The notes beneath the pieces are model-generated. The model was not told where the DNA came from and ran no database searches. It was given only the letters and a program-made list of their open reading frames with translations. From Bacteroidaceae bacterium (lineage in GTDB: Bacteria > Bacteroidota > Bacteroidia > Bacteroidales > Bacteroidaceae): DNA of 40,591 nucleotides. Positions 1 to 40,591 of this stretch are shown here, piece by piece (position 1 is the stretch's first letter; every line of letters begins with the position of its first letter). The stretch spans positions 1-40,591 of the forward strand of contig JAFRQD010000041.1 in assembly GCA_017428785.1 (NCBI GenBank), read 5' to 3'. The translations under genes and the position numbers were made by a program.

Positions 1-125
1 AAGTACTGCCCTCCAGGCAGAGAGGAGATAGGCAGTTCCCTAAATCCAAGGGCGTTGCCCCTGGTTCTTCCCTTCGGTCAGACAGCAAAGCTGGTGTCCT
101 CATAGTATAGCCCTTTCGGGCTGAA
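1..125 (+). repeat. Mosaic stem-loop element, copy 1 (cut by window edge)
   Basis: This stretch aligns over about 120 bp with the reverse complement of roughly 25641-25770. The best block is about 45 bp (62-107) with two or three differences, containing CTTCCCTTCGGTCAG followed by AGCAAAGCTGGTGTCCTCAT. It also has short hairpins such as GCCCTTTCGGGC and GGGCGTTGCCC. It codes for nothing recognisable and probably continues left of the window. The family also includes 33911-34220, which shares the style of stem-loops but not this core. Confidence 0.8.
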
Positions 126-407
126 CTCCCTAAACTTGAATGATTTAATAATATACTCTGTTTGTTACTTCTCACTTTCGATATAGTTCTCGTGGTCATC
201 CTCACAGACATGGACGGCACGCCTTGAAAGATGATTCAAATGCCATGTTTTTTGTGTTTTCGGGTGTAAAGGTACGAAAAAGAATTGAAAAGTGAAGAAT
301 GGCAGGTGAAGAAATACCTGATTTCTTTTTGGGGACTTAGCGTATGGATGTGTGGAATTCATGGAAAATCCATTACAAAAAACGGGGCGAAAAATGGAGA
401 ATTCTGT

Positions 408-717
408 GTCGCCGCCAGAGCCGTTTGCCAACGCCGCACGCGAAGTTTGCCAACGCCGCACGCGACGATTGCAATTTTCCTGTGTGAAGTTGCCAGACGC
501 CCCACGCGGAATTTGACGGAAAACTATGCAGGATTTGACATCGGCTTGTTCGGGCCTTGTATTTTCTTTGCTTCGTGCCTCAAAATGTCCTGTTGCAACC
601 GATTGGTTTCCATAGGAAATTCGATTTAAGCGCATTTCTTGCGCTTGGGGTAGGAAAGTGCCACACGAGCAAAAATAATGCGTCAGAAAGCGTCTCACTT
701 GGAAAAATGTTTACAAA
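408..717 (-). repeat. Composite dispersed element, copy 1, with 22-bp array
   Basis: Reverse-complemented, this segment aligns along its length with 6596-6910. It begins with a block containing GTAAACATTTTTCC and GACGCTTTCTGACG, then GTGGCACTTTCCTA, then the block GCTTAAATCGAATTTCCTAT, then GGTTGCAA. It ends in a 22-bp-period array. In plus orientation the array units start with AACGCCGCACGCG at 430 and 452, with weaker units on both sides (about 408-517). An inner hairpin, AAGCGCA-TTTCT-TGCGCTT, lies near 627-646. It is non-coding, since a 22-bp period cannot keep a reading frame. Confidence 0.75.
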
Positions 718-764
718 TCAAGCAGAACAGAAAAGGTGTCGGCGAAGAAAAAACAAGCGTTCCT

Positions 765-796
765 TTTGTGTATTTCTCGCTTATTTCGTACCTTTG
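765..796 (+). promoter_or_regulatory. Bacteroidetes sigma-ABfr-type promoter of the Nudix-HAD gene
   Basis: A -33 TTTG (765-768), a 20-bp gap and a -7 TACCTTTG (789-796) match the known Bacteroides consensus TTTG/TAnnTTTG. The expected start site is near 802, giving an untranslated leader of about 88 nt before the ATG at 890. Confidence 0.75.
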
Positions 797-889
797 CACC
801 CAAAAATTAAAAAGGAATAAGATTTTTCTGCCCAAGTACGGTCAAGAATAGAGGCAAGGATATCCGTCGTTCCTTCAGGAAAAGAATAT

Positions 890-2179
890 ATGGACAATCA
901 GCAAGAGTTGTTTCCGGTCGTTGAGGAAAGCGGAAACGTGGTAGGCTCTGCCACGCGGGGCGAGTGTCATAGCGGCTCGAGGCTGCTGCATCCCGTCGTG
1001 CATCTGCATGTGTTCAATTCCAAGGGCGAAGTGTATCTGCAGAAAAGGCCCGAGTGGAAAGACATACAGCCGGGAAAGTGGGACACAGCCGTCGGAGGCC
1101 ATATCGACTATGGCGAGACGCCGGAAGAGGCTTTGCTCCGTGAAGTGTATGAGGAGTTGGGCATCACAGACTTCAAGCCCGACTTCGTCGACAAATATGT
1201 CTTCGAGAGCCGACGGGAACGCGAGCTGGTGTATGTGCATCGCACCACATACAACGGTGAGATTTGTCCGTCGGAAAATGAGCTGTCCGGCGGCCGTTTC
1301 TGGACGATGCAGGAGGTTAGGGATGCAATGGGGCAGGGAGTGCTGACACCCAACTTTGAGAGCGAGTTCAAAAGATGCTTTGGGAAAGAGCTGGGGCTGA
1401 AGTATGCCCTCTTCCTTGACATAGACGGGACTCTGGTGAGCTTCAAGACGCATGAAATCCCGCTCTCTACGGTGTTTGCCCTCACCCAAGCCAAGGCCAA
1501 TGGCCACAAGGTGTTTGTCTCTACAGGCCGCCCTCCGCTGATAATAAACAATCTCAGCGCCATCGAGCATCTCGTTGACGGATATGTGACCATCAACGGT
1601 GCGTTATGCTTTGTCGGCGAAGAGCTCGTCAGGTGCAAGGACATTCCAAAAGATGTGGTTCGGCTGGTTGTGAAGGACGCACAGGATAAGGGATACGGCA
1701 TGATTGTAGTCGGGGAGAGGAATGTGGCTGTGCTCGACCCGAAAGGAGAGGTTGACAAGATATTCCACAAGGAAATCGATGTGGAGATTGTTGAACAGGC
1801 AAAGCCTTTGGATGCCGTCCTCGAACAGCGAATCCTTCAGCTGACGCCTTTTTTCTCCGAAGCGTACGAATGTGAACTGATGCAGCGGATTCCAAACTGC
1901 ACCTCTGGCAGATGGCATCCTTCCTTTACCGACATTACGGCAAAAGGCGCAGACAAAGGGGAAGGCATCAAGGCTATGGCTGCTCACTTGGGGCTCGACC
2001 TTCAATTCACGATGGCCTTTGGCGATGGAGGCAACGACTGTTCCATGATTAAGACTGCGGGCATAGGTGTGGCGATGGGCAACGGACTTGAGTCACTCAA
2101 GGCAGAGGCTGATTATACCACCACTTCCGTAGATGATGATGGCGTGTTGAATGCGTTGCGCCATTTCGGCCTGGTGTAG
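890..2179 (+). CDS. Nudix hydrolase-HAD (Cof-type) phosphatase fusion
   Basis: This 429-residue protein joins two hydrolases. Residues 1-165 form a Nudix domain with a complete Nudix box at 70-92 (G70, E76, R84-E85, E88-E89, G91), resembling the IPP-isomerase/YfcD type. Residues 172-429 form a HAD domain of the Cof/sugar-phosphatase class: motif I DIDGT at 177-181, motif II STG at 211-213, a Lys near 352-356 and motif IV GDGGND at 378-383. All catalytic positions expected for both domains are present. The Nudix half should cleave a nucleoside diphosphate-X or similar pyrophosphate, and the HAD half should remove a phosphate. The pairing suggests sequential clean-up of one metabolite, but this is inference. 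It appears monocistronic with its own promoter. The ATG at 890 is the first in-frame start and begins before the Nudix fold. Confidence 0.9.
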   Translation: MDNQQELFPVVEESGNVVGSATRGECHSGSRLLHPVVHLHVFNSKGEVYLQKRPEWKDIQPGKWDTAVGGHIDYGETPEEALLREVYEELGITDFKPDFVDKYVFESRRERELVYVHRTTYNGEICPSENELSGGRFWTMQEVRDAMGQGVLTPNFESEFKRCFGKELGLKYALFLDIDGTLVSFKTHEIPLSTVFALTQAKANGHKVFVSTGRPPLIINNLSAIEHLVDGYVTINGALCFVGEELVRCKDIPKDVVRLVVKDAQDKGYGMIVVGERNVAVLDPKGEVDKIFHKEIDVEIVEQAKPLDAVLEQRILQLTPFFSEAYECELMQRIPNCTSGRWHPSFTDITAKGADKGEGIKAMAAHLGLDLQFTMAFGDGGNDCSMIKTAGIGVAMGNGLESLKAEADYTTTSVDDDGVLNALRHFGLV

Positions 2180-2310
2180 GCTGCTTGCTACCTTATAATA
2201 TAACGCCGCTTACGGAGGGAATGAACGCCCTGCGCAGGAGGCGTGACGAGTTCAGACTCTTGATTCCATGGACTATGCAGCAAGAGCGTGTATGACGACG
2301 GGTTATGTTG

Positions 2311-2358
2311 CCAAACTAACCACGCTTAGTTTGCAAACCATCCACGCTTAGTTTGCAA
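2311..2358 (+). repeat. CACGCTTAGTTTGCAA direct repeat, 22-bp period
   Basis: The string CCACGCTTAGTTTGCAA occurs twice, exactly 22 bp apart. It is preceded by CAAACTAA, which is the reverse complement of the TTAGTTTG inside the first unit, so the region can also form a hairpin. A related sequence with the same 22-bp spacing lies at 28271-28309, where it looks like a terminator. Confidence 0.7.
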
Positions 2359-2380
2359 TCTCTCCTTGTGGTGTTTTTGA

Positions 2381-2456
2381 TACGCAAGCTGCGTCCGGAC
2401 AATCGCAGGCTGCATCCGCCCAATCGCAAGTTGCGTCCCTCGATATGCAGCCTGCG
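2381..2456 (+). repeat. 21-bp-period array, four units (GCAAGCTGCG type)
   Basis: Four units begin at about 2383, 2404, 2425 and 2446, each 21 bp after the last. The core alternates between CGCAAGCTGCG, CGCAGGCTGCA, CGCAAGTTGCG and TGCAGCCTGCG, that is, a near-palindromic 10-11 bp dyad followed by a variable 10-bp linker. The same design recurs at 33747-33825. Confidence 0.75.
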
Positions 2457-2614
2457 TATCAAGAACTCTGCGACTTCCGAAGAGTATGCCGGCATGCGGA
2501 AAGAGGGAATGCCGCCTGCCTCGAAAATGCCGCAAACGGGCAGATATCCGCTTTTTCTTCCAGCTATTTGTCACTTTTGCTTTTTCAAATCTTCATCTTT
2601 TCAGTTTTTCTTTG

Positions 2615-2622
2615 TACCTTTG
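2615..2622 (+). promoter_or_regulatory. -7 promoter element for xseAB
   Basis: TACCTTTG fits the Bacteroidetes -7 box TAnnTTTG, 22 bp before the ATG at 2644. No clean TTTG is seen at -33; the best candidate is a T-rich stretch near 2595-2600. Confidence 0.6.
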
Positions 2623-2643
2623 CACTTGCTAACGAATGTGTGA

Positions 2644-3894
2644 ATGGAGAATGATGTAATGACTCTGTTCGAGCTGAACAGTCTTGTGCACGAGGTCATC
2701 GCAGGGAACTTCGATGAGGAATACTGGGTGACGGGCGAGCTGAGCGATGCCGGCTCACCAGCCTATGGCGGACACTTCTACGGGGAGCTTGTCCAAAAGG
2801 ACGAGGAGAGCGACCGCATCATTGCCAGAGCCCGAGTCACTTGCTGGGCAAGGACATACTCGATGCTTCGCCTGCGCTTCCAGAAAGAGGCGGGCGAGAC
2901 GCTTCGCAAGGGCTTGCAGGTGAAGCTCCTGGTGGAGGTCAACTTCCACGAGCAGTACGGCTACTCGCTCAACATCCTCGACATCGACTCCACATTCACG
3001 CTGGGCGACCTCGCAAAGAGGCGCAGGGAAATACTTCAGCAACTGGAGAGCGACGGCATCCTGCACGACAATCAGGAACTGCCCTTGCCGCGACTGCTGA
3101 GGCGGATAGCTGTCGTCAGCAGCGCCACAGCCGCTGGTTACGGCGACTTCTGCCATCAACTGGAGCAGAACGACTACCGATTCCATTTCGACATAAAGCT
3201 CTTTCCTGCCGTCATGCAGGGCGAGCAAGTGCCGGAAAGCATCATCGCCGCCCTCGAAGCAGTCCTCTTGGAACCGCCCTACGACCTCGTCGTCATCATC
3301 CGAGGAGGCGGAGCAAGCAGCGACCTCAGCGACTTCGACAGCTACGAGCTGGCAGCCTGCATCGCACAATATCCTCTGCCCGTCCTCACAGGCATCGGGC
3401 ATGAACGAGACGAGACGGTGCTCGACTTTGTGGCGCATACGCGAGTCAAGACGCCGACTGCCGCAGCAACTTTCATCATAGAGCATCAGGCCGATGAGGC
3501 AGCCTTGCTCGACGACCTCTATCAGCGCATCACACACTCAGCAGAGGAGCGAATACATCGCGAAAAGCAGCGATTGGAACACCGGCAGTCCGTCCTGCCC
3601 TTGCTCTTCTTGAACTTCATCCAAAGCAAGCAGAGCGGACTGGCTCTCCTTCGCCAAAGGCTATCGGCGGCCTGCCCTCAGCGTATCGAGCGCGAGCATC
3701 ATCGTCAGCAACTCCTTGAGAAGCGACTGGAAATGCTCGACCCGAAACTCCTCCTGAAGCGCGGCTACACGATAACCACCTGCGGGGGCAAGATAGTCCG
3801 CAGCACAGAAGGACTTATGGAAGGCGAGGTGCTGACTACTCAGACAGAACACGGAGAAATATATTCAAAGGTAGTATTATGCAAGAATCAATGA
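2644..3894 (+). CDS. xseA: Exodeoxyribonuclease VII large subunit
   Basis: This 416-residue protein is the catalytic large subunit of exonuclease VII, which degrades single-stranded DNA from both ends in the cytoplasm. The N-terminal 100 residues form the OB-fold nucleic-acid-binding domain (VTGELSDAG then the GHFYGEL region). The catalytic domain follows, with AVVSSATAAGYGDF, the glycine-rich VVIIRGGGASSDLSDFD and GIGHERDETVLDFVAH, and then a long charged helical region typical of the part that binds XseB. Length is normal for the family. Initiation could also occur at the Met six codons in (2659); the first ATG is kept because it lies 15-20 nt after the predicted start site. Its end overlaps xseB by 16 nt, indicating translational coupling. 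Confidence 0.95.
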   Translation: MENDVMTLFELNSLVHEVIAGNFDEEYWVTGELSDAGSPAYGGHFYGELVQKDEESDRIIARARVTCWARTYSMLRLRFQKEAGETLRKGLQVKLLVEVNFHEQYGYSLNILDIDSTFTLGDLAKRRREILQQLESDGILHDNQELPLPRLLRRIAVVSSATAAGYGDFCHQLEQNDYRFHFDIKLFPAVMQGEQVPESIIAALEAVLLEPPYDLVVIIRGGGASSDLSDFDSYELAACIAQYPLPVLTGIGHERDETVLDFVAHTRVKTPTAAATFIIEHQADEAALLDDLYQRITHSAEERIHREKQRLEHRQSVLPLLFLNFIQSKQSGLALLRQRLSAACPQRIEREHHRQQLLEKRLEMLDPKLLLKRGYTITTCGGKIVRSTEGLMEGEVLTTQTEHGEIYSKVVLCKNQ

Positions 3895-4079
3895 CTTACG
3901 AGCAGGCCATGCAGCAGCTGGAAGATATGGCCAGGCAGATGGAAAGCGGTCAGATAGGCATCGACGAAATGGCGGAGCGCCTTCGCGAAGCACAGAAGTT
4001 GATGAAGTATTGTCACGAAAAGCTATACGAAGCAGAAAAAAACTGCAAATCATTATTGAATGTCGAGGAAAAGGCGTAA
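3879..4079 (+). CDS. xseB: Exodeoxyribonuclease VII small subunit
   Basis: This 66-residue, almost wholly helical protein carries the XseB pattern: TYEQAMQQLEDMARQMESG, then a turn, then a second helix with ERLREAQKL and a C-terminal Lys/Glu-rich helix. Several copies bind the coiled-coil part of XseA to form active exonuclease VII. It starts inside the xseA coding region (16-nt overlap). Met5 (MTYEQAM) is a plausible alternative start. Its stop codon TAA doubles as the first bases of the -7 promoter box of the next gene. Confidence 0.93.
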   Translation: MQESMTYEQAMQQLEDMARQMESGQIGIDEMAERLREAQKLMKYCHEKLYEAEKNCKSLLNVEEKA

Positions 4080-4084
4080 CTTTG
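4056..4084 (+). promoter_or_regulatory. Promoter of ilvE overlapping the xseB stop codon
   Basis: The -7 box TAACTTTG (4077-4084) begins with the xseB stop codon TAA. A TTG (4056-4058) sits 18 bp upstream. The predicted start site is about 4090, leaving a leader of about 23 nt before the ilvE ATG at 4113. It would uncouple ilvE from exonuclease VII expression. Confidence 0.6.
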
Positions 4085-4112
4085 CACCGCAACTCGAATA
4101 ACATGATAGCCT

Positions 4113-5135
4113 ATGAAAGAAATCGATTGGAGTAACCTCTCGTTTGGTTACATGAAGACTGACTACAATGTGCGCTGCTACTATCGTAACGGTGCGTGGG
4201 GTGAGATAGAAGTATGCAGCGAGGAGACAATTCCCATCCACATGGCTGCCACTTGCTTGCACTACGGGCAGGAAGCATTCGAAGGGCTGAAGGCCTATCG
4301 CTGTCCCGACGGCAAGGTGCGCGTGTTCCGCAGCGATGAGAATGCAGCCCGCCTGCAAAGCACATGTCGCGGCATACTGATGCCTGAGCTTTCCACCGAG
4401 AAGTTCAATGAGATGGTGGACAAGGTGGTGCGTCTCAACGAGCGTTTCATTCCGCCTTACGAGAGCGGGGCAACGCTTTACATCCGTCCTCTGTTGATTG
4501 GCACAAGCGCTCAGGTGGGCGTTCATCCCGCAAGCGAATACCTCTTCCTCATCTTCGTGACACCCGTCGGCCCGTACTTCAAGGGCGGCTTTGCCACGAA
4601 TCCTTATGTCATCATCCGCGAGTACGACCGCTCGGCGCCGCTTGGAACCGGCATCTATAAGGTGGGAGGCAACTACGCAGCCAGCCTCAGGGCCAACAAG
4701 ATGGCGCACGACCTCGGTTACAGCTGCGAGTTCTATCTCGACGCGAAGGAAAAGAAATATATGGACGAGTGCGGCGCTGCCAACTTCTTTGGCATCAAGA
4801 ACAACACCTATGTCACGCCGAAGAGCTCCAGCATCCTGCCCAGCATCACGAACAAGAGCCTGATGCAGCTTGCCTTAGACCTCGGCATGAAGGTTGAGCG
4901 CCGGCAGATTCCCGAGGAGGAGCTTGCGACGTTCGAGGAGGCAGGGGCATGTGGAACGGCTGCCGTCATCAGTCCTATTGAGCGCATCGACGACCTCGAC
5001 ACCAAGCAGAGCTTCATCATCAGCAAGGACGGCCAGCCCGGTCCTGTCTGCCGCAAGCTCTATGAGAAGCTGCGCAACATCCAATACGGCATCGAGCCCG
5101 ACGTTCACGGTTGGACGAGGGTTGTGATAGAGTAG
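4113..5135 (+). CDS. ilvE: Branched-chain amino-acid aminotransferase (class IV PLP enzyme)
   Basis: This 340-residue enzyme transfers the amino group between glutamate and the keto acids of Leu, Ile and Val. It is the BCAT-II type common in Bacteroidetes. Visible landmarks are HYGQEAFEGLKAY at 50-62, the PLP lysine K183 in GIYKVGGNYAAS, E219 in MDECGAANFF, and the phosphate-binding CGTAAVISP near 277-285. Length and motifs are complete. It has its own promoter and is followed by a strong terminator. No other branched-chain amino-acid gene is nearby, so it appears to be a single-gene unit. Confidence 0.95.
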   Translation: MKEIDWSNLSFGYMKTDYNVRCYYRNGAWGEIEVCSEETIPIHMAATCLHYGQEAFEGLKAYRCPDGKVRVFRSDENAARLQSTCRGILMPELSTEKFNEMVDKVVRLNERFIPPYESGATLYIRPLLIGTSAQVGVHPASEYLFLIFVTPVGPYFKGGFATNPYVIIREYDRSAPLGTGIYKVGGNYAASLRANKMAHDLGYSCEFYLDAKEKKYMDECGAANFFGIKNNTYVTPKSSSILPSITNKSLMQLALDLGMKVERRQIPEEELATFEEAGACGTAAVISPIERIDDLDTKQSFIISKDGQPGPVCRKLYEKLRNIQYGIEPDVHGWTRVVIE

Positions 5136-5156
5136 GGTGTGTCCTGCAATACAATA

Positions 5157-5197
5157 AGCGCTGCCCGGGGTTGAATCCTGAGCAGCGCTCTTTTTTT
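5157..5197 (+). terminator. Rho-independent terminator after ilvE
   Basis: Stem AGCGCTGC (5157-5164) pairs with GCAGCGCT (5182-5189) and is followed at once by CTTTTTTT. The genes on both sides converge here. Read on the minus strand the same stem is followed by TTATTGTATT, so it may also stop ribH transcripts. Confidence 0.88.
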
Positions 5198-5219
5198 GCC
5201 TGTATTTCGGAGTTGGGTG

Positions 5220-5702
5220 TTATTCCCAGCCTCTTACCATTTTGATGGCGGTGATGGCGCACTCGTCGCCTTTGTTGCCAAGCATTCCGCCGCAGCGTTC
5301 CTGTGCTTGTTCCAGGGTGTTGCAGGTCAGCAAGCCATAGATGACGGGAATCTTGCCTTCTTTGTTGAGGTCGGCCAAGCCTTGAGTCGCTCCTTGGCAG
5401 ATGTAATCAAAGTGAGGCGTGTCGCCTTTGATGACGCATCCGATGGCGATGACGGCGTCCACCAAACCCGAGTTGACGAGACGTGAAGCGCCATAAACCA
5501 ATTCGAAGCTGCCCGGAACGGGTTTCACCTTGATGTCCTCTTCGCGAACACCGTGCTTGATGAGTGTATGACAAGCGCCTTCCAGCAGAGCGCCGGTTAT
5601 CTTGTCGTTCCATTCGCTCACGACGATGCCCACTCTCATGCCTGAGGCATCAGGCACGGAGTTGATGTCGTAGTCGGAAAGATTGTGAAGAAATGAAGCC
5701 AT
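5220..5702 (-). CDS. ribH: 6,7-dimethyl-8-ribityllumazine synthase
   Basis: This 160-residue enzyme condenses 5-amino-6-ribitylaminouracil with 3,4-dihydroxy-2-butanone 4-phosphate, the penultimate step of riboflavin synthesis. The substrate-binding segments [10 protein letters not shown] (27-36), [10 protein letters not shown] (63-72), [15 protein letters not shown] with catalytic H97, and QAQERCGG with R136 are all present. The family forms icosahedral or pentameric assemblies in the cytoplasm. The start codon overlaps the upstream TPR gene's stop as TAATG, so the two are translationally coupled. No other rib gene is in the window, which is usual for Bacteroidales. Confidence 0.96.
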
Positions 5703-6373
5703 TACTGGGCAGCCTCCAAGTACTTGTCAATCTCGTAGTAGAGGTTGCTCTGCTGATATTTGCTCTTAATCTGTTTGTAGCAGTCGATAGCCTTATCGTT
5801 CTGACCGAGAGAGGCATATATCTGACCGGCTTGCAACAGGCAGGTGGGGCTGATGGTGTTGTTGTCGGCTTGCTGTGCGGCCTTCATGAGCAGTTCGGCA
5901 GCCTTTTCGTTTTCGCCGAGTTCGGCATAGCAGTTACCTTTCAGGGCGATGGCAGCCGGGCTGATCATAGCGTCGCCACAGTCGTCGAACTTGTTGAGCA
6001 TATCAATGGCTTCCTGATATTTCTCTGTGGCTGCGTAGCACTTAGCGGCATAGAGGCAAGCGATGTTGCCAGCCTTCGTGTTCTTGTAGTCTTCGGCAAC
6101 AGAGAGGAATCCCATGTTTTCGCCGTCGCCGTTGAGTGCCTTCTCGTAGTTGCCGTCCATGAAAGCCTGTTCGGCACGGAAGATGCTCTCGTTTGCGTGA
6201 AGGTTGCGCGGAGTGATGTAGAACTGGTGCACGAGCAGTGCAATGATGATGATGGCCAGCAGACCGCCACCTCCGTAGAGGATAGCTTTCTTGTACTTTT
6301 CGAAGAATGATCTTGAGGCGGCGAGGGTTTCATCGAACTCGTTCACCTGCTTTTGGTTTTTTTTCTTTGACAT
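5702..6373 (-). CDS. Membrane-anchored tetratricopeptide-repeat protein
   Basis: This 223-residue protein starts with a Lys-rich cytoplasmic tail (1-30), then one hydrophobic segment (about 31-51, [19 protein letters not shown]), then TPR-like helical pairs. Visible units include [38 protein letters not shown] and [19 protein letters not shown]. The topology resembles YfgM-type proteins (single-pass, TPR facing the periplasm), which act as scaffolds or chaperones; for this gene the function is inferred only. It is co-transcribed with ribH, overlapping by one base, from a clear promoter at 6426-6456. Confidence 0.85.
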
Positions 6374-6425
6374 AATGGTTATTTAATATTTGAGATTTTC
6401 CACTTGTTATTTATAAAATTGCGTG

Positions 6426-6456
6426 CAAAGATACGACTATTTATTCAAATAACAAA
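6426..6456 (-). promoter_or_regulatory. Promoter of the TPR-ribH operon
   Basis: On the minus strand TTTG (6456-6453), 19 bp, then TATCTTTG (6433-6426) form a full Bacteroidetes promoter. The start site should be near 6420, with the ATG ending at 6373 and a leader of about 47 nt. Confidence 0.75.
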
Positions 6457-6595
6457 ATTAAGTTATCTAAATTTTCTTTTATCTTATGTTTTTATGAATA
6501 ATGTGTCGGCGTTCAAAACACGATGCGCCGGTTTTTCCGGTCATGGGAAAACAGTTCCGCCGCATTATGCTCTTCTTCTTTGAGAATGTCTGGAA

Positions 6596-6910
6596 TGTAA
6601 AGATTTTTCCTTGGCAGACGCTTTCTGACGGCCTGTTTTTGTTTCTGTGGCACTTTTCTACTCCCGAGGCGAAATAAGGGCTTAAATCGAATTTTCTATG
6701 GAAATCAAAGGGTTGCAAGGCTGCGTTTTCAGTTGTTTTGCAATGAAAGTACAGGCGTCGCGAGCGATATTGTTAAGTTCTGCATACTTTTCCGCCTATT
6801 TCCGCGTGTGGCGATGCCCAACTTCGCATGGGGCGATTCCAATCGCCGCGTGCAGCGTTTGCCATCGCCACGTGCGGCGTTGACAAACATCGCGTGTGGG
6901 GATGGGCATT
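6596..6910 (+). repeat. Composite dispersed element, copy 2, with 22-bp array
   Basis: Blocks in order are TGTAAAGATTTTTCC (6596), GACGCTTTCTGACG, GTGGCACTTTTCTA, GCTTAAATCGAATTTTCTAT and GGTTGCAAGG (6719). A moderately conserved 80-bp spacer containing TCTGCATA and TTTTCCG follows, then five 22-bp units at 6801, 6823, 6845, 6867 and 6889 with the theme CGCGTGNGGCG. The same order and spacing are found in reverse at 408-717, and a looser version at 13288-13566. Confidence 0.78.
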
Positions 6911-6944
6911 ATCGCTGCCTGCACTTGCAAATACCTCATGAAAA

Positions 6945-6985
6945 GTGTAAAGATTTTTCCAGCGGAAACATCGTTCTTTCTGATG
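6945..6985 (+). repeat. Partial copy of the composite element's left block
   Basis: GTGTAAAGATTTTTCC followed by a GTTCTTTCTGATG segment resembles the first 40 bp of the element at 6596, placed 35 bp after the end of that copy and in the same orientation. The rest of the element is missing; recG ends at 7010. Confidence 0.55.
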
Positions 6986-7009
6986 CAATCTTCGGAATAT
7001 GGCTGGTTG

Positions 7010-9211
7010 CTACGAGATTTGGCTCCAGTCGCGGTGCTCTTTCTTGAGTTCCTGGAGGTGTCGGCGGAGCAGGGTGTTATCCTTTGCCAGCAAGTCGGGG
7101 TCGGCATCGAGGACAAATGTGGCGGTGTCGCGTGCCAGTTGCACCAGTTGTCCGTCGCGTCCGAGATTGGCAAGCTTGAGGTTGAAGGCGATGCCGCTCT
7201 GCTGCGTCCCCTCGAGGTCGCCCGGCCCACGCAGCTTGAGGTCGGCTTCCGCTATCTCGAAGCCATCGTTCGTCTCCGTCATGATTTGCAGGCGCTTGCG
7301 TGTCTCGGCCGACAACTTGTAGTTCGACACGAGGATGCAATACGACTGCTCTGCCCCTCTTCCCACTCTGCCTCGCAGCTGATGCAGCTGCGCAAGGCCA
7401 AAGCGCTCGGCGTTTTGGATTACCATTACCGAGGCATTCGGCACGTTGACGCCGACTTCGATGACGGTTGTGGCGACCAGGATCTGCGTCTCGCCCGACA
7501 CGAACCGCTGCATCTCGACATCCTTTTCGCTGGGCTTCATCTTGCCGTGAACCATGCTTATCCGGTATTGCGGGAAGATTTCCTTGAGGTGCACGAACTC
7601 GTCCTGCACGTTCTTGAGGTCGAGTTTCTCGCTCTCCTTTACAAGGGGGAAGACGAAATAGACTTGGTGCCCTGCCTCTATCTCACGGACTACGCCGCGA
7701 TAGAGCTGCTCGGGCTGGTTGTCGTAGATGTGGATTGTGCGGACTGGCTTGCGTCCTGGCGGCAGTTCGTCGATGATGGACACGTCGAGGTCGCCGTAAA
7801 CGGTCATTGCCAATGTGCGTGGAATGGGCGTGGCGGTCATGACGAGGACGTGAGGACCCACCCCCGACCCCTCTTCAGACCCTCTCCCGGCCTCTCCCTT
7901 GCAGAGAGAGGAGTAATGGCCATCTTTAGTTGTGTCTGCTCCTCTCCCTGCAAGGGAATGGTTGGGAGAGGGTCTTTCCTGCAGTTTCGCCCGTTGCGCC
8001 ACTCCGAAGCGGTGCTGCTCGTCGATGATGACGAGGCCGAGGTTGTTGAACTGCACATTGTCTTCGATGACGGCATGCGTGCCGATCAGGATGTCGATGC
8101 TCCCGTCCAGCAGGCCTTCCTCGATGGCTTTGCGCTTCTTTCCCTTGACGTTGCCGGTCAACAGCTCTACCCGCACCGGCATATCCTTCAGGAAGCCAAG
8201 GAAGGTCTGCAAGTGTTGCTCGGCAAGTATCTCCGTAGGCGCCATGATGCATGTCTGGCAGCCATTGTCGATGGCAATGAGCATGACCATGAGGGCAACG
8301 AGCGTCTTGCCGCTCCCCACATCGCCTTGCAGGAGCCGGTTCATCTGGCGTCCGCTCTTCATGTCGGCATGCATCTCGCGGATGACTCGCTTCTGCGCCT
8401 CAGTCAGCGGGAAAGGCAGATACTTGTGGTAGAAGGTGTTGAAGGCCTCGCCGACCCGCGTGAACCTTTGTCCCACTCGCTCCTGCTGCCGCTTCCGTGC
8501 ATAGGACATGATGACGAGCTGGATGAAAAAGAGCTCCTCGAACTTGAGTCGCATATTGGCGGCTGCAAGCTCGTCGGCCGTAGAAGGGTAGTGTGCTGCA
8601 CGAAGGGCTTTGTCGAGAGGCATGAGGTGGAGTCTCTCGATGAGATACTGCGGCAACGTCTCGGGCAGCGGCCATGTGAGTTTGCTGAAGAGCGTGCTTG
8701 TGAACTTCTCCAGCGTGCGCGAGGTCATGCCCGCCTTCTTCATGCGGTCCGTCGTGCTGTAGTAGGGCTGCATGCTCATCTTGCTGAGCGTCATCGTCTC
8801 GGGCTTGTCGAGGTCGGGATGAATGACGCTCAATCTGCCTCCGTAAACGCCGGGACGCCCGAAGAGGATATAGTCCTGTCGCAGCTTCACGCTCTTCTTG
8901 ATGTAGCTGATGCCGTGAAACCAGGTGACGTCGAGGAACATCTCGCCGTCCCAGAAGTGTCCCGTCAGCCGGTGCTTTCTGCCTTGTCCGGCCTCCTCGA
9001 AGCTGAGGAACTGCCCCAAGACCTGCACGAAAGGCATTTCGGTGGTCAGCTCCTTAATCTTGTAAAGGCGGCTGCGGTCGATGTGCTTGTAGGGGAAGGT
9101 GTACAACAAGTCGCGCCAGGTCTTGATGCCCAGCTCAGCCTCCAGCATCTTTGCCCTTTGCGGACCGATGCCAGGGAGGTAGGTGATGGCTTGTTGGCGC
9201 AAGTCTTCCAT
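7010..9211 (-). CDS. recG: ATP-dependent DNA helicase RecG with an in-frame palindromic insert
   Basis: RecG drives regression and branch migration of stalled forks and Holliday junctions. The 733-residue product has the N-terminal wedge (OB) domain (about 50-150), Walker A GDVGSGKT at 296-303, APTEILAEQH (324-333), DEQH at 397-400, TATPIPRT at 459-466, QLRGRVGRG and a normal C-terminus. Oddity: residues about 413-452 (rich in Ser, Gly, Arg, Lys) separate the DEQHRFGVAQRAKL segment from PHVLVMTATP. In other RecG proteins these segments are only a few residues apart. The insert is encoded by a 97-bp inverted-repeat element plus flanks and keeps the frame open. Whether the helicase stays active is unknown. 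The start overlaps the ispD stop as TAATG. Confidence 0.95.
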   Translation of the reverse strand: MEDLRQQAITYLPGIGPQRAKMLEAELGIKTWRDLLYTFPYKHIDRSRLYKIKELTTEMPFVQVLGQFLSFEEAGQGRKHRLTGHFWDGEMFLDVTWFHGISYIKKSVKLRQDYILFGRPGVYGGRLSVIHPDLDKPETMTLSKMSMQPYYSTTDRMKKAGMTSRTLEKFTSTLFSKLTWPLPETLPQYLIERLHLMPLDKALRAAHYPSTADELAAANMRLKFEELFFIQLVIMSYARKRQQERVGQRFTRVGEAFNTFYHKYLPFPLTEAQKRVIREMHADMKSGRQMNRLLQGDVGSGKTLVALMVMLIAIDNGCQTCIMAPTEILAEQHLQTFLGFLKDMPVRVELLTGNVKGKKRKAIEEGLLDGSIDILIGTHAVIEDNVQFNNLGLVIIDEQHRFGVAQRAKLQERPSPNHSLAGRGADTTKDGHYSSLCKGEAGRGSEEGSGVGPHVLVMTATPIPRTLAMTVYGDLDVSIIDELPPGRKPVRTIHIYDNQPEQLYRGVVREIEAGHQVYFVFPLVKESEKLDLKNVQDEFVHLKEIFPQYRISMVHGKMKPSEKDVEMQRFVSGETQILVATTVIEVGVNVPNASVMVIQNAERFGLAQLHQLRGRVGRGAEQSYCILVSNYKLSAETRKRLQIMTETNDGFEIAEADLKLRGPGDLEGTQQSGIAFNLKLANLGRDGQLVQLARDTATFVLDADPDLLAKDNTLLRRHLQELKKEHRDWSQIS
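7878..7974. repeat. 97-bp palindromic element inside recG
   Basis: Two 36-bp arms (7878-7913 and 7939-7974) are inverted copies with 31 of 36 positions identical, around a 25-bp spacer. Arms start and end with GACCCTCTCCC/GGGAGAGGGTC and contain CCCTTGCAG. It is translated as part of RecG (residues about 413-445) without a stop codon. Similar CTCTCCCTGCAGGG-type palindromes are common intergenic repeats in many bacteria, so this looks like such an element that landed in a gene. Confidence 0.88.
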
Positions 9212-9858
9212 TACCTCAAGTCGCTTGGTGTCGTTATCTTGATGTTCTCTCGGTTGCCCTCGACCATCGTAATCTCTTTCCCGAAGGCCTCCACCACCGA
9301 CGCATCGTCGGTGAATGCTTCCGAATAAGGCTGTTCATAAGCCTTTTGGAGCAGGTCGAGAGGAAAGACCTGAGGCGTCTGTACCAAGCGATACTCGTCG
9401 CGAGGCCGCGTCACACTCTTGCCGTCGGGAAGAATCTGACGAACCGTCTCCACCACCGGTACAACAGGCACGACGGCTTTCCCTTCGGCGGCTGCTGCAT
9501 AGCAACGCAGAATGGTCTCCTCCGACACAAACGGACGCACACCGTCATGCACGCCGACCACCGCCTCGACATCTTCCGGCAAGAGAGCCAAGCCGTTCCT
9601 GACGCTATGGAAACGCGTCTCGCCACCTCTCGCAATCAGTTCGGGCGAATGGAAGCCGTAGTCCCGGCACAGCTCCTGCCAGTAGCCGTGTTGCTCAGCA
9701 GGCAAGACAAGCACAATCCGCACATCGAGAGCCTTGCGAAAAGCCTCGATGGTGTGCATCAGGATAGGCTTCCCGTTGATAGGCAGGAACTGCTTCGGAA
9801 TGTCTCCGCCCATGCGAAGACCCTTGCCCCCGGCCACTATGATAGCATACGCCCTCAT
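9211..9858 (-). CDS. ispD: 2-C-methyl-D-erythritol 4-phosphate cytidylyltransferase
   Basis: This 215-residue enzyme makes CDP-methylerythritol from MEP and CTP in the non-mevalonate isoprenoid pathway. It has the nucleotidyltransferase N-terminus [20 protein letters not shown] (CTP and Mg binding, Arg15 and Lys22), [14 protein letters not shown], the GVHDGVRPF segment (102-110), VVETVR and RLVQTPQVF. It ends soon after ITTPSDLR, slightly shorter than E. coli IspD, but no catalytic element is lost. It overlaps the upstream DJ-1-like gene by ATGA (9855-9858) and recG by one base, so the three genes form one coupled unit. Confidence 0.95.
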
Positions 9859-10412
9859 CCTTCGGTCAGTTCCTCGTATATCATGCCTTGTCGCAAAGGC
9901 ATAGACGCTCCTTCGCCCAGGAAGTAATCGACGATGGTGTAGCCGAACTCGAAGGCCGCTCCAGGGCCTTTGCCCGTGATGATGTTGCCGTCTTGCTCCA
10001 CAATGGCAGCAGTATAGTCGGCCCCTCTAAGCTCGGGATCAACACCAGGATAGCAGGTGGCACGACGTCCTTCGAGCAAGCCCAGATGCCCGAACACCAG
10101 GGGGGCAGCGCAAATGGCCGCAATGGCACCGCCTGCCTCGAAGTGGCGCTTGATGGCTTGCGTCAAGGGTTGACAGGCATCGAGGTTCGTGGAACCAGGC
10201 AGCCCACCTGGCAACACAAGCATCTCCGCTTTCGAGAAATCAACATCCTTGAGCAGAAGATCGGCCATAACGCCTACTCCGTGTGCACTCTCTACCACTC
10301 TCTCTCCTGTGATGGATGCGGTTTGAACCTGCAACCCAGCACGGCGCATAATATCCACCGGCGCGATGGCTTCGATATCCTCGAAACCGGTAGCTAAAAA
10401 CACATAAATCAT
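9855..10412 (-). CDS. DJ-1/PfpI family protein (YajL/ThiJ-like)
   Basis: This 185-residue, single-domain protein shows the DJ-1 pattern: [18 protein letters not shown] at 9-26 with the conserved Glu (E14), [12 protein letters not shown] at 66-77 and the nucleophile elbow AAICAAP with C101. His126-type residues of PfpI proteases are not evident, so the YajL/DJ-1 branch (protein or metabolite deglycase or chaperone roles have been proposed) fits better than protease. It is first in a coupled run with ispD and recG and is divergent from nadK with a shared 81-bp promoter region. Confidence 0.9.
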
Positions 10413-10442
10413 ACCTTTATTATATATTAGGGGTTTCTGCTT

Positions 10443-10472
10443 GCAAAGTTAGGAAAAAAAACTTAACTTTGC
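10443..10472. promoter_or_regulatory. Divergent overlapping promoters for the DJ-1-ispD-recG run and nadK
   Basis: GCAAAGTTA (10443-10451) and TAACTTTGC (10464-10472) are exact inverted copies 12 bp apart. Each reads as a TAACTTTG -7 box for the gene on its side (minus toward 10412, plus toward 10494). The space between is A-rich. The two -7 boxes are so close that the expected -33 region of each lies within or next to the other's -7 box. Confidence 0.7.
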
Positions 10473-10493
10473 CAGCCAAAAGGGAATTTATTT

Positions 10494-11381
10494 ATGGAAA
10501 AGGCGAAAAGATGTGCAATCTTCGGCAACACCTACCAGCCAAAGAAGTGCGAGGCTGTGCAGAAACTCTTCGATGCGCTGACGGCTTACGGCATCGTTCC
10601 TCTCATTGACTGTCCGTTCTTTGAGTATCTCAAGAATGTGATGCATGCCCGCATTCCTGAACATCAACTCATTACAGACGATTCCTTCGATGCGGATTTT
10701 GCGGTCAGCATGGGTGGCGACGGCACCTTCCTTACGACGGCCATGCGAATTGGGGAGAAGCAGATTCCTATCCTTGGCATCAATACCGGACGGCTCGGCT
10801 TCCTGGCAGACTTCTCCCTCGACGATATAGACCAGACTCTTGCCAACATCCAGGCCGGTCTCCTTCGCAAGGAATACTGCAACATCCTGCAGGTGGAGAG
10901 TTCGGAGGGCGAGATGCAGGGCTATCCCTTTGCCCTTAATGAAGTGGCCGTCTTGAAGCGCGACAATAGCAGCATGATAAGTATTCGCGTGGACCTGGGC
11001 GGAGAATACCTCACCACCTATCAGGCCGACGGTCTTATCGTGAACACTCCTACGGGCAGTACGGGCTATGCGCTGAGCGTAGGCGGGCCGGTGATGTTGC
11101 CTGGCAGTCAGAACATCGGGCTTGTTCCTGTCGCTCCTCACGGCCTGACGGTTCGTCCGTTGACGCTTCCTGACAATCTGGAGATAACGCTTACGGTGGA
11201 GAGCCGCAGCCACAACTTCCTTGTGGCCATCGACGGCCGAAGCGAGTCGTGCCAGGACTCGACAAAACTTACCATCAGCAAGGCCCCCTATCAAGTCATC
11301 GTGCTGAAGCGTCCGGAAACCTCTTTCCTCCATACGCTCCGCAGCAAGTTGCTTTGGGGAAGCGACGCAAGAAACCTTTGA
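10494..11381 (+). CDS. nadK: NAD kinase
   Basis: This 295-residue enzyme phosphorylates NAD to NADP. Key motifs are GGDGTFL at 74-80, GINTGRLGFLADF near 95-107, NTPTGSTGYALSVGGP (about 183-198) and the SRSHNFLVAIDGR segment near 242-254. Length is normal for the family. The ATG at 10494 lies about 16 nt after the predicted start site. The ABC exporter gene follows after 33 bp in the same direction and may be co-transcribed. Confidence 0.95.
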   Translation: MEKAKRCAIFGNTYQPKKCEAVQKLFDALTAYGIVPLIDCPFFEYLKNVMHARIPEHQLITDDSFDADFAVSMGGDGTFLTTAMRIGEKQIPILGINTGRLGFLADFSLDDIDQTLANIQAGLLRKEYCNILQVESSEGEMQGYPFALNEVAVLKRDNSSMISIRVDLGGEYLTTYQADGLIVNTPTGSTGYALSVGGPVMLPGSQNIGLVPVAPHGLTVRPLTLPDNLEITLTVESRSHNFLVAIDGRSESCQDSTKLTISKAPYQVIVLKRPETSFLHTLRSKLLWGSDARNL

Positions 11382-11414
11382 GCCCTGAACATTGAATATT
11401 GAACAAAGAACAAT

Positions 11415-13064
11415 ATGACGACCTCCATTCGTGACCTTGCCTCCTGGTTGTGGCGTTCCTCGCGAGGATTGCGGTTGCAGGCGATGCTCAATGCTTTTAT
11501 CGGCATCCTGTCTGTCACCCTCGATTTTGCCTTTATCTATGCCACGAAGTGGACGATAGACATTGCCACGAACAGAGCCGAGGGCAGTCTGAGGATTGCC
11601 GCCTACACCCTTGCCGGCATCATGATCAGCAAGATAATGCTGGGCTTTGCCCGCAAGTGGGTTGGTGCCTTGCTTGGCGTGCGTTCCCTCAACATCCTGC
11701 AGAAACGTCTCTTTGCGCATCTCCTGCAGAGCGAATGGAACGGACAGGAAGACCGACATAGCGGCGACACCCTGAACCGCATAGAGCAGGATGTGCGCGA
11801 CCTGACCTCTTGCATCACGGAGACTGTCCCGGCCCTGCTCGAGGTGTCGTATCGTTTCATCGGAGCCTTCCTCTATCTCTTCCACATGGACGGGCGCCTG
11901 GCTTGCCTGATTGTCTGCATCGTGCCTTGCTTCCTTATATTAAGTAAGGTATATGTGCGCAAGATGCGAGCCATCACGCGTGACATCCGTTCCACCGAAA
12001 GCCGCGTGCAGAGCATCCTTCAGGAGAGCATTCAGCACCGTGCCATCCTCAAGACTTTGGAGCGGACGAGAACGATGATCGAGAAGCTCGCCCAGACGCA
12101 AAGCGAGCTGAGGAAGCATGTCCGCCACCGTGCTCTCTTCAGCAGTTCTTCCTCCACATTGCTCAGCATCGGCTTTGCTTCGGGCTATCTCCTCACATTC
12201 CTCTGGGGAGTGAACAGCCTGCAGGCGGGAACCATCACCTATGGCATGATGATTTCCTTCATCCAGCTTGTCGGCCAGATACAAGGCCCCTTCCGCGACA
12301 TGACGCGCTTCATTCCGGTCCTCATCAATACCCTGACGGCAAGCGAGCGTCTGATGGAGCTCGAAGACGTGCCGCTCGAGGACGATACCGACCCGATAAC
12401 CTTCGAGGGAGGAGCCGGCGTGCGTCTTACCGACGTCAGCTTCCATTACCGAGAAGGAAGCCGTCCCATCCTGTCGCATTTCTCGTGCGATTTCCCGAAA
12501 GGCTCCACCACAGCCATCCTCGGCGAGACGGGTGCTGGAAAGACGACGCTCATCCGTCTCATCCTCGCCTTGCTCAAGCCTTCCGAGGGACAGCTCGAGA
12601 TGTACGACGAGTCGCAGACGGTAAAGGTCTCGCCTCGCACACGGTGCAACCTCGTTTATGTGCCGCAAGGCAACACCCTCTTCAGCGGAACCATCCGCGA
12701 CAACCTTCTGCTCGGCAACCCCGATGCAACCGAAGATGACATGCGCGAGGCCCTCGAGACGGCCTGTGCGGGTTTTGTCCTGAAGCGTCCCGACGGGCTC
12801 GACACCATTTGCGGAGAGCTCGGAGCGGGTCTCAGCGAAGGTCAGGCACAGCGCATCGCCATTGCCCGTGCCCTTCTGCGAAAAGGCTCCGTCCTGCTGC
12901 TCGACGAAGCCACCAGTGCTCTCGACATGCAGACCGAGCAGCAGCTCCTCAAGAACCTCGCAAGTCGCGAAGCAGGGCAGACCATCATCTGTGTCACCCA
13001 TCGCCCTGCCGTCATTTCCTATTGCACGCAGGTTATTGAGATGAAGCGGGTGTTGGAAAAATAA
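11415..13064 (+). CDS. ABC-type exporter half-transporter (fused membrane and ATPase domains)
   Basis: This 549-residue protein has a type IV (MsbA-like) transmembrane domain with hydrophobic segments near 22-45, 62-80, 140-178 and 245-300, then an ATPase domain: Walker A GETGAGKT at 370-377, Q-loop PQGN (417-420), signature LSEGQ at 473-477 (Glu for the usual second Gly), Walker B LLLDE at 494-498 and H-loop H529. It would work as a homodimer or with a partner. The substrate cannot be read from sequence; MsbA-like lipid or peptide export is possible. The 33 bp before it contain ATTGAATATTGAAC, a low-complexity repeat type seen elsewhere here. Confidence 0.92.
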   Translation: MTTSIRDLASWLWRSSRGLRLQAMLNAFIGILSVTLDFAFIYATKWTIDIATNRAEGSLRIAAYTLAGIMISKIMLGFARKWVGALLGVRSLNILQKRLFAHLLQSEWNGQEDRHSGDTLNRIEQDVRDLTSCITETVPALLEVSYRFIGAFLYLFHMDGRLACLIVCIVPCFLILSKVYVRKMRAITRDIRSTESRVQSILQESIQHRAILKTLERTRTMIEKLAQTQSELRKHVRHRALFSSSSSTLLSIGFASGYLLTFLWGVNSLQAGTITYGMMISFIQLVGQIQGPFRDMTRFIPVLINTLTASERLMELEDVPLEDDTDPITFEGGAGVRLTDVSFHYREGSRPILSHFSCDFPKGSTTAILGETGAGKTTLIRLILALLKPSEGQLEMYDESQTVKVSPRTRCNLVYVPQGNTLFSGTIRDNLLLGNPDATEDDMREALETACAGFVLKRPDGLDTICGELGAGLSEGQAQRIAIARALLRKGSVLLLDEATSALDMQTEQQLLKNLASREAGQTIICVTHRPAVISYCTQVIEMKRVLEK

Positions 13065-13287
13065 GGGCGGTATCGTGGCAGCTGACCTCGTGTAAGCCGG
13101 AACCAAAGGCCGGCTGCCAATGGGAAAGTCAAAGCCTGAAGAGGACACAGACGACGCTCTCCGCCGACTGTGTTTTCTTCCCTCGAGTGGGGGATTCCAT
13201 TCTGACATATTGTCGCGATTATGCCCTTTTTGCTTACACACCCCATTTTTTGAAGCCATCCAGAATCGCCTGAAATGGTTCCGACCT

Positions 13288-13566
13288 TACTTTTCTACCC
13301 CCAGCGCAAAATATGCGCTTAAATCGAAGCCTTTTTCGTAATTGCCTGAAACCCAGCTGATAATTTTCAATTTTCAATAATCAATTTTCAATTCCTGAGT
13401 GTCGTTTTGCAAGGTCCACATAGCAAAACACGCTCTTTTTGCCCGTTTTTGCACACTTTTCCGCGTGCGGAATCCACCAACGCCGCACAGGGAGATTTCC
13501 AACGCCGCACGCGAAGTTCGCCAACGCCGCACGCGAAGTCTGCCAACGCCGCACGCGAAGTCTGCA
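13288..13566 (+). repeat. Composite dispersed element, copy 3 (diverged), with 22-bp array
   Basis: The block TACTTTTCTACCCCCAGCGC, with TGCGCTTAAATCGA close behind (13288-13326), matches the middle block of copies 1 and 2. An A/T-rich stretch of repeated CAATTTT (13362-13393) interrupts it. TTTTGCAAGG, GCACACTTTTCCG and an array follow. Array units AACGCCGCACGCGAAG start at 13479, 13501, 13523 and 13545, exactly 22 bp apart. Most array units are inverted relative to those of copy 2, so the array may have been exchanged or rebuilt. Confidence 0.65.
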
Positions 13567-13748
13567 AATGCAGCCTTTTAAGCCCTATTTTTTGCCCTGT
13601 TGCGAAGTGTGCAAAAACTGACACTATGTAAGAGGCAAGGATGTTTCACCTTACAATCTGATTTGCGCCTTTTGCTCTCGGCATTTCTTTTTTTTAACAT
13701 CGCACATCAGTCAATCTTAACATTTTGTTAAATTTATTCGGTAAAATG

Positions 13749-13780
13749 TTTGGAAGTTATGATAATAAAGGGTATATTTG
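13749..13780 (+). promoter_or_regulatory. Promoter of the outer-membrane barrel gene
   Basis: TTTG (13749-13752), 20 bp, then TATATTTG (13773-13780) form a textbook Bacteroidetes promoter. The start site should be near 13786, giving a leader of about 30 nt before the ATG at 13816. Confidence 0.82.
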
Positions 13781-13815
13781 CAGGAAGAATTAACAAAAAC
13801 TAAACATACACCGTT

Positions 13816-14721
13816 ATGAAATTGATGAAAATAATGCCTGCAGCATTGCTGCTGTGCCTGAGTCTCGGCGTTTACGCACAGGATGAAGATTTGTCGGAAG
13901 ATGCAGTAGCAGAAGATGAGACTGCGGAAGTCGTTGTCCCCTCAACCCCTACAGACAAGAAAACGTTCCATCGCGTTCAGCTTGGCTACACGGGCACAAT
14001 CGTCAAGTACACCAACTTCGGAAACTCTCCTGACTACAACAATTACTTCCTCAATGGTATAGGAGTAGGTTGGATGGGCGACTTGCGCATCGCAAAGAAG
14101 ATAGACCTCTTCCTGGAGCTGGGTGCCAACTTCACCTACCACATGGGTAACAGCAAAGACAAGCGCTGGAACGTGCACCACGACGAGTATTATCAATACA
14201 AGGTCAACGCCTTCACGGTATCTATCCCCGTGAACATCAACAAGCAGTTCAAGAATGCTTTTGGCGTGAAAGACCTCACTCTGGCACCGTTCGTCGGCCT
14301 CAATTTCCGTTTCAATGTGATGGCAAAGCGTAAGGCAACCGCTCATCAGCTGGACGGCACGATTCCCATGTCCATCGGCAACGAGAAGAAGGTATATACG
14401 GCAAGCCTGATGAAGGTAGACCGCGGACCTGAGGACTTCGGCGAGAGCACACCTTACATGACTGCCTTCGACAAGAAACTGCATGTGGGTAAGCTCCTGC
14501 AGCCCGGTGCTCAGATTGGTGTGAATGCCTACTACAATCATTATTACCTGGGCGTTAGCTACATGTACGACCTCGTTCCGTTCTCGAAACACAAGAGCTC
14601 GCCCGAGCTGACCACCAGGGAGACTCCCGAAGGCGGTCTTCTGCCCAACATCGGTACGAATTGCAACGAGAAGGTCACCACATCTCACAACTTCGCCCTT
14701 ACCGTCGGCTACGTCTTCTAA
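13816..14721 (+). CDS. Predicted outer-membrane beta-barrel protein
   Basis: This 301-residue protein has a signal peptide (MKLMKIMPAALLLCLSLGVYA, cleavage before QDED), then an acidic, Ala/Glu/Val-rich linker (22-45), then alternating short amphipathic strands such as HRVQLGYTGTIV, IDLFLELGANFTYHM, VSIPVNINKQF and LAPFVGLNFRFNV. The C-terminus ends in FALTVGYVF, an aromatic-terminated last strand as in barrels recognised by BamA. It resembles the broad Bacteroidetes outer-membrane beta-barrel group; I do not recognise a specific family or ligand. It has its own promoter and terminator, so it is monocistronic. Confidence 0.82.
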   Translation: MKLMKIMPAALLLCLSLGVYAQDEDLSEDAVAEDETAEVVVPSTPTDKKTFHRVQLGYTGTIVKYTNFGNSPDYNNYFLNGIGVGWMGDLRIAKKIDLFLELGANFTYHMGNSKDKRWNVHHDEYYQYKVNAFTVSIPVNINKQFKNAFGVKDLTLAPFVGLNFRFNVMAKRKATAHQLDGTIPMSIGNEKKVYTASLMKVDRGPEDFGESTPYMTAFDKKLHVGKLLQPGAQIGVNAYYNHYYLGVSYMYDLVPFSKHKSSPELTTRETPEGGLLPNIGTNCNEKVTTSHNFALTVGYVF

Positions 14722-14746
14722 GAAGAATCTTTTCAACAGCATACAA

Positions 14747-14781
14747 AAAGTGCCGCATCGGGAATCCTGATGCGGCACTTT
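14747..14781. terminator. Bidirectional terminator between barrel gene and rprY
   Basis: A perfect 13-bp stem, AAAGTGCCGCATC (14747-14759) with GATGCGGCACTTT (14769-14781), has a 9-nt loop. Read on the minus strand it is followed by TTTTTG-like bases, ideal for stopping rprXY transcripts. On the plus strand the following TTGGTTGT is weaker. Both genes converge here. Confidence 0.85.
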
Positions 14782-14806
14782 GGTTGTATGGGAGCAAGCC
14801 CAGCCT

Positions 14807-15526
14807 TTATTCCTGCGTCATGTTGGGGATTATGAGACGATAGCCCCTGCCGTGAACATTGTTGATTTCGATTTCGGGGTCGTCCCTGAGCAGCTTGCGC
14901 AGTTTCGTGATATAGACATCCATGCTGCGGGCATTGAAGTAGTTGTCGTCCATCCAGATTGTCTTAAGTGCCAGGTCGCGCTCCAGAACATCGTTGACAT
15001 GCATGCAGAGCATGGTGAGCAACTCGCTTTCCTTTGTGGTGAGCTTTGTCTGCTTTTCGCCGAAAAGCAATACCTGACGCTGGGTGTCGAAGATGAACTT
15101 GCCGAGCTGGAAGCGTGTCAGGTTCTTCTGCTCCTTGCTCTTCACACGCCTGAGGATGGCCTCCATGCGATAGACGAGCTCGTCCATCGAGAAAGGCTTC
15201 GTCAGGTAGTCGTCGGCTCCGAGCTTGAAGCCTTCCAGTATGTCCTCCTTCAGGTTCTTGGCCGTCAGGAAGATGATGGGCACCTCGGTGTTGACCAGAC
15301 GGATTTCCTTCGCCAGGGCAAAGCCGTCCATCTTGGGCATCATCACGTCGAGCAGACACATGTCGTACTTCCTTTTCATGAAGGCACGATAGCCAGCCTC
15401 GCCATCGAGGAAGAGCTCGGCATCGTAGCCTTTTGCCTCAAGGTATTCGCGAACAAGCATTCCGAGACTCTCTTCGTCTTCGCAAAGCAGAATGTGCAGT
15501 TTCTGTTCCATTGTCTTCATTTCCAT
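14807..15526 (-). CDS. rprY: Response regulator, OmpR/PhoB class (RprY-like)
   Basis: This 239-residue regulator has a receiver domain with acidic pocket E16-D17-E18, phospho-acceptor D60 (LLDVMMPKMDG), T88 and K110 (LTKPF). A winged-helix DNA-binding domain follows (about 140-235) with KLTTKESELL, YFNARSMDVYITKLRKLL and a NVHGRGYRL hairpin. The sequence closely follows what I recall of Bacteroides RprY, which with RprX forms the RprXY system. Three Met codons near the start (M1, M3, M6) leave the exact initiation uncertain. It lies 58 bp after rprX, same strand, and shares its terminator. Confidence 0.9.
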   Translation of the reverse strand: MEMKTMEQKLHILLCEDEESLGMLVREYLEAKGYDAELFLDGEAGYRAFMKRKYDMCLLDVMMPKMDGFALAKEIRLVNTEVPIIFLTAKNLKEDILEGFKLGADDYLTKPFSMDELVYRMEAILRRVKSKEQKNLTRFQLGKFIFDTQRQVLLFGEKQTKLTTKESELLTMLCMHVNDVLERDLALKTIWMDDNYFNARSMDVYITKLRKLLRDDPEIEINNVHGRGYRLIIPNMTQE

Positions 15527-15584
15527 AGTCTTTAAGATATTAGTTAATGATTATTATTTGTTCACTGATAAGAGTTGAATGTCC

Positions 15585-17084
15585 TTAGTCTTCCGCTAAT
15601 GGTAGCGTTATGGTGAATTTCGTTCCCTTGCCAAGTTCGCTGTTGGCTTTAATGGTGCCGTGATGCAGTTCCACCATCTTCTGCACGTATGCCAGGCCTA
15701 AGCCAAAGCCCTTGACGTTGTGCTGGTCGCCGGTATGGACACGATAGAACTTGTCGAAGATGCGTTTCAGGTTGTCCTTCTGAATGCCGATTCCGTTGTC
15801 GGAAATGCTGATGCAGAAATGTGTCTCGCCCTGGTTGAAAGTGTGCACCTGAATGGCCAGCGGCTCGTCCTCGCGACGGTACTTGAAAGCGTTGTCGAGC
15901 AGGTTGAAGATGATGTTCGTGAAGTGCATCTCGTCGGCATTGATGAAGGGATTGTAGGCCTCGAGCCGCATGTCGAGCGTACCGCCTATTTGCGACACTT
16001 TCAGCGAGAAGGTGTCCACCACGTTCTCCGTAATCTCGTTGGCATCCAGCTCTTGCAGCTTCAGCGCAATGTTGTTGTTGTCGAAGAGGCTCATCTGCAA
16101 GACCTTCTCTACTTGATAGCGAAGGCGTCGCGTCTCGCCATCAATGACTCCGCCTAAACGCTCGTATGTCTCTTCGCTCTTGTTCACGCTCTTGTCGGCA
16201 AGCATCTGTGCCGCAATGGATATGGTGGAGATGGGCGTCTTGAACTCATGCGTCATGTTGTGCACGAAGTCGTTCTTCATCTCGCTGATGCGCTTCTGCC
16301 GGACCACGAGATAGATGGTGACGAGCGACGTGATGAGCAGGATGACGGTGAAGACCATGGCAGGTGCCACATAGCTTGCCACACCACGAATATAGCTCTT
16401 TTGGTCGGGGAAGTGAATGACGACGTCGCCCATCTGTCCCATCGGATCGCTGCGGAAGAGCGGCTGATGATAGCTCGGGTCGCTGCCTTCTTCAGTATAG
16501 TCCTCGCATCGATACACCTCTCTGCCGTCGCTCGTATAGACGATGAAGTGGAAGGGCAAGGTGATGCCGTTGGCTTGGAGAGCATTTCTGAGGCAGCCAT
16601 CGAGGACAGCAGGGTTGAGGCGGTCCTGGAACCTCTGCTCGCTCGCTTGATACATGACGGCATAGATGACCTCGTCGAGCACGCCCTGCTCGTAGATATA
16701 GGCTTCGCGGACTTGCTTCTGCAGGTTGCTGATGGTCTCTGCTACTTTATTGTATTTACTTATCGTGAGTGTGCCAAGCGACATGCCTCCCGTGCCTTGC
16801 GACAAGGTGTCGAGCGGCAGTATGTAGTCAGCCACGGGGAATTTGTCGGCACGAGCCGTACCGTTCTCATCTTCGTGCTGATTGAGCACTTTCTGCAGGT
16901 AACGCAAAGTCTCGGCTTTCTCTAACTCACGCGACGCCTGGTCAAGACTGCGCAGGACATTCTCGTCGAACTGCTCCTGACGCATCCTAATCATTGCCTT
17001 CGCATAACTCCCCTGCAAATATAGCAGCGCAACAAACGCGATGCAAACTATAAGGCAGATAAGCCAGATGTAACTTCGTTTCAT
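15585..17084 (-). CDS. rprX: Sensor histidine kinase (RprX-like)
   Basis: This 499-residue protein runs from the start chosen at 17084. It has two membrane segments (about 5-24 and 240-262) around a periplasmic domain of roughly 215 residues, then a dimerisation/phospho-acceptor helix HNMTHEFKTPIS with H279, an N-box NIIFNLLDNAFKYR, G1 DNGIGI, and G2 GFGLGLAYV. An upstream Met would add 19 residues (MRKCWRFSLS...), but those codons run through a strong terminator (17109-17149) and the -7 promoter box at 17089-17096. The Met in MKRSYIWLIC at 17084 is therefore preferred. It phosphorylates RprY; the signal is unknown. Confidence 0.92.
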   Translation of the reverse strand: MKRSYIWLICLIVCIAFVALLYLQGSYAKAMIRMRQEQFDENVLRSLDQASRELEKAETLRYLQKVLNQHEDENGTARADKFPVADYILPLDTLSQGTGGMSLGTLTISKYNKVAETISNLQKQVREAYIYEQGVLDEVIYAVMYQASEQRFQDRLNPAVLDGCLRNALQANGITLPFHFIVYTSDGREVYRCEDYTEEGSDPSYHQPLFRSDPMGQMGDVVIHFPDQKSYIRGVASYVAPAMVFTVILLITSLVTIYLVVRQKRISEMKNDFVHNMTHEFKTPISTISIAAQMLADKSVNKSEETYERLGGVIDGETRRLRYQVEKVLQMSLFDNNNIALKLQELDANEITENVVDTFSLKVSQIGGTLDMRLEAYNPFINADEMHFTNIIFNLLDNAFKYRREDEPLAIQVHTFNQGETHFCISISDNGIGIQKDNLKRIFDKFYRVHTGDQHNVKGFGLGLAYVQKMVELHHGTIKANSELGKGTKFTITLPLAED

Positions 17085-17088
17085 ATCG

Positions 17089-17096
17089 CAAAGGTA
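17089..17096 (-). promoter_or_regulatory. -7 promoter box directly upstream of rprX
   Basis: TACCTTTG on the minus strand ends four bases before the rprX ATG (17084-17082). If it is used with usual geometry, transcription starts at or next to the ATG, giving a leaderless mRNA. No good TTTG is present at -33. Confidence 0.5.
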
Positions 17097-17108
17097 TCGC
17101 TTTATGTT

Positions 17109-17149
17109 AAAAGATAAAGAAAAACGCCAGCACTTTCGCACTGGCGTTT
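17109..17149 (-). terminator. Rho-independent terminator after the EF-G2-like gene
   Basis: On the minus strand AAACGCCAG (17149-17141) pairs with CTGGCGTTT (17130-17122) around TGCGAAAGTG, which can itself close a GAAA tetraloop. TTCTTTATCTTTT follows. This ends the transcript 57 bp after the EF-G2 stop codon and separates it from rprX. Confidence 0.88.
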
Positions 17150-17205
17150 AACTTGTTTAAGATTATCGGGTAATCTTGCTTGCTGTTTAGTCAATTAAGG
17201 TATGC

Positions 17206-19362
17206 TTAATCTTCCTTAAGCGTAGCCTGATATTCAGCGATGAGCTTCTGCTGAACATCAGAAGGAACGAGTTCGTAGCTTGAGAACTTTGTGTTGAAGC
17301 TTGCACGGCCGCCAGTCAAGCTGCTCAGAGCGGTGCTGTAGCTTGCCATCTCCTTCAGGGGAGCCTTAGCCGTCAGCTTCTCGTAGCCGCTCTCACTGCT
17401 CATACCCATAATCATGGCGCGGCGTCCCTGCAGGTCGCTCATCACATCACCCATCTTGTCGCTTGGAACGAGAACCTCTACGTCGTAGATAGGCTCCAGA
17501 ATCTTCGGACCTGCCTCCTTGAAGGCTTGGGCGAAGGCCTGACGGCCAGCGAGCATGAAGGACAACTCATTGGAGTCAACCGGGTGCATCTTACCATCAT
17601 AAACGATAACGCGTACGTCGCGAGCATAGCAACCAGTCAGAGGACCTTGCTCCATGCGCTGCATGATACCCTTCAGGATGGCGGGCATGAAGCGTGCATC
17701 GATGGCACCACCAACCACACTGTTGATGAAGACAAGCTTGCCTCCCCATTCGAGGTCGATAGTTTCCTCGCTCTTTGCATTGATGCGGAACTCCTGGCCA
17801 CCGAAGCGATAGACTTCCTGTGTTGGAGTGCCTTCTACGTAAGGCTCAACGATGAGATGTACTTCACCGAACTGACCTGCACCACCTGACTGCTTCTTGT
17901 GGCGATAGTCGGCACGGGCAGCCTTTGTGATGGTCTCGCGGTAAGGAATCTTTGGCTCGTCGAAGATAATCTGAATCTTCTCGTTGTTCTCCATGCGCCA
18001 CTTAAGTGTGCGGAGATGGAATTCGCCTTGACCATGCACGAGAATCTGGCGGAGCTCCTTGCTCTGCTCAATCTGCCATGTCGGATCTTCCTCACGCATC
18101 TTCTGAAGAGCGTTCATCATCTTTTCTGTATCGCTCTCATTGACGGCGCGGATGGCACGGGAATACTTGGAGTTGGGGAACTTGATGAAGCTGAACTTGT
18201 TGTCGCAGTCCTTGCCGTTGAGCGTGTTGCCAGTTTTGACATCCTTGAGCTTCACGCTGCAGCCGATGTCGCCAGCAGTAAGCTCTTCCACCTTGATGCG
18301 GTTCTGACCTGCACAAACGAACAACTGTGCGATGCGCTCCTTGCTGCCGCGGTCGGCATTGGTGAGGTCGTCACCTTCCTTAACGGTACCGCTCATTACC
18401 TTGAAGTACTGTACTTCACCGATGTGCGGTTCCATAGCGGTCTTGAAGAAGAAGAGGCTTGTTGGGCCAGCGGGGTCGGGAGCAATCTCCTTGCCGCTTG
18501 CATTGGTAACCATTGGCATCTCGTCAACGAAAGGAACGACATTGCCGAGGAATTCCATAAAGCGGCGCACGCCCATGTCGGTGACAGCATTGACGCAGAC
18601 AACGGGGAACATTCCGCGACTTGCGAGTCCTTTGCGGATACCTTCGCGCATCTCGTCCTCGGTCAGGTCTTCGCTTTCGAAGAACTTCTCCATAAGGCTC
18701 TCGTCGTGCTCGGCAGCTGCCTCAATGAGTGCTTTGTGCATCTCTGTAGCCTTGTCCATCTGGTCGGCAGGAATATCTTCAACTTTAGGTTCGCCGCCTT
18801 CAGGTCCCCACGAGTACTTTTTCATGAGGAGGACGTCGATGATGGCATTGAAGTTTGGGCCTGTCTCTATAGGATATTGGATGGGCACAACTTTCGGGCC
18901 ATAGATGCTGGTAAGCTGTTCCAGGAGTTGGTCGAAGTCGAGGTTCTCGTCGTCGAGTCGGTTGACGAGGAAGATGACGGGCTTGCCCAGCTTCTCTGTG
19001 CAACGGAAGTGGTTCTGTGTGCCAACCTCCACGCCTGCTGATCCTCCTATCAGGATAACAGCTGTGTCGGTGATGTTGAGCGCCGTGATGGCACCACCTG
19101 CAAAGTCATCACTGCCAGGGCAGTCGATGAAGTTAATCTTCTTGCCGTTCCATTCCACATGGCAAACGGTAGAGAAGACAGAATAGCCGTATTCGTGCTC
19201 TACGGGGAAGTAGTCGCTGACGGTAGTGTGCTGACTGACTCTGCCGCGGCGCCTGATGATTCCAGCATCGTAGAGCATGGTTTCAGTCAATGTCGTCTTG
19301 CCGGCTCCATCGTTGCCCAAGATGGCAACATTCTTAATCTCATTAGTCTTGTAAGTCTTCAT
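17206..19362 (-). CDS. EF-G paralogue of the EF-G2 type, lacking the catalytic switch II His
   Basis: This 718-residue protein has the five-domain order of EF-G: a GTPase domain with G1 GNDGAGKT (16-23), domain II (SGTVKEGDDL), domains III/IV and a C-terminal domain V (DLQGRRAMIMGM). Differences are clear. Switch II reads IDCPGSDDF where translocating EF-G has DTPGHVDF, so the catalytic His is Ser84. The G4 motif is NRLD rather than NKxD. A Bacteroides EF-G2 has been reported to support translation without GTP hydrolysis and to be induced under carbon starvation; this protein fits that type. It is monocistronic, with a strong terminator. A role as tetracycline-resistance-type factor is less likely because the motifs differ. 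Confidence 0.88.
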   Translation of the reverse strand: MKTYKTNEIKNVAILGNDGAGKTTLTETMLYDAGIIRRRGRVSQHTTVSDYFPVEHEYGYSVFSTVCHVEWNGKKINFIDCPGSDDFAGGAITALNITDTAVILIGGSAGVEVGTQNHFRCTEKLGKPVIFLVNRLDDENLDFDQLLEQLTSIYGPKVVPIQYPIETGPNFNAIIDVLLMKKYSWGPEGGEPKVEDIPADQMDKATEMHKALIEAAAEHDESLMEKFFESEDLTEDEMREGIRKGLASRGMFPVVCVNAVTDMGVRRFMEFLGNVVPFVDEMPMVTNASGKEIAPDPAGPTSLFFFKTAMEPHIGEVQYFKVMSGTVKEGDDLTNADRGSKERIAQLFVCAGQNRIKVEELTAGDIGCSVKLKDVKTGNTLNGKDCDNKFSFIKFPNSKYSRAIRAVNESDTEKMMNALQKMREEDPTWQIEQSKELRQILVHGQGEFHLRTLKWRMENNEKIQIIFDEPKIPYRETITKAARADYRHKKQSGGAGQFGEVHLIVEPYVEGTPTQEVYRFGGQEFRINAKSEETIDLEWGGKLVFINSVVGGAIDARFMPAILKGIMQRMEQGPLTGCYARDVRVIVYDGKMHPVDSNELSFMLAGRQAFAQAFKEAGPKILEPIYDVEVLVPSDKMGDVMSDLQGRRAMIMGMSSESGYEKLTAKAPLKEMASYSTALSSLTGGRASFNTKFSSYELVPSDVQQKLIAEYQATLKED

Positions 19363-19465
19363 GACAATTATTGTTTATATTGATTAATACAGAATTTCGG
19401 GCGTAAAATTACTATTATTTACCGTAATGGCAAGGGCTTTGTAATATGTTAAACAACATAAAATG

Positions 19466-20578
19466 CTATTTCATGAGGTCGCAGATGATGTCATTGGAGG
19501 TGAAAATGCCTTCTTTCGTAAGGCAAAGATGCTCATTATTGATATGTAAGAGCTTGTGTCTTAGGTGGGGTTGAGCCATAGAGAGGCAGTAGCTGCGGTT
19601 TGTTTCGGAAAGTTCCTCCAAAGGGATTCCGGCGGATGTCCGGAGGCGAGTCATGATGAATTCATTGTAGAGAGTTTCCTCGCTGAGCATTTCTGTCTCG
19701 TGCGGCACGTCTTCTTTGGCGGTTATGTAGGCCTTGATGTCGGGCAAGTTGGCTCTTCGGATGCTTTCCCCATCGTAAGAATGAGCTCCTGCGCCAAGCC
19801 CTAAGTAGGGCGTTCCTTGCCAATAACTGCTGTTGTGACGGGAATGAAAGCAGGGAAGAGCGAAGTTCGAGATTTCGTAATGCAGGAACCCCGCCTTGCT
19901 TGTTGCCGCCATCAGGTAGTCGTACATCCGTCTGGACAGTTCTTCGTCGGCTTCCTCTACCAGCCCTTGCCGCAGCATATTGTAGAGCTTTGTGCCTTCT
20001 TCATAAGAAAGAGAATAAGCGCTGAGGTGCTTGATGTCGAGACTCAAAGCCTGCTCCACATCCTTTTGCCATAGTTCCATCGTCTGTCCTGGTAGCCCGT
20101 AGATAAGGTCGAGGCTGATGTTTGTGATGCCTGCTTCCTTGCATGTCCTTACTGCATCAATGACTTGCTGAGCATTATGTCGGCGGCCGAGGGAACAGAG
20201 AATCTTGTCGTCGAATGTTTGTGCTCCCATACTGATGCGGTTGACAGGTGTCCCCTCAAGTCCTTGCAGCCATGTCTGCGTCACATCATCTGGATTTGCT
20301 TCTATCGTCACTTCTGCCTTTGTGTCTATCGAGAAGTGCTGGCTGATGGCTTCAAAGAGTTCTTTCAACAGGTCAGTAGGCAGCAGGCTTGGTGTTCCGC
20401 CTCCTATATATATAGTATGTACGCGCGTACCTTTTATATATTGCATGCGCAGCGAGAGTTCGCGCTTCAAGGCTTGGACATACTGAACCATGAACTCTTT
20501 GTCAAGTGTGGTGGAGTAGAAGTCGCAATAGATGCATCGCGACCGACAAAAGGGGATGTGAATGTAGATGCCAGCCAC
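19466..20578 (-). CDS. hemW: Radical SAM heme chaperone HemW (HemN-like)
   Basis: This 370-residue protein starts IYIHIPFC and carries the radical SAM cluster motif C11-x3-C15-x2-C18 (CRSRCIYC), the SAM-binding IGGGTPSLL and GAQTFDD segments, and LIYGLPGQT. It is closer to HemW, which binds and delivers heme, than to oxygen-independent coproporphyrinogen oxidase, which has a longer N-terminus. The start codon is GTG (20578-20576), placed directly after the TAA of the upstream lipoprotein gene (TAAGTG), so translation is coupled. Confidence 0.9.
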   Translation of the reverse strand: MAGIYIHIPFCRSRCIYCDFYSTTLDKEFMVQYVQALKRELSLRMQYIKGTRVHTIYIGGGTPSLLPTDLLKELFEAISQHFSIDTKAEVTIEANPDDVTQTWLQGLEGTPVNRISMGAQTFDDKILCSLGRRHNAQQVIDAVRTCKEAGITNISLDLIYGLPGQTMELWQKDVEQALSLDIKHLSAYSLSYEEGTKLYNMLRQGLVEEADEELSRRMYDYLMAATSKAGFLHYEISNFALPCFHSRHNSSYWQGTPYLGLGAGAHSYDGESIRRANLPDIKAYITAKEDVPHETEMLSEETLYNEFIMTRLRTSAGIPLEELSETNRSYCLSMAQPHLRHKLLHINNEHLCLTKEGIFTSNDIICDLMK

Positions 20579-21277
20579 TTAGTCGCGCATCTTCTGGAAG
20601 GTGATTTCGTAGAAGCAGGGATAGACATTGCTTGTCGCACTTGTCTGTCCTTCGCTGTGAGGCACAATGAGCCGCACTTTTGCTATGCCTTCATCTTCGC
20701 TATTCTGACGTCCGATGCGGATATATGAGAAGGGGATGAGCCAGCCGCTTGGCACGCTGGTGCTGCCGTATATGTTATACATTGCACCGCCGCCGTTGAT
20801 TTCTGTGTCGAAGTTAGCGGTAAAGCTGCCATAGTTGTTGGAAACCTTCATGATGTCGGGACTTGGGTGCCAGAAGTTAACGTCATTGCGGAGCTGAATG
20901 CTGTCGCCGAGGATGTTGAACTCCAGGAATCGGCAGATGATGCGTGCCGTCTTGCCTTTCTCGAGCTTTTCGCCTGTGCCTTTGCGTACTATCTGCATGT
21001 AGACGCCGGAATTGGAGAAAAGGACATATTCGTTCTTCTCCAAGTTGGTAGTAGAGTCTTGAGCGAGGAATTGTTCTTCGCTGATAGGTTCAATCTTTCC
21101 GACATTGCAGACAACATTGCCATCCTCGTCGCGGACAACGATGTCGCGTTTCAGGAACGACTGAATTGCTTTGTACTCCTTTTCCTTCTGTTCGGCGTAT
21201 GTTTCGCCATTAGAGCAAGAGGCAAAGAATCCTGCCAAGATAGGGAAAGCGAGCAGTATGAAAAGCGTTTTCTTCAT
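20579..21277 (-). CDS. Lipoprotein, probable DUF4827 / FKBP-like family
   Basis: This 232-residue protein starts at MKKTLFILLAF with a lipobox ending in C21 (GFFASC). An upstream Met would add about 41 residues across A/T-rich repeats and the promoter, so it is not used. After the signal come NGETYAEQKEKEYKAIQSFL, IVRKGTGEKLEKGKTARI and a C-terminal half (NNYGSFTANFD to GWLIPFSYIRIG) whose pattern recalls FKBP-type folds without a clear active site. I recall this family as DUF4827, known only from Bacteroidetes; function unknown. It is co-transcribed with hemW. Confidence 0.8.
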   Translation of the reverse strand: MKKTLFILLAFPILAGFFASCSNGETYAEQKEKEYKAIQSFLKRDIVVRDEDGNVVCNVGKIEPISEEQFLAQDSTTNLEKNEYVLFSNSGVYMQIVRKGTGEKLEKGKTARIICRFLEFNILGDSIQLRNDVNFWHPSPDIMKVSNNYGSFTANFDTEINGGGAMYNIYGSTSVPSGWLIPFSYIRIGRQNSEDEGIAKVRLIVPHSEGQTSATSNVYPCFYEITFQKMRD

Positions 21278-21298
21278 GAGAAAGTCTATAATCGCCTG

Positions 21299-21306
21299 CA
21301 AAGATA
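21299..21306 (-). promoter_or_regulatory. -7 box for the lipoprotein-hemW operon
   Basis: TATCTTTG on the minus strand fits TAnnTTTG. It lies 21 bp before the ATG at 21277. It faces the typA promoter (21351) across an A/T-rich repeat. Confidence 0.6.
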
Positions 21307-21315
21307 TGAAATAAT

Positions 21316-21346
21316 TCATAATTATCAATTCATAATTCATAATTAT
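21316..21346. repeat. A/T-rich tandem repeat (ATTCATA units)
   Basis: AATTCATAATT recurs two to three times with a 7-11 bp spacing between the divergent lipoprotein and typA promoters. Similar low-complexity strings of different sequence occur at 13362-13393, 30581-30616 and 31411-31449. Confidence 0.6.
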
Positions 21347-21350
21347 TTTG

Positions 21351-21358
21351 TATTTTTG
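21351..21358 (+). promoter_or_regulatory. -7 box for typA
   Basis: TATTTTTG matches TAnnTTTG. The start site should be near 21365, about 25 nt before the ATG at 21390. It supports that ATG over the TTG at 21348, which would lie upstream of the transcript. Confidence 0.55.
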
Positions 21359-21389
21359 CCGCCGAAAAGTAAAGATACGAACAAAAGGT

Positions 21390-23192
21390 ATGCAAAGCAT
21401 CAGGAATATAGCAATTATTGCACATGTCGATCATGGCAAAACAACACTGGTAGATAAGATGTTGCTGGCGGGGAATCTTTTTCGCGAGAACCAGCAGACA
21501 GGAGAGCTTATGCTCGACAACAACGAACTGGAAAGAGAGCGAGGCATCACCATCCTCTCCAAGAACGTCAGCATTAACTATAAGGACACGAAGATAAACA
21601 TCATTGATACGCCGGGACACAGCGATTTCGGTGGCGAGGTGGAGCGCGTCCTGAACATGGCAGACGGCTGTTTGCTTCTTGTGGATGCTTTCGAAGGCCC
21701 TATGCCGCAGACGCGTTTCGTTCTGCAGAAAGCCCTGCAGATTGGCCTTAAGCCCGTAGTTGTCATCAATAAGGTGGACAAGCCCAACTGCCGTCCCGAA
21801 GAGGTTTACGAGATGGTGTTCGACCTGATGTGCGACCTCGATGCGACTGAGGACCAGCTCGATTTCCCCGTCATTTACGGCTCTGCAAAGCAGGGGTGGA
21901 TGGCTGAGGACTGGCAGACACCAACTCAGGACATCACTTATCTGCTGGATTGCATCCTCAAATACATTCCCGGGCCAGAGATACTTGAAGGCACGCCGCA
22001 GATGCTCATCACGAGTCTCGACTATAGTACCTATACAGGGCGCATTGCCGTGGGGCGCGTACATCGGGGCACGCTTCGGGAGGGCATGAACATCACCATT
22101 GCCCATCGCAATGGCCAGATGGAAAAGACGAAGATCAAGGAGCTCCACACCTTCACGGGTATGGGCCGACAGAAGACTTCGGAGGTCAGCTCGGGCGACA
22201 TCTGTGCGATTGTTGGCTTGGAGCGCTTCGAGATTGGCGACACGCTTTGCGACTTCGAGAATCCCGAGCCTCTGCCTCCCATCAGTATCGACGAGCCCAC
22301 GATGTCCATGCTCTTTACCATCAACGACTCGCCCTTCTTCGGAAAGGAAGGCAAGTATTGCACGAGCCGTCACATCGGTGACCGTCTGGAGCGCGAACTA
22401 GAGAAGAACCTTGCCCTGCGCGTTGAGGTGCCCGAGGGTTATACGGACCGCTGGATTGTGTCGGGTAGGGGAGTCCTGCACCTCTCTGTCCTCATCGAGA
22501 CCATGCGTCGCGAGGGGTACGAACTGCAGGTCGGTCAGCCACAAGTGATATATAAGGAGATAGATGGCGTGAAGTGCGAACCCATCGAAGAGATGACGAT
22601 TAACGTGCCCGAGGAGTTCGCCTCGAAGATGATCGATATGGTGACGCGCCGCAAGGGCGAGATGACAAGCATGGAGAGCCAGGGCGACCGCGTCAACATC
22701 GAGTTCCTCATCCCTTCCCGCGGCATCATTGGCTTGCGCACGAACATGCTTACAGCCAGTCAGGGCGAGGCCATCATCGCACATCGTTTCAAGGAATACC
22801 AGCCCTACAAAGGCGACATCAACCGCCGCGTAAACGGCTCCCTGATTGCTTTGGAAAGCGGCAACGCTTATGCCTATGCCATCGACCATTTGCAGGACAG
22901 AGGACGCTTCTTTATCGAGCCTCAGGACCAGGTCTATGCAGGGCAGGTTGTTGGCGAGCATGTTCACGAGAACGACATCGTCATCAACGTCTGCAAGGCC
23001 AAGCAGCTCACCAACGTTCGCGCAAGCGGCACCGACGAGAAGGCGCACATCATCCCAGCCACCATCTTCTCACTGGAAGAGGCCCTCGAGTACATCAAGG
23101 CCGATGAATATGTAGAGGTAACGCCCAAGAGCATGCGCATGCGTAAGATTATCCTCGACCATCTGGAGAGGAAGAGGGCGAACAAAGAGTAA
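21390..23192 (+). CDS. typA: Ribosome-associated GTPase TypA/BipA
   Basis: This 600-residue translational GTPase is involved in ribosome assembly and stress or cold adaptation. It has G1 AHVDHGKTT (residues 9-17), switch I RERGITI, intact switch [13 protein letters not shown] with the catalytic His, and G4 NKVDKP. Domains II, III, V and the BipA-specific C-terminal domain follow ([37 protein letters not shown]). It provides a useful contrast to the EF-G2-like protein, where the same His is Ser. A start 14 codons upstream (TTG at 21348) is rejected because the -7 box overlaps it. Confidence 0.95.
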
Positions 23193-23195
23193 GGA

Positions 23196-23323
23196 CCCCC
23201 CAACCCCCTTTAGGGGGAGTTCTTAATGTTACAGTCATGAAGAAATATCTTTTTGCATTCCTATTATCTGTCAGTTCCTCTATATGTTGCGGGGAAATAC
23301 TCCCCCTAAAGGGGGCTGGGGGG
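23196..23323. repeat. 128-bp inverted-repeat element spanning the start of the next gene
   Basis: The arms are 23196-23220 and 23299-23323, with 24 of 25 positions complementary. Each contains the small palindrome CCCCCTTTAGGGGG. The 78-bp centre contains the start codon and signal-peptide codons of the following gene. The right arm is translated as ILPLKGAG, just after the signal peptide. TypA ends four bases before the left arm. Confidence 0.85.
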
Positions 23324-25093
23324 GCTTCCTCCCTTGTTGCCATCGACAATCTTGGCCGCACTTTGCCCACCGCCGAGGAATGCCCGCTCAAGACTGACAA
23401 GCCGCGGACTGTGGGCATTTTCTATATCACGTGGCATACCCAAAACCTTCACAACGGACAGCCCTACACCTACGATGTGACGAAGTTGCTCGAGGAGAAT
23501 CCGATGCGCACGAAGGGCGAGCCGGACTTCCCCTACGCCACTTATCATTGGGGCGAACCCGAATACGGCTACTTCCTCAGCCAGGACAAATACGTCTGCT
23601 TCCACGACCTCTCGATGCTGGCCGATGCGGGTGTTGACGTACTCATCATGGACGTCACAAACGCCGTCTGCTATTGGGACGAGTGGGAGGTCCTGTTCAC
23701 AACCATGCAAGAGATGAAGGCCCTTGGCAACAAGGTGCCCAAGTTCTGCTTCTGGGCGTTCAATGGCAATGTGATAGACGTCGTTCAGAGCCTATACGAA
23801 CGCTTCTACAAGACGCCTCGCTACCAGGACTGCTGGTTCTATTGGGATGGCAAGCCATTGCTGCTTTACAACGCCACACCCTCTGTTGATGCCAATCCCA
23901 ATGGCGGACAAAAGGGCAAGACGGACTACAGCGACGAAGTGAAAGCGTTCTTCACCTTGAGGAATATGTGGTGGGGCTACAAGAGTTGGGCTGGAGCACC
24001 CTATGTGGGAGGCGAGGACAAGTGGAGCTTCGGCTACGAGATGAACGACAAGAATGTGGCAGCCCTCAAGCCCGAAGAGTTGTGCTCCAAGCATCAGGGA
24101 CGCCTCGAAGAGATGGCAGTCACGCCTGCACAACACCCAATCAGCATTACCGGAAAGAGTTGGCGACGCGAGACATTGGAGCCGGAACTTGACGGAAAAG
24201 ACATGCCAAGTCGTGCCTTCGTGCCCTGGCTTGGTGTGGAAAAGGAGAATCCCACGCAGTACGGCATTTATTTCCAGGACCGCTGGGACGAGGCGCTTCA
24301 AGTTGACCCAGACTTCATCTACCTCAACGACTGGAACGAGTGGACGGCAGGCAAGTACCGGAACGGCAAAGACCCGTCTGGACAGGCCGATATGCACATC
24401 GATTTCCTCGGCAGGAAGGAGAATCCTTTCTACTTTGTGGACCAGTACAATGCTGAGTTCAACAGGACCATCGCGCCCATGAAAGGCGGCTGGACGGACA
24501 ACTACTACATGCAGATGGTCCAGAACATCCGTCGCTATAAAGGCGTTGCGCCCATGCCCGTACACCGTGGCTATCAGCAGATTACGCTCGACGGGAAGCT
24601 CGACGAATGGCAGCCCGACAGCTGTTTCCTCGACACCCGTGGCGACGTCATCCATCGCGACCACAACGGCTACGGCGACCTGCACTACACCGACAATACC
24701 GGCCGTAACGACATCGTGCGATGCCTTGTGGCAGTCGACAAGAAGAACATCTACTTTGCAGCCGAGACAGCTCAGCCGCTCACGCCCAGCACAGACCCGA
24801 ATTGGATGTTGCTCTACATCGACACCGACGAGGACGGGAAATATGACATCGGAATCCAAGATTTTAGACTGGTTACTCCGAAGTTCGAGAAAGACTGGGA
24901 TGTTGCGGTAGGGGAGAGGTGCGTCGAGGTGGCCATCCCGCGCAAGTTGCTCGGCAAGACGGGAAAGCGTTTCAGCCTGTCGTTCAAGTGGGCCGACAAT
25001 CCCACCCTTCCGGGCGACATCATCTCCGTCTCCACCACCGGCGACACCGCACCCAACCGCCGCTTTGCCTATCGCTTCGTGTGGGAAAAGTAA
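23237..25093 (+). CDS. Secreted GH71/GH99-like glycosidase with C-terminal CBM9-like domain
   Basis: This 618-residue protein has a signal peptide (MKKYLFAFLLSVSSS) followed by CCG. A lipobox is not canonical, so secretion versus lipidation is unclear. The main domain (about 50-450) has TVGIFYITWHTQ, HWGEPEYGYFLSQD, LADAGVDVLIMDVTNAV, KFCFWAFNGN and YLNDWNEWTAGKY. These are features I associate with the GH99/GH71-like TIM-barrel group of Bacteroidetes, whose members act on alpha-linked glycans. Residues about 460-618 (ITLDGKLDEWQPDS, WMLLYIDTDEDGKYDIG) resemble a CBM9-type carbohydrate-binding domain. The substrate is unknown. Its start is embedded in an inverted repeat, and it lies upstream of the GH92 gene but 900 bp apart. 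Confidence 0.78.
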   Translation: MKKYLFAFLLSVSSSICCGEILPLKGAGGASSLVAIDNLGRTLPTAEECPLKTDKPRTVGIFYITWHTQNLHNGQPYTYDVTKLLEENPMRTKGEPDFPYATYHWGEPEYGYFLSQDKYVCFHDLSMLADAGVDVLIMDVTNAVCYWDEWEVLFTTMQEMKALGNKVPKFCFWAFNGNVIDVVQSLYERFYKTPRYQDCWFYWDGKPLLLYNATPSVDANPNGGQKGKTDYSDEVKAFFTLRNMWWGYKSWAGAPYVGGEDKWSFGYEMNDKNVAALKPEELCSKHQGRLEEMAVTPAQHPISITGKSWRRETLEPELDGKDMPSRAFVPWLGVEKENPTQYGIYFQDRWDEALQVDPDFIYLNDWNEWTAGKYRNGKDPSGQADMHIDFLGRKENPFYFVDQYNAEFNRTIAPMKGGWTDNYYMQMVQNIRRYKGVAPMPVHRGYQQITLDGKLDEWQPDSCFLDTRGDVIHRDHNGYGDLHYTDNTGRNDIVRCLVAVDKKNIYFAAETAQPLTPSTDPNWMLLYIDTDEDGKYDIGIQDFRLVTPKFEKDWDVAVGERCVEVAIPRKLLGKTGKRFSLSFKWADNPTLPGDIISVSTTGDTAPNRRFAYRFVWEK

Positions 25094-25248
25094 GCAGGAA
25101 TGTAAAGATTTTGGTTTGATGTCCTTTGGCAGGCCGGCCGATGAAGTGTGTCGGTTAGGAAAAGGAGGGCGAAGATGTGATAGTCGTTGATTGGGATTAT
25201 CTCAAGGCTTTTCCAAGTATTTAATACAGAGCGAGATAAGACACAGGT

Positions 25249-25350
25249 TGCGGTGGCTGCAAACGCCGCCTGCGGCGATGGCAATTTCCGCGTGCGGCGA
25301 TGACAATTTCCGCGTGCGGCGATGGCAAATTCCGCGTGCGGCGTTTGGCA
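25249..25350 (-). repeat. 22-bp-period array, five units
   Basis: Units beginning TGCGGCGATG start at 25249 (diverged), 25271, 25293, 25315 and 25337. Each carries the dyad CCGCGTGCGG and a variable linker containing CAATTT. It is the reverse complement of the AACGCCGCACGCG units at 430 and 13479. No matching composite-element blocks are seen beside it. Confidence 0.78.
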
Positions 25351-25444
25351 TCCTGGCAGCCGGCATCTGTTTTTGCCCTGCCCGGCATCACTTTTTCCCG
25401 TGCATCAGCATGGATAAACAAGCCTTGCGTGTCAAGTTTTTTGT

Positions 25445-25530
25445 AAAGATTTAATTGCTGTCCGGTAAAATCGTGCTGACTGCTTTGCTACTGAGTATAG
25501 TCAGTTTGCATATTAAGCAATTAAATCTTT
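25445..25530. repeat. 86-bp element with 15-bp perfect terminal inverted repeats
   Basis: AAAGATTTAATTGCT (25445-25459) and AGCAATTAAATCTTT (25516-25530) are exact reverse complements. TGTCCGGTAAAA follows the left copy inside the element, and TGTCCGATAAAA follows the right copy outside it. The motif ATTGCTGTCCGGTAAA thus flanks or ends several pieces of the neighbouring mosaic elements. Confidence 0.7.
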
Positions 25531-25531
25531 T

Positions 25532-25860
25532 ATTGGTGTCCGATAAAAATATTTCATTATCTCCTGCACCCTCCTAACCATCGGCATTTAGAGCAAAATG
25601 TGATGGGCAGGGGCTTAGGAAATGCAATGATGTAAAAAAGCCTGGAAGGCTTCACTATGAGGACACCAGCTTTGCTGCCTGACCGAAGGGAAGAACCGTG
25701 GGCTTCGCCCTCGGACAGAACATATAGAGCACCTCCTCCGCTCCTGCCTGGAAGGCAGTACACTGGCCTCTCATAGTACTGCCCTCCAGGCAAAGGGGAG
25801 CAAGTTATCGGCTGATTCCGAGGGCTTCGCCCCCCGGTTACTCAAAGTAAAGCCCTACAG
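25532..25860 (-). repeat. Mosaic stem-loop element, copy 2
   Basis: Reverse-complemented, 25532-25601 matches 34130-34214, sharing CCTAACCATCGGCATTTAGA on the plus strand here and TGTCCGATAAAA/TTTACCGGACA at the end. The block at about 25641-25770 matches 1-120 in reverse. Short hairpins such as GCCTGGAAGGC and ACTGCCCTCCAGGCA recur. The 25860 end is approximate. Confidence 0.72.
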
Positions 25861-25938
25861 GCTGTCCTGCTCTGCGCCCCTAAGATGTGTGGAGTGGCCG
25901 AAAGCTGAGGTGGGGTAACAATAAAATTAAGAAATTAT

Positions 25939-25969
25939 TTTGTATTGTCTGCGCTTCTTCGTACCTTTG
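25939..25969 (+). promoter_or_regulatory. Promoter of the GH92 gene
   Basis: TTTG (25939-25942), 19 bp, then TACCTTTG (25962-25969) are consensus -33 and -7 boxes. The start site should be near 25976, about 25 nt before the ATG at 26001. The GH92 gene is therefore independently transcribed from the GH71/99-like gene. Confidence 0.82.
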
Positions 25970-26000
25970 CAGAGCAAAAGGTAATCAAAAATAAAGTTAT

Positions 26001-28202
26001 ATGTTCAGGGTAATTCTTCTTAGCTTAGTATGTGTCAGTACGTTTGGTCGCGCACTTGCCGAAGGCGTGACACAGTATGTCAATCCTTTCATGGGCACCA
26101 CAACCCTATGGACGCCGGAGGAACTCGGCTATATCCGGACAGAGGAAAAGCGCCCTTGGGGAGCAGAGACCTTCCCCGGAGCAGCGCTGCCGAATGCGAT
26201 GGTGCAGCTCACGCCCGTCACGATGTATCGCAGCGGCTCGGGCTATCAGTACGAGGATTCCTTTATCTATGGCTTTGCCCACACCAGCAAGGGGCATTGG
26301 AACCTCCTGCATCTGCCCATCCTGCCCGTCACGAAAGAGGGGAGACCCACGCCTGCCGGCTACAGGTCGCTCTTCCGTCATACAGAGGAGGAGGCGCACC
26401 CAGGCTACTATCGCGTCTTTCTCGACAGGTACAAGGTGAAAGTGGAACTGACCTCGACGCTGCATTGCGGCTATCATCGCTACACTTATCGCGAAGGCGA
26501 CGAGAGGCAAGTGCTCATCGACATTGCCCGCTCCAACAATCAGCCCCGTCGTTGGGAACTGAAACGCGCTCAAGAGGACAATGCCATCGAGGGCTTTCAG
26601 GACGGCGAAGGGCGCATCTACTTCTATGCCGAACTGTCGGAGGACATAGAGAGCCTGGAGGAAGTGGGCGGACAGACTTCCGAGGGCAATTCGTTCAGGG
26701 GGAGACAGCAAGGCAGCCTTCCTGTCGGCATGATACGCTTGAAGGAACCTAAAGCCAACCGTCCGCTCGAGCTCAAGATAGGTTTCTCCTTCGTCAGCAT
26801 AGAGAATGCCAAGGAGAACCTCGAGGCTGAGCTGGCAGGCAAGACATTCGATGCGGTGCGCCGCGATGCAGACAGGATTTGGGAGGATGTGCTCGGACAC
26901 ATCCAGGTGGAAGGCGGCACAGAGGCAGAACGCACGATGCTCTACTCCACACTCTATCGCGTCTTCCTCTTCCCGCACCTTCGTACCGACGTGAACGGCG
27001 AACATCGCAACGATGCGGGCGAGGTGGTAAAGGCAGACTATCGCTTCTACACCAATCCCAGTTTCTGGGACACCTATCGCAACAAGCTCATCCTCTTGGG
27101 CATGGTGACGCCCGAGGTGGCAAACGACATCATCCTTTCCTGCATCGAGAGGGGCGAGGTGCGTGGCGGCTACATGCCCTCTTTCTTCCATGGCGACCAC
27201 GCATCTGCTTTCGTGGCAGGCTCTTGGCTCAGAGGCATCCGCAACTTCGACCTCAAACGTGCCTTTGCTCTCATGCTCAAGAACGCCACCGTTCCTGGCA
27301 GAGGCGGACGGCCTTATCTCGATGAATACCTGGAGCGGGGCTGGATTTCGGAGAAAGACACCGTGAATGTGCCTACCGAAGACGAGTATAAGGGCTCAGT
27401 CACCAAGACCGTCGAGTATGCCTATGATGATTACGCTACGGCCCTCGTTGCCCGCGAGCTGAAGGACAAGAAGAACGAGAAGCTGCTGCTCAAGCATTCG
27501 CAGAACTACAAGACGCTCTTCGATGCCTCGACTGGCTTCTGGCGAGGCAAGGTGCTGCGCAACGGGAAAGGCGTCTGGATAGAGGACTTCCGCCCCAATT
27601 ATCCTTATTATCAATATATGTATCGTGAGGCAGACGCATGGAACTCGCTCTTCTTCGCTCCTCACGACCCCATGGGAATGGTGGCGCTCTATCCTTCGAA
27701 GCAGGCTGTGGAGCAAAAGCTCGACTCGCTCTTCACCACTCCTTGCGGCGGCTATGAGGCATGGAACCTGACTGGCTACCTCGGCACCTACTGCCACGGC
27801 AACCAGCCCGGTCACAGCATCCCCTTTACCTACTATTTCATCGACAAGCAAGAGAAGGCGCAGCGCGTCCTCAACACCCTCATGCACGAGTATTATGGAA
27901 TGGGAAAGGAAGGCCTCGCATACGCCGGAATGGACGATGCAGGCGAGATGTCGGCCTGGTATGTGCTCAACGCCATCGGCATCTACACCTATTCACCCGC
28001 CGACCCTGAGTACATTGTGACCGTCCCGCTCTTCGACAAAGTGCACTTCACCCTTGGTGGCGGACAGAAGTTCGACATCATAAAAGAGGGAAAGGGCGAG
28101 AAGATAAAGAGCATCTCCATAGGCGGCCAACCGCTGCGAGGCTGGTTCGTCAAGCACGAAGACCTCGCGAAAGGCAAGGAGCTGAGGATTGTAACGGAAT
28201 GA
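26001..28202 (+). CDS. Secreted GH92 family glycosidase (alpha-mannosidase-like)
   Basis: This 733-residue protein has a signal peptide (MFRVILLSLVCVSTFGRALA). The N-terminal beta-sandwich contains TQYVNPFMGT, TFPGAALPNAMVQLTP and GFAHTSKGHWNLLHLPILP. The (alpha/alpha)6 domain contains SFWDTYRNKLILLGMV, a YREADAWNSLFFAPHDPMGM segment with E543, HGNQPGHSIPF (599-609) and AGMDDAGEMSAWYVLNAIGI with D645-D646. GH92 enzymes are calcium-dependent exo-alpha-mannosidases. The usual NEPSHH motif reads NQPGHS here and the HTSKGHW segment is also unusual, so specificity may differ from ordinary alpha-mannose removal. No SusC/SusD pair or regulator is next to it. Confidence 0.9.
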   Translation: MFRVILLSLVCVSTFGRALAEGVTQYVNPFMGTTTLWTPEELGYIRTEEKRPWGAETFPGAALPNAMVQLTPVTMYRSGSGYQYEDSFIYGFAHTSKGHWNLLHLPILPVTKEGRPTPAGYRSLFRHTEEEAHPGYYRVFLDRYKVKVELTSTLHCGYHRYTYREGDERQVLIDIARSNNQPRRWELKRAQEDNAIEGFQDGEGRIYFYAELSEDIESLEEVGGQTSEGNSFRGRQQGSLPVGMIRLKEPKANRPLELKIGFSFVSIENAKENLEAELAGKTFDAVRRDADRIWEDVLGHIQVEGGTEAERTMLYSTLYRVFLFPHLRTDVNGEHRNDAGEVVKADYRFYTNPSFWDTYRNKLILLGMVTPEVANDIILSCIERGEVRGGYMPSFFHGDHASAFVAGSWLRGIRNFDLKRAFALMLKNATVPGRGGRPYLDEYLERGWISEKDTVNVPTEDEYKGSVTKTVEYAYDDYATALVARELKDKKNEKLLLKHSQNYKTLFDASTGFWRGKVLRNGKGVWIEDFRPNYPYYQYMYREADAWNSLFFAPHDPMGMVALYPSKQAVEQKLDSLFTTPCGGYEAWNLTGYLGTYCHGNQPGHSIPFTYYFIDKQEKAQRVLNTLMHEYYGMGKEGLAYAGMDDAGEMSAWYVLNAIGIYTYSPADPEYIVTVPLFDKVHFTLGGGQKFDIIKEGKGEKIKSISIGGQPLRGWFVKHEDLAKGKELRIVTE

Positions 28203-28270
28203 CGCTCCTGCGCACAAGAAAGACAGGAGGCAGTTGAGCTTGCCAACAACGCGTGCCTTGTATACAAATT

Positions 28271-28302
28271 AAGCGTGCTTAGTTTACGAACTAGGCACGC
28301 TT
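28271..28302. terminator. Bidirectional hairpin terminator between GH92 gene and ackA
   Basis: AAGCGTGCTTAGTT (28271-28284) and AACTAGGCACGCTT (28289-28302) pair over 14 bp with one G-T mismatch and a TACG loop. AGTTTTAT follows on the plus strand and AATTTGTAT on the minus. The genes converge here. The GCTTAGTTT core repeats 22 bp later (28277 and 28299), as at 2311-2358. Confidence 0.75.
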
Positions 28303-28341
28303 AGTTTTATATGTCTCTGTCCAGAGTCTCCGAATCAGGCT

Positions 28342-29532
28342 TTAGCAAAGGGCTTGCGTATCGAGGGCAATCATCAGCTCCTCGTCGGTGGGTATGCAGC
28401 AGACGGTCACCTGGCTGTCGTCGGCACTGAGGATGGCCTCCGTTGCACGGCAGCTGCGGTTCCTCGTCACGTCCATCTTGACGCCCATGTACTCCAGCCC
28501 GTTCGTCGCTCCCTCGCGCACTTCCCACTGGTTCTCGCCTGCGCCGCCGGTGAAGAGGATGATGTCCACGCCTCCCATTGCTGCGGCGTATGCCCCGATG
28601 TACTTCTTGATGCGATACGTGTACATCTCCTTCGCCAGACGCGCCTTGTCGTTGCCTGCAGCAATGCCGGCAAGGATGTCGCGGAAGTCGCTGCTCCCTT
28701 CGCTCACACCAGCCAGGCCCGACTTCTTGTTCAGCAGGTCGCTGATGCCCTTCGTGTCAAGGCTGAACTTGTCCATCAGGTAGGTCACGGCACCAGCATC
28801 GATGTCGCCGGTGCGTGTGCCCATCATCAAACCTTCCAACGGCGTCAAGCCCATCGAGGTATCCACGCACTTGCCATACTTCACGGCAGCAATCGAGGCG
28901 CCGTTGCCGATGTGGCAAGTGATGATTCTTTTTTCTTCGGGCTTCACTCTGAGGAACTCGCAGACACGCTGACTCACATAGCGATGGCTCGTCCCGTGGA
29001 AGCCGTAGCGACGCACGCCATACTCCTTGTAGAGGTTGTAGGGCAGGGCATACATATAGGCATAATCGGGCATCGTCTGATGGAAAGCGGTGTCGAACAC
29101 GCCGACCTGCGGAATGTTGGGCAGAAGCGCTGTGACTGCATTCACGCCCTTGATGTTGGCAGGATTGTGGAGGGGAGCGAGGTCGTTGCACTCAGCAAAA
29201 GCCTTCATCACCTCAGGCGTCAGGCGAACCGACTTGTTGAACTTCTCTCCGCCATGCACCATGCGATGTCCCACGGCATCAAGTTCGTCGAGGCTCTTCA
29301 GCACGGCATACTCGCCTGTGGTCAGCACCTCGAAGATGTACTGCACGCCAGCGGTGTGTTCCTTGATAGGATGCTCCATCTTGTGCTTCTCGCCATTGAG
29401 CTTGACAGTTATAAACGAATCGGGCAGACCAATCTTCTCAATGCCGCCACTCGTGATGACGGACTGGTCGTCCATGTTGTAAAGCGCATACTTTATAGAA
29501 CTGCTGCCGCAGTTTAAAACCAATATCTTCAT
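28342..29532 (-). CDS. ackA: Acetate kinase
   Basis: This 396-residue enzyme makes ATP and acetate from acetyl phosphate, the last step of acetate fermentation. Landmarks are VLNCGSSSIKYAL at the N-terminus, HRMVHGGEKF, the FDTAFHQTMP signature, RRYGFHGTSHRYV, CHIGNGASIAAVK, MGLTPLEGLMMGTRTGDID and FTGGAGENQWEVRE. An eight-residue N-terminal extension is possible (Met at 29556), but the family start MKILVLNCG at 29532 is preferred. It follows pta by 30 bp on the same strand, as in most bacteria. Confidence 0.96.
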   Translation of the reverse strand: MKILVLNCGSSSIKYALYNMDDQSVITSGGIEKIGLPDSFITVKLNGEKHKMEHPIKEHTAGVQYIFEVLTTGEYAVLKSLDELDAVGHRMVHGGEKFNKSVRLTPEVMKAFAECNDLAPLHNPANIKGVNAVTALLPNIPQVGVFDTAFHQTMPDYAYMYALPYNLYKEYGVRRYGFHGTSHRYVSQRVCEFLRVKPEEKRIITCHIGNGASIAAVKYGKCVDTSMGLTPLEGLMMGTRTGDIDAGAVTYLMDKFSLDTKGISDLLNKKSGLAGVSEGSSDFRDILAGIAAGNDKARLAKEMYTYRIKKYIGAYAAAMGGVDIILFTGGAGENQWEVREGATNGLEYMGVKMDVTRNRSCRATEAILSADDSQVTVCCIPTDEELMIALDTQALC

Positions 29533-29562
29533 ATCTTCTCTTTGTTCTTCTCTCAAAGCAAG

Positions 29563-30570
29563 TTACTTGCTGTCCATCGCTTGGCAAGATGTGATGGCAA
29601 TCATTTTATATATATCATCCACGGAGCAGCCGCGGCTGAGGTCGTTGACGGGGCGGGCGATGCCTTGCAGGATGGGACCTATGGCTTCGGCCCCGGCGAG
29701 GCGCTGCACGAGCTTGTAGCCGATGTTGCCTACCTCGAGGCAAGGTACGACAAGCACATTGGCTTTGCCTGCGATGTCGCTTCCGGGAGCCTTCTTCGCT
29801 CCAACGCTTGGCACGAGAGCGGCATCTGCCTGCAACTCGCCATCGATATGAAGGCTCGGGTCTTTTTCTTTGGCAATCTTAGTGGCTTCCACCACTTTGT
29901 CCACTACCTCGTGACTTGCGCTGCCCTTCGTGCTGAAGCTGAGCATAGCGACGCGAGGCTCCTTGAAGCCTGCCACGCTGCGAGCCGTCTGTGCTGTGCA
30001 GATGGCAATCTGTGCAAGCTGGTTGGCGTCGGGCATCGGGGTGACAGCAACGTCGCCCATCACAAGCACGCCATCCTCGCCATACTGTGTGGCTGGCGTA
30101 ATCATCAGCATTGCTCCGCTGACGCAGCTCACGCCAGGCGCACACTTGATGATTTGCAAGGCAGGACGCAGCGTGTCTCCCGTCGTTGAGAGAGCTCCCG
30201 AAATCTGTCCGTCGGCGTCGCCATTCTTGATGATGAGGCAGCCATAGTAGAGCGGGTCGAGCACCTTCGCATGTGCCTCTTCCTCGGTCATGCCCTTGTT
30301 CTTGCGAAGATTGTAAAGGAGCTGGACGTATGTCTCAGTCTTGTCGTTTGTGGCTGGGTCGATGATTGTTGCTTTGCCGATGTGCGTGAGTCCATGCTTG
30401 CCAGCCAGGGCTAAGATTTCCTTCTCTGCACCAATCAAGATGATGTCGGCCAGGTCGTCTGCCAACGCTCTGTCGGCAGCCGTCAGTGTTCGCTCCTCCA
30501 AGCTTTCCGGCAGCACGATGCGCTGCTTGCATGACTTGGCTCGAGCGATGATTTGTTCCATTAGTTTCAT
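29563..30570 (-). CDS. pta: Phosphate acetyltransferase
   Basis: This 335-residue enzyme converts acetyl-CoA to acetyl phosphate, feeding AckA. It is the short single-domain Pta (PTA_PTB fold, no N-terminal DRTGG part). Visible are RIVLPESLEERTL, NGDADGQISGALSTTGDTLRP, FSTKGSASH, HIDGELQADAALVP and NVLVVPCLEVGNIGYKLVQR. Met4 is an alternative start. It is transcribed with ackA; the 60 bp between cdaA and pta hold a GAGTRTT-type tandem repeat but no clear promoter. Confidence 0.96.
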   Translation of the reverse strand: MKLMEQIIARAKSCKQRIVLPESLEERTLTAADRALADDLADIILIGAEKEILALAGKHGLTHIGKATIIDPATNDKTETYVQLLYNLRKNKGMTEEEAHAKVLDPLYYGCLIIKNGDADGQISGALSTTGDTLRPALQIIKCAPGVSCVSGAMLMITPATQYGEDGVLVMGDVAVTPMPDANQLAQIAICTAQTARSVAGFKEPRVAMLSFSTKGSASHEVVDKVVEATKIAKEKDPSLHIDGELQADAALVPSVGAKKAPGSDIAGKANVLVVPCLEVGNIGYKLVQRLAGAEAIGPILQGIARPVNDLSRGCSVDDIYKMIAITSCQAMDSK

Positions 30571-30580
30571 AGTGATATCA

Positions 30581-30616
30581 TTCTGAGTAATTTGAGTGTT
30601 CTGAGTGTTGTGAGTA
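30581..30616. repeat. Short tandem repeat (TGAGTGTT/TGAGTAAT units)
   Basis: GAGT followed by AAT or GTT occurs four times at 9-10 bp spacing between cdaA and pta. It is another of the low-complexity intergenic repeats of this region. Confidence 0.6.
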
Positions 30617-30630
30617 ATCTGATGCTGTTC

Positions 30631-31410
30631 TTAGAACTTGCCTTTCATCAATACTGTTTCCAATTCCTCTGCAGAGAGATGAGAGCGGAGCATGTCGGAG
30701 TAGGCAGCTGTGATGTTGCCCGTCTCTTCGCTGACCACAATAGCCAGGGCGTCGGTCTCTTTGCTGATGCCTTTTGCGGCACGGTGTCGGAGGCCGAACT
30801 CCTTGGGGATGTCGAGGTCGTGGCTGATGGGCAGGATGCACGATGCTGCTGCAATCCTGCCATTGGCTATCACCATTGCTCCGTCGTGCAGAGGGCTGTT
30901 CTTGAAGAAGATGTTCTCGATGAGTCGTTGCGTTATCTTCGCGTCAACCTCTTCGCCTGTCCGCATGAAGTCGCCCAAGGGAAGGTCGTTCTGCAGGACG
31001 ATGAGTGCGCCAACCCGTTGCTTGCTCATGTTCATGCAAGCCATCACGATGGGGAAGATCGTCTCGCGTTCGTTGCGGAACTCGCTTGAGTTCTTGCGCT
31101 TGTCGAGCCTGAAGAAACGCAGGAAGCGGTGGGCTCTTTGTCGGGCTCCTATGTTGTAGAAGAAGCGGCGGATGTCCTCTTGAAACAAGATGATGATGGC
31201 AAGGGCGCCAACGCTAACGAGCTGGTCGAGAATGCCGCCCAGCAGCTTCATCTCGAGCACCTTGCTGATGAGAATCCATACGCTGATGAAGAGCAGGATG
31301 CCGTAGAAGATGTTCATCGAGCGCGACTGCTTCATCACTTTGTAGCAATAGAACAGTGCAACTGCCACAAGGAAGATGTCTATTATGTCTTTGAAGTTTA
31401 TAGTTGGCAC
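30631..31410 (-). CDS. cdaA: Diadenylate cyclase CdaA (membrane-bound)
   Basis: This 259-residue enzyme makes c-di-AMP from two ATP. Three hydrophobic segments (about 8-24, 33-50, 60-77) anchor it. A short linker is followed by the DAC domain with DGAM at 176-179 (catalytic Asp176) and the RHRAA motif at 208-212. Order and length fit CdaA (YbbP) rather than DisA. No cdaR/ybbR or glmM gene is adjacent, unlike in Firmicutes. It follows folP by 36 bp on the same strand, a pairing I recall as common in Bacteroidetes. Confidence 0.93.
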   Translation of the reverse strand: MPTINFKDIIDIFLVAVALFYCYKVMKQSRSMNIFYGILLFISVWILISKVLEMKLLGGILDQLVSVGALAIIILFQEDIRRFFYNIGARQRAHRFLRFFRLDKRKNSSEFRNERETIFPIVMACMNMSKQRVGALIVLQNDLPLGDFMRTGEEVDAKITQRLIENIFFKNSPLHDGAMVIANGRIAAASCILPISHDLDIPKEFGLRHRAAKGISKETDALAIVVSEETGNITAAYSDMLRSHLSAEELETVLMKGKF

Positions 31411-31449
31411 CTTACATTTACCATTTAATCATTTACCATTTACTATTTA
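31411..31449. repeat. A/T-rich tandem repeat (ATTTACC units)
   Basis: CATTTACCATTTA and variants repeat at 7-bp intervals and reach the last codons of folP, in the short gap before cdaA. Confidence 0.6.
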
Positions 31450-32271
31450 CTCCCGTTTCAACTTTTCGACAATTGTTATGCATTCCATTGCTTCCCTGAC
31501 TTCGTGAGTCCGAAGGATGTGTGCTCCCTTCTGCAGGGCCACGGTGTGCAGCACGGTCGTGCCGTTCATGGCTCCGTCGGGCGTTGTCCCGAGCAGCTTG
31601 TATATCATGCTCTTGTGGCTGACACCGACAAGCAGGGGCAGATGGAGTTCGTGCAGGACTTCGAGGTCTCGCATGAGGATGTAGTTCTGCTCGAGTGTCT
31701 TGCCGAAGCCAAAGCCAGGGTCGAGGATGATGTCGCAGACGCCTAGCTCGTGAAGCTCCTCTGTCTTCCTGCCCATGTCCCGGAGAAACTCAGAGACCCC
31801 TTCCTGCTCCCCCTCTGGGAGTGCTTTGTTGTGCGTCAGAATGTAGGGCACATGCAGCTCTGCCACGGTCTTGAACATATTGTCATCCAGAGCCCCTTCG
31901 CTGATGTCGTTCACCATCTGCACGCCATATTCCTCGACGCACATCTTGGCGACATCTGCCCGGAACGTATCCACGCTTACTATAGCCTTTGGAGCCTCTT
32001 CCCGTACGATTGCCAGCGCTTCCCTGAGCCTTCGCATCTCCTCCTTCCCGTCGGGAGGCGTATAGCCCGGACGAGTGGAGCATGCGCCCACGTCCACGAT
32101 GGTTGCGCCCTCCGAAAGCATCTGACGAGTGCGCAGGCGAATGGCGTCGGCTCCTTCGTCATGCTGATAGAAAGAGTCGGGCGTAGCATTCAGGATGCCC
32201 ATCACGATGGGTGCCTCCAGCGAAAGCAATTCGCCGCCTACATTGATGCTATACGATGGCGCTTCGGACAC
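31447..32271 (-). CDS. folP: Dihydropteroate synthase
   Basis: This 274-residue TIM-barrel enzyme joins p-aminobenzoate to the pterin pyrophosphate in folate synthesis and is the sulfonamide target. Motifs are GILNATPDSF (pterin loop 1), VDVGACSTRPGY (loop 2), VSVDTFRADV, QMVNDISEG, LDPGFGFGKT and LVGVSHKSMIYKLLG. Length is normal. A -7 box (TAATTTTG, minus strand 32298-32291) with TTGC at 19 bp lies upstream. It leads an operon with cdaA. Confidence 0.95.
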   Translation of the reverse strand: MSEAPSYSINVGGELLSLEAPIVMGILNATPDSFYQHDEGADAIRLRTRQMLSEGATIVDVGACSTRPGYTPPDGKEEMRRLREALAIVREEAPKAIVSVDTFRADVAKMCVEEYGVQMVNDISEGALDDNMFKTVAELHVPYILTHNKALPEGEQEGVSEFLRDMGRKTEELHELGVCDIILDPGFGFGKTLEQNYILMRDLEVLHELHLPLLVGVSHKSMIYKLLGTTPDGAMNGTTVLHTVALQKGAHILRTHEVREAMECITIVEKLKRE

Positions 32272-32290
32272 AATATACTTAAATTTCGCA

Positions 32291-32349
32291 CAAAATTACA
32301 CATAATTTATATAAAGGGCAAGGATTTGCGAAAAAAAGGTTTAACTTTG
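32291..32349. promoter_or_regulatory. Divergent promoters for folP (-) and murF (+)
   Basis: The minus-strand box TAATTTTG (32298-32291), with TTGC 19 bp upstream, serves folP. The plus-strand box TAACTTTG (32342-32349) serves murF, whose ATG is at 32372. A TTTG at 32325-32328 is only 13 bp from the murF -7 box and probably not its -33. Confidence 0.6.
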
Positions 32350-32371
32350 TAGCGTAAAACGGAAAAAGACT

Positions 32372-33676
32372 ATGAATACAGAGGAATTATATGCCATTTA
32401 TAAAGAGCATCCATTGGTGTCAACAGACAGCAGACAACCAACAGAAGGAAGCATTTTCTTTGCCCTGAAGGGAGAAACGTTCGACGGGAACAGCTTTGCC
32501 GTGCAGGCGCTCGAGAAGGGTTGTGTCTTTGCGGTTGTCGATAACCCCGAGGTGGCGAAGCAGGACAGGCGGCTCATCCTTGTTCCCGATGTGCTGAAGG
32601 CTTTGCAGGAACTGGCTGCCCATCATCGCAAAGCATGGGGAAAGACGGTTCTGCAGATTACGGGAACGAATGGCAAGACTACGACGAAGGAGCTCATCGC
32701 TGCCGTGCTTTCCGAGGGCAAGCGGGTTCTCTTCACCGAGGGCAACCTCAACAATCACATCGGCGTGCCTCGCACCCTGCTTCGCATCAAGCCGGAGCAC
32801 GATATTGCCGTCATCGAGACGGGCGCCAATCATCCTGGAGAGATTGCTGACCTATGCCGCATCGTAGGGGCAGACTTCGGGCTCATCACGAATGTGGGGC
32901 GTGCCCACCTGGAAGGCTTCGGAGGCTTCGAGGGCGTGAAACAGACGAAGGGCGAACTCTATGCAGACCTCCGCAAACGCCGCAAGAGGATCTTCATCAA
33001 TGCCTTCGACGACGACCTTGTGGAGATGGCGCAGCATCGCGGTTTCACGCTTGGAGAGGATGCCCTGCCATACGTCGAGGGCAGAGTGTGCGAAGTGACG
33101 CCTTTCGTCAAGATGAAGTGGAAGGCAGATGTCGACGGCGCCTGGCATCAGGTTCAGACCAACCTCATCGGGGCATACAACATTGCCAACCTTCGGGCTG
33201 CCGTCACGATTGGCCTCTATTTCGGCATCACGCCCGAACAGATAGACCACGCTCTTTCTGCCTACAAACCTACCAACAGCAGGAGCGAATTGAGGGAGGC
33301 AGGAAGCAATCGGCTTATCGTGGATGCCTACAACGCCAATCCCTCGAGCATGTCGGCTGCCCTGACCAACTTCTCCTTCTTCGAGGACAAGCATAAGATG
33401 GTGATACTCGGCGATATGCGAGAGCTTGGGAAAGAAAGCGTTCAGGAGCATAAGCGCATCGTTGAGCAGCTGAAGGGAATGGATTTGGAGCGCATCTGGC
33501 TCGTTGGAGAAGAGTTCGGAAAGGTGGCAGAAGAGGGGATGCGAGTCTTCGGGAATGTCGAGGAGGTGAAGGCCGCTTTGAAGGCAGAGCCCATCTCGAA
33601 CACCACTATCCTCATCAAGGGCAGCAACTCGACCAAGCTCCACCAGTTGCCCGACATAATGTGCAATGCTTGCTAA
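32372..33676 (+). CDS. murF: UDP-N-acetylmuramoyl-tripeptide-D-alanyl-D-alanine ligase
   Basis: This 434-residue ATP-dependent ligase adds D-Ala-D-Ala to the peptidoglycan precursor. An N-terminal UDP-binding domain contains STDSRQPTEGSIFFALKGE. The P-loop is GTNGKTTTKEL (98 onward). The Mur ligase motifs EGNLNNHIGVP, VIETGANHPGEI and NVGRAHLEGFG follow, then the C-terminal domain with DAYNANPSSM and ILGDMREL. It stands alone here, away from the dcw cluster, with its own promoter, as I recall for several Bacteroidetes. Confidence 0.95.
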   Translation: MNTEELYAIYKEHPLVSTDSRQPTEGSIFFALKGETFDGNSFAVQALEKGCVFAVVDNPEVAKQDRRLILVPDVLKALQELAAHHRKAWGKTVLQITGTNGKTTTKELIAAVLSEGKRVLFTEGNLNNHIGVPRTLLRIKPEHDIAVIETGANHPGEIADLCRIVGADFGLITNVGRAHLEGFGGFEGVKQTKGELYADLRKRRKRIFINAFDDDLVEMAQHRGFTLGEDALPYVEGRVCEVTPFVKMKWKADVDGAWHQVQTNLIGAYNIANLRAAVTIGLYFGITPEQIDHALSAYKPTNSRSELREAGSNRLIVDAYNANPSSMSAALTNFSFFEDKHKMVILGDMRELGKESVQEHKRIVEQLKGMDLERIWLVGEEFGKVAEEGMRVFGNVEEVKAALKAEPISNTTILIKGSNSTKLHQLPDIMCNAC

Positions 33677-33746
33677 TGCAACGCAGAGCGTTAGCAAACA
33701 TATCGCCGGCTGCGGAGTTCTTCCTTCAGCCATGTTTCGTTCTTCA

Positions 33747-33825
33747 TGCGCAAGCTGCGAATGAAGAAATGCAGGCTGCATTCGTGCATTCGCAACCTGC
33801 GTCCCGTCATACGCAACCTGCGTAG
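33747..33825 (+). repeat. 21-bp-period array, four units (GCAAGCTGCG type)
   Basis: Units GCAAGCTGCG (33750), GCAGGCTGCA (33771), GCAACCTGCG (33792) and GCAACCTGCG (33813) are spaced exactly 21 bp. Linkers vary but often contain ATTCGTGCA or CCCGTCAT. It is the same family as 2381-2456. Confidence 0.75.
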
Positions 33826-33910
33826 CAAGAACCTGGCGCGGCATGCATGTCATTTCTCCTGCTGCCGAGGATGATTCCCCCGCTTGGGGTGAGATCTTTA
33901 GTTTAGTGGT

Positions 33911-34220
33911 ATCTTTTATTGTTGTCCGTTTAATCCGGCCTGAAAGGCCATTAAGATGTCAGCCCAGGGCATCGCCCTGGGTTTATGACGCAGAAGTAGA
34001 TTCCGCCCTAAAGGGGCAAAAGCTTTGTGTTTTAGTGCTTTTGCTCTTACAGAGCGTCATTTGCTGCGGCATCTCAACACCCAGGGCGATGCCCTGGGCT
34101 GACATCTTTCTGCCCCTTTGGGGCGTCCCAAGCCCCTGCCAATCTCATCTTGCTCTAAATGCCGATGGTTAGGAGGGTGCAGGTAATGATGAAAAATTTT
34201 TACCGGACAGCAATAATCTT
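33911..34220. repeat. Mosaic stem-loop element, copy 3 (most complete)
   Basis: The ends carry inverted versions of TATTGYTGTCCG (33917-33928 and, in reverse, near 34203-34215). Inside, a perfect 30-bp inverted pair (33953-33982 and 34079-34108) holds CCCAGGGCATCGCCCTGGG, itself a hairpin. Others are GGCCTGAAAGGCC (33937-33949) and GCCCCTTTGGGGC. The right 85 bp match 25532-25601 in reverse. It appears non-coding. Confidence 0.78.
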
Positions 34221-34260
34221 TAAGGCTTGTTCGGGGGGAAATCGGAGTCGGCAGAAAGCA

Positions 34261-34998
34261 TTATTTCGTCTCGTTGTAGCTGACTTCTTCGTCGCCGAGG
34301 AACTGCCTGAGGATTCCGCTCTCGTCGAGGGAAGCTGTTGTGCCGGTCGAGATCTGGCCCTGCTGGACAATCCAGAGTATGTCGCTCAGGCGGAGCGCCA
34401 TCTCTACGTCGTGTGTGCTCATCAGGATGATCTTGCCCGTTTCGTGAGCAAGGCGGAGCATCAGTCGCAGCGTGCTTATCTTGGCGTGGAAGTCGAGGAA
34501 GGCAGTGGGTTCGTCGAGCAGGATGACAGGTGTCTGCTGGGCAAGGGCTTTGGCGAGCATCGCTTTCTGTCGCTCTCCGTCGCTCAGGGTGTCGATGGTT
34601 CGCGTGGCGAGGTCGGCGATCCCAACCATTTCGATGGCTTCGCTCACAATGGCGTTGTCCTCTTTGGTCAGTGTTCCGAAGAAGCCTGTATAAGGCGAGC
34701 GCCCCATCCCTACGAGGTCTGCTACCTTCATGTATGGCACTTCCACACGCTCTGTCAGCACCACAGAAACAGCCTTGCTTCGCTCGGAGAGGGTGAGGGA
34801 GGCGAGGTCCTTGCCTTCGAGCAGAACCTTTCCCGCAAGCGGAGGCTGGAAGCCTGCAAGGGTGCGGAGCAAGGTGCTCTTGCCCACACCGTTCGAACCA
34901 AGCAGACAAACCAGGCGACCTGCCTCGAGGCTTTGGTTTATGTCGGACAGGACGGCTTTCTCGCCGTAACCGACGGTGAGGTGACGGAGTTCAATCAT
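34261..34998 (-). CDS. ABC importer ATPase (iron-siderophore/heme/cobalamin type)
   Basis: This 245-residue FecE/BtuD-like subunit has Walker A GSNGVGKST (34-42), signature LSDGE, Walker B VILLDEPTAFLD and H-loop STHD. It powers the type II importer formed with the permease at 36598-37611 and the binding lipoprotein at 37618-38682. The start at 34998 (MIELRHLTVGYG) forms an ATGA overlap with the GH20 gene; a Met five codons earlier is possible but would overlap more. It is last in the operon. Confidence 0.93.
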   Translation of the reverse strand: MIELRHLTVGYGEKAVLSDINQSLEAGRLVCLLGSNGVGKSTLLRTLAGFQPPLAGKVLLEGKDLASLTLSERSKAVSVVLTERVEVPYMKVADLVGMGRSPYTGFFGTLTKEDNAIVSEAIEMVGIADLATRTIDTLSDGERQKAMLAKALAQQTPVILLDEPTAFLDFHAKISTLRLMLRLAHETGKIILMSTHDVEMALRLSDILWIVQQGQISTGTTASLDESGILRQFLGDEEVSYNETK

Positions 34999-36593
34999 TC
35001 GTGGGTCGTACAATACTTATATCCGAGGCGACGATAGACTTGTTCGAGGGCAGGGAGTCGCTCGAGGAACTGCTCGTAGCTCTTTGCCTCGGGCTTCAGC
35101 CATTGCACTTCGCTCATGGCAGCCAGACGGGGCAGCAACATGTACTCTGCATGGTCGGGACTGAGCACATACTCTGTCCAAAGATTGCACTGCGCTCCTA
35201 TGATGTACTTGGCCTCCTCGGGAGCCAAACCGTCGGGCACAGGCTCCATGGCATACACTTTGCTGAGGGGCAGATAGCCGCCGATGGCAAGAGGCTGTGC
35301 CCTCTGGTCCTTGAGCTGATAGTAGTCGATGTAGCAGTTGCTGGTGGGCGTCATAACCACTTGATGATGGAGCTTTGCGGCAGCTTTGCCACCTTCGTAT
35401 CCGCGCCAGCTCATGACGGCAGCATTCTCGCTCAGGCCGCCTTCGAGCGTCTCGTCCCAGCCGATTATCTGGCGGCCGCGCTTTGACAGGAATGCCTCCA
35501 TCTCTTTGTTGATATAGGTCTGCAACTCTGCCTCTTTGGTCAGCCCCAACTCCTTCATCTTCGCCTGACACTTCGGACAGGCCTTCCAGCGGACACGCGG
35601 ACTCTCGTCGCCACCGATATGAATCAGCTTGCTTGGGAAGACGTCGCACAGCTCGCCATAGACGGTCTTCAGGAACTCCAGGGTCTTGGGATTGCCTGCG
35701 CAGAGCACATCGTCGGCAATGCCCCAGATGCCCCAGACCTTGTAGGGGCCGCCCGTGCAACCGAGGTCGGGATAGACACTCAGGGCTGCTATCATGTGCC
35801 CCGGCAAGTCAATCTCCGGGATAATCGTGATGTATCGTTCTGCAGCATAGGCAACCACCTCGCGCAACTCCTCCTGCGTGTAGTATCCTGTCTCGGGCGT
35901 ATCGTCGTAGATGGCGTTGTCGGGGTCGGAGAGGCCTACATTCTTTCCCACAATCGTACAAGGCCGAATGCTTGCCTTTTGAGCCAGTTCGGGCAAAGCC
36001 TTTACCTCGAAACGCCAGCCCTGGTCGTCTGTCAGATGCCAATGGAAGCGGTTGATGCCGTGCAAGGCCAGGATGTCGATGAACTTCTTGATGAAGCTGA
36101 CAGGGAAGAAGTGGCGGGCACAGTCGAGCTCCGTGCCGCGGTAACTGAAGCGAGGCGAACCGCAGATCCAGGCATAGGGAAGGCGAATCTCGCCCCTCTC
36201 GTTCATGATGCTCTTGCGGAGCGTCTGTATGCCGTAGAAGACGCCGCTCTCGCTGGCACCTTGAATGGTGATGCCTTTCTTGCCCACATTGATGGCATAG
36301 TCATCGGGATTGCTGCTCTTGAGGCCAAGCGTGAGGTTGATGTCGGCTCCCTTCTTGCCATCCCCTTTTTCTTTAAGAGAAAGGTTCAGGTATTCGGCAG
36401 CAAACTCGGCATTGCGCCTCATCTGCTGGTTGCCTGAGGGATAGCCTACGGTCATGCCCTCGGTCAGAAGCATGTAGCCGCCGCTTTTGTCGAAGCTGAT
36501 TTGCTGAGGCAGGGGAATGACTTGATAATTGACGTCTGCGAGGGCGCTCAGGCAGAAAGCCAATAAGAGATAGGATAAGAATCGCTTGTTCAT
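34995..36593 (-). CDS. GH20 beta-N-acetylhexosaminidase inside the importer operon
   Basis: This 532-residue secreted protein has a signal peptide (MNKRFLSYLLLAFCLSALA). An N-terminal GH20b-type domain (about 21-145) precedes the GH20 barrel: RGTELDCARHFFPVSFIKKF, HGINRFHWHLTDDQGWR, IIPEIDLPGHM, and the catalytic pair D329-E330 in HIGGDESPR, then IGWDETLEGG and SWRGYEGG. These enzymes use substrate-assisted catalysis to release GlcNAc or GalNAc. It sits 4 bp after the permease gene and overlaps the ATPase gene by ATGA, so it is translated with the importer. That placement is unusual. Confidence 0.93.
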   Translation of the reverse strand: MNKRFLSYLLLAFCLSALADVNYQVIPLPQQISFDKSGGYMLLTEGMTVGYPSGNQQMRRNAEFAAEYLNLSLKEKGDGKKGADINLTLGLKSSNPDDYAINVGKKGITIQGASESGVFYGIQTLRKSIMNERGEIRLPYAWICGSPRFSYRGTELDCARHFFPVSFIKKFIDILALHGINRFHWHLTDDQGWRFEVKALPELAQKASIRPCTIVGKNVGLSDPDNAIYDDTPETGYYTQEELREVVAYAAERYITIIPEIDLPGHMIAALSVYPDLGCTGGPYKVWGIWGIADDVLCAGNPKTLEFLKTVYGELCDVFPSKLIHIGGDESPRVRWKACPKCQAKMKELGLTKEAELQTYINKEMEAFLSKRGRQIIGWDETLEGGLSENAAVMSWRGYEGGKAAAKLHHQVVMTPTSNCYIDYYQLKDQRAQPLAIGGYLPLSKVYAMEPVPDGLAPEEAKYIIGAQCNLWTEYVLSPDHAEYMLLPRLAAMSEVQWLKPEAKSYEQFLERLPALEQVYRRLGYKYCTTHE

Positions 36594-36597
36594 AGTG

Positions 36598-37611
36598 CTA
36601 TGATTTTTGTTTTAGGATAACGTGTAAGACGACAGGGGCACCGATGAGTGGCGTGATGACGCTGATAGGGATGATGCTTCCGTCGCGGGGCAAGGTGCTC
36701 AGCAGGTTGCAGACGAGGGCGAGGTTGGCTCCGATAAGCATAGTGGCAGGCATGAGCGTTTTGTGCCATGCTGTCCCAAGAGAGAGACGAGCCAGGTGTG
36801 GCACAGCCAGCCCGATGAAAGCAATAGGTCCGCAAAAGGCCGTTGTGGTGGCTGTGAGCAGGCCTGTGACGAGCAGAAGCATTTGTCGCACTCTTCCTAT
36901 CCTGATGCCCAGGTTCTCGGCATAGCGGTCGCCAAGAAGCAAGGCGTCGAGCGGCTTGATGAGCAGGAGGGCGAGCAGCAGTCCGATGGCGGAGAGCACA
37001 AGGAAGACGGGGAGTCGCTCTATGCCGACAGAGGCAAAATTGCCCATGCCCCATATCACGAAGCTGTGCACACCCTGTTCCGTTGCTGAGTAATTGAGGA
37101 GTTGTATGATGCTGCTCGTGACATAACTGATGATGACGCCTGTGATGAGGAGCATCACCTGACTGCGCAGCAGCCTGCTGAGCAGCATCAATAAGGCCAT
37201 GATTGCGAGGGCTCCTATCATCGCAGCGGTAACGACAAGCAAATGCCCTCCGATGGTGAGACTGCCGATGGTGGCGGTTCCGCTAAGGAGCAGGAGGACG
37301 ATGGCCACGCCCAGGTTCGCTCCTGCATCGATACCGAGTATGGAAGGACCTGCAAGGGGGTTGCGGAATGCTGTCTGAAGCAGCAAGCCACAGGTGCCCA
37401 AGGCGGTGCCGGTGAAGAGCGCGGTCAGCATCTGGGGAATGCGTCCTTGCAGTACGATAATGCTCCAGGCTGGATGTCCGTCAATCTCTTTGCCACAAAG
37501 AATCTGCCATACATCCTTGACAGGAATGTCGAGCGAGCCCCAAAGCACATTTGCGATGGAAAGGAGAACCATTGCAACGGCCAGCAGTTTCAATTTATAT
37601 TTGTCTTTCAT
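36598..37611 (-). CDS. FecCD/BtuC-type importer permease
   Basis: This 337-residue protein is strongly hydrophobic with about nine to ten membrane segments. It has the family marks RIPQMLTALFTGTALGTCGLLLQTAFRNPLAGPSILG (as separated motifs RIP, GLLLQ and NPLAGP), WGMGN, GLAVPHLAR and a C-terminal PRDGSIIPI-to-GAPVV region. It forms the transmembrane dimer of a type II ABC importer for siderophore, heme or corrinoid. It lies 6 bp after the binding-protein gene. Confidence 0.93.
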   Translation of the reverse strand: MKDKYKLKLLAVAMVLLSIANVLWGSLDIPVKDVWQILCGKEIDGHPAWSIIVLQGRIPQMLTALFTGTALGTCGLLLQTAFRNPLAGPSILGIDAGANLGVAIVLLLLSGTATIGSLTIGGHLLVVTAAMIGALAIMALLMLLSRLLRSQVMLLITGVIISYVTSSIIQLLNYSATEQGVHSFVIWGMGNFASVGIERLPVFLVLSAIGLLLALLLIKPLDALLLGDRYAENLGIRIGRVRQMLLLVTGLLTATTTAFCGPIAFIGLAVPHLARLSLGTAWHKTLMPATMLIGANLALVCNLLSTLPRDGSIIPISVITPLIGAPVVLHVILKQKS

Positions 37612-37617
37612 CAGTTT

Positions 37618-38682
37618 CTAATCCTTAATCTGTTGAAAGTATTGATGCTCTGAGTGGATGCCAAGCTCGGGGTGCAGGATGCTGATGAGGTTCTCGAGCA
37701 GTCGTTCCGGATGGAAGGGCGTTTCTTCGTAGAGTAGGGTGGTGGAAGTGTCGCACCACCAGATAGGGGCTTTGATGCTTGCGAGCAAGGGCGTGTCTGA
37801 TATCATCTGCTGTCGGTCGAGGTTGCCGTGATGTTTGATGATCCAGATGTCGGCTTCCACGGCTTTGTCCACCACTTTCTCCGTGCTGAGGGGAACGCCT
37901 CCGTTGCCTTTCAGGTGTGCAAAGAGATACTCCGCTCCTGCATCCTGATATAGCCTTGTCGAGGAACTTCCGGAGCCGGGCAGCGTCCATTGTCCGCTCC
38001 AGGGCATCTCGGGCAGGAGGCGCGGCTTGGTTTCCGCATTTCGGGCTTTCCGGCAGAGTTCTTGGTAGCGTGCTTCCACTGTGTTGAAGATGCTGTCGGC
38101 CTCCTTGGCACGACCTACGAGACGCCCATAGAAGCGTATCCATTCGGCTCGGCCGAGCGGTGTGTTCTCCATGTAATCGGCACACCAGATGATGGGAATC
38201 CCGAGTCTCTCCACGCGTCCCAATCCGCCACTATTCTCGAAGGGACTTGGCATCAAGGCGTCGGGATTGAGGTTGACAATCTTCTCCAGATTAGGCTGCA
38301 TGCTGTTGCCAAGATTGGCGATGCGTCCCTCGGCAACACCTTTCTTGATAGACGGCTGGTTGATAAACTCAAGGTCACAAATGCCGCCAACCACATCATC
38401 TGCTCCTAACTCATGGAACAATGCACAATGCACCGAACCGAAGACCGCAATATTGCTCAGAGGCTTTTCCAGTTCGTATTTCCCCAGCACGCTTGTCGAG
38501 TCCCAGGGATTGCGAAGCGTCGCTACCATACGGTCCTTGAAGGTCACGACCGTCAGGTTCTTCGCATAGCGGAACTGCAGCGTATCGCCGGCCTCATCGC
38601 CTCGGTCTGTTCCCTTCCCGTTGCACGAAAGCAGCAGAAAGGAAAGACATATATATATAATAATGTATAACTTTACTCGCAT
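37618..38682 (-). CDS. Substrate-binding lipoprotein (FecB/BtuF-like)
   Basis: This 354-residue protein has a lipobox ending at C20 (SFLLLSC). Two alpha/beta lobes follow the helical-backbone (cluster A) type: LSNIAVFGSVHCALFHELGADDVVGGICDLE, NLEKIVNLNPDALMPSPFENSGG, GIPIIWCADYMENTPLGRAEWI, and a second lobe ending near the C-terminus. It delivers a ligand to the permease. The start at 38682 (MRVKLYIII) is preferred: a Met 13 codons upstream lies on or before the -7 box. It leads an operon of four tightly spaced genes. The ligand is unclear; I see no cobalamin riboswitch in the very short leader. Confidence 0.88.
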   Translation of the reverse strand: MRVKLYIIIYICLSFLLLSCNGKGTDRGDEAGDTLQFRYAKNLTVVTFKDRMVATLRNPWDSTSVLGKYELEKPLSNIAVFGSVHCALFHELGADDVVGGICDLEFINQPSIKKGVAEGRIANLGNSMQPNLEKIVNLNPDALMPSPFENSGGLGRVERLGIPIIWCADYMENTPLGRAEWIRFYGRLVGRAKEADSIFNTVEARYQELCRKARNAETKPRLLPEMPWSGQWTLPGSGSSSTRLYQDAGAEYLFAHLKGNGGVPLSTEKVVDKAVEADIWIIKHHGNLDRQQMISDTPLLASIKAPIWWCDTSTTLLYEETPFHPERLLENLISILHPELGIHSEHQYFQQIKD

Positions 38683-38691
38683 AATCTTTTG

Positions 38692-38722
38692 CAAAGTTAC
38701 GAAGAAGTGCGAACAAAACAAA
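38692..38722 (-). promoter_or_regulatory. Promoter of the importer-GH20 operon
   Basis: On the minus strand TTTG (38722-38719), 19 bp, then TAACTTTG (38699-38692) make a complete promoter. The start site should be near 38685-38687, leaving only a few nt before the ATG at 38682. Confidence 0.75.
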
Positions 38723-38799
38723 GTATTATTTTATATTTTTTATTGAAGAACGAAAGGTTCTCATTTTGGCCTTGATTTTGCCCTCAGGAGGGGGTGTAA

Positions 38800-38887
38800 A
38801 ACGCCGCGTGCGGGGATTGCCAACGCCGCGTGCGGGGATTGCCATCGCCGCAGCCGGAAATGACCAACGCCGCAGGCGGCGTTTTGA
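38800..38887 (+). repeat. 22-bp-period array, four units
   Basis: Units starting AACGCCGCGTGCGG lie at 38800 and 38822, followed by ATCGCCGCAGCCGG at 38844 and AACGCCGCAGGCGG at 38866. All are exactly 22 bp apart. The array occupies most of the gap between the importer operon promoter and the valS stop codon. Confidence 0.78.
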
Positions 38888-38928
38888 GGGGCCACATGCG
38901 GCGTCGGTCGGTTTCTCATAACATGCTG

Positions 38929-40591
38929 TTATCCAAGGGCTTTCAGGGTGGCTTCGAGGGCTGCAATCTTGCTCTGGGCATCGGCGAGCTTCTTGCGTTC
39001 CAGCTCGACAACCTGAGCAGGGGCGTTCTGCACGAAGCGCTCGTTCTGCAGCTTCTTCTCGATGCCGGCCATGAAGCCTTGCAGACGCTTGATTTCCGTC
39101 TCGGCCTTCTCGCGTTCGGCATCTGCATCAATCAGGTTGCCGATGGGCACTGCGTACTCGTCGGTGCCAACCAGGAAGGCCTGAGTGCCTTCGCCCTTCT
39201 CGCTGACATTCTCAATCTGGCTGAGCCCGGCAAGCTTCACGATGATGGCGGCAAGGGCAGGCATGCTGGTGACACCGTTCTTTGCGGCTCCCACAACCTG
39301 CAAGGCCAGAGGTTCGCGAGGCGAGATGTTCTTGCTCTGACGGACGGCACGCACGCCGCTGACGATTTGCTTCATCTCCTCCACCTTCTGGATGAGGTCG
39401 GCATCTTCCTTCGTCGGGGCAGCCGTCTTGAAGACTGAAACCATGAGCGATTCGCCTTCCTTGCGCTCGGCAATGTGTTGCCACAATTCCTCAGTGATGA
39501 AGGGCATGAAGGGATGTATGATGTGCATGAGCTGGTCGAAGATGTCGAGCGTGGCAGCCAATGTCTTGGCATCGATGGGAGCCTGATAGGCGGGCTTTAT
39601 CATCTCGAGATACCAGCCGCTGAACTCGTCGGTGAAGAGCTTGAAGGCAGCCATCAGCGCCTCGTTCAGGCGGTATTTGCTGTAGAGGTCGTTTATCTCG
39701 GCGTATGTGGCGTTGAGCTTTGCCTGCATCCACAGGATGGAAGCGGCATTGGCTTCTGGTTGCACGAGGTCGGCAGAGACTTCCCATCCCTTGACGAGAC
39801 GGAAGGCGTTCCACATCTTGTTGCAGAAAGCCATGCCTTGAGCACAGAGCGCGTCGTCGTAGAGGATGTCGTTTCCGGCAGGTGCAGCGAGCATCATGCC
39901 CATGCGAACACCGTCGGCTCCGTACTTCTCGATGAGTTCGAGCGGGTCGGGCGAGTTGCCGAGCGACTTGCTCATCTTGCGGCCGAGCTTGTCGCGAACG
40001 ATGCCCGTGAAGTAGACGTTGCGGAAGGGGATGTCGCCCATGTATTCCTCGCCTGCCATAATCATGCGAGCCACCCAGAAGAAGATGATGTCGGGGCCGG
40101 TCACGAGGTCGCTCGTGGGGTAGTAGTAGCTGATTTCCTCGTTGCCGGGATTGTTGATGCCGTCGAAGAGGGAGATGGGCCAGAGCCATGAGGAGAACCA
40201 TGTGTCGAGCGCATCTTCATCGCGATGGAGCATGTCCATGGTGATGTCCTTGCCGAACTTCTCCTGAGCCTTAGCCAGAGCCTCTTCCTTTGTCAGGGCG
40301 ACAACGAAACGCTCGCTCTCCTCGCCGTCGGTGGAGGCTGTGAGAGGAGACTCTATGAAGTACGCCGGGATGCGATGTCCCCACCAAAGCTGGCGGCTGA
40401 TGCACCAGTCCTGGATGTTCTCGAGCCAGTTGCGATAGGTCGTGACATACTTTGTGGGGTGGAACTTCAGCTTGCCTTCGAGCACGGGAGGCAGGGCGAT
40501 GTCGGCCATGTGCTTCATCGAGAGGAACCACTGCTTGCAGAGGCGTGGCTCGACGGCTGTGTCCTGATTGCGTTCCGAATAGCCCACCTTG
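38929..40591 (-). CDS. valS: Valyl-tRNA synthetase, C-terminal part (5' end beyond window)
   Basis: The visible portion covers about 553 codons and is open to the right edge (reading VGYSERNQD...), so the N-terminus lies outside. It includes the end of the CP1/editing region, WWGHRIPAYF, the DALDTWFSSWLWP segment, DIIFFWVARMIM, the KMSKSLGNSPDPLEL motif and GADGVRMGMM. The anticodon-binding domain (MWNAFRLVKGWE, HIIHPFMPFITEELWQHI) and a C-terminal coiled-coil arm (ETEIKRLQGFMAGIEKKL) follow. It attaches valine to its tRNA and edits threonine. The coding end is only 41 bp from a 22-bp array. Confidence 0.96.
   Translation of the reverse strand, partial: KVGYSERNQDTAVEPRLCKQWFLSMKHMADIALPPVLEGKLKFHPTKYVTTYRNWLENIQDWCISRQLWWGHRIPAYFIESPLTASTDGEESERFVVALTKEEALAKAQEKFGKDITMDMLHRDEDALDTWFSSWLWPISLFDGINNPGNEEISYYYPTSDLVTGPDIIFFWVARMIMAGEEYMGDIPFRNVYFTGIVRDKLGRKMSKSLGNSPDPLELIEKYGADGVRMGMMLAAPAGNDILYDDALCAQGMAFCNKMWNAFRLVKGWEVSADLVQPEANAASILWMQAKLNATYAEINDLYSKYRLNEALMAAFKLFTDEFSGWYLEMIKPAYQAPIDAKTLAATLDIFDQLMHIIHPFMPFITEELWQHIAERKEGESLMVSVFKTAAPTKEDADLIQKVEEMKQIVSGVRAVRQSKNISPREPLALQVVGAAKNGVTSMPALAAIIVKLAGLSQIENVSEKGEGTQAFLVGTDEYAVPIGNLIDADAEREKAETEIKRLQGFMAGIEKKLQNERFVQNAPAQVVELERKKLADAQSKIAALEATLKALG

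Follow-up and report, generated by a model that had tools for sequence, protein, structure and literature searches.

A dispersed palindromic element inserted in frame in recG and other genes of a Bacteroidaceae bacterium

The recG gene of a Bacteroidaceae bacterium (assembly GCA_017428785.1) carries a palindromic insert, and we put the probability at about 0.85 that this insert represents a single copy of a dispersed element that lands in genes as well as in intergenic DNA, the in-gene survivors having been selected. Judged from the sequence, a palindrome that looks mobile and occurs commonly in genes of this family has truly inserted in frame in recG. The element forms a multicopy family; its sites are element-free in relatives, the reading frame is retained, the reading phase is free and pairing between the arms is conserved.

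The palindromic insert in recG

In the window, the 40,591-nt stretch of DNA analysed here (contig JAFRQD010000041.1), recG is an open reading frame of 733 aa on the minus strand (7010..9211) encoding an ATP-dependent DNA helicase, as assigned from the ORF list, Pfam domains and matches to 1GM5 and 9WM0. The frame is intact from its start side at 9211 to its end at 7010 and contains the Pfam domains RecG_wedge, DEAD, Helicase_C and RecG_dom3_C. Comparison with relatives located additional length (net +35 residues) in codons 413-452 (7856-7975, minus strand). An inverted-repeat search yielded two palindrome arms of 37 nt, left (7877..7913) and right (7939..7975) on the plus strand, around a loop (7914..7938) that differs from copy to copy according to the copy consensus; no strand is assigned to arms or loop. 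The palindrome totals 99 nt, with arms that are 86% complementary and a spacer of 25 nt. The inverted repeat described in the sequence-only reading (36-nt arms, 31/36 complementary) is therefore real, and its claim of in-frame read-through holds as well, given the unbroken ORF of 733 aa.

The element span (7876-7976) scores 101 bits against the family covariance model. Adjoining the full element is a lone extra arm fragment, GGACCCACCCCCGACCCCTC (7854-7873, no strand assigned), recognised from the sequence and from BLAST matches, which is 95-100% identical to arm ends at four other places of the host genome (C37, C24, C67 and C56) and may be left over from an earlier copy. Codons 413-452 span the palindrome and most of this fragment. 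The pattern CTCTCCCTNNNAGGGAGAG, with up to three mismatches allowed, occurs twice in the window, once per arm, at an expectation of 0.18; two occurrences were reached in 2/100 shuffles. Folding of the coding strand yields -79.2 kcal/mol, whereas 200 dinucleotide shuffles average -50.4 (z -6.75) and none of them was equally stable. The recG copy of the element is known from the GCA_017428785.1 assembly alone.

The insert lies between helicase motifs II and III, where the distance from DEQH to TATP is 62 residues in the window RecG versus the usual 27; by landing here, the element would have added 35 residues. The sequence-only reading had rightly noted extra residues between these motifs, and its figure of about 40 has to be lowered to this net gain. 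Among 80 recG loci taken from the genome collection, the spacing is 27 in 71, 26 in two and longer in seven (35, 35, 35, 38, 51, 52 and 72). The locus with spacing 51 (L130) has a different palindrome of related type at the insert spot, and other repetitive-looking inserts occupy the linkers of L132, L140 and L142, being AT-rich in L132 and L142 and GGGGCAAGGAGCA-rich in L140. A further 29 recG loci from whole genomes, a set overlapping the 80, gave 27 in 25 loci, 26 in L033, 40 in L028 and 38 in L029, with L054, which has SATP instead of TATP, left unscored. A non-palindromic linker of matching length is thus not general among relatives, given that 71/80 are short and at least one of the seven longer linkers holds another palindrome. 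Because varied inserts occur at one spot in relatives, the recG linker is a target for repeats.

In the alignment with 1GM5, the two matched blocks lie five residues apart in the solved RecG (one ending at chain residue 512, the next starting at 518), where the window RecG goes from 412 to 454. The window RecG retains every motif residue found invariant across 29 relatives, which makes a tolerated loop the simplest reading. The insert is most likely a tolerated surface loop that is near-neutral for RecG, its position being taken from the 1GM5 sequence alignment. With these residues kept, nothing points to the altered RecG activity that had been proposed. The nearest records come from uncultured Prevotellaceae and Bacteroidaceae, many of rumen and gut origin.

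A dispersed family with copies inside genes

BLAST with the recG element returned 26 rows in the host genome, the arms matching other genomic copies over about 100-120 nt at 73-76% (E as low as 5e-15), and the element was also matched in other genera. A covariance model built from six full copies gave 82 rows in the host genome (both strands, E up to 10), corresponding to 34 places at E≤0.02; together with three weaker ones (C67b, C63c and C42b), these are the 37 places examined. Copies are 67-141 nt long, the element itself being put at about 70-130 bp, and consist of two inverted half-units, each with its own short hairpin, around a short variable loop. Related types, distinguished by eye, read in translation as, for instance, RPSPNPSLxGRG/SSPYKGEAGRGS, KTLSNSPLKGE/SPLKGDLEG and ASPSPSKGG/PLEGTGEA. 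Across diverged copies (57 places from 50 loci, with a single strand counted at each place), pairing held in 92.4% of cells and 36/36 pairs had two-sided changes, compared with 76.3% and 24.8 pairs in shuffles and 46-65% for slid partners, in an alignment that was fitted to the model and leans toward it. The proposal that a copied palindrome entered recG with the frame kept is borne out by this multicopy family, by the absence of the element from recG of the close relatives compared and by the many other in-gene copies.

Further repeats were observed in the window. A second palindrome matched by the model (23192-23330, 34 bits) starts where a BipA-like ORF (21348-23192) has its stop codon; the following ORF (23237-25093) reads through the right arm of this palindrome immediately past an apparent signal peptide. 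A weaker match with TGCCTGGAAGGCAGTAC arms (25726-25810, 21 bits, E 0.0015) lies between ORFs. At 6802-6877 and 38798-38885 lie clusters of inverted repeats that have another, CGCCGCGTGCGG-rich motif, and peptides like theirs appear at ORF ends in other host-genome loci. An inverted repeat of another sequence family, with 47-nt arms that are 85% complementary and 96 nt apart, is located at 33936-34125.

ORFs of at least 100 aa cover 28/37 places in the host genome, so the copies are not mainly intergenic, as the resemblance to intergenic repeats had led the sequence-only reading to expect; two of the 28 (C42a and C67b) are probably covered by chance ORFs. We compared ORF coverage across groups with that of random segments of the same loci, using ORFs of at least 180 aa and 45-nt margins. 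Coverage was 28/37 in the host genome (random 0.78), 16/24 in genus and order relatives (random 0.75), 18/24 in the family sample (random 0.73) and 4/22 in the phylum sample of other families (random 0.68). Since coverage in this family is close to that of random segments, copies there are not kept out of genes. The element-bearing genes, recognised by sequence, presumably include metH, feoB, queG, rpoN, maf, ileS, proA, yidC and mutS2.

Twenty-one of the 28 genes could be aligned to an ortholog from G008, G005 or G012 (C22, C42a, C33b, C2, C9, C67b and C42b were left out), and in 20 of these 21 at least one species lacks the element; for the remaining gene (C36), the sole ortholog compared carries a different palindrome. 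The net length change is a multiple of three at all 20 sites measured, a result that is partly built in by comparing orthologs that are open frames. The length of the element itself is a multiple of three in just 6/28, which rules out a fixed insert length. Reading phases 0, 1 and 2 are used by 7, 8 and 10 of 25 copies, the count dropping three copies without a recognisable arm start, and copies are read from both strands. No target-site duplication was evident at 20 sites, without systematic testing. Between conserved flanks, relatives hold 13-75 nt that are absent from the host genome, the cleanest case being 13 nt in a GH32-like gene (C69). This pattern suggests that target sequence was lost rather than duplicated upon insertion, at linkers that diverge fast.

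Three elements are shared with G005, in metH, an ATP-grasp-like gene and ileS, and the metH insertion is present in G476 too (L269). The shared elements (L058, L057 and L107) are 95.8, 94.8 and 100% identical, and their flanks are 84.8/83.5, 74.3/84.8 and 93.0/91.5% identical. Elements more alike than their flanks hint at recent allele transfer: either insertion alleles moved recently between lineages, or the elements change more slowly than the flanks. At the metH site where the host genome has the palindrome, G012 (L232) carries an insert of another type that looks tandem (QRTTDNGQQTTDN...). The linker between FeoA and FeoB holds the element in three species (G000, G011 and G019; L059, L088 and L096) and is a second repeat target besides recG. 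At gene borders, copies in L066 (1501-1628), L111 (1500-1640), L118 (1031-1151) and L064 (1501-1628) seem to give neighbouring ORFs a stop codon or new tails at the N- or C-terminus.

Spread, persistence and alternative explanations

Under the explanation we favour, the element would multiply in the host genome and its relatives, landing within and between genes. Selection would retain copies in tolerant linkers that are stop-free in the frame used and whose net length change keeps the frame, a change that would go along with loss of some native linker sequence at the compared sites. The element would spread selfishly, perhaps via a single-stranded hairpin intermediate, and absence of the hairpin nuclease SbcCD may let palindromes persist in this bacterial family, a step with partial support.

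REPINs consist of two inverted hairpin units, are dispersed and about 100 bp long, and are linked to RAYT transposases. The short hairpin in each half, the whole length of about 100 bp and the one Y1_Tnp (PF01797) gene in the host genome would suit a REPIN-like doublet, that is, a pair of REP units in inverted orientation that a RAYT/Y1 transposase moves and that here also enters genes. We nevertheless consider this origin unlikely. Y1_Tnp had no match in nine copy-rich genomes with 15-81 model rows, all of them incomplete MAGs (G001, G002, G005, G014, G015, G016, G018, G019 and G020), the element was not found in the fetched flanks of ten Y1_Tnp loci, the host's included (3.3 kb there), and the host locus contains no inverted repeat. 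In addition, the GTAG/CGTC tag is missing at the arm foot in the six-copy consensus, as judged by eye. Mobilisation by Y1 (RAYT) was set aside as improbable, because in these incomplete genomes the presence of Y1_Tnp does not track copy number and the ten loci are free of the element in the flanks fetched. A role at the RNA level, with an mRNA hairpin acting on translation, decay or termination and being selected as RNA, seems less probable still. The very stable fold and the two-sided changes preserving pairing would agree with it, but sites vary between species, many genes are single cases and a DNA copying mode could equally keep the pairing.

The remaining explanations carry little weight. 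A functional protein module, in which the insert is a binding or regulatory loop kept in RecG and other enzymes, would accord with frame retention in many enzymes, yet close species lack the element gene by gene. As three phases and both strands are in use, there is no common peptide, and we rejected the insert as a protein module on these grounds, leaving it very improbable. An assembly or binning artefact is hardly credible: the assembly is fragmented (71 contigs, 84% complete) and the recG copy comes from a single assembly, but same-site copies are present in separate assemblies (metH in G005 and G476; ileS and the ATP-grasp-like gene in G005), and L130 carries its other palindrome at the recG site. 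Palindromes are known to arise by template switching during replication, and the native sequence apparently missing at the sites would be in line with a local palindrome formed without a mobile copy. Against such an origin, the arms have matching copies at other places of the genome, with the E values given above, and in other genera; we assign it a minimal probability, and template switching may still help to keep the arms matched.

E. coli SbcCD removes inverted-repeat structures, the minimum stem being 8-16 bp according to a passage in PMC3733652. The best score for SbcD in the host genome was 21 bits against a cut-off of 77.65. The family sample comprised 151 genomes of at least 85% completeness, plus the host at 84%, and in it the element model matched 43/151 genomes and SbcD 69/151. 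SbcD was present in 7/43 element-bearing versus 62/108 element-free genomes (Fisher p 3.9e-6), that is, missing in 36/43 versus 46/108, counts that contain noise from genes lost in incomplete assemblies. SbcC (TIGR00618, E≤1e-15, none above the curated cut-off) was detected in 68 genomes, all within the 69 SbcD-positive ones. The association persisted when stratified by genus (p 0.0011; 115 genomes with a genus listed). Placing all 36 unlisted genomes, negative for both, into each of ten genera in turn gave p <0.025 for nine of them, with g164 the exception at 0.24. Within genus g18, none of the six listed SbcD-positive genomes has the element and both SbcD-negative ones do. In the phylum sample of 296 genomes, SbcD was found in 7/18 with the element versus 93/278 without (p 0.62), and SbcCD was rejected as a phylum-wide explanation. 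Also counting against the association, three members of the genus (G365, G418 and G442) are without SbcD and without element matches.

The association between SbcD and the element in the family is a lead, no proof. We tentatively propose, at odds below even, that several lineages of this Bacteroidales family lost SbcCD and that their genomes thereby became open to palindromes that invade genes in frame and feed new protein linkers, that of recG included. If true, losing a repair enzyme would bring a continuing supply of new protein linkers.

Comparison with known systems

Rickettsia and Wolbachia are the best-known hosts of in-frame palindromes, and here such palindromes occur in large numbers in bacteria that are common in gut and rumen. 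The genes affected look like recG, ileS, metH, rpoN, yidC and mutS2, and close species differ site by site, which provides natural pairs with and without the element for testing how proteins absorb foreign linkers. The element also offers a testable tie to hairpin repair and would explain why annotated proteins of this family show odd insertions specific to particular lineages. No title among the open-licence literature matches listed concerned in-frame palindromes in Bacteroidota; a 2024 review, in one passage, regards a similar process in other prokaryotes as conceivable (PMC10969869).

Small inverted-repeat elements with intragenic copies recall MITEs and enterobacterial repeat units, described in excerpts of PMC10969869 and PMC2759123 as small non-autonomous inverted repeats that at times form in-frame fusions. 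Unlike MITEs, the element is palindromic over most of its length. At the 20 sites, compared without a systematic test, no target duplication was evident, and the search for a parent insertion sequence, which covered Y1_Tnp, identified none. Intragenic REP elements (GTAG or CGTC tagged), as portrayed in a section of PMC3733652, are inverted repeats, often dimers, in ORFs that include DNA-repair genes, and a REP insertion lies at about the same site of recB in two Xanthomonas. The element shares with them its inverted repeats in ORFs, DNA-repair genes included. It differs in that REP is mostly intergenic in the genomes that this section covers, in contrast to 28/37 under an ORF here, and in the absence of the foot tag. 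REPINs are matched in their two inverted hairpin units, length and dispersal; unlike for REPINs, the link to a Y1 transposase was not found at ten Y1_Tnp loci and copies are common in genes.

The analogy to Rickettsia palindromic elements drawn in the sequence-only reading is apt, as many copies are in frame in genes. RPE and WPE are palindromic repeats of about 100-150 bp that occur in frame in unrelated genes and fall into several groups, with orthologs carrying different groups at an identical or nearby site (passages in PMC3767692 and PMC10969869), and WPE-like inserts are in frame in addA, addB and priA (part of PMC4224334). The element resembles them, in mode of insertion and description, as a dispersed palindrome of matching size with in-gene copies that leave the frame unbroken. 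Each RPE encodes a conserved peptide, as stated in part of the review (PMC10969869); in contrast, the family described here, in another phylum, uses three phases and has no fixed peptide. By analogy, the element appears to work like RPE and WPE, without their fixed frame.
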